Assembly (NCBI GenBank): GCA_023300545.1 | Contig: JALZVT010000010.1 | Location: forward strand, 1-64,000 | DNA length: 64,000 nt | Reading direction: 5' to 3' | Origin: Pseudomonadales bacterium | Lineage (GTDB): Bacteria; Pseudomonadota; Gammaproteobacteria; Pseudomonadales; Azotimanducaceae | In this document: one piece after another, positions 1 to 64,000 of the stretch | How the letters are laid out: each line of letters opens with the position of its first letter | Numbering within the stretch: the first letter of the stretch is position 1 | The notes under the pieces: generated by a model | What the model saw: the letters and a program-made list of their open reading frames with translations, nothing else | Databases searched by the model: none | What the model was told of the DNA's origin: nothing | Made by a program: the position numbers and the translations under genes

Positions 1-734
1 GAATCCAGAACCACTCGCAACGGCTGGCGAATGCCCTCTTCGCTCCCTGCTGCAGCAGAATGCCCATGCGAACGACCAGCAAATCGCGCGTCTCTTACTG
101 TCAGGGCCGGATCGTCCGCCACCACGGTTCCCGCACCGGTAATAATCGCGCAACTGCGCGCCCGCCAGTACTGCACGTCGCGGCGCGCCAGTTTGCCGGT
201 GATCCATTTGCTTTCACCGGACGCCATAGCGGTGGCACCATCGAGGGATTGAGCAATTTTGATGCGAATATAGGGTCGCCCCAGCAGCATGTTGGTCGCG
301 TGTCCATAGACCAGCCGCTCAGCTTCAGGCAGTTCTTCAACGTCAACCTGAACACCCGCTTTGCGCAAAATCGCCACACCCTCACCCGCCACCTTGGGGT
401 GCGGATCTAACTTGGCGACAACCACGCGAGCGATGCCAGCATCTAGCAATCCGGTGGTACAGGCTGGTGTCCGCCCGACATGACAGCAAGGCTCAAGCGA
501 AACATAGGCTGTGGCACCCACGATCTCTGCCGCCGTGTGACGCAACCGAGCATCCGCAAGCGCGTTCACTTCGGCGTGAGCCGTACCACTGCGCAAATGC
601 GCGCCCGAGCCAAGCAGTGCGCCCTTGTTCACCAGCACGCAACCCACCCTAGGATTTGCAGTGACGGAAAACACGCCAAGCTCCGCCAGCTGCACCGCTC
701 GCCGTAAAAACAATCTGTCAGCGGCGTCTAGCAC
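1..734 (-). CDS. ribD: Riboflavin biosynthesis protein RibD (deaminase/reductase), 3' end cut by window edge
   Basis: This is the bifunctional enzyme of riboflavin synthesis: an N-terminal zinc deaminase and a C-terminal NADPH reductase acting on the pyrimidine intermediate. Translating the minus strand gives a deaminase start (AVQLAELGVFSVTANPRVGC), the HAEVN zinc/catalytic motif and the PCCHVGRTPAC zinc motif. The reductase domain follows (SLDGATAMASGESKWITG) and runs off the left edge at RQPLRVVLD. About 244 residues are present of a usual 360 or so. No ATG is available; a GTG seven bases after the nrdR stop gives the family-like N-terminus. It follows glyA and nrdR in one direction, the common nrdR-ribD order. 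Confidence 0.9.
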   Translation of the reverse strand, partial: MLDAADRLFLRRAVQLAELGVFSVTANPRVGCVLVNKGALLGSGAHLRSGTAHAEVNALADARLRHTAAEIVGATAYVSLEPCCHVGRTPACTTGLLDAGIARVVVAKLDPHPKVAGEGVAILRKAGVQVDVEELPEAERLVYGHATNMLLGRPYIRIKIAQSLDGATAMASGESKWITGKLARRDVQYWRARSCAIITGAGTVVADDPALTVRDARFAGRSHGHSAAAGSEEGIRQPLRVVLD

Positions 735-741
735 AACCCGA

Positions 742-1251
742 CTAACGTTTGCGGCGCGCAGGAGCGCCAGGGCTCGGGGCGCTACTGGCAATATCGGCTG
801 GCACGCCGGTCAACCGCGTAATCTCTGCCTGAAACTCTGCAATGTCTTGAAAATCGCGATACACGGATGCAAAGCGCACGTAAGCCACCACGTCGAGATC
901 TTTCAATTCTTCCATCACAAGCTCGCCAACCGCTCGCGACGGTAACTCCCGTTCACCCGTACTGCGCAGCCTGTGCATGATCCGCAGCAACGCACTCTCT
1001 ACCGCCTCGGTGCTAACTGGACGCTTTTCCAGTGAGCGCTGCAGACCGGCACGCAGCTTGTCTTCGTTGAAAGGCTCGCGACCGCCATCGCTTTTAACAA
1101 CGCGCGGCATAACCAGCTCTGCGGTTTCGAAAGTAGTGAACCGTTCTTCACAGGTTTGGCACGAACGCCGCCGACGCACCTGATCGCCCTCAGCCACCAG
1201 CCGGGAATCGATTACCTTGGTGTCATCGGCACCACAGAACGGGCAGTGCAT
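742..1251 (-). CDS. nrdR: Transcriptional repressor NrdR
   Basis: NrdR is the zinc-finger/ATP-cone repressor of ribonucleotide reductase genes, sensing ATP and dATP. The 169-residue protein has the N-terminal zinc ribbon (Cys3, Cys6, Cys31, Cys34; [16 protein letters not shown]) followed by the ATP-cone domain ([20 protein letters not shown]). The family is usually about 150-160 residues; the extra length is a Pro/Ala/Arg-rich tail ([14 protein letters not shown]). Its ATG directly abuts the glyA stop (TAA-ATG), so it is probably translated in coupling with glyA, and ribD follows seven bases later. Confidence 0.95.
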
Positions 1252-2547
1252 TTACTTGCCGTAGACCGGATGCGCGGCACACAGAGCCAACACTTTGTCA
1301 CGCACAGAAGCAATGACGGCCTCGTTGTCGATCTCATCCAGCACGTCGCACATCCAACCCGTAAGCTGGGCACATTCGCTTTCGCTGAAACCACGTCGCG
1401 TGACGGCTGGGCTGCCGATGCGCAAACCCGAGGTGACAAAGGGTGAGCGCGGATCGTTAGGCACTGCGTTTTTATTGACGGTGATGTTTGCCGCGCCAAG
1501 CGCGGCATCAGCCGCCTTGCCCGTGATGTCTTTACTGATCAAATCAAGCAAAAACAGATGATTGTCGGTACCGCCAGAAACGATGTCGTAGCCGCGCTCC
1601 TGAAACACCCGAGCCATGGCTTGGGCATTGAGTACAACACGCTTCTGATAGGCACGGAACTCAGCAGACATCGCTTCCTTAAAACACACCGCCTTACCCG
1701 CAATAACGTGCATCAGCGGGCCGCCCTGAGAACCAGGAAACAGCGCTGAATTCAGTTTCTTCTCGATGGCCGCATCACCATCAGCGCCCCGCTTGGCCAG
1801 AATAATGCCGCCGCGTGGTCCAGCCAGTGTTTTGTGCGTGGTTGAGGTCACGACATGAGCGTGTGGAATAGGGCTGGGGTATTCGCCGGCTGCAACTAAA
1901 CCCGCAACGTGGGCCATATCAACCATGAAGTAGGCGCCAACCGAATCAGCAATCTCGCGGAACCGTGCCCAGTCGAGCTTGCGCGAGTAGGCCGAGAAAC
2001 CAGCAATGACCATCTTCGGCTGATGTTCGGTTGCCAGTCGCTGCACCTCGTCGTAATCCACTTCGCCCGTCTCAGGGTTCAATCCGTACTGCACCGCGTT
2101 ATAGAGCTTGCCGGAAAAGTTGGGCGCAGCACCATGGGTCAGATGGCCACCCGCGTCGAGGCTCATGCCCAAAATCGTATCGCCACCCTGCAACAGCGCC
2201 AAAAACACGGCTGCGTTAGCCTGGGAGCCAGAGTGCGGCTGAACATTTGCATAGTCGGCACCAAACAGCGCCTTCACACGCTCAATGGCCAGCACTTCCA
2301 CCTGGTCAACGTACTCACAACCGCCGTAGTAACGCTTGCCGGGGTAGCCCTCGGCGTATTTGTTGGTGAGCTGGCTGCCCTGAGCTTCCATTACCAGCGC
2401 GCTGGTGTAGTTTTCGGAGGCAATAAGCTCAACATGCTCTTCCTGCCGGCGGTTTTCGTTTTCGATAGCAGCCCACAGATCGGCATCAAATTCGGCAATG
2501 CTGCCTGTCGCTGCGCGAGAAATTGGGGATACGGCGGATTCAGCCAT
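1252..2547 (-). CDS. glyA: Serine hydroxymethyltransferase
   Basis: This PLP enzyme interconverts serine and glycine while charging tetrahydrofolate with a one-carbon unit. The 431-residue product shows the SHMT N-terminus ([10 protein letters not shown]), the [12 protein letters not shown] motif, and the PLP-lysine region ([14 protein letters not shown]). An in-frame ATG lies 75 bases further upstream, but the ATG used here has a good ribosome site (TTGAGGA) and gives the normal family length. glyA-nrdR-ribD form one transcription unit reading away from ettA. Confidence 0.96.
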
Positions 2548-2571
2548 GCGTGGCGTCCTCAAGGAATAATT

Positions 2572-2591
2572 GGGATGCCCTATTGTATCCC
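2572..2591 (-). promoter_or_regulatory. Inverted repeat with possible -10 box in the glyA leader/promoter
   Basis: On the minus strand an inverted repeat GGGAT...ATCCC encloses TACAAT, a good -10 hexamer, 25-44 bases before the glyA start. The matching -35 is weak, so either a promoter under control of a repressor at the repeat or a leader hairpin is possible. The rest of the 208-base divergent glyA/ettA gap shows no other clear signal. Confidence 0.3.
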
Positions 2592-2755
2592 AGTGGCCTC
2601 TGCGACGAGAACCCGCGGGCACGAGAGTGCCTCATGACCAGCATGCAAGGCGTAAATAGAGCCCTATAACGAACCTTAACCATCAGGCGGGTTGGCACGC
2701 GCCTTCAAAGGCCCAATAATCGCTGCCCTGAAACAACAGGTCGGCACCAAACCCC

Positions 2756-4426
2756 ATGGCTCAATACGTCTACACCATGCAGGGCGTCTCAAAGATCGTT
2801 CCGCCCAAGCGCGTGATCCTTGAGAACATTCATCTCAGCTTCTTCCCCGGCGCCAAAATTGGCGTACTGGGTTTGAACGGCTCCGGTAAGTCGAGCCTGC
2901 TGCGCATCATGGCGGGCGAAGACACCGAGTTTGATGGCGAAGCGCGGCCCCAGAAAGAGATTCGAGTGGGCTACCTGCCTCAGGAACCACAGCTCGATCC
3001 GGAATTGGATGTTCGCGGCAACGTAGAGAAGGGTCTGGGCGAGGTTATGACGCTGCTGAATGAGTTCAATGCCATCAGCGAAAAGTTTGCCGAGCCCATG
3101 TCAGATGACGAGATGAACACGCTGCTCGAACGCCAAGGTGAACTGCAGGGCGCCATCGACTCGGCTGACGGCTGGGACATCGATCGCACTCTGGAAATAG
3201 CGGCTGACGCGCTACGCCTGCCGGCCTGGGATCAGTCGATCGACAAGCTATCTGGTGGTGAAGCCCGACGCGTCGCGCTCTGCGCTCTGCTGCTGTCCAA
3301 ACCCGACATGCTGTTACTTGACGAACCAACCAACCACCTCGACGCAGAGAGTGTGGCCTGGCTCGAACGCTTCCTCGACACGTTCTCAGGCACCGTCGTG
3401 GCCGTTACACACGATCGCTATTTTCTCGACAACGTGGCCGGCTGGATTCTCGAACTCGATCGTGGCCGCGGCATACCGTACGAGGGCAATTACTCAGCCT
3501 GGCTCGAAACTAAAGACGCCCGCCTTGCCTCTGAAGCGAGCAAGGAAAAGGCCCACCAGCGCGCCATCAAATCAGAATTGGAATGGGTGCGCAGCAACGC
3601 AAAAGGTCGTCAGTCGAAAAGCAAAGCACGCCTCGCTCGCTTTGAAGAACTGATGAGCGAAGACAACCAAAAACGCGCCGAAACCACTGAGCTGTACATT
3701 CCTCCGGGCGAGCGCTTGGGCGAAAAAGTAATACACCTAAACAATGTCTCCAAAGGCTTTGACGATCGACTGCTTATCGACGATTTGTCTTGCGAAATAC
3801 CTCAGGGCGCCATTGTTGGAATCATCGGCGGCAATGGCGCGGGTAAGTCCACTTTTTTCCGCATGCTAACAGGCGAAGAGACACCCGACTCAGGGAATGT
3901 CGAATTTGGCGACAGCGTTGACCTCGCCTACGTTGACCAAAGCCGTGATGAGCTCGACGCCAAGAAAACCGTTTGGGAAGAAATTTCAGATGGCTTAGAC
4001 ATCATGAAGATTGGTAAATACGAAACCGCCAGCCGGGGTTACGTTAGCCGATTCAACTTCAAAGGCTCTGACCAGCAGAAGCACATTGGCACACTGTCAG
4101 GTGGCGAACGTAATCGAGTGCATCTCGCAAAACTGCTAAAACGCGGCGCTAACGTTCTGTTACTGGATGAACCCACCAACGATCTTGATGTAGAAACGTT
4201 GCGGGCACTGGAAGAAGCGATTCTCAATTTCCCAGGCACTGTATTGGTCATATCACACGATCGCTGGTTTCTCGATCGCATAGCCACGCATATGTTGGCC
4301 TTCGAGGGCGACAGTCATGTTGAATGGTTTGCTGGCAACTTCAGCGACTATGAAGCTGATCGAAAGCGCCGACTCGGTGATGACACAGCTCCATCCCGAT
4401 TGGTTCACAAACGGATCAACCGATAA
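2756..4426 (+). CDS. ettA: Energy-dependent translational throttle protein EttA (ABC-F ATPase)
   Basis: EttA binds the ribosomal E site and gates entry into elongation according to ATP/ADP ratio. The 556-residue protein has two ABC ATPase domains without membrane segments. The N-terminus ([20 protein letters not shown]) is diagnostic of EttA within ABC-F. The first domain has Walker [10 protein letters not shown], signature [12 protein letters not shown] and Walker [13 protein letters not shown] linker rich in Lys/Arg follows, and the second domain has [21 protein letters not shown] and [11 protein letters not shown]. The start has only a weak Shine-Dalgarno sequence. It is divergent from glyA. 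Confidence 0.95.
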
Positions 4427-4456
4427 GAGAAAAGCGTTTTCCCAAGAGGATACAAA

Positions 4457-4924
4457 ATGTCTCATGAGATCCGTCCCGGCCAACTGGCTGACGTCGACCA
4501 AATTGCTGCGATGCTGCCAGACTTGGCAAGTTTTGAAATGATCGCAGGCCGCAACCCCCGCGACCTTTGGGAAGGCGACCTGGCAACACTGCACCGTTGG
4601 CGTGACGGCATGGAGCCCAACATTATGGTGCATGTTGCAGAATCTGCCGACGGCCATGTTGAGGGCTTCACCATGGTGCGCCTGCGCGAAGAAGCCATGA
4701 GTCACGAACCAAGCTCACACCTCGAGGCTATTGTCGTTCACGAGAACGCACGAGGTGCCGGCCTTGGGAAAAAACTGCTGTTCAACGCAGAGGCACGCGC
4801 GAACTCTGCAGGCGCCACATCTATGACGCTGCACGTGTTTGGCAACAACAAACGTGCGCGCGCGGTGTATCGCAAAACGGGTTATGCCGAAGAGATGATC
4901 CGCGCCATCAAACCTCTGTCTTAA
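4457..4924 (+). CDS. GNAT-family N-acetyltransferase
   Basis: This 155-residue protein is a small acetyl-CoA-dependent transferase of unknown substrate. The acetyl-CoA binding loop is visible as VVHENARGAGLGKKLLFNAE (about residues 94-113), followed by the late GNAT segment LHVFGNNKRARAVYRKTGYAEEM typical of motif B. It begins 30 bases after ettA with an AAGAGGA-type ribosome site, so it is probably co-transcribed with it. The acceptor cannot be predicted. Confidence 0.85.
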   Translation: MSHEIRPGQLADVDQIAAMLPDLASFEMIAGRNPRDLWEGDLATLHRWRDGMEPNIMVHVAESADGHVEGFTMVRLREEAMSHEPSSHLEAIVVHENARGAGLGKKLLFNAEARANSAGATSMTLHVFGNNKRARAVYRKTGYAEEMIRAIKPLS

Positions 4925-4945
4925 ACCGCGAAGCGAGCACTAGAA

Positions 4946-6130
4946 CTGAACAACGACAATCTACCGCGTGACCTGACCAGCAGCAGGGCGCTCACTCTCA
5001 CACTGCTCGTGTGCGGCACGGTGCTTGGGCTTGCCGGCACAGACCTTGTACTGCCTGCAATTCCAACGCTACCGAATTCACTGGCAGGCACGATCGAACA
5101 GGCACAGCTGGTGCTGGCGGCCTATGCCGCAGGCTCAGGTATCGGCCTGTTGTTCTTTGGCGAGTTAGGCGCCCGCTACGATCAACGGCGTTTACTTATG
5201 GCGTCGCTGGCCGGGTTCGCCGTGCTGTCGTTGCTAGCGACCATGACCACATCAGTGCTAGCGCTGGTTGGCGTGCGCCTGCTGCAGGGTTTTGCCGGCT
5301 CAGCCGCCGCTGTGTTTGCGCCTGGCATGATTCGAAAAATGTTCAACGAGGCGGCCGCTATGCGAGCACTGGGGCTAATGGGCAGCATCGAGTCGATGGT
5401 TCCTGCACTGGCCCCGATACTCGGCGCCTGGTTGTTGATCTATTACGACTGGCAAATTTCCTTTGTCATTATCGGCGCACTGTCTGCCGTGCTGGCGGTG
5501 GTCTGGTTGTTCTTCCCAAGCCTTCTGCCAAGCGTACGCTCAACCCAGTCGAGCCAAGGCTACGGCACCCTGCTGCAGAATCGGCAATTCCAGAACTATG
5601 CCCTGAGCCAGGCATTCACGCTGGGTGGCCTGCTGATCTTCGTATTTGGCGCGCCAACGGTTATCACCCTCAGCATGGGTGGCAGCCTGAGTGACTTTGT
5701 CATCATGCAAGTTATCGGCATCGCGTTTTACGTGGCGAGTGCCAACCTTGTCGGGCTGACCGTCGAGCGGTTTGGCGCTCAAACCATGATTCTGCTCGGT
5801 TCAGTAATGGGCGCCATCGGCTTCAGCAGCATTTTTGCCTACTCCATTTGGGGCGCGAACAACCCGCAGGTGCTGTGGGGGCTATTCGCCATCAGTAACC
5901 TGGGTCTTGGGCTGCGCGGGCCACCGGGGTTTTATAACGCCGTGCTCGCCGCTGGCGACAACGATGCACGGGGCGCCGCCCTGATGTTGTTGTATGTGCT
6001 GATGACCGCCGCACTGGGAACCGCCGCCGTGGCCCCCTTTATCGAGCTCGGACTCATGCCATTAAGCTTCGCCGCCACCCTAGTCACCTGGGCATCCGTG
6101 GCTCTTGTGATGCGCACAAATGCCAGCTAG
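4946..6130 (+). CDS. MFS transporter (multidrug/Bcr-CflA-like), start codon uncertain
   Basis: This is a major facilitator superfamily exporter with about 12 hydrophobic segments over roughly 390 residues. The first helix (CGTVLGLAGTDLVLPAIP) and the loop after helix 2 (GELGARYDQRRLLM) are typical of Bcr/CflA-like drug transporters. The frame is open from the GNAT stop codon, yet contains no ATG. The first GTG is at 5009 and would cut into helix 1. A CTG at 4946, preceded by GAAGCGAG, gives a natural N-terminus (LNNDNLPRDLTSSRA) and is used here provisionally. The substrate is unknown. Confidence 0.8.
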   Translation: MNNDNLPRDLTSSRALTLTLLVCGTVLGLAGTDLVLPAIPTLPNSLAGTIEQAQLVLAAYAAGSGIGLLFFGELGARYDQRRLLMASLAGFAVLSLLATMTTSVLALVGVRLLQGFAGSAAAVFAPGMIRKMFNEAAAMRALGLMGSIESMVPALAPILGAWLLIYYDWQISFVIIGALSAVLAVVWLFFPSLLPSVRSTQSSQGYGTLLQNRQFQNYALSQAFTLGGLLIFVFGAPTVITLSMGGSLSDFVIMQVIGIAFYVASANLVGLTVERFGAQTMILLGSVMGAIGFSSIFAYSIWGANNPQVLWGLFAISNLGLGLRGPPGFYNAVLAAGDNDARGAALMLLYVLMTAALGTAAVAPFIELGLMPLSFAATLVTWASVALVMRTNAS

Positions 6131-6296
6131 CGGCAGCCTCGTAGCGGCCAAATCCTAAATACCTACACCCATGTCGATTTATCTCATCCCAACATCCCTC
6201 AACCCTGCTCCCTAATTCCGGCTAAGATAGGCGTAAGACTGCGGCCTACCGCGGCAACCACTTCGGACACTGAAATCACTTTTAAGGGAAGGCCCC

Positions 6297-7484
6297 ATGA
6301 GCACATCTACCTTTCAATACCTCGACCGCGCGCTCGGCCAACTCCGCGATCTGGGTCTAATGCCAGAAAAAGCGGAAGAAGCGCCTGTTGTTGCACTGCT
6401 TGAGCGTATTAGTGACATCGATGAAGACAAGGTATTGGCTATCGCCCGCACCCTGTCCCAAGCCTCCGTATTTAACGAGGTGGTGCGCGAACAGGTGTCG
6501 CTGATGAATCTCGGAGAACGCTACGAAGTCATCACCAAATCCTTCAATAGCATTCGCGACGACGCCAAGTCGATGGTGAAGCAGGTTGAAGATGGAAAAA
6601 TTGATACCTTCGAACGCATCGGCAATGTCTGGATGAAAGTGACTCGCGGCGATATCGCCTCACGCTTTGACACCATCAAACAAACCTATCTGGAAGTCGC
6701 AAGCGACTCCGCTGACCAGATCGAACGCGAGCACACCATTCTGAACGCGTATCAGGATTTCCGCGGTGCAATGAAAGAAGCAGAAATTTACGCCCTTGAG
6801 GTCATGCGCAAAGCGGAAGACCTATGGGAAACGGAAAAAACTCGCCTGGGCGACGCTATGAACTCGGTCAACGATTTTGTCGGTGAGGATCTCGCTGCCC
6901 GCGCAAAGCTTGAGTTAACCCGCGACGAGCGTCTGCGGGATTTGCAGTTTGCTGAAGATCGCTATCAAATCGCTAAAGACTTATCCGATAACCTGACGGT
7001 GAACTACAACACTTCAGAAGTTGTGATGGCGCGTTTAATGCAGACCACCTCCGCGAAAGAACGTGTGTACAAGCAATCAATCACGTTCTTTGGCACCAAC
7101 GAAACCGTCCTCACCGCACTGTCTGCATCGTTCACAGGCCTGTTTGGCTTACACGAATCAACCCAGGCATTGGAAGCCATGAAAGACGGCGTTTCCAAGA
7201 GCCTTGAAGATCTCGCGGACATCGGCGGCAAAGTACAGGAAGCGGCTATTCGGGCCGGCTACGGACCAACCATTCGCGCCGAGTCGGTGCAGAAGCTGGT
7301 TGATTCGGTAGTGGGCTTCCAAGAACGCTCCACCATGATCATCGCGGAGATGCGTGTGCTCTCCACCAAAAACGCTGCCGAAATACGCGACGCCGTTGAA
7401 GACGGCAAACAACGGCTCGCGCATCTGGTGAAATCTGGCAACGGCTTGCCACCACCTGCCCACGCTCAAAACTCGGGTAAGTAA
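6297..7484 (+). CDS. Cytosolic coiled-coil protein, first gene of a three-gene cassette
   Basis: No function is recognised for this 395-residue, mostly helical protein, which has no signal peptide and no membrane segment. It is acidic and rich in heptad-like stretches (RFDTIKQTYLEVASDSADQI; KEAEIYALEVMRKAEDLWET). The last 20 residues are a Pro-rich tail. Its fold pattern vaguely recalls TelA/toxic-anion-resistance helical proteins, but that is only an impression. A strong ribosome site (AGGGAAGG) precedes the ATG. The next gene starts two bases after its stop, so it surely belongs to one operon with the next two genes. Confidence 0.8.
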   Translation: MSTSTFQYLDRALGQLRDLGLMPEKAEEAPVVALLERISDIDEDKVLAIARTLSQASVFNEVVREQVSLMNLGERYEVITKSFNSIRDDAKSMVKQVEDGKIDTFERIGNVWMKVTRGDIASRFDTIKQTYLEVASDSADQIEREHTILNAYQDFRGAMKEAEIYALEVMRKAEDLWETEKTRLGDAMNSVNDFVGEDLAARAKLELTRDERLRDLQFAEDRYQIAKDLSDNLTVNYNTSEVVMARLMQTTSAKERVYKQSITFFGTNETVLTALSASFTGLFGLHESTQALEAMKDGVSKSLEDLADIGGKVQEAAIRAGYGPTIRAESVQKLVDSVVGFQERSTMIIAEMRVLSTKNAAEIRDAVEDGKQRLAHLVKSGNGLPPPAHAQNSGK

Positions 7485-7486
7485 AG

Positions 7487-8443
7487 TTGGCTGAGTTGTC
7501 AGAAGAAATTGCAACTGCGCAACCTGCAACAGGCTCAACTGCAGACGACGAACGCGCGCCACTCGACGAACTGATGCAGGCAATGGACGTTGTGGACACC
7601 CTGCGCCACAGCGAAAGTGTTGTCGAGCGGGAGCTCAACGCTGAAGGTCGGCGCGCGCGATTGATCGACCGGCTGCGCGATATCTATCGAGGCCAGGGCA
7701 TCGAAGTTAGCGATGCTGTGCTCGAGCAAGGCGTGCAAGCGCTCGAAGAAGACCGCTTCAGTTACACGCCACCTCCTGAAACCTTTGCCACACGTATGGC
7801 GCGTATGTATGTGCGTCGCAACCTGTGGGGCAAACCGGTTGCGTTGCTGCTGGGCATCATTCTAATAGCGCTTGCCGGCTACCTGTTTCTGGTCAAGCTG
7901 CCGCAACTGCGTGAACAGTCCGCATTGCCCGAGAGCATTAACAACACCTTTGGTCAGATTGTGCAGATTGCCGACTCGTCAACCGCCACCGACCAGGCGC
8001 AAATACTGCTACAAGACGCACGATCAGCGATCGATCAAACCGACTATCCCACCGCAAACGGTCACCGACTCGAACTGGAAGAAATCCTGCAAAACCTCCA
8101 AAGCGAATACGAGCTGCGTGTTTTGGCCCGCCCGAACGAGTCTTCTGGCGTTTGGCGCGTACCCTCGATCAACCCCAATGCGCGTAACTACTATTTGATT
8201 GTCGAAGCCATCGACAAAAACGGTGACCGCTTGCGTCTACCCATAGAAAACGAAGAAGACGGTAAAGTGCGTAGCGTTTCAAAGTGGGGCATACGCGTCG
8301 AACTGGCAACCTTTGAGGCGGTCCAGGCAGACAAACGCGATGACGGTATTATTCAAGGCGACGTTATTGGCCGCAAACAACGCGGCAAACTCGCACTCGA
8401 CTACCTAGTGCCGACTACCGGCGACACAATCACAGACTGGTAG
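7487..8443 (+). CDS. DUF6384-like single-pass membrane protein
   Basis: This 318-residue protein has a helical N-terminal cytosolic half (about 1-105) with a DELMQAMDVVDTLRHSESVV segment. One clear membrane helix follows at about 120-140 (KPVALLLGIILIALAGYLFL), then a further domain of about 170 residues with a beta-rich end (YYLIVEAIDKNGDRLRLPIE). It resembles, from memory, the uncharacterised DUF6384 family. The start is a TTG two bases after the upstream stop; no ATG is suitably placed. It probably anchors the cassette's soluble partners to the inner membrane (inference). Confidence 0.75.
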   Translation: MAELSEEIATAQPATGSTADDERAPLDELMQAMDVVDTLRHSESVVERELNAEGRRARLIDRLRDIYRGQGIEVSDAVLEQGVQALEEDRFSYTPPPETFATRMARMYVRRNLWGKPVALLLGIILIALAGYLFLVKLPQLREQSALPESINNTFGQIVQIADSSTATDQAQILLQDARSAIDQTDYPTANGHRLELEEILQNLQSEYELRVLARPNESSGVWRVPSINPNARNYYLIVEAIDKNGDRLRLPIENEEDGKVRSVSKWGIRVELATFEAVQADKRDDGIIQGDVIGRKQRGKLALDYLVPTTGDTITDW

Positions 8444-8447
8444 CCCC

Positions 8448-9968
8448 ATGCTTAGCGGACGCGACACACTCTTACAGATTGAACGCACCCTGCGCGGTGT
8501 ACGGGACGAATCCGACCGGCTTGGCCGCGAGGTTAAAACAACAGCTGAGCAGCTGGCACGAAATCGGCAGCAGCAGACGAACTCAATACGACAGCTTGCC
8601 CAGCTGCGGTTAAGTGAACTCGAACGCGGTGAACTGTTCGACTCTCTCGATAGCGCAGACCGCCGGGCGCAGCAAGCCATAAACGATCGAGACCAGGCGT
8701 ATGCCCAACTTGAAGAAGACTTGCTGACTGCCCGCCGCGCGCTAGAGGCCTCAGAGGCCCAACGTAAACTCGTGCACGGCGACGTCGATCACGCCGCCCA
8801 ACGACTGGCCAACGGAGAGGCCAAGGTGCAGCGCGATCTCGAAGAAGACGCGGCCTACCAAACACAGCTCGCCAAGGTGCGAAACGCTACCAAGGTGGCT
8901 GACTCTGCGACCGAGAAAACCGAGTTGGCCGAAGCCGATCGTATCGAGAAGGGCAAGCCGTTTGAAGAGGACGTGCTCTTTAACTATCTGTGGGCACGCA
9001 AACACGGCACGAGCGAATACCGCTCGGGCTTGATCGCCAGATGGCTGGACGGCTGGGTGGCCGGCATCATCAACTACCAACACTCTCGACCAACCTACTT
9101 CAACCTGCTTGAAATTCCACGCCGCTTACGTCAACACGCGCAGCGTCGACAACTCGAAGCTGAAGACGAACTGGAAACGCTACGCCAGCTGGAAGTTCGG
9201 GCTTCTCACCAACAGGGCATTCCCAGTCTGATTGAACAGCTCGCCATTGCCGAACGTCGGCAAGACGACATCGACGGGCTAATAGACCAGACCGAGGCAG
9301 AACTTGGCAAGCTAACGGAATCTCGGGCAGCCTTTGGTGCCGGCAACGACCTATATATTCAGAAAGGTCTCGCAGTGCTCGGCGAAGCACTGCAACGTAA
9401 AGACGCTGGCGCGCTCACACACCGAGCACATAGCACCTACGACCGGCACGACGATGCACTGGTCGACGAACTTCTTGAACTGCGTGAAGCCGAAGAGATG
9501 TTCGCAACCGAACTGGACGACAACCGCCGCACCCAAACGAACCAAATTTCGCGACTAAAAGAAATCGAAGCGGTACGTCGGCGCTTTAAGAGCAAGCGGT
9601 TCGACGATCTGCGCTCAGGCTTCAGCGACAACTCAGCCGTTGAAGCGGTACTTGGCCAATTTCTTCGCGGACTGGTTGGCGGCAATGAACTCTGGCGGGT
9701 ACTGGAGCGCTTACAACGTCATCGCGATGTCGGCGCCTGGCCCGATTTTGGCTCGGGTGGCTTCGGCACCCAACGTTCGCGGGGGCGAGCGCCAAACTGG
9801 CACTGGCCCGGCAACAAGCGCGGCGGCTGGCGCCTACCCAGCGGCGGTGGTTATCGCTCCAGAGGCGGTAGTTTTGGGCGCCGCAGCGGTGGTTCGCGTG
9901 GCGGCTTTGGTCGCAGTGGTGGTGGTTCACGTGGCGGTGGCGGATTTAAAACGGGCGGTGGGTTTTAG
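8448..9968 (+). CDS. Coiled-coil protein with Gly/Arg-rich (RGG-like) C-terminal tail
   Basis: No known function. The 506-residue protein begins with long charged coiled coil (about 1-150), a central helical domain containing a conserved-looking tryptophan/tyrosine stretch (ARKHGTSEYRSGLIARWLDG), and more coiled coil to about 400. The last 70 or so residues are low complexity (WHWPGNKRGGWRLPSGGGYR, then repeated SRGG/GGF units) ending in GGGF. Such tails bind RNA or promote condensation in other proteins. No signal peptide is seen. The ATG follows the previous stop by four bases, so the cassette is one operon. Confidence 0.78.
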   Translation: MLSGRDTLLQIERTLRGVRDESDRLGREVKTTAEQLARNRQQQTNSIRQLAQLRLSELERGELFDSLDSADRRAQQAINDRDQAYAQLEEDLLTARRALEASEAQRKLVHGDVDHAAQRLANGEAKVQRDLEEDAAYQTQLAKVRNATKVADSATEKTELAEADRIEKGKPFEEDVLFNYLWARKHGTSEYRSGLIARWLDGWVAGIINYQHSRPTYFNLLEIPRRLRQHAQRRQLEAEDELETLRQLEVRASHQQGIPSLIEQLAIAERRQDDIDGLIDQTEAELGKLTESRAAFGAGNDLYIQKGLAVLGEALQRKDAGALTHRAHSTYDRHDDALVDELLELREAEEMFATELDDNRRTQTNQISRLKEIEAVRRRFKSKRFDDLRSGFSDNSAVEAVLGQFLRGLVGGNELWRVLERLQRHRDVGAWPDFGSGGFGTQRSRGRAPNWHWPGNKRGGWRLPSGGGYRSRGGSFGRRSGGSRGGFGRSGGGSRGGGGFKTGGGF

Positions 9969-9988
9969 CCAACTCGCCGCTATGGCGC

Positions 9989-10396
9989 TCAATCTGCAAC
10001 TGACGAGTATCGCCCAATCAACTCCAGCAACACGCGTCGCTGCTTCGCCCAAGCCACATCTTCCTCAGACCCCCAAGGCAAGGCACAACATTCCCGCGTT
10101 ACGTCCTCGCAGGCTTGAAACAGGTGCGCATACATATGCGGCTGCGCACCGTAGGCTTCGTGATTACCCACCTCAAATTTGAAATACACCTCAAGCGACC
10201 CCGCATCAGCGTCCATCAGCAAGCTCACCACCTGTTCCATCATGCGCCCGCGCATCAGTTCGTCGGTATGTTGCATCAGTTCCCGCGAATCAGGACACAG
10301 CTCAAAGTAGCGAGAAAACGCAGCGCCGTAAAAGTCTGGCTCCGCAGTGGCCGCGCTCTCAAGCGTGGCAATCAGTGTGTCTATGGCGTGGGGCAT
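9989..10396 (-). CDS. Globin-like protein
   Basis: This 135-residue all-helical protein looks like a bacterial single-domain globin. It has a B/C-helix-like FYGAAFSRYFELCPDSRELM, a following helix ending RGRMMEQVVSLLMDA, and a probable proximal histidine at His79 in FEVGNHEAYG, followed by the expected Tyr/Met helix (HMYAHLFQACEDV) and a tryptophan (LPWGSEEDVAWA). Haem binding and any oxygen or NO chemistry are inferred from fold only. It converges on the coiled-coil cassette with 20 bases between stops. Confidence 0.65.
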   Translation of the reverse strand: MPHAIDTLIATLESAATAEPDFYGAAFSRYFELCPDSRELMQHTDELMRGRMMEQVVSLLMDADAGSLEVYFKFEVGNHEAYGAQPHMYAHLFQACEDVTRECCALPWGSEEDVAWAKQRRVLLELIGRYSSVAD

Positions 10397-10514
10397 CTAG
10401 GTTAAGATCCAAGGAATAATGTCAGGGAGCTATCACCTTGAATAAACCGCAGATAGAAAACAATGCTAAGTTGCATCACTTCCTCTGCAAGATCTGAATT
10501 AGGGCCAACTTCTG

Positions 10515-11270
10515 ATGCTAACGGGTTTTCAAAAATCGACCTTCGCGGCGAGCATAGGTAAGACAGTCGTTGAACATGATGTCTACCAACTGGGCACTCA
10601 AGGCCCAACCATCGTGATTATTCAAGAACTGCCCGGCATCGGCACAGCAACACTCGACCTGGCAAAACGCTTCGCAGCCAATGGGTTTCGAGTTGTACTC
10701 CCCCATCTATTTGGTCCACTCGGGCGCATATCACTGCTCGGGAATTTGGCGCGAGTTTTTTGTATGCGCCGCGAATTCCGCTTAATGGCCAAGAACAAAT
10801 CAAGCCCAATCGTTGACTGGTTATTAGCCCTTAGCCGCGACCAGTTGGACAATCAGGGCAGCACCGCGATCGGGGTGATCGGCATGTGCCTGACGGGCAA
10901 CTTTGCCATTTCTATGATGGCTGATGAAGCTGTGCTAGCAGGCGTAGCCAGCCAACCGTCACTGCCCATCAACAGTCAGCCTCACTTGCACATGTCTAGC
11001 GAGGAAATTGGCCGCGCTCGCGAGCGACTAGCGGAGCACGGGCCAATGCTAGCAATGCGTTTTGCCGGCGACAAACTCTGCACCGCAGAAAAATTCACCG
11101 CACTTGATCAAACATTTAACGACGACGCTGAACGCATCCGCCTGATCGAATTGCCCGGCGCCGGGCACTCTGTCCTCACGCTCGATTTTGCGAAGCGGGC
11201 AGAGGTGACTGAAGACGCTTTTTCGAGCGTACTCGATTATTTCAACAAAAAGTTAAAGGCAGTGCAGTAA
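10515..11270 (+). CDS. Dienelactone hydrolase family protein
   Basis: This is a 251-residue alpha/beta hydrolase. The nucleophile elbow is GMCLTGN with Cys125, as in dienelactone hydrolases where cysteine replaces serine. The oxyanion region is IIQELPGIG and the catalytic histidine lies in PGAGHSVLT. DLH proteins hydrolyse dienelactone or related esters, but no aromatic degradation genes are nearby, so the substrate is unknown. It stands alone between the divergent globin-like gene and the convergent radA. Confidence 0.88.
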   Translation: MLTGFQKSTFAASIGKTVVEHDVYQLGTQGPTIVIIQELPGIGTATLDLAKRFAANGFRVVLPHLFGPLGRISLLGNLARVFCMRREFRLMAKNKSSPIVDWLLALSRDQLDNQGSTAIGVIGMCLTGNFAISMMADEAVLAGVASQPSLPINSQPHLHMSSEEIGRARERLAEHGPMLAMRFAGDKLCTAEKFTALDQTFNDDAERIRLIELPGAGHSVLTLDFAKRAEVTEDAFSSVLDYFNKKLKAVQ

Positions 11271-11304
11271 AAGAGTCTGCACCAAGTGTCCGGTCGAGCC
11301 TCAA

Positions 11305-12696
11305 TTAGCCTGCGCTGCTCGCAACCTCATCAAATACTTCAAGCACACCGGCAAGGCTACTAACTCCCTCTACCAGCAAACCAGGCATTGGTTTTTTCGG
11401 CGCGTTACCTGCCGGGCAAATTGCTCGCTTAAACCCGTGCTTGCGCGCCTCGTTCAAGCGTTGCTCGCCATTTGTAACCGGACGAATTTCACCCGTCAAA
11501 CCGAGCTCACCAAACACAATCAGTTCTTTGCTCATCGTGCGATTCCGAAAACTCGAAAGCACAGCAATTAGTGTCGCAAGGTCAGCGCCCGTTTCATTAA
11601 TGCGCACACCACCAACAACGTTGGCAAACACATCCTGATCTGACAGCGAAATACCGCAATGTCGATGCATAACTGCGAGGTGCATACCTAGTCGTTGCGG
11701 ATCGAGACCAACAGCCAGACGTTTGGCATAACCGCCTTGTCCTTCATCGACCAGCGCCTGAATTTCAACCAGCAGAGGCCTCGTGCCTTCCCAAGTTACG
11801 GTCGCCACACTACCCGGCGACATTTTGTCGGCTCGCTGCAGAAAGATCGCTGACGGATTGGCCACTTCGCGCATTCCTTTGTCAGTCATCGCAAACACAC
11901 CAAGCTCATTAACGGTGCCAAAGCGATTCTTTACACCGCGCAACGTTCGATAACGATTACTGCCGCCAGAGTCGAACATCACAAAACAGTCGATCATGTG
12001 CTCGAGCACTTTAGGCCCAGCGATGCTGCCTTCTTTAGTGACGTGACCGACCATCACAACCACGGTGCCAGTTTGTTTGGCGAGCCGGGTAAAAAAGGCC
12101 GCCGTCTCACGAACCTGGGTGACTGTTCCGGGGTGCGAATCGATAGAGCCGAGTTGCATCACTTGAATTGAGTCGAGCACGAGCATAGCTGGCGGCTTTT
12201 CGGAGATAAGCCGAGCGATAGACTCTGCACGAGTTTCAGCAGCTACATCCAACTTATCGAGCGGCAAACCTAAACGGCGGGCGCGCATCGCCAGTTGCTG
12301 CAAACTTTCTTCACCGGAAACATAGAGCACTGACTCCCGCTCCGCGAGTTTGGTGCACACCTGCAATAGCAACGTACTCTTACCAGCGCCCGGATCACCA
12401 CCCAACAGGACAACCGAACCAGGCACAAAACCACCACCCAGTACTCGGTCGAGTTCAGCAATACCTGACTCAATACGAGTCATTTCTTGCGCCTCAACGT
12501 CGCTGAGTTTTTTCACCTCAGAAATCGTGCCGCTATAACCTTGCGCTCCACCACCTGAGGCTGCGGGGCCCACGGTTATTTTCGACAGCGTGTTCCACTC
12601 GTTACAGCTCGCACACTGGCCTTGCCATTTGCTGTGATCAGCGCCGCAGTCGGTACAAACATAGGCTGTTTTGATTTTTTTTGCTTTGGTTGCCAT
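11305..12696 (-). CDS. radA: DNA repair protein RadA
   Basis: RadA is a RecA-like, DnaB-type helicase that drives branch migration in recombinational repair. The 463-residue protein has an N-terminal zinc finger (Cys14, Cys17, Cys28, Cys31; VCTDCGADHSKWQGQC) and Walker A GGDPGAGKST. The RadA-specific KNRFG motif is at GVKNRFGTVNE, and the C-terminal domain is Lon-protease-like (KELIVFGELGLTGEIRPV). Its ATG directly follows the dnaB stop (TAG-ATG), so the two helicases are co-transcribed. Confidence 0.96.
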   Translation of the reverse strand: MATKAKKIKTAYVCTDCGADHSKWQGQCASCNEWNTLSKITVGPAASGGGAQGYSGTISEVKKLSDVEAQEMTRIESGIAELDRVLGGGFVPGSVVLLGGDPGAGKSTLLLQVCTKLAERESVLYVSGEESLQQLAMRARRLGLPLDKLDVAAETRAESIARLISEKPPAMLVLDSIQVMQLGSIDSHPGTVTQVRETAAFFTRLAKQTGTVVVMVGHVTKEGSIAGPKVLEHMIDCFVMFDSGGSNRYRTLRGVKNRFGTVNELGVFAMTDKGMREVANPSAIFLQRADKMSPGSVATVTWEGTRPLLVEIQALVDEGQGGYAKRLAVGLDPQRLGMHLAVMHRHCGISLSDQDVFANVVGGVRINETGADLATLIAVLSSFRNRTMSKELIVFGELGLTGEIRPVTNGEQRLNEARKHGFKRAICPAGNAPKKPMPGLLVEGVSSLAGVLEVFDEVASSAG

Positions 12697-14403
12697 CTAT
12701 TCTAAGTCGTCGTAACGCTCGTTTGCCAAATTATCGAACTTGGTAAGCGGCCCAGTAAACTTAAGCTTAATGCCACCGATAGGACCGTTTCGCTGCTTGC
12801 TGACAATCAGCTCCGCCTTCCCCTTATCTTCAGACTCGGGGTGATACACCTCATCACGGTAGATAAACAAAATAACATCAGCGTCTTGCTCAATAGCACC
12901 TGACTCGCGCAGGTCGCTCATTACCGGACGCTTGTTTTCGCGGCTCTCCAAACTGCGGTTAAGCTGCGAAAGTGCAATAACCGGGCATTTCATTTCTTTT
13001 GCGATCGCTTTTAGCGATCTCGATATTTCCGAAATTTCGTTGGTGCGGTTTTCCTGTTTATCAGAAGAACCACGCATCAGCTGCAGGTAGTCGATAACAA
13101 TAAGTTTCAGGCCACCCGCCTCGCGCGAGGTTCGTCGAGCGCGCGTGCGCACCTCGGTGGGCGATAACGCCGGGGAATCATCAACATAGAGGCTTTTGTC
13201 TTTAAGCTGACTTACTGCAGAGGTAAAGCGCGGCCAGTCATCGTCTTTCAGGTCACCCGTGCGCATGCGAGTTTGGTCAATGCGACCTAACGATGACAGC
13301 ATGCGCATAATAATTTGATCAGCTGGCATTTCCATCGAGAAGAACAGCACCGCGCCTTCACCGGGGGTCATTACGGCGTGCTCTGCCATATTGATCGACA
13401 ACGCCGTTTTACCCATCGACGGTCTTGCCGCGACAATCACCAAATCGGACTTTTGCAGCCCAGCAGTCATACGATCAAGATCGTGAAAGCCCGTTGGCAG
13501 GCCGGTGATTGACTCGCGAGTTTCAAACAGTTTTTCAATTTTCTCCACCGCCTGAGTCAGCAATGGAATCACCTTCTGCGGCCCCCCTTCAGTCATGCGA
13601 CCTTCAGAGATGCGGAAAATTTCTTGCTCAGCCGTGTCAACCAAGTCAGCGGTGTCTCGCCCGTCGGGGTTGAAGGCCGACTCGGCTATACGGTTCGCCG
13701 CACCCAGCAACTGCCGCAGGGTTGAACGCTCGCGCACAATCTTGGCGTAAGCCACAACATTACTCGCGCCAGGTGTGTTCTCGGCAATCTCCGCCAAATA
13801 GATCGCGCCGCCAGCTTTCTCGAGCACCCCGCTGTGCTGCAGGCGAGTACTCACCGTCACCACGTCGAGCGGTTGGTTGTCTTCGGCAAGAAAGCCCAAG
13901 GCTTCAAAAATAAGTTGATGCTGAGGCCGGTAAAAATCTGCCGGCGTTGCAACCTCGAGCACGTTGAACCAGGCGTTGTTGTCGAGCATTACCCCGCCCA
14001 ACACCGCTTGCTCGGCCTCAAGCGAATGCGGTGGCACCTTGAGGTTTTTCATCGCATTACTGCCACTACCCCAGTTAACCGTGGGGTTGGCTGCGGCACC
14101 CGAGCTGGACGCCGCACTGCGAACAGAGCCACCACGCACCACAGGTGGGGTAGCAGCGAGGTTAGGGTCAAAAGACAGGTCCGGCGCACCGTCCATTGGT
14201 GTCAAGCCGCCGGTAAAATCACCGCCCTCAAACGCTTCAAGGTCAGCTGGCAGTTCGTAATCTTCCAGCGGCGGTGCATCGTCTTGCTGCTCACCCGGCG
14301 CCATATCATTCGGCGTTAGCGCACCCTCTCCGGCGCCGTCTGGCGGAGGCCCAGGAGGCCCAGGAGACGCGGAATCACTCGGTAGATCAGAGTTATCAGA
14401 CAT
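12697..14403 (-). CDS. dnaB: Replicative DNA helicase DnaB with long acidic N-terminal extension
   Basis: DnaB is the hexameric 5'-3' replication fork helicase. The core begins at about residue 118 (MKNLKVPPHSLEAEQAVLGG), continues through the N-terminal collar domain, and has Walker A ARPSMGKTALS and the LIVIDYLQLM segment. The full frame is 568 residues against about 460-470 for the family. The first 117 residues are Pro/Gly/Asp/Glu-rich and predicted disordered. The upstream ATG lacks a clear ribosome site; an internal ATG at 14052 would give a standard DnaB. It lies in the rpsF-rpsR-rplI-dnaB-radA unit. Confidence 0.93.
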   Translation of the reverse strand: MSDNSDLPSDSASPGPPGPPPDGAGEGALTPNDMAPGEQQDDAPPLEDYELPADLEAFEGGDFTGGLTPMDGAPDLSFDPNLAATPPVVRGGSVRSAASSSGAAANPTVNWGSGSNAMKNLKVPPHSLEAEQAVLGGVMLDNNAWFNVLEVATPADFYRPQHQLIFEALGFLAEDNQPLDVVTVSTRLQHSGVLEKAGGAIYLAEIAENTPGASNVVAYAKIVRERSTLRQLLGAANRIAESAFNPDGRDTADLVDTAEQEIFRISEGRMTEGGPQKVIPLLTQAVEKIEKLFETRESITGLPTGFHDLDRMTAGLQKSDLVIVAARPSMGKTALSINMAEHAVMTPGEGAVLFFSMEMPADQIIMRMLSSLGRIDQTRMRTGDLKDDDWPRFTSAVSQLKDKSLYVDDSPALSPTEVRTRARRTSREAGGLKLIVIDYLQLMRGSSDKQENRTNEISEISRSLKAIAKEMKCPVIALSQLNRSLESRENKRPVMSDLRESGAIEQDADVILFIYRDEVYHPESEDKGKAELIVSKQRNGPIGGIKLKFTGPLTKFDNLANERYDDLE

Positions 14404-14533
14404 AGCAGAAGGGTATTTGTATAAATCCCGGAGGGGCTAGCAACTCTGGAACTCAGAAGCAGGCAATGCAAGCAGAAAAGGTCCTGCTGCCGCGGATTTT
14501 ACTCGAATGTGGAGTGAGAGGAGGCTTGGAACA

Positions 14534-14557
14534 GGGGCTGAGCGATCGCCCAACCCC
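14534..14557 (-). repeat. Hairpin between rplI and dnaB
   Basis: A 24-base inverted repeat with about 10 paired bases around a GATC loop (GGGG...GATC...CCCC) lies in the 173-base gap between rplI and dnaB. No T-tract follows, so it is more likely an attenuator or processing site that sets lower dnaB expression than a full terminator. Confidence 0.4.
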
Positions 14558-14576
14558 TTCGGCTCATGTGCTGCCG

Positions 14577-15023
14577 CTATTCTGCGACAACAATGACCTT
14601 GATAGTCACGGTGATATCAGCGTCGAGCTGGATATCCACCCCGTACTCACCCACCGCGCGAATCGCACCGTCAGGCATACGCACTTCGGCTTTATTGACC
14701 TCAATGCTCTTGGCCGCCAATGCGTCAGCCACTTCCTGGGTACCCACGCTACCGTAAAGCTTCCCTTCGTCAGCAGATCGAGCGACGATCGTCACCTCAA
14801 CATCAGCAAGGCCAGCACCACGCTGCTCAGCAGCACCACGGCGCTTCAGCGCAGCGGCTTCAAGTTCGGCGCGACGCGCTTCGAAGTCCTTACGGTTGTC
14901 CTCAGTTGCGCGCACGGCTCGGCCTTGCGGAATCAGGTAATTACGGGCAAAGCCGTTCTTAACTACAACTTCATCACCTAGCTCACCGAGCTTGCCAATG
15001 CGTTCAAGCAAAATTACGTTCAT
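14577..15023 (-). CDS. rplI: 50S ribosomal protein L9
   Basis: L9 is an elongated large-subunit protein near the L1 stalk base that influences frame maintenance. The 148-residue product has the family N-terminus (MNVILLERIGKLGELGDEVV) and the GFARNYLIPQGRA signature, a connecting charged helix and a C-terminal domain. An upstream in-frame ATG at 15071 would add a non-homologous leader overlapping rpsR, so the internal ATG is chosen. It follows rpsR by 13 bases. Confidence 0.97.
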   Translation of the reverse strand: MNVILLERIGKLGELGDEVVVKNGFARNYLIPQGRAVRATEDNRKDFEARRAELEAAALKRRGAAEQRGAGLADVEVTIVARSADEGKLYGSVGTQEVADALAAKSIEVNKAEVRMPDGAIRAVGEYGVDIQLDADITVTIKVIVVAE

Positions 15024-15036
15024 GTGTGCCCCCGGC

Positions 15037-15264
15037 CTATTCGTGTTGGTCGGTGTAAGGCAGTAGCGCAAGGAAGCGCGCCCGCTTTACCGCCGTTGCC
15101 AACTGACGCTGGTACTTGGCTTTGGTGCCAGTGATTCGGCTAGGAACAATCTTGCCGGTCTCGCTGACGTACTGCTGCAGAATATCGAGATCTTTGTAGT
15201 CGATCTCTTTGATGCCTTCAGCGGTGAAACGGCAGTATTTTTTACGTCGAAAATGTCTAGCCAT
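15037..15264 (-). CDS. rpsR: 30S ribosomal protein S18
   Basis: S18 is a small-subunit platform protein that pairs with S6. The 75-residue product has the complete family sequence, including [20 protein letters not shown] and the C-terminal [20 protein letters not shown]. Its ATG overlaps the rpsF stop by one base (TAATG), so translation is coupled with its assembly partner. No priB-like gene separates rpsF and rpsR here, unlike in enterobacteria. Confidence 0.97.
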
Positions 15265-15773
15265 TACTCAGATTCCTTCTCGGCAGCTGCTTCAGGGGCC
15301 GCGGCGGCAGGGGCTTCTGCTGCAGGGGCTGGGGTTGTAGCAGGGGCGGCTTCGCCTTCCTCAGCCGGCGCACTAGGAACAGCCGCAGCGGCGCGAGCGG
15401 CAAGCTCTTCTTCGCGACGCTTATCGCGCTCGCGGTCTTTTTCCTGCTCTTTCAGTTCTTCTTCGTAAATCTTCGAGTTGCCGGTAACGGCCTCGTCACG
15501 ACGAACAACCATGTTGCGCAGAACAGCGTCGTTGAAACGGAACGCGCTTTCGAGTTCGGTAAGCGCATCGCTGCCGACTTCGATGTTCATGAGGATGTAG
15601 TGGGCCTTGTGAATCTTCAGAATCGGGTAAGCCAGCTGACGCCGTCCCCAATCTTCGGTGCGGTGTACTTTACCGCCAGCGCGCTCGATAAGGCCTGAAT
15701 AGCGTTCCACCATGCCTGGAACCTGATCTGACTGATCAGGATGCACGAGGAACACGACTTCGTAATGTCGCAT
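15264..15773 (-). CDS. rpsF: 30S ribosomal protein S6 with Ala/Glu-rich tail
   Basis: S6 binds the central domain of 16S rRNA together with S18. The fold is intact ([59 protein letters not shown]). The chosen ATG has an excellent ribosome site (TTAAGGAG); the longer frame to 15992 has a leader without homology. At 169 residues it is about 30-40 longer than usual because of a C-terminal tail of Ala, Pro and Glu, preceded by a charged helix ([16 protein letters not shown]). E. coli S6 also has a variable, glutamylated acidic tail. Confidence 0.95.
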
Positions 15774-15848
15774 AACTTGCTCCTTAAGGGTTTGACCTCT
15801 GTACCGACACAGCGCCGAGAAGTAGGCCAAGGAGTTATAGGGCCGCGG

Positions 15849-15877
15849 ATAATAGGGCCTTGGCGCAAGAACCGCAA
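15849..15877 (-). promoter_or_regulatory. Sigma70-type promoter for rpsF-rpsR-rplI(-dnaB-radA)
   Basis: Reading the minus strand, TTGCGG (15872-15877) and TATTAT (15849-15854) are separated by 17 bases, which fits a strong vegetative promoter. The implied transcript starts near 15842, leaving a leader of about 70 bases before rpsF that could hold ribosomal-protein autoregulation. The 220-base gap to the divergent kinase gene holds no other clear signal. Confidence 0.6.
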
Positions 15878-15993
15878 GCAAACCCGGCGCCGAGCGGTGG
15901 CACCGGGGCCACAAGGGCCTCGATAGGGAAGCATCAGCAACATTCAGGTAAATTGACCATGCATCGGCGACATTCCACGCCAAGGAACGCAAT

Positions 15994-17817
15994 TTGACCG
16001 TCTCACAATCCCCAAGCGAGCCCCCCGAAGAGTTGGTGACCTACGTCCGAGAACAGCATCAGCGCAGCATGGCGCCGCTGTACACCGTCGCCACACTGTT
16101 AACCGCCCTCTCGCTCATTCTCCCCACCGTGGCCCAACAGTTGGTCGGCGCCGACTACCAAGACAGCCATCGCTCGTTGCACCTGAGCGCCAGCGCTGCC
16201 CTGATCTTCTTCGGGCTGTGGTCGAGAACGCGACTAATAATGATCGGCAATGAGCCTCTGGCCGGTGTTGCGCTCAACGGTATCCTGAATATCACGCTGT
16301 TCCTGACCCTTGTCGTCGCACCGCTACCCAATGCCGTGTGGCCAATCTGCTTTCTTATTATCGGCACGGCCCTTCTGTACCCGCGCTACATCTGGATGGG
16401 CTTGACGCTGGCACTGCAAATCGGCGGATTCGCCTACGCGCTAGCCACATCGGCTCTGCCCTTTGGCGAGTGGGCCCCCGCGGTCGTGCAGTTTTTCAGC
16501 GCCTTGATTATGTGCGCGGTGATCTTCGCGTATCAGCGCCGCGGTTTGAGGCAACTCGTGGATTCAAGAGCGACCAGCCTGCTTGCCCAACAACAGCTCA
16601 ACATAGAAATGTACGAAAAGTCGTCTTTGCAAGAACGCGCACACGTTAATCGACAACTCGCTGCACTGAGCCGTTTTGGGGGCGGGTTGCTGCACGATTT
16701 CAACAATATTCTGATGCCCGTCATGGGCAACGCGTCGCTGTTACGTGATACCGAACTGTCCTCGAGCCAGCGCCTGCGAGTGAATCAAATTCTCGAAGCC
16801 GCCGAACAGGCCGCGGCGCTGTCGCGCCAGGTGGGCGCCCTGGTGGGTCCAGGCGGCAGTCGTGCTGAAGAGATCGATCTCGCAGCGACTGTTGAAGAAT
16901 TGGTTCGTACTATCTGGCGCGCCCTGCCGGCCGGCGCCAACGTCACCCTTACGCCCTACCCCGAACCACTCTGGCTGAACGCCAACAAAGCCCAACTGCA
17001 AAGGGTACTCACTGGCTTGCTGATCAGTTTGGTTGAACGCCACCAGGCCTTACAAGCCGGCCAGGAGAGCTCGACCAATCCAGAGTCTATTAGTAGAAGC
17101 ACCAGCACTTTAACGCTGTCTTTGCACAAACCAAACGCTGCAAAAGAATGTCGTCTGGAGATTTTTGTCACCTCACAATCGGGGCGGACCGTGGTCGATT
17201 CGGTTGCGAAACTCGGGGCCGATCTAAGCTACGCCCATACCGGCCTCGAGGCACTTGGCGGCCGACTGGAATTCACGGCCCCACCCAATGACAGCTGGCA
17301 AAGTTACGAACAGCTAACTCAACCAGACAACACCCCAGAGCCCAACAAAGACACTGAGGCTTCTATTAACGGCTATCTTGTTGTTCTACCCCTGCAAGGC
17401 ACGGACGCTGGCTTATCGAGCCAGAACGCTCCGCAGGTCGTTAACGATCCCATCACCCGCGGCCACGGCCAACTTATACTGGTGGTTGACGACGAGGCGA
17501 ACTTGCGAGAAATATCGAGCAGCATGTTAAAACGCGCGGGCTATCGAACCACCACAGCAGCCAGTGGCAAAGAGGCGATCGCTGCCTGCAAAAGCGCAGC
17601 ACCCGACCTAATCATTATGGATATGCGAATGCCTGAAATGAACGGACGCGAAACGATCGAAGCCATTCGCGAGCAACTGCCTGAGGTGCCGGTTGTGGTG
17701 TGCACCGGCTATGACAATCAGTCGATGAACTGGATCAACCAGCAATCGCGCATGCGCTTACTCACCAAACCATTTACCTCAAGCGGCCTGTTAGCCGCGG
17801 TGGGCCTACTTAGCTAA
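15994..17817 (+). CDS. Hybrid histidine kinase-like protein with degenerate ATPase domain and intact receiver
   Basis: This 607-residue sensor has about six membrane helices in the first 180 residues, then a dimerisation/H-box with His234 in [20 protein letters not shown]. The following domain should be the HATPase, but the N-box asparagine is missing ([11 protein letters not shown]) and no DxGxG or glycine-rich G2 lid is seen. The C-terminal receiver (about 493-607) is complete: acidic pair Asp499/Asp500, phospho-acceptor Asp543 in [11 protein letters not shown], and the LLTKPF lysine. The TTG start has a good AAGGAA site. It may be a pseudokinase whose receiver is charged by a partner. It is divergent from rpsF. 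Confidence 0.85.
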
Positions 17818-17826
17818 CAACGCTCT

Positions 17827-18612
17827 TTAAGCGCGCTGCCTCACCACCTCATACAGCATGATTCCCGTGGCCACAGAGACGTTCAGGCTGGAAACGGAAC
17901 CATGCATTGGCAGGCTAACTAAACCATCACAGCGCTCGGTGACAAGACGCCGCACGCCGCGCTCTTCGTTGCCAAGCACCAACGCACAGGGCGCAGTGAA
18001 ATCAGCACTGGTATGCGCCAACTCTGCAGCGTCGCTTGTGGCGTAGACCCAGATACCCAGCTCTTGCAGTTCTTCAATAGTGCGAACGAGATTAGTAACA
18101 CCGGCAATAAACTGCGTTTCTGCGGCACCCGCAGCCGTGCGCCGGGCCAAAGAATTCACCGGAGCAGAGCGGCGCTTGGGAACAACAACCGCTGTCACAC
18201 CAGCGCCGTCTGCACTGCGCAAGCACGCGCCTAGGTTCCCAGAATCTTGCACTTCATCAAGAATCAACAGCAAGACGTTAGCTGGATCTTCACGCAGCGC
18301 CGTTTTTACATGGGCAATCAGCGCAGACTGGTCCGCCAATTCGCGCATATGCTGCAACGCCAGCACGCCTTGGTGATTCTTACTGCTGCCGATTTTTTGG
18401 TCCAGCCAACGACGTTCAACCGACTCCACACGAACACCAGCGGCTCGAGCCGCACCAAATATTTCAGCCAGCTTGTCGTTGCGAGGGTTGCTTTGAACCC
18501 ACAGCCTGGCAATTAGCTCAGGATTCTGCTCAACCAAAGCGCTGACGGTATGCAGACCAAACGCATAGTCATCGCTGTCCCCACCTGCAGAAGAAGAATG
18601 CTTACCTGCCAC
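17827..18612 (-). CDS. rlmB: 23S rRNA (guanosine-2'-O-)-methyltransferase RlmB
   Basis: RlmB is a SPOUT-class enzyme that methylates the ribose of G2251 in 23S rRNA using S-adenosylmethionine. The 261-residue protein has the N-terminal substrate-binding domain (FGLHTVSALVEQNPELIARL) and the trefoil-knot motifs (LLILDEVQDSGNLGACLRSA; CALVLGNEERGVRRLV; LPMHGSVSSLNVSVATGIML). Its GTG start shares a base with the rnr stop (TAGTG), the usual rnr-rlmB coupling. Confidence 0.95.
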   Translation of the reverse strand: MAGKHSSSAGGDSDDYAFGLHTVSALVEQNPELIARLWVQSNPRNDKLAEIFGAARAAGVRVESVERRWLDQKIGSSKNHQGVLALQHMRELADQSALIAHVKTALREDPANVLLLILDEVQDSGNLGACLRSADGAGVTAVVVPKRRSAPVNSLARRTAAGAAETQFIAGVTNLVRTIEELQELGIWVYATSDAAELAHTSADFTAPCALVLGNEERGVRRLVTERCDGLVSLPMHGSVSSLNVSVATGIMLYEVVRQRA

Positions 18613-20897
18613 TAATTTTTCTTACCTTTTTTCGATCTTGACGAACCGCCGGAGCGACCTTTGGATTTCTCAGAGCGCTTTGCGGCTTGGTAGTACTCTT
18701 GTGGAATCAGATCAAGCTTACCCTGGGGCGCTTGCACATCAGCCAGAACAACATCCATGGTGTCACCTAAACTATAGGTGCGACCCGATCGATCACCAAC
18801 CAGACTTAAACTCTGCGGCTGGTAGTTAAAGTAATCACTACCCAGACTCGAGATGTGCACCAACCCTTGTACATAGTAGCCATCGAGCTCGACAAACAAT
18901 CCAAAGTCTTGCACCCCAACAACAATGCCGGCAAAGGTCTCGCCAACTCTGGGCGCAACAAAGTCACACTTCAGCCAATTACTCACACTTCGTTCACAGT
19001 CTTCGGCTCGTCGCTCAGTGCTGCTCAAATGCTCACCGGCCTGCACCAGCTTATCCATGGTTTGCAGGGGCGCGCGCTTACCATGTACAAGCGCCTTGAT
19101 AACACGATGCACGATCAAATCGGGGTAACGACGAATTGGTGATGTGAAGTGCATGTAGTCCGTCAACGCCAGGCCAAAGTGGCCGCGATTTTCCGGTTGA
19201 TAGCGGGCCTGACTCATCGATCTGAGTATTAGTGAGTAGAGCAACCACGCATCTTCCCGACCCGCCAACGGCGCAAGCAAGGTAGCCAGCTCCTTAGGGT
19301 CACTGGGCACATCGCGAACCCGAAGTCCAACATAGGCCAGCGCATCGCGCATTACATCAGCCTTGCTCGCTTGCGGTGGCTCGTGCACCCGATAAAGTCC
19401 GTGGGCACCTTGGCTGCTGATGAATTTTGCGGCGCAGACATTTGCAGAAATCATGGCCTCTTCAATCAAGCGATGAGCGTCGTTACGCACAACCTCACGA
19501 ATTTCTTTGACCCGACCTTCATGCAGGCTTAACACACCGCTACGGGTCTCAAACTCAAGCGCGCCACGCTCTTCGCGCGCTTGCAGCAACGCATAAAACA
19601 CTTCATGTAGTTCATCGATGTTGGACTGGACGCCAGCAGCTGTTGCATCAGCTGTACGACCAGCCTTGCGGGCCTGGGCGTTGTCCTTATCGATGGGCAA
19701 CACCTCACTCTTGGTGTAGTAGTCATTGACCTCGGAGTAAGTGAGCCGGGCCCAAGAACAGATAACCGCGTCATAAAACTCAAAGCTGCTGATGCTGCCG
19801 TTATCCGTAATCTGCATATCGCACACCAACGACAGCCGCGGCTCGTTGGGGCGTAACGAACACAACCCGTTAGACAGCGACTCAGGCAGCATCGGAATCA
19901 CTCGATCTGGCAGATACACACTGTTACCGCGCTCATACGCATCGTTATCAAGCGCCGAGCCCGATTTCACATAGTGGGCAACATCGGCAATGGCAACGAT
20001 TAAGCGCCAGCCTCCGTCAACCATAGCCTCTGCATAGACCGCATCGTCAAAGTCGCGCGCATCAGCACCGTCGATAGTGACAAGTGGCAAGGCCTGCAAA
20101 TCTGTTCGGCTGTTAAATCGCCCGGGCTGCACAGCACTCGGCAACGCATCAGCAATAGCCAGACCCTCGAGCGAAAAATCTTCCGGAATACCGTTGCTCG
20201 CGATGAGCGTGACGGCCGCCGCATCAGCCACATCGCCACGACTGACCACGCCAGTGACATCGCCGCGCAAGCCAAATCGATCGCTGCCTGTCACGCGCAC
20301 CGAAACGCTATCGCCTTCGTTGATGTCAGCAGGCAACTCATCAAGTTGCACCTTGCCACGAAAGCCAGGACTGAGGCTGTCGACAACAGGACCGAAGCGT
20401 GACCGCACAACCGCCCCAATGATGGGATTAGAAGAGTGCTTGAGTACTTCAATCACTTGGGCCGTAACAGAGCCACCCGCCTGCTCAACAGCGAGGTAGG
20501 TCACTTCGTCACCCTCGCGCACTGGCGGCGTTGGGCGAGCGTGCTTATCTTTGTTTGGCGGCGTTAAAGGCAGCTCCTGCCCGGTCGCTGCCTGGTCGGC
20601 GCTGGCAGTCAGCCCACTCGCACCAAGCGGCCGGATCGCCAGTCGACTCGCCGTGCCAGCAGCTGCACCAACGACCAGGCCACGTGCCAGCTCACGAGAG
20701 CCGCCGCTGGCAGCCAGAAAATAGTTGCCGCCACGGTCTTGATCAATATCGCCATTGCGGACGAGGCCTCGCGCGACGTTGCGCAGCCGTTTGGTGTCCG
20801 GAAACTCATCTCGGAGCTCCGCCCAGGTCACAACGCCACCGGCGGCAGTGGCGTGCCGGACAAAGTTGGTTACCGTTGCGGCATTTATTGTTGTCAT
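18612..20897 (-). CDS. rnr: Ribonuclease R
   Basis: RNase R is a processive 3'-5' exoribonuclease that degrades structured RNA and takes part in tmRNA quality control. The 761-residue protein has an N-terminal helix-turn-helix-like domain, cold-shock domains, the RNB catalytic core with metal-binding aspartates (DGADARDFDDAVYAE) and FTSPIRRYPDLIVHR, a C-terminal S1 domain (GIVVGVQDFGLFVELDGYYV), and a Lys/Ser/Arg-rich tail. The ATG has no strong ribosome site; a hairpin lies 24 bases upstream. Confidence 0.95.
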   Translation of the reverse strand: MTTINAATVTNFVRHATAAGGVVTWAELRDEFPDTKRLRNVARGLVRNGDIDQDRGGNYFLAASGGSRELARGLVVGAAAGTASRLAIRPLGASGLTASADQAATGQELPLTPPNKDKHARPTPPVREGDEVTYLAVEQAGGSVTAQVIEVLKHSSNPIIGAVVRSRFGPVVDSLSPGFRGKVQLDELPADINEGDSVSVRVTGSDRFGLRGDVTGVVSRGDVADAAAVTLIASNGIPEDFSLEGLAIADALPSAVQPGRFNSRTDLQALPLVTIDGADARDFDDAVYAEAMVDGGWRLIVAIADVAHYVKSGSALDNDAYERGNSVYLPDRVIPMLPESLSNGLCSLRPNEPRLSLVCDMQITDNGSISSFEFYDAVICSWARLTYSEVNDYYTKSEVLPIDKDNAQARKAGRTADATAAGVQSNIDELHEVFYALLQAREERGALEFETRSGVLSLHEGRVKEIREVVRNDAHRLIEEAMISANVCAAKFISSQGAHGLYRVHEPPQASKADVMRDALAYVGLRVRDVPSDPKELATLLAPLAGREDAWLLYSLILRSMSQARYQPENRGHFGLALTDYMHFTSPIRRYPDLIVHRVIKALVHGKRAPLQTMDKLVQAGEHLSSTERRAEDCERSVSNWLKCDFVAPRVGETFAGIVVGVQDFGLFVELDGYYVQGLVHISSLGSDYFNYQPQSLSLVGDRSGRTYSLGDTMDVVLADVQAPQGKLDLIPQEYYQAAKRSEKSKGRSGGSSRSKKGKKN

Positions 20898-20920
20898 CTA
20901 TTAGAAAGAGCCTTATATCA

Positions 20921-20936
20921 GCCCCCTTACGGGGGC
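20921..20936 (-). repeat. Hairpin in the rnr leader
   Basis: A perfect six-pair GC stem with a four-base loop (GCCCCC-TTAC-GGGGGC on the plus strand) sits 24-39 bases upstream of the rnr start. It could mark the leader as a target for nuclease-mediated autoregulation or be a remnant terminator; no T-tract follows on either strand. Confidence 0.4.
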
Positions 20937-21004
20937 ATTGCGTCAATGATTATCGCCGGGGCACAACGCACCTGCAGCGAGATAAAAAATGTGCGCCGCG
21001 CAAA

Positions 21005-21033
21005 TTGACAGTAAAGAACGGCTTGAGTACTGT
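21005..21033 (+). promoter_or_regulatory. Sigma70 promoter of tRNA-Leu
   Basis: A consensus -35 (TTGACA, 21005-21010) is separated by 17 bases from TACTGT (21028-21033). A GC-rich discriminator follows before the tRNA at 21049, as is typical of stringently controlled stable-RNA promoters. Confidence 0.75.
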
Positions 21034-21048
21034 GCACCCCCGCTTCGT

Positions 21049-21135
21049 GCCGAGGTGGTGAAATTGGTAGACACGCTAGCTTCAGGTGCTAGTGGGGGCA
21101 ACCCCGTGGAGGTTCAAGTCCTCTTCTCGGCACCA
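21049..21135 (+). tRNA. tRNA-Leu (anticodon CAG)
   Basis: The 87-base gene folds as a class II tRNA. The acceptor stem GCCGAGG pairs with TCTCGGC, with discriminator A and an encoded CCA end. The D-arm contains GGTGAAATTGGTAGACAC, the anticodon stem CTAGC/GCTAG encloses TTCAGGT giving anticodon CAG, a long variable arm follows (TGGGGGCAACCCCG), and the T-loop is GGTTCAAGTCC. It decodes CUG. No terminator hairpin with a T-run is apparent in the 149 bases after it. Confidence 0.96.
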
Positions 21136-21284
21136 TTTAATTCTCCTAGCCGCGTCTCGGCGCCACGCGCACCCTACAGCAACCCCGCTGTGCGTTCGAT
21201 CTGTTCAAATAAATCTAACAAGTTAGTTACCAATTAACTGCCTGGTTTCACCCTTTATCGCCCGCATTTTGTCATCCTCAACTC

Positions 21285-22220
21285 ATGCGAGCAGAACCAG
21301 AACTCATGACCCACGCCCGGCCGCAGGATTACCACCTGCACTTCGCGCTGGAACACGCCCCCTTTAGTATCGAGGCGGACACTTCGTTGTTTGTGTTGTC
21401 ACCCAACCACGAAGAGGCGCTCGATAAACTCTATCGCGGGCTACAGGCGCGCAAGAGTTTCATGTTGATCACGGGGTCACCCGGCACCGGCAAAACCTTA
21501 TTACTACAAACGCTGCAAACACTATCAGCAGAGCGCTTTGACTATTTACGACTGCACGCTCAGGACCTAAACGAGAGTTCACTAAGCGCACTCTTACTCA
21601 TTGCAGCAGGGACAACGGCGAATGTAGGCCATAAAAACCAGACAACTCGAAACTTGGAGCTACGCACCTACCTGCAAAAAGCCCGCACAGATGGCCGCCG
21701 CATGGTCGTCGTTATCGATGACGCTCATGAGCTAACCGACGCTCAACTGCATGAGCTGAGGCAGTGGTCGAACCTAGACGATCACAATGGTCGGCTACTG
21801 CAGTTTCTGCTTGCTGGGCATAACAACCTTGCAGACCGACTGAATCAGCCAGCACTGGCCAATTTAAAACAACGCATTGGCACCCGCTTCAAATTGCCAG
21901 CCCTCAGCTTGCATGAAACCCAACGCTACATTGCCCACCGCTGCCTGCTTGCAGGGGCATCAGAACCGATATTTGATCGGACCGTCATCATCCGCATCTA
22001 TTCCCTGACCCGCGGTTTGCCGCGAATGATAAATACCGTGTCAGATGCGCTGTTGTTACAGGCTTTTTTACGCAATAACCGTCAGGTTGATATGGAAGAT
22101 ATTCGATTGGTCAGCCGCGATCTCGACCTGGACTACGCCCCTATTGTTGATCGCCCCGAACGACCGGAGCCGCCACCCGCCAGGGCCCAAAGCAAGAATT
22201 CTGCAGGCACGGACCAATGA
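21285..22220 (+). CDS. ExeA/GspA-like AAA ATPase
   Basis: This 311-residue P-loop ATPase has Walker A GSPGTGKT (about 64-71), Walker B MVVVIDDAHEL (about 144-154) and the family N-terminus (HFALEHAPFSIEADTSLFVL). The C-terminal winged part (SLHETQRYIAHRCLLAGAS; GLPRMINTVSDALLL) is that of ExeA-type general-secretion ATPases and related transposition/DamX-region ATPases. A second ATG at 21306 is an equally plausible start. No secretin genes are nearby, and the peptidoglycan-binding domain of true ExeA is absent, so the role is open. Confidence 0.8.
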   Translation: MRAEPELMTHARPQDYHLHFALEHAPFSIEADTSLFVLSPNHEEALDKLYRGLQARKSFMLITGSPGTGKTLLLQTLQTLSAERFDYLRLHAQDLNESSLSALLLIAAGTTANVGHKNQTTRNLELRTYLQKARTDGRRMVVVIDDAHELTDAQLHELRQWSNLDDHNGRLLQFLLAGHNNLADRLNQPALANLKQRIGTRFKLPALSLHETQRYIAHRCLLAGASEPIFDRTVIIRIYSLTRGLPRMINTVSDALLLQAFLRNNRQVDMEDIRLVSRDLDLDYAPIVDRPERPEPPPARAQSKNSAGTDQ

Positions 22221-22380
22221 TCAGGGCCGGCAAACCGCCGCGCCCAACCCTCAAACAGGTGTATAAATCGTGCTTGTGGGACAACCAGGTAACGTTAGGC
22301 CTACAAAGCGCTACGAATTTATTACGCAGTTTTGTTAACATATATCCAAGATTCGGACTTGGCCTGCAGGCGGCCGCAAC

Positions 22381-23481
22381 ATGAACCTAGAAACCTTTAA
22401 AGCACGAGCACGACGCAAGCTGGCGTTGCCTGGCCGCAACGCCGAGACGTCTGCCGAGCCCGTGCAAACACCAGCGGCATCGCAGCCTCAGGCCAATAGC
22501 ATGACACCACCCAAAGCTCCCGACAGTACGCCGCAGCAAACCGCCCAGCCTGGTGCCGACCGATTTGCCGCGGCGCTAACCTACGCCGCTCAAACTGATG
22601 CGACGGCTCAGGCTGCTTCCACGCTTACGCCATCCCCCGCGAGCCTGCAATCAATCACAGGCTCACCTGCAAGCGGCCCGTCATCGAGCGATACCCAACT
22701 CGCCCATCTGCGCTCACTGCTGCTCGGCAACGAACACCAGTCCCAGCAAGATCAGGTTGATTCGGTATATCGGCGCACGCAATCAGGCTTAAACGTACTG
22801 CGTCGCGACATGGAGGCTCGACTCACCGACCTGTCGGACTACGTCGAACAACTGGAACAGTCACTGCTAAACGGCATCGAACAGCAAAGCAGCGCGCTGC
22901 CTGATGACGCTGCTCAAACTTTGGCAAACCACGAACAACGCCTAGACCTACTGGACGCTCGCGTTACCGATCTGCTCAACAACACGACGGCCAGTTTTGA
23001 TGAGCAACGTGCTGCAGACCGGGATAGCCTAGAGGCCAAGCTCACTGCTATCACCACTCGCAGCGATCGCATGCTAAACGCTGTCAGCGAGCGACTTGAG
23101 AGCTCCATCGGCAACATGCAAACCGCAATCACGACGCAACTATCGACTCAGTCTAACAACGCACTTACCGAATCTGCAGAGACCGTCAGCGGTCTGCGCT
23201 CGCAGCTGGAAACCTTGATAGACGACAGAGTCCGCACCTTCAATGGCGAACAAACCTCAAGCATGTCCGAATTGCGCAGCGCGATGCTCAAACACACGGG
23301 TAGCATCAAGAGTGAACTGCAACAACAAACCAAAGAGCAAGGCGAACAGCTTGCCGCCCACCGAGACGCGCTGGAGACACAGTTCAACAGCGCCATCAAG
23401 ACGCTCAATGGCAACAAGGTCAGTCACAAAGAACTCAGCCAACTGCTGTCTCGACTCGCTGATCGTATAAAGCAGCTCTAG
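22381..23481 (+). CDS. Long coiled-coil protein of unknown function
   Basis: I do not recognise a characterised family. The 366-residue protein has a short basic start (LETFKARARRKLALPGRN), a disordered Ala/Pro/Gln/Ser-rich stretch to about 100, and a compact motif HLRSLLLGNEHQSQQDQVDS. Continuous coiled coil follows to about 340, and the end is VSHKELSQLLSRLADRIKQL. The LRSLLLG motif and the closing ELSQLLSRLADRI helix seem conserved in other gammaproteobacterial coiled-coil/OmpA-type proteins, from memory. No signal peptide is seen. It lies between the ExeA-like ATPase and the aspartic protease, same strand. Confidence 0.65.
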   Translation: MNLETFKARARRKLALPGRNAETSAEPVQTPAASQPQANSMTPPKAPDSTPQQTAQPGADRFAAALTYAAQTDATAQAASTLTPSPASLQSITGSPASGPSSSDTQLAHLRSLLLGNEHQSQQDQVDSVYRRTQSGLNVLRRDMEARLTDLSDYVEQLEQSLLNGIEQQSSALPDDAAQTLANHEQRLDLLDARVTDLLNNTTASFDEQRAADRDSLEAKLTAITTRSDRMLNAVSERLESSIGNMQTAITTQLSTQSNNALTESAETVSGLRSQLETLIDDRVRTFNGEQTSSMSELRSAMLKHTGSIKSELQQQTKEQGEQLAAHRDALETQFNSAIKTLNGNKVSHKELSQLLSRLADRIKQL

Positions 23482-23582
23482 CTGCCGAGCGGTCTGCCCA
23501 GCGTTCTGGTTTGACAGGCACTTAATCGCCGCCGCGCAATCGGGCATGATGCCCACTCCACTTGTTTACGAGCACCCGCGAC

Positions 23583-24680
23583 ATGACTCAAAGCGTGCGA
23601 CTGGCGGCACTGCTAATACTGATCAGTCTATCTTTGTGGCTCGGCTTTCTACTGGGCAAAGGCAGCACTGAACCTAGCCCCACACCACCAATCCAAGTGA
23701 CCAGCGCACCTGCGGAAACCACCGAGCGACAGGTTACGGTGGCCGCGACGCAACCGGCAGATGCGTACACCCGGGTTCGTGCACTCAACCAGCGCATCGA
23801 GTTTCTCGGCGCCCAAACCGACGGCCGCATCATCAGTCGTGAGCGCACACAGCTGTTGAATGATATTGCTATCGAACTGAATAGCTCGGACGGCAGACTG
23901 TTTGTCGACAGCATCCGTTACTACAACCAGCTAATGCCGCACGACGGGGCAGGCCTGCTACTCGAATCTCACTATCACAGCAGCAACAAACAATGGCAGG
24001 AGGCGATGGTTCCACTAATGGCCGCTGCCGAGTTCCCTGAATCCAACGAACAGCTGGAACAGATACGAGCGAGCCAGGCGCAACTGATCGAGAAGATCTA
24101 TGCCGATTTTACCGAGCGCGACGACTGGCTGGGTTTGTCAGAGTACTTTGAAGCGCTATTGTTGCGGGACCCCAACTACGACCGCATTCGCCTATGGCTC
24201 GCGAACGGCCACGCACAGGCGGGCGATCTAGACGCCGCGATTCGAACGCTGGATAACACTGGCACCCAAGGCGTATCGCAGCAAGAAATTAACGAGTTGC
24301 GCGACACACTGTTACGCAGCGATATCGAAACTGTCAGGTTTCGGGATGAAGGGGGCGCACTGGTTGCCCGCGCGACAATCAACGCCACAGCGATCGAACT
24401 ATTAGTCGATACCGGCGCAACCACAACGGCGCTCGCCACCAACACGCTACGCCGACTGGGCGCATACCCGATAAACGAAAGTGCCCAGGTTCAAACGGCA
24501 TCAGGGCGCATCACGGCACAGCTGTACCGAGTGCCCGAACTGATCGTAGAGAATACGCGCTTTCGTGACCTCACCGTGCTCGCACTCGACAATCCGCCAG
24601 CACGCTGGGACGGCCTGCTGGGTATGGATTTGCTGCGCGAGATGAACGTCGATCTGTCTGGACAACTCGATAGCAAGTAA
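23583..24680 (+). CDS. Membrane-anchored retroviral-type aspartic protease-like protein
   Basis: This 365-residue protein has an N-terminal membrane anchor (LAALLILISLSLWLGFLLGK), a long helical, TPR-like periplasmic middle part (about 60-245), and a C-terminal clan AA protease domain. The active-site motif is LLVDTGATTTALATNTLRRL with Asp276. The hydrophobic-hydrophobic-Gly flap partner is GLLGMDLLREMNVD. Bacterial members of this family work as single-domain homodimers. The ATG at 23583 is preferred to a TTG seven codons upstream. Its substrate is unknown. Confidence 0.82.
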   Translation: MTQSVRLAALLILISLSLWLGFLLGKGSTEPSPTPPIQVTSAPAETTERQVTVAATQPADAYTRVRALNQRIEFLGAQTDGRIISRERTQLLNDIAIELNSSDGRLFVDSIRYYNQLMPHDGAGLLLESHYHSSNKQWQEAMVPLMAAAEFPESNEQLEQIRASQAQLIEKIYADFTERDDWLGLSEYFEALLLRDPNYDRIRLWLANGHAQAGDLDAAIRTLDNTGTQGVSQQEINELRDTLLRSDIETVRFRDEGGALVARATINATAIELLVDTGATTTALATNTLRRLGAYPINESAQVQTASGRITAQLYRVPELIVENTRFRDLTVLALDNPPARWDGLLGMDLLREMNVDLSGQLDSK

Positions 24681-24758
24681 CGCGGCGAGCCTCACTAGCG
24701 GGCTATACTCGCGCGCTAACCAAACAATCGCCGGATAGCGGCACACAAGAGCACTTTA

Positions 24759-26012
24759 ATGTTAAACGCTGGTTTGTTCGCGAACACCGCGCCGCTCTCC
24801 ATGAGCGCAGCAGGTATACCTGCTATTACACCTACAGCTACACCTAGTACAGCAGGCGCGGCAATGTCGCCCTCGCCGCCCCCAAGCCTAAGCCCGCTGG
24901 GTGAGCAGCTGCCCGAGTTTATCGATTACCTGCCCGCACAACTGCAACCGGCGTGGGACACCATCGCGCAATACCCCGTACTGCAAGGGCTAATTATTGC
25001 GGTTCTGTTTTTTGCGCTAGCTCACATCGTACGCAGTCTTATTGTTCGCAACATGGCCAAGCTCGCCAGCAAATCAGCTACTACGCTTGACGATGAGATC
25101 ATTCGACACCTGCGCAAGCCGCTGTTCTACACCATTTTCCTGTTTGGGCTCAGTCTTGCTGCAGACGCCTCGAAGTTGCCTGCAGGTACTGACTTTGTCA
25201 TCAACGGTCTAGTCTCGCTGATCATCATCAATTGGATCGGCGCACTGATGAACATCAGCAGCATTTTGCTGCACGCCCTGGGTAATCAGGAGGCGCGCTT
25301 TCACATCATCGAAGAGCGCACCATCCCCATTCTTGATCTGGTCTTCAAATTACTGATTTTGTTAGTGGGCAGTTACGTACTGCTGGTGGTGTGGGGTATT
25401 AACCCAGTGGGTTGGCTCGCAAGCGCAGGCATCGTCGGCATTGCCTTGGGCTTCGCGGCAAAAGACACGCTGGCAAATTTGTTCTCCGGGTTTTTCATTC
25501 TCGCGGATTCGCCGTATCAGCTCGGTGATTACGTCAACCTCGACAGCGGCGAACGGGGCATGGTCACTCACATCGGTATGCGCAGCACGCGGTTGCTCAC
25601 CCGCGACGATGTAGAAATCACAATGCCCAATGCCGTCATCGCCAATTCGAAAATCATCAATGAGTCTGGCGGTCCGCACACCAAAATGCGCGTACGTCTG
25701 GATGTTGGGGCCGCTTATGGATCTGACGTCGACCAGGTGTGCGAGGTGCTGCAGCAGGTTTCTGAAAACCACAAAGATATTCTTGGCTCACCGGCACCAC
25801 GGGTTCGAATGCGCGCCTTTGGCCCCTCAAGCCTCGACTTTCAGCTAATGGGCTGGATCAGTCGCCCCGAAGATCGGGGACGGGTATTGCATGAGCTATA
25901 CATGGCCACCTACAAGGCGTTCGCCAGCGCCGGTATCGAAATTCCTTACACCAAAACCGACGTCTATATCAAAGAGATGCCCGGGGTGACGGCTCCCAAG
26001 CACCCCGACTAG
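24759..26012 (+). CDS. Small-conductance mechanosensitive channel, MscS family
   Basis: MscS channels open under membrane tension to release solutes during hypo-osmotic shock. The 417-residue protein has a disordered Pro/Ala/Thr-rich N-terminus (1-70) and membrane helices near 73-97, 121-140, 145-175 and 190-212. The pore helix TM3 (about 218-248, GIVGIALGFAAKDTLANLFS) is followed by the MscS beta domain (YQLGDYVNLDSGERGMVTHI) and a C-terminal alpha/beta domain. It follows the aspartic protease gene by 78 bases and ends overlapping the stop of the convergent COQ4-like gene. Confidence 0.93.
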   Translation: MLNAGLFANTAPLSMSAAGIPAITPTATPSTAGAAMSPSPPPSLSPLGEQLPEFIDYLPAQLQPAWDTIAQYPVLQGLIIAVLFFALAHIVRSLIVRNMAKLASKSATTLDDEIIRHLRKPLFYTIFLFGLSLAADASKLPAGTDFVINGLVSLIIINWIGALMNISSILLHALGNQEARFHIIEERTIPILDLVFKLLILLVGSYVLLVVWGINPVGWLASAGIVGIALGFAAKDTLANLFSGFFILADSPYQLGDYVNLDSGERGMVTHIGMRSTRLLTRDDVEITMPNAVIANSKIINESGGPHTKMRVRLDVGAAYGSDVDQVCEVLQQVSENHKDILGSPAPRVRMRAFGPSSLDFQLMGWISRPEDRGRVLHELYMATYKAFASAGIEIPYTKTDVYIKEMPGVTAPKHPD

Positions 26013-26791
26013 GCGGCAGCTACGGTGGCCGAAGCGAGCAGACGAGTGTAATGCTCTGGCTTTACCAAGCGCAGTCGCTCGCGAACCACGGAGATCGGCT
26101 CAGCAAGCAGAGCCTCCCAATCCTGGCCAGGCAACCAGGCCGCGCGCTTGCCATCTCGCCAAGCACGAAAGACAGCGCCAAAAACTCCACGGCCATAATA
26201 CTGAGATAACTTGTAGCTACCGACTAACGCCATAGCACCTATGCCGCGATTACGGGTTTGCGCGTAGGTGAACGCAAGCAAGCACACCTCACCCAACTCA
26301 TCACGGCCGTAATCGACCAGCGTGTGCCAGAGATCGTGCTGATCTCGCAGACGCTCCCCATACAACCTGTGATCAGCGCTCTCGTACCTTTCAAACCCTT
26401 CACTCGCATCAACCAGTCCATCAGCCGTGATGTTGCCCTCTCGAGTGAAGGCGAGATAGCAGTCTGCCAGGCTCTCCTGAGTGTGCTGTTCCAACGCACT
26501 ACGATCCATCAAGGTCGTCAGCAGCACTCGTCGTTCGCTGAGCACTCGTCGACCGGTAGGAATTCGCGAAAACCGTTGCAGACCCTTGCTAAGCGACGGA
26601 CCAGACAGCGCGCGGATCACGTTGAACACCTCCTCAGTGCGTTCAGGGTCCGCAACCAGCCGGCGTAGCGCCTTTAGTGCGGCGCGTGGCTGCATTCGCT
26701 GGACTGGTGCCCAGACCTCTTCTGGACCAGAGGCTGCGTCTGTTGCTGCGGTATTCAAAGAAGAATGGGAGGAAGAAGGGGCTGCGGTCAC
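26009..26791 (-). CDS. COQ4-family protein (ubiquinone biosynthesis type)
   Basis: COQ4 acts in ubiquinone synthesis and in eukaryotes has been linked to oxidative removal of the C1 carboxylate. The 260-residue protein carries the family metal motif HDxxH-x11-E (His152, Asp153, His156, Glu168; DQHDLWHTLVDYGRDELGEV) and the C-terminal signature around KRAAWLPGQDWEALLAEP. The GTG start has a strong AGGAG site and sits about 28 bases after the predicted transcript start. It is divergent from a TetR regulator and a second COQ4-like gene. Confidence 0.85.
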   Translation of the reverse strand: MTAAPSSSHSSLNTAATDAASGPEEVWAPVQRMQPRAALKALRRLVADPERTEEVFNVIRALSGPSLSKGLQRFSRIPTGRRVLSERRVLLTTLMDRSALEQHTQESLADCYLAFTREGNITADGLVDASEGFERYESADHRLYGERLRDQHDLWHTLVDYGRDELGEVCLLAFTYAQTRNRGIGAMALVGSYKLSQYYGRGVFGAVFRAWRDGKRAAWLPGQDWEALLAEPISVVRERLRLVKPEHYTRLLASATVAAA

Positions 26792-26826
26792 AAAAAACTC
26801 CTGCTGACATCGGTGTTAGTAAAGCC

Positions 26827-26854
26827 ACTGTACCGCTATCTACATTGGTGTCAA
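26827..26854 (-). promoter_or_regulatory. Sigma70 promoter of the COQ4-like gene
   Basis: On the minus strand TTGACA (26849-26854) and TACAGT (26827-26832) are 16 bases apart. The site lies in the 107-base divergent gap shared with the TetR gene, so the regulator's operator may overlap it; no convincing TetR palindrome could be picked by eye. Confidence 0.6.
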
Positions 26855-26898
26855 TAAGGAATTAGTGGGATAGTACCTGTTTTGGAACTCTGTCCGCT

Positions 26899-27528
26899 TT
26901 GACCACCACTCGAACCACCTCCGCTGGCAGCCGCACGGCCGCCAAACCGCGCAAGCGGCGCACTCCCGAAGAAGCCCGGAGCGTCATTCTTGACGCCGCA
27001 GAGGCGCGACTGCAAAAACTGGGACTGGAAGGACTCAACGTTGTTGGCGTCGCGGAAGACGCGGGGCTTTCCCACGCCAGCGTCATCCACCATTTTGGCA
27101 ACACAGCAGGCATGCGCCAAGCTCTGGGAGAACGCATGACCCAGGCACTGCTCAGTGATCTTGTTGGCGCCCTCAAAAGCGATACGCAGCCGCAGAAAAT
27201 TCTGGCCGCCGTGTTTCACGCCATGGTGGGAGGCGGCCACGCTAAATTATTGGCGTGGCGAGCCCTGAACGACAGTGATTCCGAATTACCTGACGAAGCG
27301 GTACAACGCCTGTTCAAAGAACTCATCCGTCGCACAGGTGAACGCTTTGGACAACAAGACGCGACCTTGATCCGCAACAACCTGCTGTTGATCGCGAGCT
27401 CAGCGATCGGTCTGGGCATTTCCGGCAACGCACTGCCTGCGTTGCTGGGCGTTGATGAAATTGATAACAACGAGTTTGCCGACTGGCTGGCGCACTTGCT
27501 GCTCGACGACGACAAAACATGCACTTAA
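26899..27528 (+). CDS. TetR-family transcriptional regulator
   Basis: The 209-residue protein has a disordered basic start and then a TetR helix-turn-helix (RSVILDAAEARLQKLGLEGL; VAEDAGLSHASVIHHFGNTA), followed by a helical ligand domain. The start is a TTG; no in-frame ATG exists before the DNA-binding domain. It overlaps the next, COQ4-like gene by 10 bases and is divergent from another COQ4-like gene, so both are its likely targets. The ligand is unknown. Confidence 0.88.
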   Translation: MTTTRTTSAGSRTAAKPRKRRTPEEARSVILDAAEARLQKLGLEGLNVVGVAEDAGLSHASVIHHFGNTAGMRQALGERMTQALLSDLVGALKSDTQPQKILAAVFHAMVGGGHAKLLAWRALNDSDSELPDEAVQRLFKELIRRTGERFGQQDATLIRNNLLLIASSAIGLGISGNALPALLGVDEIDNNEFADWLAHLLLDDDKTCT

Positions 27529-28541
27529 ATGAAGAGCAGGTGCTTCGCACCGATATTCAAACCCGGGCTGAGGCCTTCCCTAACATCGGCCCAGCCAATC
27601 ACGAGATCTGCTTCACCAACGTGGTCTCGAATATCAAAGCCGGTGACAAACCGGCCCGGCTAGACCTGAGCGCCGGCCTGTTATACGCGGGTTTTTGCCA
27701 GCCCGCTGCGGTCAATGCCGTCTACGATTCACTGGCAAACAGCTGGCTCGGAGATTCGAAACCCAGGCGCGGTGGTAACCAAAGCCCAAACCAGTCTTTA
27801 ACAACACAGTCTCTAACAACAAAGGACACCGCTTTCACTCGCGAGTTTTGGCGGGCGCTGTGGCAACTGCTGGACAGCTCTGGTCACACTGATGCAGGCA
27901 GTCTCACAGCAAGAATTGCCGCATTGGGCGGCGTACTAGACCCCCGCTTCCAAGCGATTGCAGAAGCACAGAGTCACAACAACCCGGGTGCCGCCAAACC
28001 GCACACCCGCACGCCACCAGCAATGATCAATCTGGCGCAGCTCGCTAGCGCACCTGAACATTCTCTGGCCGCACAATTGCACAGCATGCTCACAGAAAAT
28101 GGCTACGACGCAGAGGTGCTGGATCGGCAAACGCTTGGACTGCACGCATTGCCAGCCGGCCTGCGCTACCTCAACACCCGTATTTTGCAAATGCATGACG
28201 TCTGGCATTTGGCCGCGGGCTACCGCACCACCAGCCTGCACGAAATCGCCATCAGTGCGTTTCAGCTGGCGCAATTCGGTCACAATTATTCAGCCATGTT
28301 TCTCGCCGTCGTATTAACGGTTGCGAGCACATCGCGGCCGGAAGGCTTACCCATATTGCTCCAGATCATCAGCGAAGCCTGGCGGCACGGCCGCAGCTGC
28401 CCTTCGTTTATGGCCATCGACTGGGAACAGGAATGGCACAAGCCCATAGACGAGATTCGAGCGGAACAAGGCATTGTGGCGTTTAACAGTGCATTGCCAG
28501 CCGATCTACTTGAGACACTGGCGCAAGCAAACGAAGGCTAA
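27519..28541 (+). CDS. Second COQ4-like protein with N-terminal extension
   Basis: The C-terminal half of this 340-residue protein matches the COQ4 pattern. The metal motif HDxxH-x11-E is exact (His226, Asp227, His230, Glu242; MHDVWHLAAGYRTTSLHEIA), and the end has GRSCPSFMAIDWEQEWHKPI, parallel to the COQ4 C-terminus. Residues 1-170 are an extension of no recognised family, including a small duplicated NQSLTT/QSLTT insert from a 15-base tandem repeat at 27792-27821. Start codon overlap with the TetR gene suggests coupling. A T-rich stretch follows the stop, without a clear hairpin. Confidence 0.72.
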   Translation: MHLNEEQVLRTDIQTRAEAFPNIGPANHEICFTNVVSNIKAGDKPARLDLSAGLLYAGFCQPAAVNAVYDSLANSWLGDSKPRRGGNQSPNQSLTTQSLTTKDTAFTREFWRALWQLLDSSGHTDAGSLTARIAALGGVLDPRFQAIAEAQSHNNPGAAKPHTRTPPAMINLAQLASAPEHSLAAQLHSMLTENGYDAEVLDRQTLGLHALPAGLRYLNTRILQMHDVWHLAAGYRTTSLHEIAISAFQLAQFGHNYSAMFLAVVLTVASTSRPEGLPILLQIISEAWRHGRSCPSFMAIDWEQEWHKPIDEIRAEQGIVAFNSALPADLLETLAQANEG

Positions 28542-28570
28542 GCACGCTGTTTCTTTTTTGGGAGGGGGGA

Positions 28571-29050
28571 TTATTGTTGCTTCAGTTGCTGCATCAAGCT
28601 ATCCAGCTGCTCATCCATCCCAGCCTGACGATCATTTAGTGTTGCCGCTGCGCGTTGGGCGGCACCCATCAGTTCTGGCGCCGCTCGGTAAGCGTCGCCG
28701 ACAGAACTAGGCATTTGAAAATTCACAGCGTCAGACCCTGACCCCGCGCGCGCTTCACTAACAGCAGGAGCGACGTTCCACTCTGAACCCATGGTGGTTG
28801 TACGTGAGTTATCGACACTGATCTTGGCGGCAACCACCTGCTCCGGCGGTAACTCCCCAAACTCCCAGATGCCCTGCTCGTTTTTCCACCGATACATTTC
28901 CATCGGCTCTGCGGGAACAATATCGGCCACCGCGTCGTCGAGCATCTGATCGACGGCCAAAATGGGTTTGCCATCCGGTCCATCAAAGACAAACAACAGC
29001 GCACAGGAACCGACCAGCATGGCCAACAGCAAAAAGGAAAACAGCTTCAT
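28571..29050 (-). CDS. Exported DUF4124-like protein
   Basis: A small protein of 159 residues with an N-terminal signal or anchor (MKLFSFLLLAMLVGSCALLF; a cysteine at 16 could be lipidated). The short segment MYRWKNEQGIWEFGELPPEQ resembles the DUF4124 Tyr-Trp beta motif found in many gammaproteobacterial envelope proteins. The C-terminal half is Ala/Gln-rich helix. Function is unknown. Two hairpins separate it from the aldehyde dehydrogenase gene upstream. Confidence 0.65.
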   Translation of the reverse strand: MKLFSFLLLAMLVGSCALLFVFDGPDGKPILAVDQMLDDAVADIVPAEPMEMYRWKNEQGIWEFGELPPEQVVAAKISVDNSRTTTMGSEWNVAPAVSEARAGSGSDAVNFQMPSSVGDAYRAAPELMGAAQRAAATLNDRQAGMDEQLDSLMQQLKQQ

Positions 29051-29062
29051 CGCTTTAGTTTA

Positions 29063-29138
29063 CTCGTGCCTTCGGTAAAAAACCGACCGCACGAGCAGGT
29101 TGCAACGTTAACTGGAGCACACTTTGCGCGTACTCCAG
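29063..29138 (-). terminator. Two hairpins between the aldehyde dehydrogenase and the DUF4124-like gene
   Basis: The 134-base gap holds one inverted repeat at 29112-29138 (CTGGAG/CTCCAG arms) and another at 29063-29095 (CTCGTGC/GCACGAG outer arms, CGGT/ACCG inner arms around a T5 loop). Neither has a downstream T-tract, so termination is likely but not certain. Confidence 0.4.
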
Positions 29139-29184
29139 CCAGTACCCAAACAAACGGAGGGCACTTAACCACTGACTGCGCGGA

Positions 29185-30624
29185 TTAGCCCGCAGCGTTG
29201 TAGCCAAGAATCGCCTTCACTTCCAGGAACTCCTCAAGCCCATAGCGGCCAAACTCACGACCGTTTCCAGACTGCTTGTAGCCACCAAAGGGGGCCTGGT
29301 TGTTCACCGGCGCGCCATTCAAATGCACATTACCCGTGCGAATTTGACGAGCAATTTTCTTTGCACGATCTTCGCTTCCAGAAATGTAGCCCGACAGCCC
29401 GTACAGAGTTTCGTTGGCGATCCGCACCGCGTCAGCATCATCCTCGTAGCCAATCAATGACAGAACCGGGCCAAAAATTTCTTCTTGAGCAATAGTCATG
29501 TCGTTGGTGACGTGCGAGAACACAGTTGGCTTCACAAAATAGCCCGCGTTTAAACCTTCAGGACGGCCGGCACCGCCAACCTGCAAGTTAGCGCCTTCGT
29601 CGATGCCTTTTTGGATCAACGCCTGAATTTTCTCGTACTGCACGGCAGATACCACCGGGCCAATAGCGACGCCTTCGGCTTTCGGGTCGCCAACGGTGAC
29701 GTTTTCTGCCGCTGCCTTGGCAATGGCAGCAGCTTCATCCATGCGCGCGTTGGGAACCAGCATGCGAGTGGGCGCGTTACAGCTCTGCCCTGAATTCATG
29801 CACAGACCAAACACATCACGAGAAATCGCTTTCTCCAGGTCCGCGTCGTCAAGAATGATGTTTGCCGATTTGCCACCAAGCTCTTGTGCAACCCGTTTTA
29901 CCGAAGGGGCAGCAGCCTTTGCCACCTCAACGCCGGCACGGGTGGAACCCGTGAACGACATCATATCGATCTGTGGATGGCTGGACATCGCGGCGCCTAC
30001 CGATGGACCGTCACCGTTAATCAGGTTAAACACGCCCGCTGGAACGCCAGCATCGTGCATGACTTCAGCGAATAAGATGGCGTTATTGGGTGCGACTTCT
30101 GATGGCTTGAGCACCATGGTACAGCCCGCAGCAAGAGCCGGAGCGACCTTGCAGGCGATCTGGTTTAGCGGCCAGTTCCATGGGGTGATGAACCCGCAGA
30201 CCCCAACCGGCTCGCGGATAACCCGGGCAGTGCCCAGATCTTCCTCGAATTCGAAATCTTTCAGTACCTGCAGTGTGGTCATGAAGTGACCCAGTCCGGA
30301 TGGTGCTTGGGCTGCGTTAGCCAGCGGCATCGGCGCACCCATTTCATCAGAAATGGCCTCGGCCATGGCCGGTAGGAACTTCTTGTAGGAGGCGATAATG
30401 CGCTCCAGAAGGTCGATTCGCTCTTGCTTACTGGTCAGCGAAAAGCTTTCGAAGGCGTTCGCAGCGGCCTGTACCGCTCGATCAGCGTCAGCCGGGTTAC
30501 CCATTGCGATCTGATTGACCACCTGTTCAGTGGCAGGATTGATAACATCCAAGCGGTCTTGCCCCAGAGGCTCAACCCACTCGCCGTTGATATAAAATTT
30601 GGTCGCGTTTGCCAGATCAGCCAT
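29185..30624 (-). CDS. NAD(P)-dependent aldehyde dehydrogenase family protein
   Basis: This 479-residue ALDH oxidises an aldehyde to the acid. Visible motifs are FITPWNWPLNQIACKVAPAL (cofactor and catalytic Asn region), ELGGKSANIILDDADLE (general base Glu), GQSCNAPTRM (catalytic Cys) and EEIFGPVLSLIGYED. The chosen ATG has a clean AAGGAGA site; an upstream frame extension has none. The overall look is of an aldehyde dehydrogenase with aliphatic or semialdehyde substrates. It is divergent from the small monooxygenase and the acyltransferase operon. Confidence 0.93.
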   Translation of the reverse strand: MADLANATKFYINGEWVEPLGQDRLDVINPATEQVVNQIAMGNPADADRAVQAAANAFESFSLTSKQERIDLLERIIASYKKFLPAMAEAISDEMGAPMPLANAAQAPSGLGHFMTTLQVLKDFEFEEDLGTARVIREPVGVCGFITPWNWPLNQIACKVAPALAAGCTMVLKPSEVAPNNAILFAEVMHDAGVPAGVFNLINGDGPSVGAAMSSHPQIDMMSFTGSTRAGVEVAKAAAPSVKRVAQELGGKSANIILDDADLEKAISRDVFGLCMNSGQSCNAPTRMLVPNARMDEAAAIAKAAAENVTVGDPKAEGVAIGPVVSAVQYEKIQALIQKGIDEGANLQVGGAGRPEGLNAGYFVKPTVFSHVTNDMTIAQEEIFGPVLSLIGYEDDADAVRIANETLYGLSGYISGSEDRAKKIARQIRTGNVHLNGAPVNNQAPFGGYKQSGNGREFGRYGLEEFLEVKAILGYNAAG

Positions 30625-30783
30625 GCTGTCTCTCCTTAAATACGGTACTTCAGTGTCATAACCTCGGCTAAAATGCCAAAAAGCGTGACCTGGATACTTT
30701 AAGGCCAGGGTATCCCACAGGGCAACTCTGCCGACCACTGAACGCAATCAGCGTAATCACCCATAGAATCAAAAGGAAACCCC

Positions 30784-31092
30784 ATGATACTTGTGCTCGC
30801 CAATATCGAATCCACAGAAGCAGCTATAGATGAGATGAAAGCCGCTATAGCCGCAATGGAAATCGCCAGCCAAGCTGAAGCGGGCTGCATCAGCTATCGC
30901 TTCACTCAGGAGTTGTCGCACCCCCACAAAATGGTTGTGGTTGAGCAGTGGGAATCGGTTGAAGCCTTGATAGAGCACTTTGGCGCCCCGCACATGGCAG
31001 CTTTTGGTGAGGCCATGGCAAAAAACCCACCCGTGAATGTGGATGCGCAAATGTACGACCTTGGTCCAGGCCAACCGCTACCCCAAAGGTAA
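30784..31092 (+). CDS. Antibiotic-biosynthesis-monooxygenase (ABM) domain protein
   Basis: A 102-residue single ABM-fold protein (dimeric ferredoxin-like barrel), similar to YgiN-type quinol monooxygenases. Typical segments are AEAGCISYRFTQELSHPHKM and VEQWESVEALIEHFGAPHMA. Such cofactor-free enzymes oxidise quinols or polyketides, or act as heme or lipid-aldehyde scavengers. A good AAGGAAA site precedes the ATG. It may be read together with the acyltransferase operon 109 bases downstream, though a hairpin lies between. Confidence 0.85.
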   Translation: MILVLANIESTEAAIDEMKAAIAAMEIASQAEAGCISYRFTQELSHPHKMVVVEQWESVEALIEHFGAPHMAAFGEAMAKNPPVNVDAQMYDLGPGQPLPQR

Positions 31093-31103
31093 ATGTAACG
31101 CGC

Positions 31104-31119
31104 GTGCGACTTCTCGCAC
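31104..31119 (+). terminator. Hairpin after the ABM gene
   Basis: Six perfect GC-rich pairs close a CTTC loop (GTGCGA-CTTC-TCGCAC) 11 bases past the ABM stop. There is no T-run, so it may be a weak terminator or 3'-end stabiliser. Confidence 0.4.
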
Positions 31120-31144
31120 AGCGCTGTGAGAGATTACCTGTTAG

Positions 31145-31160
31145 CGAATATCTAGATTCG
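31145..31160 (+). promoter_or_regulatory. Inverted repeat upstream of the acyltransferase operon
   Basis: CGAAT-ATCTAG-ATTCG lies 42-57 bases upstream of the first gene of the acyltransferase/diiron/desaturase operon. It is the only palindrome in the leader and could be an operator; no confident -10/-35 pair was identified. Confidence 0.3.
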
Positions 31161-31201
31161 AACTACTCTTCCCCAGAGCTTGCACGTTAGGGAGGAGTAG
31201 A

Positions 31202-31948
31202 ATGCTTGAACTGGGAACGGCACAAACAGATGCCGACTTTGATGACGCCTACCGGTTTTGGTATGACATCTACGTAGGTGAAATGGGTCGTCACCTGAAC
31301 GACCCCAACACCTCGCACGAACACCGACGGCTCTACGACCCGTTGGCCACCGCAGGCTCCCTGTGCATCGCGCGACGCGAAGGGCAGGTTGTAGGCACCG
31401 TTCTGTCTACACCCATCGCCAATCCTACCGCTGACAAATACCGCACGCTGTACGGTCTGACCGACCTGTCTGCGGAAGAAAACTGGGCAACCGCCATCAC
31501 TACAAAGCTGATGGTCGCCGCGCCATTACGAAAAACCAGACTGCCTCTGCGGCTCGCATTCGCCACCTATAACTGGGGGCTGCATGTCGGAATCAAGCAC
31601 AACTACATCGACTGCAACGATCACCTCGTTCGTCTGTTTAGCCGCCTTGGGTATCAAGAACATCTGCCGTCGCTATTCCTAAAAGAATACGGGGCCGTTA
31701 ACTCACTGCGACTGGATATCACCGACGAAGAACATTTGCGCAAAGTGGCATCGCCATTCTTGCCGGCTCTACGGCGGTTCCTGCGTGAACAGGGTCTGCC
31801 AACGGGCGACTTGGATTCAAAATCTCCAGCACAAGAAAATGCCGCGCAAGTGCCGCCGGCAATCACACAGGCCTTCGACAGATACCGGCCGCACCCGATT
31901 GCTGCTCGGCTAGCAGGTCAGCAACACAAAACCGCAACTGCCTCTTAA
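31202..31948 (+). CDS. FeeM-like N-acyl amino acid synthase (GNAT fold)
   Basis: The 248-residue protein looks like the long-chain N-acyl amino acid synthase (FeeM) branch of the GNAT/autoinducer-synthase fold, which transfers a fatty acyl group from acyl-ACP to an amine. The N-terminus (DDAYRFWYDIYVGEMGRHLN), the central strand (SLCIARREGQVVGTVLSTPI) and a conserved basic patch (TTKLMVAAPLRKTRLPLRLA) support this. A strong GGGAGGAG ribosome site precedes the ATG. It heads an operon with a diiron enzyme (41-base gap) and a desaturase. Donor and acceptor are unknown. Confidence 0.75.
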   Translation: MLELGTAQTDADFDDAYRFWYDIYVGEMGRHLNDPNTSHEHRRLYDPLATAGSLCIARREGQVVGTVLSTPIANPTADKYRTLYGLTDLSAEENWATAITTKLMVAAPLRKTRLPLRLAFATYNWGLHVGIKHNYIDCNDHLVRLFSRLGYQEHLPSLFLKEYGAVNSLRLDITDEEHLRKVASPFLPALRRFLREQGLPTGDLDSKSPAQENAAQVPPAITQAFDRYRPHPIAARLAGQQHKTATAS

Positions 31949-31989
31949 CTTATCTCTCACTTAGCTCTCACCTAAAAAGGTCATTACTA

Positions 31990-32802
31990 ATGAATGCCAA
32001 TGAACAATTAGCTACCGCTTTCGAAGACGTTATTGCCAAGTTTAACAATAGCCCCGGCATGCGCCGCTTTCGCGATGGCAACATCACCAAAGCGCATTAC
32101 GCCGCCCTCCTGAGAGAGGTGTATTTCTATGCTCGAGAAAACCCGCAACTGCAAGCGGGTGCCACCTTGTATTTCCAAGGTCAGCAGCGCGAGATGGTAA
32201 AAGACTTCCTACGCCACGCAACCTCAGAAATTGGCCATGACCAATTGGCACTAAACGACATGGAAGCGTTGGGTTTCGACACCACCGGCATCAAAGAGGG
32301 TCGACCACTGCCCTCCACAATGGCACTGACAGCCTTTCCCTATTACCAGATCACTGGCAAAAACGCGGTGGGCTATCTTGGCTATCTGTACTTTCTCGAG
32401 TTCATGCCCGTGCGCAGCGGCGCGGAATACATCGCCGGACTAACCAAGCTACAGGTGCCTTTCGAAGCAACCACGTTCCTGCAAGATCATTCTGTGATTG
32501 ACGTTGGCCACACCAAGGCTATGACAAAGTACGCTGACACCATCACAACATGTCAACGTGACATCGATGATGTGATTTACGCGATGCGTGTAACGGGTGA
32601 ACTGTATAGCACCTTTGTTGAGCGCACATTTCAAAGCGTAGACGCCGAAGGCATGGCGGGAGAACAGTATGGCGTGGATCAGCCAGAGTCGAGCAGCCTA
32701 GCGCCGCAACGCGCCAGTAAAACACCAACCGCAGCACCACAAGAGTCGGTCACTGCCGATGTAGACGAAGTATTAGCAGAAGAAGCCGTGGTCGCTGCCT
32801 GA
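31990..32802 (+). CDS. Heme-oxygenase-like diiron oxidase (HDO) family enzyme
   Basis: This 270-residue helical protein belongs to the iron-containing redox enzymes related to TenA/CADD/UndA. A full set of candidate diiron ligands is visible: Glu80 and His83 (ATSEIGHDQ), Glu137 (YFLEFMP), and His167, Asp171, His174 (QDHSVIDVGHTK). The Glu-x2-His and His-x3-Asp-x2-His spacing is like UndA, as I recall it, which decarboxylates fatty acids. The last 50 residues are a disordered acidic tail. It overlaps the desaturase start by one base (TGATG), so the two are tightly coupled. The substrate is unknown. Confidence 0.8.
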   Translation: MNANEQLATAFEDVIAKFNNSPGMRRFRDGNITKAHYAALLREVYFYARENPQLQAGATLYFQGQQREMVKDFLRHATSEIGHDQLALNDMEALGFDTTGIKEGRPLPSTMALTAFPYYQITGKNAVGYLGYLYFLEFMPVRSGAEYIAGLTKLQVPFEATTFLQDHSVIDVGHTKAMTKYADTITTCQRDIDDVIYAMRVTGELYSTFVERTFQSVDAEGMAGEQYGVDQPESSSLAPQRASKTPTAAPQESVTADVDEVLAEEAVVAA

Positions 32803-33914
32803 TGAACGCACTCACTCGTACCACCATGCCTGGGAAAATTCGCGACTATCTGCGCCGTGCAGACGTCGCTGAGCAGCTCAAAGATTTGCGTAAGTTATCG
32901 CCGTGGCGATTTTCCGCCGACGTTCTGGGCAACTATCTGGCAATAGCCGCAGTAATCGCCGGCGTGGCCCTGCTTGCTGACGGCGTTACTGGTATGAGTT
33001 GGGTGACCACCGCTGCAATAATGGTTCCAGCCTGGTTAGGCGCCATCGTTGTTATCGCCGCCCGTCAGCACGCGCTGCTGGTACTGATGCACGAAGGCGC
33101 ACACCGCACCGTCAGTACCGATCGCGGTGTTAACGACACGCTATCAGACTTGCTGTGCGGGGCGCCCCTGCTTGTCAGCGTCCGCAGTTATCGAGCCGAT
33201 CATCTAACCCATCATCAACATTTGAACAGCGCCGCAGACCCCGACTGGTGCCGTAAAACAGATGACCGGCAACAACGCGCGCAATGGCACTTCCCAGCTA
33301 CACAACCGCTCGGCCAGGTGCTCGCAAAACTGTATGGCTACAGCGTGACCTATCTACTCAACTCTCTAGCGGCAAATCGTGCCTCACAAAACACGGCCGT
33401 AAGCACCCACACAGCCGTTGCAGCGCCAGTTGGTCCGAGCGATGCCACCTTGAGCAGGCTGCGTTACGCACTGTACGGCGGCGTTGCACTCGCCCTCACG
33501 TTCACAGATTCCTGGCTGGGCTTTGTGGCGTTGTGGTTAGCGCCAATGTTGTTGGTGTTACCGCTGATCATGCGAGTGCGCAGCATCGCAGAGCACTTTG
33601 CACTGCGGCACGATCATGCGTTAACCCAATCACGCACAGTGCGGGCGGGTCTGTTAGAGCGAGCGCTGCTCGCCCCCCACCACATCGGACTACACATCGA
33701 CCACCACATGCTAGCCTCGGTGCCGTACTTCAATCTACCCGCACTGCACAGGTTGCTCCTAGACTGTCCTTACTACGCAGAAAACGCGCACTTAAACGAC
33801 GGGTATTTTCTGCGCAGACGCCGCCACTACGCAGGCATTCACGTCTCACCCGCGCTACCGCTACTGGCCGACGACATGTACACCCAGCAATCAGAACGCC
33901 TCGCGATGGGCTAG
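32802..33914 (+). CDS. Membrane fatty acid desaturase family protein
   Basis: An integral membrane diiron enzyme of 370 residues with the three histidine boxes of acyl desaturases/hydroxylases: HEGAH (97-101), HLTHH (134-138) and HIDHH (298-302), plus AEHF near 263. Hydrophobic hairpins lie at about 42-62, 68-88, 225-235 and 240-258. It oxidises an acyl chain or acyl conjugate, probably one made or processed by the two preceding genes. It ends the operon; a strong hairpin follows 15 bases after its stop. Confidence 0.87.
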   Translation: MNALTRTTMPGKIRDYLRRADVAEQLKDLRKLSPWRFSADVLGNYLAIAAVIAGVALLADGVTGMSWVTTAAIMVPAWLGAIVVIAARQHALLVLMHEGAHRTVSTDRGVNDTLSDLLCGAPLLVSVRSYRADHLTHHQHLNSAADPDWCRKTDDRQQRAQWHFPATQPLGQVLAKLYGYSVTYLLNSLAANRASQNTAVSTHTAVAAPVGPSDATLSRLRYALYGGVALALTFTDSWLGFVALWLAPMLLVLPLIMRVRSIAEHFALRHDHALTQSRTVRAGLLERALLAPHHIGLHIDHHMLASVPYFNLPALHRLLLDCPYYAENAHLNDGYFLRRRRHYAGIHVSPALPLLADDMYTQQSERLAMG

Positions 33915-33929
33915 TAAATGCTCGGAGTC

Positions 33930-33951
33930 GGCAGCGCACAACAGCGCTGCC
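33930..33951 (+). terminator. Terminator-like hairpin closing the acyltransferase/diiron/desaturase operon
   Basis: Eight perfect GC-rich pairs (GGCAGCGC/GCGCTGCC) around an ACAACA loop, followed by ATCTT. The T-tract is weak, but stem strength and placement 15 bases after the stop fit termination. Confidence 0.6.
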
Positions 33952-34006
33952 ATCTTCCCCACATACCACCCTATACTGGCGGCTCGCCTAACCACCGAGC
34001 CTAGCC

Positions 34007-35383
34007 CTGTCTGATCAGCAGCCCCCGCCAAAATCTTCAAGCCCGTTCGCCTACAACGACCGGCTATGGCACCGACGTATCTGGAAACTCTCCTGGCCCA
34101 TTATTTTGGCCAACCTCACAGTGCCATTGGTGGGCACCGTAGACACGGCCGTGATGGGTCACATGCCCAGCGCCAATTACATCGCGGCTGTCGCGTTAGG
34201 CGCAATGTTGTACTCATCGGTGTACTGGCTGTTTGGCTTTCTACGAATGGGGACCACTGCACTGGTGGCCCAGGCACACGGCGCCGGCAACGACGATGAG
34301 CTGCGCGCCTCTCTGTGGCGCGGCGCACTCATGGCGGTGTGCATCGCATTGATTTTACTCGCTCTGAGCCCCGCCCTGATGGCAGGCGCCGCACTGCTCA
34401 TCAGCGCCGACCCAGCAGTCACCCCTTTGACACTTGAATATCTACAGATTCGCCTGTTTGGCGCGCCCGCCTACTTCGTCTACCTGGTTGTGCTCGGGGG
34501 GCTGTTTGGCACCCAACGAATGGGCACCACGATGTTGCTTACCCTGCTGTTCAACCTGTTGAACGTTGTGCTAGATCTGTTGTTTGTCGTCGTTTTCGAC
34601 TGGGGAGTGGCAGGAGTTGCCTGGGGTACTGTGTGCAGCGAATGGGTCGCGGCCGCCGTTGGCGTTCGCCTCATTTGGACGCCGCTGCAACTCGCGAATC
34701 TGCCCTCAAGCCGCTCGTTCTGGGCTCGTGGCAGTTGGGGCTCGCTGCTGGGTATGAGTCGCGATTTGCTGATCCGCACGTTTTTTGTCCAACTACCGTT
34801 CTTGCTCAATACACTAATGGCGGCCCGCCTGGGCAGCGTGGTGTTGGCCGGCAACGCCATTTTGATGCAATTCTTCTTTATCATTACCTACGCTCTCGAT
34901 GGCTTCGCCCACACGGCGGAAGCGCTTACCGGCTTTGCCGTCGGTTCGCGTCAGCGCGAATCCCTGCATAAAACCGCAATGTACTGCGGCATGTGGGCCA
35001 CAGGCCTCGGCATTATCAGCGCACTTATTCTCGCCCTGCTTGGCAGCTCACTCATAGGCGTTATGACCGACATCACCGGAGTACGCGCAAGCGCTCGAGA
35101 ATTCCTGCCTTGGGTGATCGGCTTGCCGCTGGCGGGTGTTGGTGCGTTCCTTTATGACGGGATCTATATCGGCGCCGGCGCGGCTCGCGAATTGCGCAAC
35201 GCAATGCTGCTCGCGGCCTTTGTCTATCTAGCGACCCTGGGCCTTGCCGCAAACTTCGGCACACTAAACAACCACACCCTGTGGCTGGGCATGCTGCTAT
35301 TTATGCTAGTCCGCAGCGGATTACTGGCTCTTGGCTACCCCCGCCTGTTACGACGTGTATTCAGTGACGATATGGCCCACTAA
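34007..35383 (+). CDS. MATE family efflux transporter (DinF-like), start codon uncertain
   Basis: A multidrug and toxin extrusion protein of about 458 residues with 12 hydrophobic helices. The family start (KLSWPIILANLTVPLVGTVD) and internal repeat (SWGSLLGMSRDLLIRTFFVQ) are clear. The annotated-looking TTG at 34106 would delete the LSWPII part of helix 1. The frame opens at 33989 with no ATG, GTG or TTG before that point, and CTG at 34007 gives a natural MSDQQ-type start. A TATACT -10-like box lies at 33972-33977. It may export the product of the preceding operon (inference). Confidence 0.83.
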   Translation: MSDQQPPPKSSSPFAYNDRLWHRRIWKLSWPIILANLTVPLVGTVDTAVMGHMPSANYIAAVALGAMLYSSVYWLFGFLRMGTTALVAQAHGAGNDDELRASLWRGALMAVCIALILLALSPALMAGAALLISADPAVTPLTLEYLQIRLFGAPAYFVYLVVLGGLFGTQRMGTTMLLTLLFNLLNVVLDLLFVVVFDWGVAGVAWGTVCSEWVAAAVGVRLIWTPLQLANLPSSRSFWARGSWGSLLGMSRDLLIRTFFVQLPFLLNTLMAARLGSVVLAGNAILMQFFFIITYALDGFAHTAEALTGFAVGSRQRESLHKTAMYCGMWATGLGIISALILALLGSSLIGVMTDITGVRASAREFLPWVIGLPLAGVGAFLYDGIYIGAGAARELRNAMLLAAFVYLATLGLAANFGTLNNHTLWLGMLLFMLVRSGLLALGYPRLLRRVFSDDMAH

Positions 35384-35407
35384 TTATGACGTTCATGTAC
35401 GCCTTTC

Positions 35408-35431
35408 CTGGCCTCCAACCGGCTAGGCCAG
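35408..35431 (+). terminator. Hairpin after the MATE gene
   Basis: Seven pairs (CTGGCCT/AGGCCAG) with a ten-base loop, flanked by TTTC and AAA, lie 25 bases past the MATE stop. It is terminator-like but lacks a T-run on the plus strand. Confidence 0.4.
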
Positions 35432-35488
35432 AAACTCCAGAGGAACGGTGCTACATTACCCCCAATTCTGGTCTGCCTCTGGATACGC

Positions 35489-36799
35489 ATGACTCATCGA
35501 TTTGTGAGCACCGCCTTGATGGCGCTAGTGCTCACCCTCTGCTCCAGCTTCGCATCTGCTGAAGAAGCACCGGCAACACCAAGCCAAGATACCTTCAGCT
35601 ACCCCATCGCCAACCCGTTTCTCGCCACTATTGCGGGCACGCCCAGCGTGCTGGCAAAACAGCACGCGCGAGAACTCAAGTTACGCGAAGCCAAGCTGCC
35701 CGAAATCGCAGATCGCCACATTCCGAAAGCGCTGTGGTACGCGCGTCGGCTGCAGTACTCCTGGGCGATGCAAGACGGCAACGCTCCACTCATATTCACG
35801 GTAGCGGGCACCGGCGGTTACCACGATGGCGGCACCAACAAGCTGCTGATGGAGGCGTTTTTTAATGCCGGGTACCACGTGGTTGGCATCACCTCCCCCA
35901 GTCACCCTGAATTCATGGTCGCCCAATCAAGCACCGCCGTACCCGGTCACATGCGCAAAGACGCCGCTGATCTGTATCGGGTAATGGGCGAGATTGCAGA
36001 CCGCTTGCCCAAGCGCGAACGCATCAGCGGGTACTCACTGGCAGGTTATTCGCTGGGTGGGACGCATTCGGCCTTTGTCGCAAAACTGGACCAAGAGCAA
36101 CAACGTTTTAACTTCGACAAAGTGCTGCTACTGAACCCATCGGTGTCGCTGTATAACTCAATCGCCAAGCTCGATCGCATGCTGCGCAATATTCCGGGCG
36201 GCGTAGACAATCTGAATGGTTTCTTTGCAGACGTTGTTAGTCGAATCGGCTCGGTGTACACACGCTCCACAACGATCGAATTCAACCCAGATATCGTGTT
36301 TGAGGCGTTTAAGGCACAACCACCAAGCGACGAAGAATTAGCAGCGATCATCGGCGTGGCGTTTCGCCTGTCAGCCGCCAACCTGATTTTCACCGCCGAC
36401 GTTATGAATGACTTTGGCTTCATCAAGCCATCACGACAAAAGCTACGTCGCAAGACGGAGCGCAGTCACTACTTGGAAGTCGCGTTACGCGTTGGCTTCA
36501 CCGACTACTTCCACGATTTCTTCTGGCCTTTTCACGCTGACAGCTTTGATGGCGATCGCAACGCCTTTGCCGAGGCTCAAAGTTTGCCGCACCTCAAAGA
36601 CTTTCTGTCGAACTCACCGCACATCGCGGTAGTACACAACCTGGACGATGTTATTTTGGTGCCCGGCGAGATCGAGTTCTTGAAAAACACCTTTGGCAAC
36701 CGCGCCTTCATTTACCCCCGTGGCGGTCATTTAGGCAACCTTGCACTGGCAGAAACCCAGGCAGACTACATTGGGTTTTTAACCGGAGGGGCACAATGA
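35489..36799 (+). CDS. Exported alpha/beta hydrolase (lipase/esterase-like)
   Basis: A 436-residue secreted hydrolase. It has a signal peptide with likely cleavage after SSFASA (residue 24), an oxyanion-hole strand (LIFTVAGTGGYHDGG), the nucleophile elbow GYSLGG with Ser188, a probable acid in VHNLDDVILV, and the histidine in RGGHLGNLAL. The family is uncharacterised, but the gene overlaps an MlaA lipoprotein gene by four bases (ATGA), which points to phospholipid or lipid-ester work in the periplasm or outer membrane (inference). Confidence 0.8.
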   Translation: MTHRFVSTALMALVLTLCSSFASAEEAPATPSQDTFSYPIANPFLATIAGTPSVLAKQHARELKLREAKLPEIADRHIPKALWYARRLQYSWAMQDGNAPLIFTVAGTGGYHDGGTNKLLMEAFFNAGYHVVGITSPSHPEFMVAQSSTAVPGHMRKDAADLYRVMGEIADRLPKRERISGYSLAGYSLGGTHSAFVAKLDQEQQRFNFDKVLLLNPSVSLYNSIAKLDRMLRNIPGGVDNLNGFFADVVSRIGSVYTRSTTIEFNPDIVFEAFKAQPPSDEELAAIIGVAFRLSAANLIFTADVMNDFGFIKPSRQKLRRKTERSHYLEVALRVGFTDYFHDFFWPFHADSFDGDRNAFAEAQSLPHLKDFLSNSPHIAVVHNLDDVILVPGEIEFLKNTFGNRAFIYPRGGHLGNLALAETQADYIGFLTGGAQ

Positions 36800-37647
36800 C
36801 ACTAACTATAAATGCTCACCTCTCCCGGCGGTTCAGCTGGCATTACCCTCTGCTTGTTTGCCTGTTGTCGACTGGCTGCGCCAATAACAGCGCCAACTCA
36901 ACAACTAGCAGTCTGTATGGATATCTGCAAGATACCGACGAGACCCAACTCGAAGACTTCTCGCCTGAAACGACACGCCGTACGGCAGACCCGCTGTACA
37001 ACGCAAACCGCGTTGTACTCGACGATGTAGCAGACCCACTAGACATATCTGACCCGCTCGAACCGCTCAACCGCGCGCTATACAGCTTTAATGCTCAGCT
37101 CGATCGTTGGGTGCTAATGCCTGCAATCGGTGTTTATCAGAAAGTTCTGCCTCGATTTGCGCGCAGCGGTGTCACCAATTTTTTCGACAACCTTGACGAT
37201 ATTCGTACGGGCATCAATCAACTACTGCAACTGCGACCCAAACGCGCGCTGCAGACCGGCGGACGGTTTCTGACTAACACAACGCTCGGGATCGGCGGCC
37301 TCTGGGATCCTGCATCACGTTTCAACATGCCAAAATACGATGAAGACTTCGGCCAAACCCTTGGACACTACGGTGTTGAAGCTGGTCCTTATCTGGTCTT
37401 ACCGCTGTTTGGTCCTTCTGGCTTGCGCGATGGCATTGGTCGTATTGTTGACACCGCCGTGCTCGCCCAGATCGACCCGCTCGATCTGACAGATCATAGC
37501 GGCCGTGGTTACGCCTACTATCCGCTGCTAATACTGGACACCCGCGCAACCACCGCATTCGAATATTTTGGTACCGGGTCGCCTTTTGAATACGAGCTCG
37601 TACGCATGCTGTACGCCAAAAAGCGGGAGCTGGACATTGTTAAATAG
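36796..37647 (+). CDS. mlaA: MlaA (VacJ) family outer-membrane lipoprotein
   Basis: MlaA removes phospholipids from the outer leaflet of the outer membrane and passes them to the Mla retrograde pathway. The 283-residue product has a lipobox (LLSTGC, Cys28), the family motif DPLEPLNRALYSFNAQLDRW, and the core region TNFFDNLDDIRTGINQLLQL through DEDFGQTLGHYGVEAGPYLV. It overlaps the hydrolase gene before it and the binding-protein gene after it. The MlaFEDCB transporter genes are not in this window. Confidence 0.93.
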   Translation: MTLTINAHLSRRFSWHYPLLVCLLSTGCANNSANSTTSSLYGYLQDTDETQLEDFSPETTRRTADPLYNANRVVLDDVADPLDISDPLEPLNRALYSFNAQLDRWVLMPAIGVYQKVLPRFARSGVTNFFDNLDDIRTGINQLLQLRPKRALQTGGRFLTNTTLGIGGLWDPASRFNMPKYDEDFGQTLGHYGVEAGPYLVLPLFGPSGLRDGIGRIVDTAVLAQIDPLDLTDHSGRGYAYYPLLILDTRATTAFEYFGTGSPFEYELVRMLYAKKRELDIVK

Positions 37648-38923
37648 CAAATTCTTTACTCGATTACGCACCAACAGAACACGGCCGCTGCTAAGCATCC
37701 GAGCTATGGTGCTCGCGTCGATACTAAGCGCCCTTGTTGTCAGTGCACCGGTAACTGCTACCAACGCACCAGCATCAAGCGCTGAACCCGGATCACTCGC
37801 CAGTCCTGAAATGACCCCGGCGGGCACAACCAATGGCCAGATGCTACGCATCGGCGCCACGATCCCTGATTCTGGCGCGCTGGCTGATTTTGGCATTCAG
37901 GTGCGGCGTGGTTTGACCATGTGGCAGGCAGAGGTAAACGAACGCGGTGGTCTGTTAGGACGCGCGGTTGAACTTGTTTTACTTGATGACCAATCAAGCC
38001 CTGCAATGGCGGCACAGCGCTACCAACAGATGGTTGCTGATGGCGTTCAATTATTTGTCAGCCCGTACAGCTCAGAGATGACCATTGCTGTGCGCGACGC
38101 GTTAGGAACAAGCGACATCGCAATGGTAGCCATTGCCTCTGCTCCACAAATATGGGATCAACCAGACCCGCGCGTGTTTGGCGCCTACACGCCAGCCAAC
38201 CATAATATGGATCCATTTCTACAGCTTGTCGCTAAGCACAACCTATCTCGTATCGCACTAGCCTGGCAGGATGCCGAGTTTCCTCGAGCCGTGGCCCAGG
38301 GTGCCCGCAGCAAAGCTCGAGAACTTGGTCTCAATATCGTTGCTGACGAAAGCTATTCGCCAAACACTACTGACTTCACCGCGCTTGCATCACGATTAAA
38401 AGCGAGCGAGCCCGAAGCCATTATTGTTGGATCTTACTTGCAGGACGCTATCGATTTCTCCAAGGCCGCGCGTCAGGTTGGCCTGACAACAAAACTCATC
38501 GCCTTTAGCGGCGGCCCCGCACTGCGAGAGTTTGGCGATGCCGTAGGTAGCGACACGGCACAGGGGGTCATCTCAACCGTCCAGTGGCTGCGCAGCGTGA
38601 GAATGCCCGGGTCATTTGATTTTGGCTTTCGCTATCGCCAGCAATTTTCGGTATACCCAAGCTACGACGCCGCTGGTGGCTACGCCGCCGGACAAATTCT
38701 TGAATCTGCCATGCGACTTGCCAAATCAACAGAGCCCAATGCGGTGAGAGCACAACTCGGCAGCATGAAGTTTCGTTCTATCATCGGCCACTACCGAGTG
38801 AATGAACGTGGCATGCAAGAAGCAAAGAACAATTACCTCGTGCAATGGCAAGACAACCACATCAGCCTGGTTTACCCCCCGCAATTGGCCCGCTGGCAAG
38901 TGCTCTATCCTCTGCCTTGGTGA
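37637..38923 (+). CDS. ABC transporter solute-binding protein (branched-chain amino acid/periplasmic type 6)
   Basis: A periplasmic type I binding protein of about 428 residues, related to leucine/amide/urea receptors. The mature part begins around QMLRIGATIPDSGALADFGI and continues with RGLTMWQAEVNERGGLLGRA, DDQSSPAMAAQRYQQMVADG and SPYSSEMTIAVRDAL. The signal peptide is MVLASILSALVVSAPVTATN. A TTG at 37637 with a GGGAG site is the likely start, overlapping mlaA by 11 bases; an ATG at 37706 is the alternative. No permease or ATPase gene is adjacent, so it is an orphan receptor here. Confidence 0.85.
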   Translation: MLNSKFFTRLRTNRTRPLLSIRAMVLASILSALVVSAPVTATNAPASSAEPGSLASPEMTPAGTTNGQMLRIGATIPDSGALADFGIQVRRGLTMWQAEVNERGGLLGRAVELVLLDDQSSPAMAAQRYQQMVADGVQLFVSPYSSEMTIAVRDALGTSDIAMVAIASAPQIWDQPDPRVFGAYTPANHNMDPFLQLVAKHNLSRIALAWQDAEFPRAVAQGARSKARELGLNIVADESYSPNTTDFTALASRLKASEPEAIIVGSYLQDAIDFSKAARQVGLTTKLIAFSGGPALREFGDAVGSDTAQGVISTVQWLRSVRMPGSFDFGFRYRQQFSVYPSYDAAGGYAAGQILESAMRLAKSTEPNAVRAQLGSMKFRSIIGHYRVNERGMQEAKNNYLVQWQDNHISLVYPPQLARWQVLYPLPW

Positions 38924-38950
38924 GCGCAAAAAAATAGGCCACGCCAGCGC

Positions 38951-39793
38951 CTATTCCCTAAGCCGAATAAGCCCCTCTTGCATGGTTGAAGCCACGAGAG
39001 TTCCATCTTCTCGGTAGATGGTTCCACGGGTATAACCACGCGCGTTCGACGCCGAAGGACTATCCACCACGTACAACAACCACTCATCCGCTCTGAATTC
39101 GCGGTGTATCCACACGGCGTGATCTAGACTCGCGACCTGCATGTTTTCACGCCTGAAACTGCCTTTGTGTGGCATCCGCGACGTACCAAGCAGAACGTTG
39201 TCAGATTCATAAACCAGCAAACTTGCATGCAACAACGGGTCATCCGGTACAGCCCCCATGGTCTTGAACCAGATTGACTGTTTCGCGTCCAGGGGTTTGT
39301 CTTCAAGCAGAGCCCGATGATCGTAACGCCAGGATACAAATGGCCGATCGGCAAAACCTGGTGGTATTTTGTCCATAGTTGGCGGAACAAGCCCTGCCTG
39401 CATATCCAACTGATGCGACACACCCTGTTCACGTTTCGCAAGCGACACGTCCATGTTGAAAATGGCTTTACCCGATTGCCTAACTACAACCCGCCGAGTG
39501 GTGAAAGATCCGCCATCACGAATTCGCTCAACCCAGATAATCGCCGGCACCTCCGGGTCACCAGGGCGAAGAAAATAACCGTGCAGCGAGTGCACCGGGC
39601 GGTCTGCTGGTGCCGTGCGCGCGGCAGCCATTAGAGCCTGAGCCATGATTTGGCCACCATAGAGGCGCCGGGTTCGACCAGCCGGGTGACGCGCCCGAAA
39701 CAGATTGGTCTCAAGCTGTTCCAAATCGAGCAGTTCAAGTAACTCGACGAGTGCCGGCACGGGCGGTGTCTTGATCATTTTGGGACTGAACAT
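38951..39793 (-). CDS. tesB: Acyl-CoA thioesterase II
   Basis: TesB hydrolyses acyl-CoA esters of broad chain length through a double hot-dog fold. The 280-residue protein has the first hot-dog (LYGGQIMAQALMAAARTAPA; VHSLHGYFLRPGDPEVPAII) and the second (LDHAVWIHREFRADEWLLYV; NARGYTRGTIYREDGTLVAS). The catalytic Asp (SLDHAVW) with its Thr/Gln network is present. No clear ribosome site is seen at either ATG (39793 or 39778). It converges with the binding-protein gene. Confidence 0.93.
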   Translation of the reverse strand: MFSPKMIKTPPVPALVELLELLDLEQLETNLFRARHPAGRTRRLYGGQIMAQALMAAARTAPADRPVHSLHGYFLRPGDPEVPAIIWVERIRDGGSFTTRRVVVRQSGKAIFNMDVSLAKREQGVSHQLDMQAGLVPPTMDKIPPGFADRPFVSWRYDHRALLEDKPLDAKQSIWFKTMGAVPDDPLLHASLLVYESDNVLLGTSRMPHKGSFRRENMQVASLDHAVWIHREFRADEWLLYVVDSPSASNARGYTRGTIYREDGTLVASTMQEGLIRLRE

Positions 39794-39862
39794 TTAGCAA
39801 TTGGTTCGCACAACTGTGAACCAGTTCCATACCAAAATTCAATGCACAGGAATAATGAATAC

Positions 39863-40135
39863 ATGGACAAGACATCTTTTCGAAAGCAAGACTATCTTGC
39901 AGCGGATGCAGCGACGCAGCCGCAACAGTTCTTCAGGGCATCAAGCCGCCTATTTTGCCTTAACGGTGAGTGGTTTTTTCAAACCCGTGAAAACGACCAT
40001 GGGCCATTCACCAAGCGTGAGGCGGCAGAGTTGGCTCTCGATCGTTATACGAAAGAAATGCAAGACATCGAAGCAGTGACTGGCGCTTCTAGCTCTGCAG
40101 CAGAAATACCGGCACTTGAACGTTCAACGGGGTGA
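39863..40135 (+). CDS. DUF6316-like small protein
   Basis: A 90-residue protein whose core (FRASSRLFCLNGEWFFQTRE, then NDHGPFTKREAAELALDRY) has the pattern of the DUF6316 family: an Arg-Ser-Ser-Arg strand, Glu-Trp-[FY]-Phe, and a GPF-x-[KS]-x-x-A-A/E helix. The ATG used here follows AGGAA at proper distance; a further ATG seven codons upstream is possible. It sits between divergent tesB and the thiolase. Function unknown. Confidence 0.65.
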   Translation: MDKTSFRKQDYLAADAATQPQQFFRASSRLFCLNGEWFFQTRENDHGPFTKREAAELALDRYTKEMQDIEAVTGASSSAAEIPALERSTG

Positions 40136-40160
40136 TGTAGCGGGGCTTCCCCAAGCCCAC

Positions 40161-40174
40161 TCGGCTTAAGCCGA
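40161..40174. promoter_or_regulatory. 14-base perfect palindrome upstream of the thiolase
   Basis: TCGGCTTAAGCCGA is a perfect dyad 119-132 bases before the thiolase start, with a further short inverted repeat (ACTC-CTTC-GAGT) right after it at 40179-40190. It could be an operator or the terminator of the DUF6316-like gene. A TATGAT -10-like box is at 40251-40256. Confidence 0.35.
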
Positions 40175-40292
40175 TCGACTCCTTCGAGTTAGCCCATCCC
40201 CCCATATACCTGCCCCCAAAAGCTCGGTGCAGCGCAGCAGCGCACTGCGCTATGATGTTCCCGTAACGCATTTACCGGAAACTAGATAAATC

Positions 40293-41492
40293 ATGGCCAC
40301 TACCACCGCTCCAGAAGCTATCGCAATCGTCGCTGCACGACGTACCCCCATGGGATCATTTCAGGGTGAACTCACAGCCCTTAGTGCCGCCCAGCTTGGC
40401 GGCGCGGCCATAGCCGCGTGCCTCAAAGACTCAGGTGTCGACCCTGACAAAATTGATGACGTGCTAATGGGCTGCGTGCTAACCGCAGGTCAGGGCCAGG
40501 CTCCGGCGCGACAGGCAGCATTCGCCGGTGGTCTACCTGAACACGTCCCCGCAACGACTCTCAACAAAATGTGTGGCTCAGGTATGCGCACGGTCATGTC
40601 TGCTGTCGACCAACTGCGGGCAGGCAACGGTACAACACTCGTTGCAGGCGGTATGGAGAGCATGACCAACGCTCCCTACCTGCTGCCAAAACTAAGAGCC
40701 GGTGCGCGCATGGGCCACGCTGAAGCAAAAGACCATATGTTTTTAGATGGTTTAGAAGATGCGTATGACAGCGGTAAGCTAATGGGCTCGTTTGCAGAAG
40801 ATTGCGCGGAGAAATATCAGTTCTCGCGCGAGTCACAAGACGAGTACGCGCTGCGCTCGCTAGCTCGAGCCTCCGAGGCCAGCGACAGCGGGGCTTTCTC
40901 CTCTGAAATTGTTCCACTGGTTATCAAAGCCCGCGGCGGCGACATCACCGTGTCTATTGACGAACAGCCTGGCAACGCTCGCCCGGATAAAATTCCAACC
41001 TTACGACCAGCTTTTCGCGACAACGGAACCGTTACCGCCGCAAATGCATCGTCAATTTCCGATGGTGCAGCCGCCCTTATACTGATGCGCGAATCAGATG
41101 CGCGTGCGCAGGGTCGCGAGATCAAAGCACTGATTCGCGGCCACGCCAGCCACGCACAGGCCCCGGGCTGGTTCACCACCGCACCCGTAGGCGCCATCAA
41201 TAAATTGCTTAGCAACATCGACTGGAATGTTGATGACGTTGATCTATGGGAGATCAATGAGGCCTTTGCCGTGGTGCCTATGGCCGCGATGGCCGAACTA
41301 AAAATTAGCGCTGATAAGGTCAACATATTTGGTGGCGCGTGCGCTTTGGGTCACCCGATTGGCGCCTCTGGCACGCGTATTCTGGTGACGTTACTCAATG
41401 CTCTGAAACGCACCAAAGGCAAACGCGGTATTGCCTCACTCTGTATTGGTGGAGGTGAAGGCACAGCCGTAGCTGTCGAACTGGCAGACTAA
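40293..41492 (+). CDS. Acetyl-CoA C-acetyltransferase (thiolase)
   Basis: This biosynthetic-type thiolase condenses or cleaves acetyl-CoA/acetoacetyl-CoA. The 399-residue protein has the nucleophile Cys94 (LNKMCGSGMRTVMSA), the GGMESMTNAPYLL signature, and the C-terminal histidine and cysteine (GGACALGHPIGASG; IASLCIGGGEG). Length and motifs match AtoB/PhaA enzymes; without phaB or other partners here the pathway is open. It may cooperate with the nearby tesB and aldehyde dehydrogenase in fatty-acyl metabolism. Confidence 0.94.
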   Translation: MATTTAPEAIAIVAARRTPMGSFQGELTALSAAQLGGAAIAACLKDSGVDPDKIDDVLMGCVLTAGQGQAPARQAAFAGGLPEHVPATTLNKMCGSGMRTVMSAVDQLRAGNGTTLVAGGMESMTNAPYLLPKLRAGARMGHAEAKDHMFLDGLEDAYDSGKLMGSFAEDCAEKYQFSRESQDEYALRSLARASEASDSGAFSSEIVPLVIKARGGDITVSIDEQPGNARPDKIPTLRPAFRDNGTVTAANASSISDGAAALILMRESDARAQGREIKALIRGHASHAQAPGWFTTAPVGAINKLLSNIDWNVDDVDLWEINEAFAVVPMAAMAELKISADKVNIFGGACALGHPIGASGTRILVTLLNALKRTKGKRGIASLCIGGGEGTAVAVELAD

Positions 41493-41502
41493 GACTGAAG
41501 TC

Positions 41503-43008
41503 TCAGGCGGCGCCATCTCCTTTGGGCTTGTCACCGCCGCTATCACCAGAACTCTGCCTGCCAAAGCCTTGAGCACGCCGCAACCGCTCATCAAGTTTCA
41601 GTACGTTGTCGAACTGGGACTCACGATCCGTAGTTGCGGCTGGCGCCTCAATCTGCGGCAGAGTGACGAGCACAATGGTTTGCCCCATCTGTGTCCGCGC
41701 TTCAATAGTGCCTTCGTGATGCTCGACAATTTTTCTGGATACATACAGCCCCATACCAAGATGGGTTTTGGGGCGCGTTGTATCAAAAACCTCAAACACA
41801 TCACGACCTTCGGGCAAAGGCTCACCGCGATTGTGTACTGTGAAGTAAACCGATTGCGCTATGCTCTTCACTTCGATGCGCACAAATGCGTCTTCGGAGG
41901 AGTAGTCGAGTGCATTGTTCAGCAAGTGATCAAAGACCTGCAGCAGACGCGCCTCACTGCCATTAATCCAAAGATCAGGATAAACTTCTAGCTCTAAAGG
42001 ATTTGCTTCGTCAAGATCACGAGCGCGCTCCAGCACTCGCTCAGAAACCATGCGGCTAAAGTTTACTGGATGCATTTGATCCAACTGCAACGCCGATTCA
42101 AGCGTGCTGGCCTCACCCACCGAATCACACAACTCCCCCAGCTTATCGACAGAACGTAACGCTCGCCGCAGAAACGGGCGCTGCTCACTGGAAGCCTCTT
42201 GCTGCAAATATTCAAGATTCGACTGCACAATAAACACGTGATTGCGTAGTTCATGCTCGAGATACCGAGACAGATTGCGCAGCCAGTTGATTTGGTTCGC
42301 TTGCTGGCGATCCGTAACGCTTCGCAGCCGATTGACTTCAATATCGGCAGAAAACAATTGACGCTGTCCCTGTTCGCGAAGGTAAGACAACAGCACACAG
42401 ATAACTGAAACACCCTGAACAGCCACTTTATAATTAGCAACCGCATCGGACGGTTCAGCATAGGTGGTCAACGCATAAGACATCAGTGCTGTTAACCCAA
42501 TTATCGGCAACACCAGGTAGCGGAACGGCTGAAACATCACCACCGCGATAAACAACATATGCTGTAAATACGCCATGCTCGTATTGGTTGCAGACTCCGC
42601 CCCCAACAATGGCAGAATTGCGATCTGGCTGAGCACAACCGTGACGCTCGCAACCGCAAGAAAAGGGTAATACTCCTCGCGCCAAATGAATGATGTGATC
42701 AGGCAAATCAGAATGACCGGCATCACAAACAACAACCGGACTTGATTTACCAGCTCTGGCATATGCAGAACGAAGGGCTCAAAGACGGCAAAGATCAGCA
42801 GAACCACGATGCCACAAACCAAACCAATACGAGTGCCCTTGATGTTCTGATCAAAGTAGCTGTGTCTATATCGACGCTCGAGATCTGCATCGCGAAACCG
42901 CAAATCCCACAATCGCAAGCTACTGTCTCTGAACTCAATGGCTTCTGTTGACGCTCTTACATCAGCTATTGCGTCCGAGGTTCGATCATTATCAAAAGAA
43001 TCAGCCAA
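41503..43008 (-). CDS. Membrane sensor histidine kinase
   Basis: A 501-residue kinase with about six membrane helices (60-82, 90-108, 113-135, 148-160, 164-182, 195-210) and a coiled connector. The H-box is His252 in NLSRYLEHELRNHVFIVQSN, the N-box VFDHLLNNALDYSS, a G1-like VHNRGEPLP and the G2 motif LGMGLYVSRKIV, so it looks catalytically competent. No response regulator is adjacent. The TTG start overlaps the stop of the upstream membrane-protein gene by eight bases, which suggests the two act together. It converges with the thiolase 10 bases away. Confidence 0.88.
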   Translation of the reverse strand: MADSFDNDRTSDAIADVRASTEAIEFRDSSLRLWDLRFRDADLERRYRHSYFDQNIKGTRIGLVCGIVVLLIFAVFEPFVLHMPELVNQVRLLFVMPVILICLITSFIWREEYYPFLAVASVTVVLSQIAILPLLGAESATNTSMAYLQHMLFIAVVMFQPFRYLVLPIIGLTALMSYALTTYAEPSDAVANYKVAVQGVSVICVLLSYLREQGQRQLFSADIEVNRLRSVTDRQQANQINWLRNLSRYLEHELRNHVFIVQSNLEYLQQEASSEQRPFLRRALRSVDKLGELCDSVGEASTLESALQLDQMHPVNFSRMVSERVLERARDLDEANPLELEVYPDLWINGSEARLLQVFDHLLNNALDYSSEDAFVRIEVKSIAQSVYFTVHNRGEPLPEGRDVFEVFDTTRPKTHLGMGLYVSRKIVEHHEGTIEARTQMGQTIVLVTLPQIEAPAATTDRESQFDNVLKLDERLRRAQGFGRQSSGDSGGDKPKGDGAA

Positions 43009-43456
43009 GGTCTTTTGCCTTTGCCGGGTGCAACCCGATATAGGCCGCGCCAGCTAAAGCACCCGCAAACGCCTGCCAACCAAGGCCCGCGATCTCACGC
43101 GTGGCCGCAACGGGATTTATTTCTGCGACAGAATTGAGCACCAGGTGCATAACCAACAGACCCACGGCGCCCGCCAGCACAAAGCCAATCGTACGCAAGC
43201 TGAAAAGGCCGGCGCGCCGGACGATAAACCCAGCAACGGCAAACGCCAACAGCAGAGCCACCGCGATGGCAATGGGATAAATGGCCCCGGTTGCCATGCC
43301 AATGACATCACCCACCGTCCAGCGCAAGCGTTCGCTCAGATCGACGTCACCAGCCATCGCCTCGAACCGACCAATCACATGCTGCGCCGCAGCCACTGAA
43401 CCCACAACATGAGCAACAACCACCGCTCCGATATAACCCATCAATGTGCGAACCAA
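43001..43456 (-). CDS. Small integral membrane protein, partner of the histidine kinase
   Basis: No family is recognised. The product has four hydrophobic segments (GYIGAVVVAHVVGSVAAAQ; GAIYPIAIAVALLLAFAVAG; TIGFVLAGAVGLLVMHLVLN; WQAFAGALAGAAYIGLHP). The frame extends to an ATG at 43507, but that ATG is part of a TATAATG -10 box. A TTG at 43456 preceded by GGGAGAGAAG is a better start (151 residues). Overlap with the kinase gene suggests a membrane co-sensor (inference). Confidence 0.65.
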   Translation of the reverse strand: MVRTLMGYIGAVVVAHVVGSVAAAQHVIGRFEAMAGDVDLSERLRWTVGDVIGMATGAIYPIAIAVALLLAFAVAGFIVRRAGLFSLRTIGFVLAGAVGLLVMHLVLNSVAEINPVAATREIAGLGWQAFAGALAGAAYIGLHPAKAKDLG

Positions 43457-43478
43457 AGCTTCTCTCCCGAATCGTGTT

Positions 43479-43511
43479 CCCGCAATATAGTGCGGGTAAT
43501 TTTCCATTATA
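43479..43511 (-). promoter_or_regulatory. -10 box and operator-like inverted repeat of the membrane protein/kinase unit
   Basis: A consensus TATAAT reads on the minus strand at 43506-43511 (the -35 is weak). Immediately downstream, CCCGCA-N6-TGCGGG (43479-43496) forms a symmetric repeat over the predicted transcript start. It also lies 29-46 bases before the divergent sugar-dehydrogenase gene, so one regulator could control both. Confidence 0.4.
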
Positions 43512-43524
43512 CACGAGCACGCCT

Positions 43525-44742
43525 ATGGCCATTTCAATCCTCTCTGCCGCCGCACTGCTTGCAGCGACAAAACGTTTTGTAGTTGGTCCACTATTTTTTG
43601 CCGTGCCTTTTGTTATGACAGCCTCTAGGTTATTAGCTGCGGCGCCCTTATTAGCCGCGGCGCCTTTGTTAGCCGCGGCGCCTGCCTCAACTCAAGCCGC
43701 TGACTACCAACTTGAAACCCTGGCTGAGGGTTTGGTTTTTCCGTGGTGTACCGCCTTCTTGCCGGACGGCAGGTTGTTGGTTACCGAGCGCGGTGGCGAA
43801 CTGCGCTACGTCGATTCTGATGGTCGTGTCAGTGCGCCCATTACGGGCACCCCTGCCCCCTACGTGAAAAGTCAGGGCGGCCTGTTCGACGTTCTGCTTG
43901 CACCTGATTTCGCCAGCAGCCGAACTATCTATCTGTCACTGGCTGCTGGAACGCCCACAAGCAACACCACCCAGATTGTCAGCGGCCAATTAAACGGCAG
44001 CACCTTCAACAACGCCAAGGTCATCTTCGAAGTGGCACAAAGAAAAGACACACCCGTCCACTACGGCGGGCGTATTGCGTGGGACAGCACAGGCCATTTG
44101 CTGCTCACCACCGGTGACGGCTTCAACTTCCGTGAAGAAGCCCAAAACCCTAAAAGCCAAATGGGCAAAACCTTGCGTATGACAGCAACCGGCGGTATTC
44201 CCGCCGATCAGCTCGATACAAAAATCGCAGGCATGGACCCTTACGTGCTCAGCTATGGGCACCGTAGCCCTCAGGGCCTCGCGGTCGATTCAGCTACAGG
44301 GCTCGTCTACCAAAGTGAGCATGGACCCAAAGGCGGCGATGAGATCAATCTCATCACCGCTGGCAACAACTATGGCTGGCCCATCGTTAGCTATGGCCTG
44401 GACTACTCCGGCGCCTACATCTCGCCGTACACCCAGCGCACGGGAATCACAGATCCACTCCTGAACTGGACGCCGTCAACCGCCACTAGCGGCCTGGCCG
44501 TTTATCGCGGCAGTGCGTTTACAGACTGGCAAGGCGATCTGCTGGCGGGTGGCCTGGTCGAGAAGAGCTTACGCCGCGTCGACATGGAGAACGGCAAGGT
44601 GGTTGGGCAGGAGGTGCTGCTGCGGGAAGTCGATGAACGAATACGTGATGTTCGCATCGGCCCTGACGGTCTTATCTACGTGCTGACCGACAGCGCCGAT
44701 GGCAAGTTGCTGAGGCTTTCGCCCGCTCCTAGCAGTCGCTAG
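43525..44742 (+). CDS. PQQ-dependent sugar dehydrogenase-like protein (soluble GSDH fold), exported
   Basis: A 405-residue secreted six-bladed propeller of the glucose/sorbosone dehydrogenase family that uses PQQ to oxidise aldoses. Motifs are ETLAEGLVFPWCTAFLPDGR, RLLVTERGGELR, VHYGGRIAWDSTGHLLLTTG, SYGHRSPQGLAVDSATGLVY, QSEHGPKGGDEINLI and GNNYGWPIVSYG. The signal region is unusually long and contains three tandem LLAAAP units. The ATG at 43525 is preferred over 43444, whose leader would cross the divergent promoter. No PQQ synthesis genes are in the window. Confidence 0.88.
   Translation: MAISILSAAALLAATKRFVVGPLFFAVPFVMTASRLLAAAPLLAAAPLLAAAPASTQAADYQLETLAEGLVFPWCTAFLPDGRLLVTERGGELRYVDSDGRVSAPITGTPAPYVKSQGGLFDVLLAPDFASSRTIYLSLAAGTPTSNTTQIVSGQLNGSTFNNAKVIFEVAQRKDTPVHYGGRIAWDSTGHLLLTTGDGFNFREEAQNPKSQMGKTLRMTATGGIPADQLDTKIAGMDPYVLSYGHRSPQGLAVDSATGLVYQSEHGPKGGDEINLITAGNNYGWPIVSYGLDYSGAYISPYTQRTGITDPLLNWTPSTATSGLAVYRGSAFTDWQGDLLAGGLVEKSLRRVDMENGKVVGQEVLLREVDERIRDVRIGPDGLIYVLTDSADGKLLRLSPAPSSR
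43630..43683 (+). repeat. Three 18-base tandem repeats encoding LLAAAP
   Basis: Three near-identical 18-base units (type TTATTAGCCGCGGCGCCT) lie in the signal-peptide region of the sugar dehydrogenase. In-frame gain or loss of units would change the hydrophobic leader length. Confidence 0.85.
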
Positions 44743-44755
44743 TCAGAAGCAGCTG

Positions 44756-45718
44756 CTAGTCAGGAGAAGGCGTGAAACCGCCTTCGACACCCTTAACAAA
44801 CACACCCACGGCATCGTGAGCGTGCAGACTTTCCAGGTGTTCAACGCGCACCCAAAAGTCTGTTAAGTCCTCGTGCTCGCTCAATGACTGCTTGAGCCGC
44901 CGCCCCGCATCTTCGATAAACATCGGGTTCTGACCATTCAAGCGGGCAAATTCTTGCTCGTCTTCTCGCTTTACCGCGGTTTGCACGGGGGTCTTTAACG
45001 AGTCTTCTACAGCGTCAATGAGCGCTGTAATAGGAAATTCTGGAAGGTCGTCTTTTAGTTGCACTCGCAACTTGGCAACGCTTCGCTGGGAATGCGGTGT
45101 GGCCATAATGCCCTGTTCAGTGCCGAGCCAGGCTTTGACTTCACTGGCCTTGACGGTGCCATTAGCGCCAAAGTCGGTTTCAAATTGCTCTTGAATCAAT
45201 TGCCGTGCAAGTGCAGCTGAGCACGGACAGGTGGATGAATAGTTCACATCCAGACGCAGTTCGATGCCAATTTCACCATCGATCAGGCTGCCACGCAGCG
45301 TAACGGGATAGGCATTCCAACCTGAATTGTCGCTGATCAGCGCCTGTCGGCGCAGGTAATAGTCGAAGTCAAAATCAACAAACACGCGCTGACTAAGGCC
45401 GCGGTGTGATTCCAGCAATGAACTCAACAACAGCTTCAGCCCTGCAACGGTCAGCGGTCGGCTGTCAGCGTGTTCGTCGAGAATCACGTACAGCCGGGAC
45501 ATGTGAATGCCTTTGGCCTCTGGGTCGCCCAGATCGACATAAACCTGCACTTTGCTGTGCACCAAGTTTGTCTTGCCACCGTCTCGTACCAACAAGGGTT
45601 GGCGGACATTGGCCATACCGACCCAGTCAAGGGTACCTTGCAGCTCAGACACTTTGCCTTGCTGCACGTCCGGCATATCACTGAAGGTTGCCAATTCTGG
45701 TCTTTTACTGCTCGCCAT
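44756..45718 (-). CDS. folE2: GTP cyclohydrolase FolE2 (type IB)
   Basis: FolE2 makes dihydroneopterin triphosphate from GTP for folate and queuosine precursors, using various divalent metals instead of strict zinc. The 320-residue protein has KGIHMSRLYVILDEH, the metal-site segment YSSTCPCSAALARQ and ATPHSQRSVAKLRVQL. In many bacteria FolE2 is the zinc-sparing paralog, but no Zur-like palindrome is seen upstream and no second cyclohydrolase is in the window. It lies 39 bases after the Trm112-like gene. Confidence 0.94.
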   Translation of the reverse strand: MASSKRPELATFSDMPDVQQGKVSELQGTLDWVGMANVRQPLLVRDGGKTNLVHSKVQVYVDLGDPEAKGIHMSRLYVILDEHADSRPLTVAGLKLLLSSLLESHRGLSQRVFVDFDFDYYLRRQALISDNSGWNAYPVTLRGSLIDGEIGIELRLDVNYSSTCPCSAALARQLIQEQFETDFGANGTVKASEVKAWLGTEQGIMATPHSQRSVAKLRVQLKDDLPEFPITALIDAVEDSLKTPVQTAVKREDEQEFARLNGQNPMFIEDAGRRLKQSLSEHEDLTDFWVRVEHLESLHAHDAVGVFVKGVEGGFTPSPD

Positions 45719-45757
45719 CCGCCTAAAGTCTCATGCGTCCCGGCTCGCTATTGTAGC

Positions 45758-45946
45758 CTAATCGAGTTCAGCCTTCTCCTGCGCCGTTAACACCCGGGCC
45801 TGATCCTCTAACATCACGGGCATTTGGTCCCGAATGGGGTAGGCAAGCCCCGATCCGCGGCACCAGAGCTCCTGTGCCTGCTCTTTATAGGTCAGGCTGG
45901 TTTTGGTCACTGGGCAAACCAGCACATCAAGCAGTCGAGTATCCAT
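45758..45946 (-). CDS. Trm112/YcaR-family small protein
   Basis: A 62-residue protein of the Trm112/UPF0434 family ([40 protein letters not shown]). Eukaryotic and archaeal Trm112 stabilises methyltransferases; bacterial members are largely uncharacterised. Only two of the usual four zinc cysteines appear (Cys11 and Cys29), so zinc may not be bound. The gene lies between purA and folE2. Confidence 0.88.
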
Positions 45947-45962
45947 ATTGGCTCTCTTATAT

Positions 45963-46014
45963 GCCTGGCAGGCCTTTTGGGCGCCCAGAGAAGGCCGCCA
46001 CAGGCCTGGCAGGC
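45963..46014. repeat. Nested palindromes between purA and the Trm112-like gene
   Basis: Two copies of the 11-base palindrome GCCTGGCAGGC (45963-45973 and 46004-46014) flank an inner inverted repeat (GGCCTT...AAGGCC around TGGGCGCCCA). The outer copies can pair with each other, with one mismatch. The block fills most of the 72-base gap and probably terminates or processes the long purA transcript. Confidence 0.6.
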
Positions 46015-46018
46015 GGGG

Positions 46019-48624
<2,606 letters not shown>

Positions 48625-48684
48625 GAATCCTTTCCTTTATGAGTCACAGAAATTAGGGTTTGGTAAGTCGGAGGGGGTAACAAT

Positions 48685-48707
48685 GGGCGCAGCAGAACAC
48701 CGCGCCC
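48685..48707 (-). repeat. Hairpin between hflC and hisZ
   Basis: GGGCGC/GCGCCC arms with an 11-base loop sit in the 100-base gap between the hflC stop and hisZ start. No T-run follows, so it may only attenuate transcription. Confidence 0.35.
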
Positions 48708-48724
48708 GTCGAGGTCAGATCAGG

Positions 48725-49597
48725 CTACTGGCCACTGGCGCTTTTCAGATACTTGAAAAATTCGCTGTTTGGGTCAATCACCATGAGATCGTCTTTGTTG
48801 CCAAATACTTTGGTGTAAGCATTAATGCTGCGATAAAACTCATAGAACTCCGCGTCTTCGCTAAACGCCTTGGCATAAACCTGAGCCGAACGAGCATCAC
48901 CGTCACCGCGCAATTGCTCTGCTTCTTTATAAGCGTTGGCGTCAATAACAACCACCTGGCGATCGGCATCAGCGGTAATACCCAAAGCCAATTCCTGACC
49001 TTGGGCGCGATACTGACGCGCTTCAATTTGCCGCTCTGAAATCATGCGGTTGTATACCGCCGCACTCACTTCGTCAGGCAAGTCGATCTGCTTCACCCGA
49101 ACATCGATCACCTCAACGCCCATGTCTCGCTGCATGCTCTCATCAAGGTCACGCTTCAGTTCAACCATTAGCTCATCGCGTTCGCCACTGACCACCGAGT
49201 GCATATCTCGGCGACTAATCTGGTTCCGCAAGCCTTCGTTAACCCGCTGGGCGAGAATCTGCTCACCTCGACGTTCATCACCCGATGTTGCGGTGTAGTA
49301 GCGACCGACATCTTTGATACGCCACTTGGCAAATGAGTCAACACGCAACGGCTTTTTCTCAAGCGTGTAAAACCGTGCGGGTTTGGAATCTTGTGTCAGT
49401 ACGCGCGCATCGAATTTTCGAATCTCGTCTGCAAACGGCCACTTAAAGTGCAGACCCGGCGGAACATCCGCCTCGGTTACCGCACCAAAATGCAATTTGA
49501 TAGCGCGTTCAGTTTCTTTAACCGTGTAGACGGAATTGCTGACTGCGGCAACGGTAATCACCACCATCATCAGCATAACAAGTGCTCTAAAGCTCAT
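48725..49597 (-). CDS. hflC: FtsH protease modulator HflC
   Basis: HflC is an SPFH (stomatin/prohibitin) inner-membrane protein that with HflK forms a cage around FtsH. The 290-residue product has one N-terminal membrane helix (MLMMVVITVAAVSNSVYTVK), then the SPFH domain (VKETERAIKLHFGAVTEADV; PPGLHFKWPFADEIRKFDAR) and a long coiled coil with VIDVRVKQIDLPDEVSAAVY. It has a strong AAGGAGA ribosome site 23 bases after hflK. Confidence 0.95.
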   Translation of the reverse strand: MSFRALVMLMMVVITVAAVSNSVYTVKETERAIKLHFGAVTEADVPPGLHFKWPFADEIRKFDARVLTQDSKPARFYTLEKKPLRVDSFAKWRIKDVGRYYTATSGDERRGEQILAQRVNEGLRNQISRRDMHSVVSGERDELMVELKRDLDESMQRDMGVEVIDVRVKQIDLPDEVSAAVYNRMISERQIEARQYRAQGQELALGITADADRQVVVIDANAYKEAEQLRGDGDARSAQVYAKAFSEDAEFYEFYRSINAYTKVFGNKDDLMVIDPNSEFFKYLKSASGQ

Positions 49598-49620
49598 AAG
49601 TGTTCTCCTTCCCTAACCGA

Positions 49621-50757
49621 CTAACGGGGGTCTGCGCGACGAGTGGTTGTCGACGAACGTTGCGCCTGGCGAAGCACTCGGTCGGTAATCTTACGAATGT
49701 CCTGCTCTGACAGATCACCACCACTAACACCACCACCTTGACCCATACGATCAAGTGGCAGATAGAGCATGTTGTTGCCACCTTCGACATCAACCATCAC
49801 CTTTGTGGAGCTCTCCATCACCGACTCGACCGCATCAATATAGAGACGATCACGGGTCACATCCTTGGCGAGCGAATATTCCGTCAACAGCTTGGTGAAG
49901 CGGTTAGCCTCACCTTCGCTGCGGGCGATAACCCGATCACGGTAGGCGTTGGCTGCTTCGAGCTGTTGCTGCGCGGCACCACGTGCTTCTGGCAAAATCT
50001 GCTCAGCGTAGGCGTTAGCCTCGTTCACCACTCGGTTCTCGTCTTCTTTCGCTTTTTGCACATCATCGAACGCTTCTCTGACCTGCTCCGGCGGCCCGGT
50101 TTCGTTGATGTTAACCGTTTGCACCAGAATGCCTGTGCCGTAGAGGTTCAGATAACTCTGCAACCGGCTCTGCACCTGAGTACCAATGTCCGCTCGGCCT
50201 TCGGTAATGACGTAATCCATCGAAGAGCTGCCAACAACATGCCGCAACGCCGACTCAGTAGCGTGGTCCAGACTGATTTGGGGGTCTTTCACATTGACGA
50301 CAAAATCGCCCGCGCTATCGATAACCCATTGCACCGAGAGACTGACTTCAACAATGTTCTCGTCTTCGGTCAGCATCAGCGCCTGATGTTCGTGTTCACG
50401 AACCTTCGACACGTTAACCAGTTCGACACTGTCCACCAATTGCGGGTACCAGCTCAAACCGGGCATTACGACCGCTTCTTTCACTTTGCCAAACCGAAAC
50501 ACAACACCGCGCTCGGATTCGTCAACAACGAAGAAACCAGTCAGACCGTAGACCACAAGTGCCAGCACCGCGATGCCGCCGATCATGCCTGCGTTCAAAC
50601 TCGGACCTTTACCGCCGCCTTTGCCGCCACCACCGCCAAAAATACCGGAAAGCTGCCCAGTCAATTTCTTCAGCGCTTCGTCAAGATCCGGAGGGCCTTG
50701 ATCGCCGCCGCGTCCGCCCCAGGGATCTTTGTCGCCGCCGGGTTCATTCCATGCCAT
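49621..50757 (-). CDS. hflK: FtsH protease modulator HflK
   Basis: HflK is the partner of HflC in the FtsH-regulating complex. The 378-residue protein has a Gly/Asp/Pro-rich cytosolic start (MAWNEPGGDKDPWGGRGGDQ), a GGGGGKGGGKG stretch, one membrane helix (AGMIGGIAVLALVVYGLTGF), the SPFH domain (ERGVVFRFGKVKEAVVMPGL) and a helical tail (LYLPLDRMGQGGG). The ATG at 50757 yields the conserved MAWNEPG start and is preferred over one at 50781. Confidence 0.95.
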   Translation of the reverse strand: MAWNEPGGDKDPWGGRGGDQGPPDLDEALKKLTGQLSGIFGGGGGKGGGKGPSLNAGMIGGIAVLALVVYGLTGFFVVDESERGVVFRFGKVKEAVVMPGLSWYPQLVDSVELVNVSKVREHEHQALMLTEDENIVEVSLSVQWVIDSAGDFVVNVKDPQISLDHATESALRHVVGSSSMDYVITEGRADIGTQVQSRLQSYLNLYGTGILVQTVNINETGPPEQVREAFDDVQKAKEDENRVVNEANAYAEQILPEARGAAQQQLEAANAYRDRVIARSEGEANRFTKLLTEYSLAKDVTRDRLYIDAVESVMESSTKVMVDVEGGNNMLYLPLDRMGQGGGVSGGDLSEQDIRKITDRVLRQAQRSSTTTRRADPR

Positions 50758-50843
50758 ATGTAGGTGCCACCTGAGTGCCAAAAGTCGAATTCAACGGGTA
50801 ATAGTAAACCCACCGGGCCTCCCATACACACTTCTTATGCATT

Positions 50844-52226
50844 CTAAGAAGCCCGGTCACCGCCCGCAAGCGGGTCCGGTGTCTGCGTGCTCAGTCTTTT
50901 ATCATCTGCGGGCTCGAAAGACGACAAATCTGGCCCAGGATCGGGACGAATCACCGCTACGCCTTCCTCTTCGAGTCGCCGCAAGCCATGCTCATCAAGT
51001 TGCACCAGCAACGACCAACCGCCTGTTTCAGTACTGCCTTCGTCTAACACCGCACCGACCTCATGCAACCATGCGTGCAGGCGCCCCTCACGGGGTGCCA
51101 GCTCAATCTGCACCGGATCGGCTCGCCCGAGGGCCAGACCAATGGATTCAGTCAATTCCGGCAAACCAGCACCGGTGTGCGAGCTGACCCAGCGACCCCC
51201 TTCTGACAGCACACTTGCGGGGTCACCGCTTTTAACTAGCGACTGGGCTGCGCTCGCCACCAGATCGGCCTTGTTGTACACCACAAGACGGGGCACCCCG
51301 AGGGCATCAATGTCTTTGAGCACCTTCAACACTTCCGCTTCTCGCTCAGTCGCTGCCTCATCCGCACCATCCACTACCAACAGCAACAGGTCGGCATCTT
51401 TCACCTCTTCGAGTGTGGCTTTGAATGCCTCAACCAGCGAATGCGGCAGATCGCGAATAAACCCCACCGTATCGGCCAGAACGACACGACCAACGCCAGG
51501 CACCTCAAGCTGCCGCATGGTGGGATCAAGCGTGGCAAACAGACGGTCTTCCGCGACCGCGCCACCGGTAGTCAAGGCGTTAAATAAGGTCGACTTGCCC
51601 GCATTGGTGTATCCCACCAGAACCACTGTGGCGAGTTGCGCCCGTTGCCGCTTGCGTCGCCCCTGGGCTCGGCGCTTGCGCACCAGCTCCAGCTTCTTTT
51701 GCACCGATTTAATTTTGTCATCGAGCATGCGTTGGTCGAGCTCAACCTGAGTTTCGCCGGCACCACGCATGCCCACCCCACCTTTTTGCCGATCAAGGTG
51801 AGTCCAACCACGAACGAGCCGGGTTTGTGCGTGTCGGCACTGCGCCAGCTCAACCTGTAACTGGCCTTCATGGGTTCTCGCTCGATCCGCAAAAATGGCC
51901 AGAATTAGCTCGGTGCGCGTCAGCACACCGCATTTCAAATGGGTTTCGAGGTTGCGTTGCTGAGTCGGGCTGAGATCGTGATTGGCCACCAGCACGTCGG
52001 CATTACTCGCCCGAACTTCGGCCTCAATCTCATCGAGCTTGCCGCTCCCCACAAACCAACGCCGATGTGGCGTGGCACGCCGGGCTAACACCAGCCCACA
52101 AACCTCCATACCGGCCGAACCCACCAGTTCAGCCAGCTCATCAGAAAGACCGGTCTCGTCGTTCTGGGAAAAACGTACATGCAGCAACAATGCCTGACGG
52201 CCAGCTTCGGGGCGTTCAAAAAACAT
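50844..52226 (-). CDS. hflX: Ribosome-associated GTPase HflX
   Basis: HflX splits stalled 70S ribosomes under heat and other stress. The 460-residue protein has the N-terminal HflX domain (ELVGSAGMEVCGLVLARRAT; FVGSGKLDEIEAEV), the helical linker with GMRGAGETQVELDQR, and the G domain (GYTNAGKSTLFNAL, DTVGFIRDLPHSLVEAFK, YNKADL). The C-terminal 90 residues are variable. It lies 100 bases after hfq. Confidence 0.95.
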   Translation of the reverse strand: MFFERPEAGRQALLLHVRFSQNDETGLSDELAELVGSAGMEVCGLVLARRATPHRRWFVGSGKLDEIEAEVRASNADVLVANHDLSPTQQRNLETHLKCGVLTRTELILAIFADRARTHEGQLQVELAQCRHAQTRLVRGWTHLDRQKGGVGMRGAGETQVELDQRMLDDKIKSVQKKLELVRKRRAQGRRKRQRAQLATVVLVGYTNAGKSTLFNALTTGGAVAEDRLFATLDPTMRQLEVPGVGRVVLADTVGFIRDLPHSLVEAFKATLEEVKDADLLLLVVDGADEAATEREAEVLKVLKDIDALGVPRLVVYNKADLVASAAQSLVKSGDPASVLSEGGRWVSSHTGAGLPELTESIGLALGRADPVQIELAPREGRLHAWLHEVGAVLDEGSTETGGWSLLVQLDEHGLRRLEEEGVAVIRPDPGPDLSSFEPADDKRLSTQTPDPLAGGDRAS

Positions 52227-52326
52227 AGATTAAGTCTAAAACGATGGCCGCTCAGAAAAGCATCGAACTTCACGAGGGCGTCTATTAAGCAGCGTCACAA
52301 CATGACACGTCTTAGAAAGAGACCTT

Positions 52327-52572
52327 CTAATCAGAAGAAAGAGGCTCGCCTTCAGCCTGGGCAAGTTTAACGTTGCGCGACGGCACGACCGTAGAGATCG
52401 CGTGCTTATATACCATCTGACTAACGGAGTTGCGCAGCAACACCACAAACTGGTCAAACGACTCGATCTGACCCTGCAATTTGATGCCGTTAATCAGATA
52501 AATAGACACTGGAATCCGTTCTTTTCGCAGCGTATTCAGATAAGGGTCTTGTAGTGAGTGTCCTTTGGACAT
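52327..52572 (-). CDS. hfq: RNA-binding protein Hfq
   Basis: Hfq is the hexameric Sm-like chaperone for small RNA-mRNA pairing. The 81-residue protein has the full Sm1 ([20 protein letters not shown]) and Sm2 ([18 protein letters not shown]) motifs, including the proximal-face KH pair and Gln8. The C-terminal tail is short (about 12 residues). The leader contains a 28-base hairpin and a 22-base tandem repeat toward miaA, so it may be transcribed partly on its own. Confidence 0.97.
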
Positions 52573-52636
52573 TTTAGTTTTTCTCCATCCTTCGCCGATA
52601 CCGCGTTTACTGAGTATTGAGCGCTTCTAACCGTCG

Positions 52637-52664
52637 TGTTCGAACAGACAATAGTCTTCGAACA
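52637..52664 (-). repeat. Bulged hairpin between miaA and hfq
   Basis: Arms TGTTCGAA/TTCGAACA (8 pairs) plus inner GAC/GTC pair around a four-base loop, with a two-base bulge. It lies 65-92 bases upstream of hfq. No T-run follows, so it could be a regulator site, an RNA processing element or part of the hfq 5' UTR. Confidence 0.55.
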
Positions 52665-52756
52665 AGCGTCCATAACGACAAACCTGCGGGCGCGGCAATT
52701 CCCTCTCCCTGCCACTTACTATGGGCATCACCCTCATATATTGCAACTTACAGCGC

Positions 52757-52817
52757 CGGCTGCGGCTATATAGAAAGTCGGCTGCCGCTATACAGAAAGC
52801 CGGCTGCGGCTGGGGCT
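52757..52817. repeat. 22-base tandem repeat next to the 3' end of miaA
   Basis: Two complete 22-base units (CGGCTGCSGCTATAYAGAAAGY type, 52757-52778 and 52779-52800) and a partial third unit follow the miaA stop in the 266-base miaA-hfq gap. Their role is unknown; replication slippage is a likely origin. Confidence 0.7.
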
Positions 52818-52838
52818 AAGCAGGAGCAGGAAAACGCG

Positions 52839-53804
52839 TCACAGGGTCTCGAGCAGCGCATCGATGTGCACTCGCGGGTCGGCCTGACACAGCCAATTGC
52901 GCACTACCCCCGCACGCTGCCAACCCCGCAGCCAAGTCAGCTGGCGCTTTGCGAGTTGTCGAGTTGCCGCTTGCCCGGTCAGCCTTGCCTGCTCGAGGGT
53001 GATCTCGCCCGCTATGTGGGGCCACATTTGTCGATAGCCCACGCAACGCATGGATGTGGCATTGCTGGTGAGGTCTCCACGCTCGTAGAGACCGCGCACT
53101 TCGGCCACAAAACCCTCATCAAGCATTTGCTCAAAGCGTCGGTTAATGCGCTCGTGCAGCACCAACCGATCCTGTGGAATAAGAGCATGTTCATGCAGTG
53201 TGCCGCCCATCTGGGTGATCAAGCCCTGCTGCTTGCTGTCCCAAAACTTCGAAATTGGCTCCCCCGTAATTCGGAAAACCTCCAGCGCACGTATCAATCG
53301 CTGCTGATTATTCGCATCCATCCCGGCCGCGGCTAACGGATCAACTCGCTCAAGCTCTTTATGCAGAACCGCTACACCCTGCTGCGCAAGCTCAGCCTCA
53401 AGCGCGGCACGAATCGCCGGATCACGATCAGGCATGACGGCCAGACCTTCGCGCAGGGCGCGAAAATAGAGCATGGTGCCGCCCACAAAAACAGGCAGCT
53501 CGCCCGCCTGCCAAGCTGACTCAACAATAGCTCGCGCATCCGTAAGAAACGCCGCAGCGGAATAATTTTGTGTGGGTTCAATAAGATCTACCAGCTCGTG
53601 AGGGTAGTCTGTGAGCTCGCTTTGGGTTGGCTTGGCGGTGCCGATATTCATATGTCGGAACACCATCGCCGAATCGACACTGATGATACGAACGGCCAGG
53701 CGATCGGCCAGCGCCATTGCCAGCGCAGTTTTGCCAATTGCAGTGGGCCCGAGAATAGCCAGCGCCCTTTTTGGCGCTGCAGATGCACTACCCACCAAGC
53801 TCAT
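52839..53804 (-). CDS. miaA: tRNA dimethylallyltransferase
   Basis: MiaA adds a dimethylallyl group to A37 of tRNAs reading UNN codons. The 321-residue protein has the P-loop GPTAIGKTALAMAL, the SVDSAMVFRHMNIGTAKPT motif, the DLIEPTQNYSAAAFLTDA segment and the QQRLIRALEVFRITGEP signature. The canonical catalytic aspartate lies in the SVDSAMVF context. It overlaps the mutL end by four bases, the usual mutL-miaA coupling. Confidence 0.96.
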   Translation of the reverse strand: MSLVGSASAAPKRALAILGPTAIGKTALAMALADRLAVRIISVDSAMVFRHMNIGTAKPTQSELTDYPHELVDLIEPTQNYSAAAFLTDARAIVESAWQAGELPVFVGGTMLYFRALREGLAVMPDRDPAIRAALEAELAQQGVAVLHKELERVDPLAAAGMDANNQQRLIRALEVFRITGEPISKFWDSKQQGLITQMGGTLHEHALIPQDRLVLHERINRRFEQMLDEGFVAEVRGLYERGDLTSNATSMRCVGYRQMWPHIAGEITLEQARLTGQAATRQLAKRQLTWLRGWQRAGVVRNWLCQADPRVHIDALLETL

Positions 53805-55690
53805 TGCCCTCGCAAAAAGAAACTGTCGAGTTCACGCATGGTGAACATGCGATAGGTAGGGCGCCCGTGATTACATTGCCCAGCGTTTGGCGTGACTTCC
53901 ATCTCGCGCAACAGCGCGTTCATCTCATCAATCGTTAGCTGTCGATGCGCTCGCACTGAACCGCGGCAGGCGATGTTGGCCAGCAACCGCTCCTGCTGAA
54001 ACGCCACCCGGTCAGTCGCGCCGGCACCCGACGGCGAATCGGTGGCATTCGCTGCAAAATCGGCAGCAAGGTCGCGCACCAGAGACTCAAGATCTTCATC
54101 CAGCAATAACAGTGGCGCCTCGCGAACGCTCAACAGCTCTTTACCTATGCGCAAAACGGTCAGCCCCAAGGCGGCCAGTTCGACCGAGCGTTCGTCGACC
54201 AGGTCGGCTTCTGCCGCAGACACGTTGACAGCCACCGGCACCAGCAACCGCTGGGTTGCGACGCTCCGACTGTGCAGCTCATTTTTCAGGCGTTCGTAGG
54301 TAATGCGTTCATGGGCAGCGTGCATGTCGACCAACACCATACCCGCCGGGTTCTGCGCGAGTATGTAGATGCCCTGCAGCTGAGCCAACGCATAACCGAG
54401 TGGCGCCTGTTGTGGAGCCGCGGGGTGTTCGCCGTCAGCTAACGCGTCTAAAGCAGACGCATCGCTGTCGCCACCCTCTGCTTGCCCAGGACCGCCTAGC
54501 GTGTGGGAAGACGGAGCCAGGGCCAGAGCCGACTGTGATCCAGCACGACCTAGGCCATTCGCAAACGTTTGTATTTGCGGATGGGTTTGCGAGTGCAGGG
54601 CCTGCGCCCCCGAACCATCAGCAACACCAACTCCACCGCCGCTCATTCCAAAGGGATTAGGTGGCCCGTCGGTGTCGATAGTCAGCTCTGGGCGAACGGC
54701 ACGCAGCAAGCGGTTAAGCGTGCCAAAAATAAAATCATGCACGCTACGCGAGTTACGAAAACGCACCTCATGCTTGGTGGGGTGAACGTTCACGTCAACC
54801 TCAACAAAGGGCAACTCTAGGTAAACCACAAAGACCGGCTGCCGACCATGGAACATAACGTCTCGGTAGGCTTGCCTTACCGCGTGACCAATCAACTTGT
54901 CGCGTACAGCCCGGCCGTTTACAAAAAAGAACTGCCCGGTTGCCTGGGCGCGGGTATAGGTCGGATCACCAATCCATCCCCAGATTCGCAACCCGTCAAT
55001 AGCCTCGTCAATACGCTGCGCGTTCTCTACAAAGTCAGAACCCAGAATTTGTCCCACGCGCCGAGCACGATCAGCGTCGTCGCGACACAACGGCAACGAC
55101 ATCACTGTGCGAGAGCCGTGCCTAAGGCTGAACGCCGTATCAAAGTGCGCCAGCGCAAGTCGGCGTAGCACGGTCTCGATATGATTAAGTTCTGTGCGTT
55201 CGGTTTTCAGAAATTTGCGGCGTGCAGGCGTGTTAAAGAACAGATCTTCGACAGTCACCGTGGTGCCGAGCGGGTGCGCCCGAGGCCCCTCGTCAACAAC
55301 AACCCCGCCTTCAACAACCAACGCAGCCGCATCTTCTGCGCCACTCTTCGAGCAGATCGTAAGACGCGCGACACTTGCCGAACTGGCTAGAGCCTCGCCA
55401 CGAAAGCCAAGCGTGCGAACACCATCAAGATCTTCTGCGCGATCGATTTTACTGGTGGCATGACGTGATAAAGCCAGGTGCAGGTCAGCGGCATCGATGC
55501 CCGTCCCATTGTCCTGCACTACGATGCGTTTCACGCCACCCTGCTCAACACGAACCGAAATGTCCGTCGCGCCGGAGTCGATCGAATTCTCGACCAACTC
55601 TTTGACAATAGATGCAGGTCTCTCCACTACTTCGCCGGCAGCGATCTGGTTAGAGGTTATTTCGTTGAGCTGTTGTATGCGCGCGGCCAA
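53801..55690 (-). CDS. mutL: DNA mismatch repair protein MutL
   Basis: MutL links MutS recognition of a mismatch to strand incision. The 629-residue protein has the GHKL ATPase motifs (NSIDSGATDISV, DNGTGID, LSRHATSKI, TLGFRGEAL) and the transducer domain (FFVNGRAVRDKLIGHAV). A low-complexity linker (about 340-430) precedes the C-terminal dimerisation domain (GYALAQLQGIYILAQNPAGM; CNHGRPTYRMFTM). The DQHA(x)2E endonuclease motif appears only as VDMHAAHERITYER, so endonuclease activity is doubtful, as in MutH-using bacteria. Confidence 0.95.
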   Translation of the reverse strand: MAARIQQLNEITSNQIAAGEVVERPASIVKELVENSIDSGATDISVRVEQGGVKRIVVQDNGTGIDAADLHLALSRHATSKIDRAEDLDGVRTLGFRGEALASSASVARLTICSKSGAEDAAALVVEGGVVVDEGPRAHPLGTTVTVEDLFFNTPARRKFLKTERTELNHIETVLRRLALAHFDTAFSLRHGSRTVMSLPLCRDDADRARRVGQILGSDFVENAQRIDEAIDGLRIWGWIGDPTYTRAQATGQFFFVNGRAVRDKLIGHAVRQAYRDVMFHGRQPVFVVYLELPFVEVDVNVHPTKHEVRFRNSRSVHDFIFGTLNRLLRAVRPELTIDTDGPPNPFGMSGGGVGVADGSGAQALHSQTHPQIQTFANGLGRAGSQSALALAPSSHTLGGPGQAEGGDSDASALDALADGEHPAAPQQAPLGYALAQLQGIYILAQNPAGMVLVDMHAAHERITYERLKNELHSRSVATQRLLVPVAVNVSAAEADLVDERSVELAALGLTVLRIGKELLSVREAPLLLLDEDLESLVRDLAADFAANATDSPSGAGATDRVAFQQERLLANIACRGSVRAHRQLTIDEMNALLREMEVTPNAGQCNHGRPTYRMFTMRELDSFFLRGQ

Positions 55691-55738
55691 GGCTTTTCTC
55701 TTGCTGAATCGGATGAATGAATAAAATCAGTTGGATGG

Positions 55739-57187
55739 TCAGGGCGCGGGAATCGCCAACACCTGCCCCACCTTTATACGGTCGCTGGCCAGAGCGTTAG
55801 CGCGGCGTAACTCTTTGGTGCTAACGCCGTACAGCTCCGCCACTTCAGACAGGCTATCGCCCGGCTGAATGACGTGCCGACGTCGACCATCTCGACCGAC
55901 ATGAGTTCGTCGACCGTTCGCATCGGTTGCTGCACTCGAAGGTTTGGATTTAGGCCCGTGCTGGGATGCAATAAGACTGCCTGGGGGCGGGAAGCGCATT
56001 ACGTAATTCACCAGGCCTTGGGCAATAGCGTCCGCCAACTGAGACTGATATTGCGGGCTCGAGAGACGCAGCGCCTCTTCAGGGTTCGACAAAAAACCCG
56101 TTTCTACCAGTACAGAGGGTATGTCGGGAGACTTGAGCACCACAAAACTCGCCTGCTCAACGGTGTACTTGTGCAGCTCCACACTCCCGGCAAGTTCTTC
56201 AAGCAGGGCATCAGCGAGATTCAAACTGGCATTGCGTTGTGCCTCCATCGACAGGTCGAGCAATACCTGGGCAAGCGCGGCGTCCGTGTTTTTTAGATCA
56301 ACAACACTTTCAACACCACCAATCAGATCAGAGCGAGAATCTTTAGCTGCGAGCCACTTCGCGGCTTCACTCGAAGCCCCACCCGATGACAGGGCGTACA
56401 CAGAGGCACCCTGCACATCCGCTTGCAAAAATGCATCCGCATGCAGGGATACAAAAAGGTCTGCACGAGCTGCTCGGGCCTTGGCCAATCGCTCATCGTG
56501 CCGAACGTAGTAGTCGCCATCCCGCACCAACACCACACGTACTCCAGCAGTGCGCTGCAAACGCAACGCAACCTTGCGCGCAATTTCCATCACCACAATG
56601 GCCTCGCGAACTCCGCCTGCCCCCAACGTGCCCGGATCTTCGCCACCATGACCGGCATCGAGCGCGATAACAATTGCGCGCTTGTCCTTAGGCACGGTCT
56701 TGCGACCAGTGAGATGCGCACTCGCGACGGCGGCGTCGACAAACAGATCGACCACCAACCGATGGCCATAAGAAGCAACAGGGGCCAGCCGAAAGGTTTC
56801 AGCCCGAAAAGCCCCCCGTGTCGGCAACAGTAGCTTCGCTCGATTGCCCCTTCCGCGTGTCAAGCTCAGAGCGGTGATGCGGCTATCAGCAAGGTTGATC
56901 TGGTCAAAATCAAAACTTGATCCAGCGCTCTCCTTGGCCAGATTGTTGAACGCAATTTGCAGCGCGGCACCCCGGCCACCCAGTCGGAACTCGATTGGCG
57001 CACTGGTCTCAAGCACGAGCCGGGTGTAATCGGGCGCATCGTGAACGCGGACCCCTTTAAGTACCGCCAGACCAGCGGCTGCGCCAGCCTTTGGAGTATC
57101 TGCGCTGACGCCGGGAACCAGCACCACAAGCAGGGCAATCAGCCCCGCAACGGTTACCCCAGGGCAATGTCTGTGGAAGCTACTCAT
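55739..57187 (-). CDS. N-acetylmuramoyl-L-alanine amidase (AmiC/AmiB type) with LysM
   Basis: A periplasmic zinc amidase that splits septal peptidoglycan for daughter-cell separation. The 482-residue protein has a signal peptide (GVTVAGLIALLVVLVPGVSA), an AMIN domain (about 40-145), the amidase_3 domain with ALDAGHGGEDPGTLGAGGVR, VRDGDYYV and SLHADAF, the closing VLVETGFLSNPEEA, and a C-terminal LysM (VIQPGDSLSEVAELYGVSTK). This is the AmiB-like gene usual between tsaE and mutL; it overlaps tsaE by four bases. Confidence 0.93.
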   Translation of the reverse strand: MSSFHRHCPGVTVAGLIALLVVLVPGVSADTPKAGAAAGLAVLKGVRVHDAPDYTRLVLETSAPIEFRLGGRGAALQIAFNNLAKESAGSSFDFDQINLADSRITALSLTRGRGNRAKLLLPTRGAFRAETFRLAPVASYGHRLVVDLFVDAAVASAHLTGRKTVPKDKRAIVIALDAGHGGEDPGTLGAGGVREAIVVMEIARKVALRLQRTAGVRVVLVRDGDYYVRHDERLAKARAARADLFVSLHADAFLQADVQGASVYALSSGGASSEAAKWLAAKDSRSDLIGGVESVVDLKNTDAALAQVLLDLSMEAQRNASLNLADALLEELAGSVELHKYTVEQASFVVLKSPDIPSVLVETGFLSNPEEALRLSSPQYQSQLADAIAQGLVNYVMRFPPPGSLIASQHGPKSKPSSAATDANGRRTHVGRDGRRRHVIQPGDSLSEVAELYGVSTKELRRANALASDRIKVGQVLAIPAP

Positions 57188-57633
57188 GGTGCAACTCGCT
57201 CAAACCAGCGCAACGCCACTTCACGCGCCGACTCGGCACCGCTAAAGCGCAGTTCAAGATCGGCCGGGGGCAACCAATCGGCACCCCGTTCTGGCCACTC
57301 CACAAGTCGCAGCGAGACCTCGTCAAACAGCTCGGCAAACCCAGCAAGCTCCAACTCCCAAGGGTCATTAATGCGGTACAAATCGAAGTGATAGACCATG
57401 CCATCATCCAGCTCGTAAGGCTCCAGCAAGGTATAGGTGGGACTTTTTACCGGACCTGTGATGCCCCGGGCGCGCAGAAAGTAGCGGGTAAAGGTGGTTT
57501 TGCCAACGCCCAAATCACCCATCAGATAGACCGTGGCGGGCGCCCTGAGCTCTGCGGCTAAGCGGCTAGCTAACGCCTGTGTCGCCAACTCATCTGGCAA
57601 CACCACGTGTTCTTCACGCACAACGTTGTTCAT
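57184..57633 (-). CDS. tsaE: tRNA threonylcarbamoyladenosine synthesis ATPase TsaE
   Basis: TsaE is the ATPase that resets the TsaB-TsaD complex making t6A37 in tRNAs. The 149-residue protein has Walker A LMGDLGVGKTTFTRYFL, the VKSPTYTLLEPYE segment and a DLYRINDPWELELAG motif. It overlaps both neighbours by four bases (nnr upstream, amidase downstream). Confidence 0.95.
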   Translation of the reverse strand: MNNVVREEHVVLPDELATQALASRLAAELRAPATVYLMGDLGVGKTTFTRYFLRARGITGPVKSPTYTLLEPYELDDGMVYHFDLYRINDPWELELAGFAELFDEVSLRLVEWPERGADWLPPADLELRFSGAESAREVALRWFERVAP

Positions 57634-59252
57634 TGGTTTTCGCCACCCAAAGCACTGGAGTTAGGCTCGATTGCGCTCGCATCCGTGCCGCCAAGAACCG
57701 AGGGTAACTCTGCAATGACATCTGCCGCTAGCAAGCCCGCCTCGCCTAGCCGGCCAGCGGCACGATCACCAGCGGCCGCATGCAACAGCACGGCTCGCCC
57801 CACCCAGTTGGCACTCAGTTCCTGCTGCGCAACAAGGCTCGCAACAATACCTGCCAGCGTATCGCCCATCCCCGCGCTGGCCATGCCCGGATTACCCAGC
57901 CGACAGACGCTGACAAGCCCCGAACCATCCGCGACCAGCGTACCTGCGCCTTTTAGCAGCGCGACACAGCCATAGCGATGCGCAAGCTCTGTCACCGCTG
58001 CCACTCGATCGGCCTCAATATCAATCGACGAACAACCCAGCAAGCGGGCCGCTTCCCCGGGATGTGGCGTGAGCACGCAGTGGGCAGGAAGCGCTGGTCG
58101 TGTTGCTCTGGCCGCAAGAATGTTCAAAGCATCCGCGTCAATGATCAGCTTCACGCCGAGCTCAGCGGCATCCAGAGCCGCCGAAAACAGCTGCTGCCCC
58201 CACGCGCCCTGTCCAAGACCAGGCCCAACAACAATGGCCGTCGCTTGCTCAGTAAGGCGCGCGGCGGCCAACTTGCCCTCAACAACTCGCACCATCAACT
58301 CAGGGCGCCGAGCCAGCATTGCTGGCATATGCTCGCCGCGCGTACCAACCGACACCAGGCCAGCCCCCGAGCGCAGTGCGGCCTCCGCCGCGAGCAGCGC
58401 GGCACCACCGCCACCATGGTCGCCAGCTAACACCAAGACATGACCAAACTGATTCTTATAGGCCGCTCTATTTCTTACCGGTAACGGCGGAACAGGGTGA
58501 CCCAGAATCTGGGTACCGAAGGGTGTTGGCGAGTGCAGACTGGAACCCAACGCGCCCAGCTCGCGTGTTAAGCGCGGCACGTCCACACCCAGTGATTCGT
58601 AACAAACAACGCCTGCGCAGTCTGGACCTCGACCGGTAAGCAAGCCGAGCTTCATGCCAATGAAGGTCACCGTGAGATCCGCACGAATGACAGCCTCCGG
58701 CCACCCACCCGGCACCGCACCGTTATCCACCGCAAGGCCCGAAGGCACATCAAGCGCCACAACACCCAGTCGCGTGTGGTTGGCCCATTGGATCGCCAGT
58801 TGCGTCTCAGGCCGTGGGGCGCTGTTCAAACCCGTTCCCAACAGCCCATCAATAACCAGGCTGCGTGCAGGCTCGAGTGTTGTGCCTGCACGAGTGACCA
58901 GCGAGGTCACGGTCGGCAACTCAGCAGACGCCACCTCCGGTCGGGCTATCACACCCTGGGCTCGCGCCCAATCCCGGGCCAGCGCGGCCTCGCCGGAGAG
59001 CACCTCCCCGCCGATCTGCCAAAGGTGCACCGTCCAGCCCGCAGCAAAAGCCGCTCCCGCCACAACCCAGGCGTCACCGCCATTATTGCCCTTGCCCGCC
59101 AGTATCAGCAGCGTATCTGCCGTTACAAAACTCTCGCAGATGCGCTCGAATGCAACCACACCCGCGCGGCGCATCAACTCAAAGCCGGCAACGCCCTGGG
59201 CTTGGGCGGCAGCGTCGAGCGCAGAAGATTCAGCAGAGGTATAGGCGTGCAT
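57630..59252 (-). CDS. nnr: Bifunctional NAD(P)H-hydrate epimerase/dehydratase
   Basis: This repair enzyme returns damaged NAD(P)H hydrates to NAD(P)H. It is 540 residues from the ATG at 59252; a longer frame start at 59285 lacks a better site. The epimerase half (1-220) has LILAGKGNNGGDAWVVAGAA and VIDGLLGTGLNSAPRP. The ADP-dependent dehydratase half has FGHVLVLAGDHGGGGAALLA, DADALNILA, TPHPGEAARLLG and the nucleotide-binding GNPGMASAGMGDTLAGIVAS. It starts the nnr-tsaE-amidase-mutL-miaA-hfq-hflX run. Confidence 0.95.
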   Translation of the reverse strand: MHAYTSAESSALDAAAQAQGVAGFELMRRAGVVAFERICESFVTADTLLILAGKGNNGGDAWVVAGAAFAAGWTVHLWQIGGEVLSGEAALARDWARAQGVIARPEVASAELPTVTSLVTRAGTTLEPARSLVIDGLLGTGLNSAPRPETQLAIQWANHTRLGVVALDVPSGLAVDNGAVPGGWPEAVIRADLTVTFIGMKLGLLTGRGPDCAGVVCYESLGVDVPRLTRELGALGSSLHSPTPFGTQILGHPVPPLPVRNRAAYKNQFGHVLVLAGDHGGGGAALLAAEAALRSGAGLVSVGTRGEHMPAMLARRPELMVRVVEGKLAAARLTEQATAIVVGPGLGQGAWGQQLFSAALDAAELGVKLIIDADALNILAARATRPALPAHCVLTPHPGEAARLLGCSSIDIEADRVAAVTELAHRYGCVALLKGAGTLVADGSGLVSVCRLGNPGMASAGMGDTLAGIVASLVAQQELSANWVGRAVLLHAAAGDRAAGRLGEAGLLAADVIAELPSVLGGTDASAIEPNSSALGGENQ

Positions 59253-59275
59253 CACTGGGTGATTATACTCACGCC

Positions 59276-60403
59276 ATGGCCCCACAACCTCCCACAGCTG
59301 AAACGCTAGCTGACGATCGCTTTACCGACCCCGCAACAGCGTGGCAAACCATTGAGCGCTGGGGTAACGAGCTGGGTTTTCAGGCACTGGGCGTCACCGA
59401 CCTCGACCTGTCTGCCTATGCTGACCACCTGGAAAATTACCTGAACCGGGGCTTTCACGGTGATATGGGCTATCTGGCAAGGAACCAGTTAAAGCGCCTC
59501 AATCCTGCCGAGCTTGTGCCGGGAACAGCGCGGGTCATCAGCGCGAGGATGAACTACCTACCAGCCGACACCCAACCACTTACCGTGCTGCAAAACCCAG
59601 AGCTCGGCTACGTGTCACGCTATGCCCTCGGTCGCGACTACCACAAGGTAGTGCGCAAGCGGCTCGGCCAACTTGCCAGCCGGATCAACAATCAGTTTGG
59701 TAACTCGTTTGGTGCCGCCAATAGCACCTCATCTCAACCGGCTCTGGCTCTACGCGCCTTTACTGACTCCGCGCCAGTTCTGGAGAAAGCACTCGCCGAA
59801 AAAGCCGGACTCGGCTGGATCGGCAAACACACGCTGCTGCTCAACGAAGATGTGGGCTCTTGGTTTTTTTTGGGGGAGGTTTTCACTAGCCTGCCGTTGC
59901 CAGTGAACACAAAACCTAAAAAGGACGCCTGCGGTAACTGCAAAGCCTGCATTACGGTGTGCCCCACTAACGCGATTATTGCCCCACAAACACTCGACGC
60001 CCGACGTTGCATTTCTTACCTGACCATTGAGCTGAAGGGCGTGATTCCAGAGGAACTACGCGCCCCAATCGGCAATCGGGTATTTGGTTGCGATGATTGC
60101 CAGCTGTACTGCCCGTGGAATCGCGAGGCCGCTGAAACCCTAGAACCGGATTTCACGCCACGCAGCAACCTTGACGGCACTCGCTTGCTGGAATTATTTA
60201 ACTGGAGTGAAACCGAATTTGAAACCCAGACGCGGGGCTCACCCATTCGGCGTATCAGTTACGAACAGTGGCAACGCAATCTGGCGATAGCACTGGGGAA
60301 TGGCTCTGCTAGTACGGAGGTAAAGCAGGCCCTTACCAATAGGCTGAAAGGCGCCTCAGATCTTCTCGCGGAACACCTGCAGTGGGCCCTGGATCGGTTT
60401 TAG
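59276..60403 (+). CDS. queG: Epoxyqueuosine reductase QueG
   Basis: QueG does the last step of queuosine synthesis in tRNA, reducing epoxyqueuosine with a cobalamin and two [4Fe-4S] clusters. The 375-residue protein (ATG at 59276) has DSAPVLEKALAEKAGLGWIG, the ferredoxin motifs CGNCKACITVCP and CDDCQLYCPWN, and the FGxxDCxxxCPWN-like late cluster. It is divergent from nnr with 23 bases between starts, so promoters overlap coding sequence. Confidence 0.95.
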   Translation: MAPQPPTAETLADDRFTDPATAWQTIERWGNELGFQALGVTDLDLSAYADHLENYLNRGFHGDMGYLARNQLKRLNPAELVPGTARVISARMNYLPADTQPLTVLQNPELGYVSRYALGRDYHKVVRKRLGQLASRINNQFGNSFGAANSTSSQPALALRAFTDSAPVLEKALAEKAGLGWIGKHTLLLNEDVGSWFFLGEVFTSLPLPVNTKPKKDACGNCKACITVCPTNAIIAPQTLDARRCISYLTIELKGVIPEELRAPIGNRVFGCDDCQLYCPWNREAAETLEPDFTPRSNLDGTRLLELFNWSETEFETQTRGSPIRRISYEQWQRNLAIALGNGSASTEVKQALTNRLKGASDLLAEHLQWALDRF

Positions 60404-60404
60404 A

Positions 60405-60950
60405 CTAGTTACCGGTCAAATCGAAAAAATTGTCTCGATAAAATTTCAACTCAGCGATCGACTCGCGTATGTCTGCAAGTGCGAGATGTTCGTTCTTTTT
60501 ACTGAACCCGTTCAACATTTCGGGCCGCCAACGGCGAGCCAGTTCTTTGATAGAACTGACATCGATGAGTCGGTAGTGGAAGAATTTTTCGAGCTCAGCC
60601 ATGTGACCCGCCAAAAAACGCCGATCTTGCCAAATGGTGTTACCACATAATGGCGCCTTGCCGTGCTCAACGTGCTCTTCGAGAAAGCGCAGGGTCATCG
60701 CCTCAGCTTCCTTGATGTCCACACTGTGGTGACGAACTCGCTCAAGCAAGCCAGAGGCCGTGTGATGGGTCGTGTTCCACTCGTCCATCGAGGCAAGCAA
60801 AGATTCCGGTTGCTTGATGGCAAAAACCGGCCCCTCAGCAATCGTTTCCAGGTTGCCATCGGTGACAATGGTCGCTATTTCGATAATGGAATCCCGATCC
60901 GGTTCCAGCCCGGTCATCTCGAGATCAATCCATACCAGTGGACTCGCCAT
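60405..60950 (-). CDS. orn: Oligoribonuclease
   Basis: Orn degrades RNA dinucleotides, including the c-di-GMP product pGpG. The 181-residue DEDDh exonuclease has [20 protein letters not shown] (Asp/Glu pair), the [20 protein letters not shown] segment and the closing [19 protein letters not shown] with the His and Asp. It converges with queG, one base apart. Confidence 0.97.
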
Positions 60951-61067
60951 GCAGTTCCTCAGCGGCCAATAAAGCGGCCAACGTGTTCGTAGTGGTTAAC
61001 AACGACTATCATGCCGCCTCTGTCTTTCCATCAACTACAACTTTAATAAAGCGGTATAGAGAACCAG

Positions 61068-61982
61068 ATGAGCACGCAGACTTTCTCCGAACAACTTTTA
61101 ACCGCAGAAGCGGCATTTGCCCAGACTTCAAATCAATCTGGAAGTACATCGTTCGACAAGCTATTGATTGTACATGTAAGCAGTCCGGCTGCCTTTGCGG
61201 CAGCGCACATCCCGGGAGCCGTCTTGCTAACGCCAATGGACCTCGTACTGGGCGCACCACCCGCGCCAGGCAAGCTGCCCCCACCCGAACGACTGGCACA
61301 AGCGCTACAACGCATCGGCTACACGCCCGACAAAGAACTTCTGCTGTATGACGACGAGGGAGGTGGTTGGGCTGGCAGACTCGCCTGGACACTCGACGTC
61401 ATCGACCACAACCGCTGGCGCTATATAGATGGCGGACTGCACGCTTGGGCCGGCGCGGATCTACCCTTGGAGCAAGGTGAGGTTAACCCTACCCCTGCCA
61501 GTACAGCACCCACGATTGCCTACAACCCTGCTCTGGTGGCGCGCTGCGAAGACATTATCGACGCACTGCAAAGTCCCGCAGACCAGACCGAGCATAAAAC
61601 CGCACCCAACCTATGTATCTGGGACGCTCGCTCACTGGCGGAACACACGGGCGAGCGCACCGGTTCGGCCCGGGCAGGTCGCATACCCGGCGCCCACCAT
61701 CTCGACTGGCTGGACGTCATGGATACCGAACGGCACTTACGGCTCCGTCTTGACCTGCCCGAGCTCCTCGCAAGCCGCGGCATCCGCGCGGATCACAACG
61801 TTGTGGTGCACTGCCAAACTCATCATCGTTCGGGGCTTGCCTATCTGGTGGCTCGCCTGCTCGGCTACCCAAACATTCAGGGTTACGATGGCTCTTGGGC
61901 GGAATGGGGCAATCGACAAGACACGCCCATCATCACCGGCCCACCCGACGCGCTGATAGACCCCGCAGGACAAGTCCTTTGA
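61068..61982 (+). CDS. Rhodanese-family sulfurtransferase
   Basis: A two-domain thiosulfate/3-mercaptopyruvate-type sulfurtransferase of 304 residues. The N-terminal rhodanese domain is inactive-type (LLLYDDEGGGWAGRLAWTLD, no loop cysteine). The C-terminal domain carries Cys249 in the loop VVHCQTHHRSGLAYLVAR, an eight-residue loop longer than the classical six. The gene overlaps psd by four bases (TTGA). The sulfur donor and acceptor are unknown. Confidence 0.88.
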   Translation: MSTQTFSEQLLTAEAAFAQTSNQSGSTSFDKLLIVHVSSPAAFAAAHIPGAVLLTPMDLVLGAPPAPGKLPPPERLAQALQRIGYTPDKELLLYDDEGGGWAGRLAWTLDVIDHNRWRYIDGGLHAWAGADLPLEQGEVNPTPASTAPTIAYNPALVARCEDIIDALQSPADQTEHKTAPNLCIWDARSLAEHTGERTGSARAGRIPGAHHLDWLDVMDTERHLRLRLDLPELLASRGIRADHNVVVHCQTHHRSGLAYLVARLLGYPNIQGYDGSWAEWGNRQDTPIITGPPDALIDPAGQVL

Positions 61983-62839
61983 GTTCAGCGTTTGTCACTC
62001 TGCAAAAGTTATTGCCAAAGCACCTTATGTCGCGCTTCGGCGGCCTGCTTGCCGCCAGCGAACTGGGTTTTATTTGCACGCCCATAATTACTCTTTTCAA
62101 GCTCGCTTACGGCATTTCTCTCGAGGAGGCCGAGCGTAAACAGGTCAGCGACTACAAAAGCTTCAACGATTTTTTCACCCGGGCGCTGGCCCCCGGCGAG
62201 CGCCCGATCGATGGTGGAGACAACGTGCTGGTTTCGCCCGTCGATGGCTTTGTTAGCGAATTTGGCCCCATCACCAACGGCTCATTGCTGCAGGCTAAAG
62301 GCGTGCACTACGCCCTGGAAGATCTACTGGGCGACGCTGACCTCGCTCAACAGATGCAGGGCGGCCAGTTCATTACGCTGTACCTGGCACCGGCAAACTA
62401 CCACCGCATTCACGCGGCAACGAGCGGCACCCTCACCCAAACCATCGCACTGCCCGGCGAGCTGTTCTCGGTGAACGCAACAACAGCCACCCACCTACCC
62501 GATCTGTTTGCTCGCAACGAACGATTGACCTGCGCCTACGACAGCCCCAACGGTACTGCCGCGATTGTGTTTGTGGGCGCCCTCATCGTAGCCAGCATCG
62601 AAACAGTATGGGGTGACGCTCAATCGCCGTACCAAACAAAAGAATCACGCACTCAGAACTGGTCCTTCAAACAAGGCGAGGAAATGGGTCGGTTTCTACT
62701 CGGCTCTACCGTCGTGCTGTGCCTACCTGCAGGCGTCGAATTTGTGCCAGAGGTACAGCCGGGGGCAATCGTGAAAATGGGCATGCGACTGGGCGAATGG
62801 GGCGGGAGGAATTCTGACATCGAAGCCGCGAATCGCTAA
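61979..62839 (+). CDS. psd: Phosphatidylserine decarboxylase (proenzyme)
   Basis: Psd makes phosphatidylethanolamine and self-cleaves to form a pyruvoyl group. The 286-residue product has the N-terminal membrane association region (FGGLLAASELGFICTPIITL), YKSFNDFFTRALAPGERPI, VSPVDGFVSEFGPI, the LAPANYHRIHAATSG catalytic histidine, and the LGST cleavage site with Ser243. The TTG at 61979 overlapping the rhodanese stop, with an AGGAC site, is the best start; upstream frame codes are not homologous. Its end overlaps the convergent epmA by four bases. Confidence 0.94.
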   Translation: MSSAFVTLQKLLPKHLMSRFGGLLAASELGFICTPIITLFKLAYGISLEEAERKQVSDYKSFNDFFTRALAPGERPIDGGDNVLVSPVDGFVSEFGPITNGSLLQAKGVHYALEDLLGDADLAQQMQGGQFITLYLAPANYHRIHAATSGTLTQTIALPGELFSVNATTATHLPDLFARNERLTCAYDSPNGTAAIVFVGALIVASIETVWGDAQSPYQTKESRTQNWSFKQGEEMGRFLLGSTVVLCLPAGVEFVPEVQPGAIVKMGMRLGEWGGRNSDIEAANR

Positions 62840-63720
62840 CGGCGTAGCCAACCAAAGGCCTGCACATCAGTCAGCGATTGCGCGCCCTGACGCAGCTGCA
62901 GCAAGCGATCAAAACCTAGGGCTACGCCCGCACAGCTGGGTAGTCCGGCATCAACAGCGGCGAGCAATCGCGGATCAGGGTTCACTGGGGGCAAGCCCTG
63001 CTGGTCCCGTACCTGCTGGTCTGCCGCAAAACGCTCGCGATGTACCGCCGGGTCCGTAAGCTCAAAATAACCGTTAGCGAGTTCCACACCGTCAACCACC
63101 AACTCAAAGCGTCGCGCAATCGCAGAATCAGCATCGTCCAGGCGCGCCAGCACCGCCTCTCCCGCCGGGTAGTCGACAATAAATCGGCGACCTGGGCCCA
63201 GCGCTTCCAGCGCGTTAACCACTCGCAGATCAGCGTGATTGGTGGAGGGTACGTCGCGCCGTTCGGCGACGCTGAGGGTGCCACTAGCAAGTAACTGGGC
63301 GTAGCTGAGCGTTTCGTAGAGTGCGGGGCCCAGCAGCGCATCAACTAGCTCCCCGACTTCGCTCATCAGCGCTCGATCGTCGAACCCGAGTCGGTACCAC
63401 TCGAGCATGATAAATTCCGGATTGTGCAACCGACCTTGCTCGCCGGCCCGAAACACCGGCCCGAGGGTGTAGTTATCACCCAGCCCTGCCGCCAGCAGAC
63501 GCTTCTGGTGGTATTCGGTGGAGGTCTGGAGGTAGCCGTTACCGCCCTCAACGACCAAGGCTTGAATGTTGGGGTCGGTCACAGAGGCTGCGCCCAACAA
63601 CGGAGTCTGCACTTCCAACACGTCACGATCGGCAAAAAATTGCCGGGCCAAGGCAAGTGCTACACCACGATCCCGCAATGCCGCGAGTGAAGCGCCCGGC
63701 GCCCAATTCAGATCATCCAC
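62836..63720 (-). CDS. epmA: Elongation factor P--(R)-beta-lysine ligase EpmA
   Basis: EpmA is a LysRS-like enzyme that attaches (R)-beta-lysine to EF-P, which rescues polyproline-stalled ribosomes. The 294-residue protein lacks an anticodon domain and has class II motif 2 (GPVFRAGEQGRLHNPEFIML), motif 3 (GVALGFDRLLQL) and ELANGYFELTDP. GTG start. It lies directly next to efp, its substrate. An EpmB lysine aminomutase is not in this window. Confidence 0.95.
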   Translation of the reverse strand: MDDLNWAPGASLAALRDRGVALALARQFFADRDVLEVQTPLLGAASVTDPNIQALVVEGGNGYLQTSTEYHQKRLLAAGLGDNYTLGPVFRAGEQGRLHNPEFIMLEWYRLGFDDRALMSEVGELVDALLGPALYETLSYAQLLASGTLSVAERRDVPSTNHADLRVVNALEALGPGRRFIVDYPAGEAVLARLDDADSAIARRFELVVDGVELANGYFELTDPAVHRERFAADQQVRDQQGLPPVNPDPRLLAAVDAGLPSCAGVALGFDRLLQLRQGAQSLTDVQAFGWLRR

Positions 63721-63753
63721 GGCACCGCCTTTGGGACCAGTATTGGCACCGGA

Positions 63754-64000
63754 TCAGGCGCGGCTAACGTACTCGCCCGTGCGGGTGTCGATACGCAGTA
63801 CTTCGCCTATGTTAATGAACAGCGGCACCTTGACGATGGCCCCGGTCTGCAAGGTCGCGGGCTTGGTACCCCCTTGCGCTGTGTCACCTTTCAATCCGGG
63901 ATCGGTTTCAGTGACCTCTAGTTCGACAAAATTAGGCAGCTCTACCGCGATAGGTGCGTCATTCCAAAGTGTAACTTGACAGGTATCCTGCTCTTTAAGC
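63754..64000 (-). CDS. efp: Elongation factor P, C-terminal part (cut by window edge)
   Basis: The minus strand from the right edge to the TGA at 63754 encodes about 81 residues of [43 protein letters not shown], and the end [13 protein letters not shown]. These are OB domains II and III; the modified lysine loop lies in the missing N-terminal part. EF-P promotes Pro-Pro bond formation at the ribosomal P/E site. It is 33 bases from epmA, which modifies it. Confidence 0.93.

Follow-up and report, generated by a model that had tools for sequence, protein, structure and literature searches.

In the CqsA/CqsS and LqsA/LqsS systems, a signal synthase is described as working with a membrane-bound sensor kinase. 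CqsA and LqsA are PLP enzymes whose products are alpha-hydroxyketones. To our knowledge, no combination of an N-acyltransferase, a heme-oxygenase-like diiron oxidase/oxygenase (HDO), a desaturase and a sensor kinase has been described, and our search of the open-access literature returned no description of a pathway with such an enzyme set and a sensor kinase. Most HDO-family proteins are of unknown function, according to the available part of one report (PMC13232832); another portrays HDOs as apparently specialised for amino-acid biosynthetic pathways and describes MboA as acting on a ligase-made tripeptide with the redox partner MboB (PMC13185094). A described case of a diiron enzyme in signalling is PvfB, a nonheme diiron N-oxygenase in a quorum-sensing autoinducer pathway, the receptor of which is left to future study in the available text of that paper (PMC10194917).

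The window considered here, which is the whole 64,000-nucleotide stretch of a Pseudomonadales contig that was analysed, encodes one three-gene operon according to the ORF map, together with the following features.

30784-31092: ABM gene (ORF map and Pfam)
31112-31133: leader palindrome, two 11-base arms, 91% complementary
31202-31948, + strand: FeeM/LuxI-fold N-acyltransferase of the GNAT superfamily, putative signal synthase (ORF, Pfam and structure model)
31990-32802, + strand: HDO (PF14518, PDB 3dde and predicted ligands)
32802-33914, + strand: membrane enzyme of the FA_desaturase superfamily, desaturase or hydroxylase (PF00487 and three histidine boxes)
33930-33951, + strand: hairpin 3' of the last stop codon, 8-base arms, 100% complementary
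34106-35383: MATE gene (ORF map and Pfam)
41503-43008, - strand: histidine kinase with a putative six-helix membrane sensor, presumed cognate receptor (sensor homology)
43001-43507, - strand: small membrane protein, its gene sharing 8 bases with the sensor-kinase gene (ORF map)

We consider it about an even chance (probability roughly 0.5) that this is a quorum-sensing-like system, in which the acyltransferase and the HDO make an oxidised N-acyl signal, the third gene product modifies it and the kinase reads it. In such a small-molecule signalling system, the operon would supply the synthesis half. Specifically, the acyltransferase would acylate an amino acid or amine, and the HDO, using O2 at its dimetal centre, would oxidise the amino-acid part of the N-acyl product, or the free amino acid before acylation, this oxidation being the step with probably the closest link to the sensor. 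The membrane desaturase-type enzyme, an extra component of the gammaproteobacterial carriers, would then desaturate or hydroxylate the chain, and the product would be read by the membrane histidine kinase at 41503-43008. We infer the substrates, the order of the steps, the product, its export and its sensing. An earlier note on this DNA had already proposed a new signal; that part has become the best reading because the sensor kinase goes with the cassette genes, but the desaturase that it had included lies outside the core pair found in another class. For an apparently undescribed signalling pathway, the locus thus yields specific candidates for the synthase and receptor genes. As in systems of the CqsA/CqsS type, synthase genes of the window type adjoin, or are co-inherited with, a sensor kinase, although 2 of 30 non-carriers have the sensor domain too. 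CqsS is described with six spans; for the sensor considered here, a low-confidence model (pLDDT 61.7) has six helices, and five to six hydrophobic stretches were counted. The enzymes of the window operon are unrelated to CqsA and LqsA. As described, Pvf resembles the proposal in that the route to its signal includes a diiron enzyme but uses an NRPS, whereas the window has an acyltransferase and a sensor kinase instead, and Pfam scanning of the eight window proteins around the operon revealed no carrier-protein, ligase or NRPS domain.

The acyltransferase matched the FeeM family (PF21926) at 20.8 bits, under the gathering cut-off of 27, and had no LuxI-family Pfam match at E 0.1; three homologues scanned from the other class (in L122, L074 and L077) scored 41.3, 37.6 and 49.0 bits against PF21926 with the same cut-off. 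In a Foldseek search with its structure model (pLDDT 83.5), ranks 1-8 were all AHL synthases. With VIA-align, the model aligned to FeeM (2g0b_C) with Z 18.1 and an rmsd of 2.3 over 167 residues, nearly tied by a generic acetyltransferase (Z 17.7) over fewer residues (142). The LuxI-type synthases MesI, TofI, LasI, RpaI and BjaI (best chain each) gave Z 14.2-16.4 over 171-178 residues, with TofI at Z 16.4 over 173 residues. The FeeM-like character claimed in the earlier note is therefore upheld at the level of the predicted FeeM/AHL-synthase fold, with a PF21926 match below the cut-off. The window acyltransferase differs from FeeM (PDB 2g0b), with which it is predicted to share a fold, in having an HDO and a sensor kinase as partners; unlike LuxI-type synthases, it goes with a histidine kinase, and Pfam gave no LuxR-type match among the eight window proteins scanned.

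The HDO matched PF14518 at 66.5 bits (cut-off 28.9) and PDB 3dde at E 7.9e-22 in a sequence search (profile match, 1.6e-26). The ligands listed for it earlier (Glu80, His83, Glu137, His167, Asp171 and His174) aligned with the same residues of 3dde; these six positions (E, H, E, H, D, H) were invariant in four gammaproteobacterial HDOs, including that of the window, and again in an alignment of seven gammaproteobacterial and other-class HDOs. Sequence searches against solved structures gave no support for a likeness to UndA in particular, with UndA missing among the matches up to E 10; in that range, the relevant relatives were 3dde, the acetylenase MboA (profile E 2.1e-7) and, very weakly, BesC. 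MboA appears from sequence to have PF14518 and the six metal ligands in common with the window HDO, the partner of which is, in contrast, a FeeM-like acyltransferase. The third gene product matched PF00487 at 113.5 bits (cut-off 29.7), and its three histidine boxes (H97xxxH101, H134xxHH138 and H298xxHH302), also named in the earlier note, were invariant in the window and two relatives. Its best curated NCBIfam model was that of GntB, the arginine hydroxylase of guanitoxin (NF041365), at 100 bits, far under the cut-off of 380.

The tight packing described earlier proved accurate, with 41 bases at 31949-31989 between the first two genes and a one-base overlap (TGATG, 32800-32804) between the second and third. 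The leader palindrome, a possible operator, and the downstream hairpin were likewise both found, and both folds were more stable than all 200 of their shuffles (0/200 equally stable; z-scores -3.24 and -5.12, respectively); the hairpin has no T-run and was not listed by the terminator scan. The adjoining ABM and MATE genes, suggested earlier as accessories, lose that role, since neither adjoins the cassette in G009, G029 or G458. The exporters near the cassette vary, with a MATE gene in the window and an MFS gene at L019.

The co-occurrence of the acyltransferase, HDO and desaturase anticipated in the earlier note is retained in relatives. The set is rare (4/206 genomes of the family), but its order is identical in all four, and in G009 the acyltransferase and HDO are fused into a single ORF, the three genes thus forming a conserved unit. 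Several named records of these bacteria are metagenome-assembled. Among the other candidates, the GNATs of L023 and L029 continue, by eye, into a cyclic-nucleotide-binding-like part and were rejected as cassette members, as was G535 (L029) as a carrier, its only GNAT being a distant one of this kind; L024/L025, where a GNAT stands alone within another cluster, were likewise not counted as cassettes. Each of the three families is common alone, and most of the distant HDOs belong to another cluster, but separate roles for genes that share a locus by chance, or merely a transcript, are highly improbable given the conserved order, the fusion in a relative, and the recurrence of the acyltransferase and HDO in another class, where the strand has changed and adjacency is kept.

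Each of the four carriers has a histidine kinase that bears a membrane sensor, and in three of them this kinase sits behind the desaturase gene together with a response regulator and a small sigma factor. In the window, the kinase lies 7.6 kb downstream of the operon, outside the coordinates of the earlier note, from which it was missing. When the cassette-side kinase of G009 was used as the query, 41503-43008 was the only match in the window's own genome that covered the sensor (26% identity between the two kinases). Across 58 genomes, the same query gave sensor-spanning matches at E 1e-10 in 3/3 carriers and 0/55 other relatives (Fisher p 3e-5, ignoring relatedness). The window kinase matched HATPase_c above and HisKA below the Pfam cut-off; no response regulator adjoins it, the nearest homologue being on contig C103. 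In hhalign, its sensor matched a profile of three gammaproteobacterial carriers (93.9, E 4.5e-9; 23 controls at most 4.3) and a profile of other-class sensors (95.5, E 1.4e-8; HMMER, 9.1e-16), and compared with the 23 controls it bridges the two groups. We infer that 41503-43008 is the cognate kinase of the operon. Without the window sensor, the gammaproteobacterial carrier sensors matched the other-class profile weakly (55.2, E 1.2e-4). That profile was run on 32 relatives, 30 non-carriers among them and G029 left out; it missed the carrier G009, did not find the carrier sensors in L016 and L019 at 1e-8, and the gammaproteobacterial kinases had no tblastn match to L069. It did match G000 and the two non-carriers mentioned above, G008 and G042, so the sensor domain is not exclusive to the cassette and, being found there on other proteins, belongs to a family wider than the carriers. 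In G008, the domain sits on a diguanylate cyclase, and in G042 it occurs twice, once on a diguanylate cyclase and once on a histidine kinase that has a regulator-like gene next to it; no HDO or FeeM-like gene was found in the stretches read near these sensors.

In the other class of the phylum, a close HDO was present in 17/249 genomes, and the same 17 gave the strongest sensor matches. A kinase-like gene with a related sensor, the HDO and a FeeM-like acyltransferase were adjacent in 17/17 modules, with the HDO in the middle, and the acyltransferase lay on the same strand as the HDO in 11 and on the opposite strand in 6. These modules, 12 of which served to build the sensor profile, are confined to three genera of one family; the two kinase-like proteins scanned were both under the Pfam kinase cut-offs. 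A desaturase-type gene was found near only one module and was absent from the 9 to 16 kb read around the other 16, so that the core pair in this class is the acyltransferase and the HDO, mostly without a desaturase.

Within these modules, sensor divergence followed the HDO (correlation 0.784) more closely than the sensor's own kinase part (0.480). The partial correlation of sensor and HDO given the kinase part was 0.738, whereas that of the kinase part and HDO given the sensor was 0.029, and that of sensor and acyltransferase given the HDO was 0.256. The sensor clades, which were set by sensor distance after the HDO N-termini had been inspected, so that the column tests are not blind, and from which L090 was left out as a third sensor cluster, separated 9/251 HDO columns, 0/251 acyltransferase columns and 0/276 kinase-part columns. 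Nine HDO columns were reached by 0/3000 random splits, and at least one column was separated by 250/3000 random 7/9 splits in the acyltransferase and 638/3000 in the kinase part. A split by the kinase-part cluster of three loci separated 13 acyltransferase columns, 6 sensor columns and 1 HDO column. The acyltransferase type was rejected as a sensor-linked trait, its split separating no HDO and no sensor columns. The covariation suggests contact of the sensor with the product of the HDO, although exchange of a divergent block could also have caused it. The HDO positions that covary with the sensor are candidate specificity residues and can be tested, and a receptor gene associated with the HDO would allow the HDO product to be read out directly. 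A bolder proposition, possible but rather doubtful, is a separate quorum-sensing class spanning two proteobacterial classes, in which the signal is an HDO-oxidised N-acyl compound and the HDO, not the acyltransferase, sets the dialect. The HDO and sensor would then switch specificity in step, with acyltransferases being exchanged and some lineages gaining a desaturase.

This covariation also bears on an alternative that we regard as unlikely, in which the operon makes a secreted N-acyl amino acid antibiotic, metallophore or surfactant, and the kinase controls production or self-protection instead of sensing a cell-to-cell signal. The apparent specialisation of HDOs in amino-acid biosynthesis, as described in the available part of PMC13185094, would suit such a product, as would the exporter gene that some genomes have close to the cassette (MATE in the window and MFS at L019). 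These exporters, however, are not conserved between genomes, the assembly domains sought in the eight window proteins are absent, and contact between the sensor and the HDO product, as the covariation suggests, favours sensing. Less probable again is that the enzymes produce or alter a membrane aminolipid or amine-containing fatty acid and that the kinase senses the state of the membrane. The desaturase-type enzyme is integral to the membrane, a sensor embedded in the membrane could respond to lipid packing, the sensor domain is also attached to unrelated outputs, and a desaturase-type gene lay within ~1.2 kb of paralogous sensors at 6 of the 12 loci read (18 places found). Against this, the distribution is patchy and rare, unlike that of a housekeeping lipid, 16/17 other-class modules show no desaturase-type gene in the 9 to 16 kb read, and the acyltransferase fold is closest to FeeM and the AHL synthases.

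Distant HDOs occurred at 30 places in the class sample besides the window's own, and at the 19 loci inspected a FeeM-like acyltransferase was nearby in only one (L131) and the sensor domain within ~1.5 kb in none, whereas an AMP-ligase was nearby in 15 and an SDR in 16. These HDOs were rejected as members of the quorum-sensing-like system, most belonging to this other cluster. Among 72,556 plasmid records, 44 had an HDO match, all below 60% identity and at most 30.5% among the best 30 of the 44. None of the matches listed carried the cassette, and several of them adjoined AMP-ligase or SDR genes.

The three genes described in the earlier note as a compact operon, encoding an acyltransferase (31202–31948), a heme-oxygenase-like diiron enzyme (HDO; 31990–32802), and a desaturase-type enzyme (32802–33914), were all found in the sequence, together with the claimed 41-base gap, TGATG overlap, leader palindrome, and downstream hairpin. 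The leader (folding z = -3.24) and the region downstream of the operon (z = -5.12) were each more stable than 200 of 200 shuffled sequences; the downstream hairpin had no T-run and was not listed by the terminator scan. Upstream of the region, at 26899–28541, a Coq4-family gene is overlapped by a TetR-type regulator gene.

In terms of the individual enzymes, the Pfam FeeM match of the first gene fell below the profile's cut-off, which was passed by three homologues from a different class of the same phylum. When its AlphaFold model (mean pLDDT 83.5) was searched against solved structures with Foldseek, the best eight rows were acyl-homoserine lactone (AHL) synthases, among them MesI, TofI, LasI, RpaI, and BjaI (E = 3.0e-9 to 4.4e-8), with FeeM appearing from rank 21 onward. 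In VIA-align, FeeM ranked first (Z = 18.1, 167 residues), tied with a generic acetyltransferase (Z = 17.7, 142 residues), and TofI, RpaI, and BjaI reached Z values of approximately 16 over 173 to 178 residues. These rankings point to a predicted fold of the FeeM and AHL-synthase type. The second gene encodes an HDO (PF14518, 66.5 bits), and the six putative diiron ligands named earlier aligned with those of 3dde and were invariant across the gammaproteobacterial and other-class homologues. The solved structures nearest to a four-sequence HDO profile were 3dde (1.6e-26), MboA (2.1e-7), and, weakly, BesC (0.33). Because MboA forms an alkyne on a peptide and HDOs appear specialised for amino-acid substrates (PMC13185094), the analogy favours oxidation of the amino-acid part rather than plain fatty-acid decarboxylation. 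The third gene encodes an FA_desaturase-superfamily enzyme (PF00487, 113.5 bits).

A three-sequence acyltransferase profile matched one of 390 genomes of the window's order, the window's own, and five of 206 family genomes. The co-occurrence check proposed earlier recovered the three-gene set, in the same order, in 4 of the 206 (the window's genome G000, G009, G029, and G458), the fifth match (G535) being a distant acyltransferase without the HDO and desaturase. Two short peptide patterns run over the genome collection returned seven loci, four from G009, G029, and G458 and three distant. In G009, the acyltransferase and HDO form a single ORF of 484 amino acids, and the desaturase gene begins one base later. 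Both the ABM gene (30784–31092) and the MATE gene (34106–35383), suggested as accessories, are missing at this cassette and at those of G029 and G458, which argues against that role. Upstream of the G458 cassette lie an MFS transporter and a nitroreductase, and similar ORFs occur in G029. Also in G029, a second acyltransferase start (L021:2671-4322) continues into unrelated sequence before the contig end, possibly reflecting an assembly chimera.

In G009, G458, and G029, the desaturase gene is followed, on the opposite strand, by genes for a small sigma factor (its Pfam score exceeds the cut-off in G009 and falls just short of it in G458), a response regulator, and a histidine kinase whose N-terminal region is hydrophobic; in G029, this part sits on a different contig from the cassette start. 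The G009 kinase, used as a query, gave one sensor-including match in the window's genome (41692–42897), corresponding to the following gene:

41503–43008, minus strand: histidine kinase with a putative membrane sensor, 7.6 kb from the operon

Among 58 relatives, 46 were matched by this query at E 1e-10, with matches from the N-terminus onward in G009, G029, and G000 only and the other 43 starting at a residue number of at least 164. A sensor-spanning match was therefore present in three of three carriers vs none of 55 others (p = 3e-5, ignoring relatedness); G458, which also has the kinase, was outside this set.

An HDO profile search of 398 phylum genomes revealed one additional close relative, G920, from a different class, in which the HDO, acyltransferase, and a kinase-like gene lie side by side. 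In its order, a close HDO occurred in 17 of 249 genomes, and the three genes were adjacent at all 17 loci, with the acyltransferase on the same strand as the HDO at 11 and on the opposite strand at six. When 12 of these loci were used to make a sensor profile, it matched 32 of the 249 genomes. The same 17 HDO carriers gave the strongest matches (E = 2.1e-68 or better); the remaining 15 matched only through a distant paralogue (E = 1.1e-11 to 2.7e-36). The putative kinase domains of the two other-class proteins scanned were below the Pfam cut-offs. A desaturase-type gene was near the module at one of the 17 loci (G940; regions of 9 to 16 kb). Of the paralogous sensors, found at 18 places, 12 were read: a desaturase-type gene lay within ~1.2 kb at six, and a conserved protein of ~480 amino acids with methyltransferase and weak PilZ similarity adjoined the kinase at 11 (L111–L115 and L117–L122). 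From these two sets of loci, the sensor family occurs with the HDO and acyltransferase and, separately, with the desaturase-type enzyme, and the window combines all three.

The window sensor scored 95.5 against the other-class profile in hhalign (E = 1.4e-8; HMMER 9.1e-16) and 93.9 against a profile of the three other gammaproteobacterial carriers (E = 1.6e-7; HMMER 4.5e-9), vs at most 4.3 for 23 controls (12 sensors, reversed or shuffled, plus 11 unrelated membrane segments). Without the window sensor, the two profiles compared weakly (55.2, E = 1.2e-4); the gammaproteobacterial kinases had no tblastn match in locus L069, and the L016 and L019 sensors were missed by the other-class profile at 1e-8. 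Across 32 relatives at E 1e-3, this profile matched G000, G008, and G042 (twice) and missed the carrier G009. An exclusive link between sensor and cassette is countered by G008 and G042, which lack the cassette; the 7 to 12.5 kb read around their sensor genes showed no gene for an HDO, a FeeM-like enzyme, or a desaturase. Since the domain is found on diguanylate cyclases (L169:5957-7117 and L171:6028-7218) and a histidine kinase (L170:5211-6602) in genomes without the cassette, it is a wider input domain, and the cassette's companion is the kinase carrying it. It may be an input domain for small molecules that Pfam does not cover; a six-span design is described as common to the quorum-sensing receptor CqsS and adenylate cyclase anchors.

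In the 17 other-class modules, the distance matrices of the sensor and HDO were correlated (r = 0.784; 0 of 20,000 permutations as high; 0.703 once L087 and L090 were omitted), and those of the sensor and its own kinase part (0.480) or the acyltransferase (0.450) less so. The partial correlation between sensor and HDO given the kinase part was 0.738, and that between kinase part and HDO given the sensor was 0.029. Two sensor clades (seven and nine loci, L090 left out) separated 9 of 251 columns in the HDO alignment and none of the 251 in the acyltransferase or the 276 in the kinase part; none of 3000 random 7/9 splits reached nine HDO columns (maximum two), and a split by acyltransferase type separated none. 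The changed HDO positions include 47–49 (HHT vs YYV/YCV) and two in the stretch bearing the putative ligands H168 and H175; among the gammaproteobacterial carriers, an HDO motif reads YFYA in the window vs FHHA or FHHS in the others. A shared ligand specificity would explain this covariation well. Alternatively, the sensor and HDO, whose genes are divergent neighbours, may have been exchanged as one block.

The best reading is that the acyltransferase and HDO would make an oxidised N-acyl signal, which the third enzyme would modify and the kinase would read. Counting against this reading are the low identity between the window and G009 kinases (26%), the lack of a regulator beside the window kinase, the occurrence of the sensor domain in other proteins, a poor sensor model, and the computational nature of the evidence. 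A diiron enzyme in quorum sensing has a precedent: in an autoinducer pathway, the N-oxygenase PvfB is a nonheme diiron enzyme (PMC10194917), although that pathway uses an NRPS. No description of this gene combination was found in the open literature, which is weak evidence, covering open papers only. The observation in the earlier note was upheld and its interpretation borne out in part; the kinase at 41503–43008 should be added to the finding, which is better described as a candidate system for making and sensing a signal.

Across the window's class, HDOs were detected in 30 of 355 genomes at E 1e-20, and the one close HDO was the window's own. Among 19 HDO loci read, an AMP-ligase occurred at 15 and an SDR at 16; in this common cluster (L072:4416-8007, L073:4195-7800, and L129–L145), the HDO is paired with another family, and a thermostable-hemolysin-family gene was recognised by Pfam in L072 and by visual inspection in L073. 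Another gammaproteobacterial family (L131/L147; L147:7457-9321) has a tight pair in which a FeeM-like acyltransferase follows the HDO, and the sensor was not found on its 11.5-kb contig; the HDO–acyltransferase pairing therefore either predates the sensor link or had multiple origins. This acyltransferase bears a cyclic-nucleotide-binding-like extension, and similar extensions were seen by eye in L023 and L029. The window's own genome contains a second, distant HDO-like match (L015, G000:C165:8562-9197) with 20% identity.
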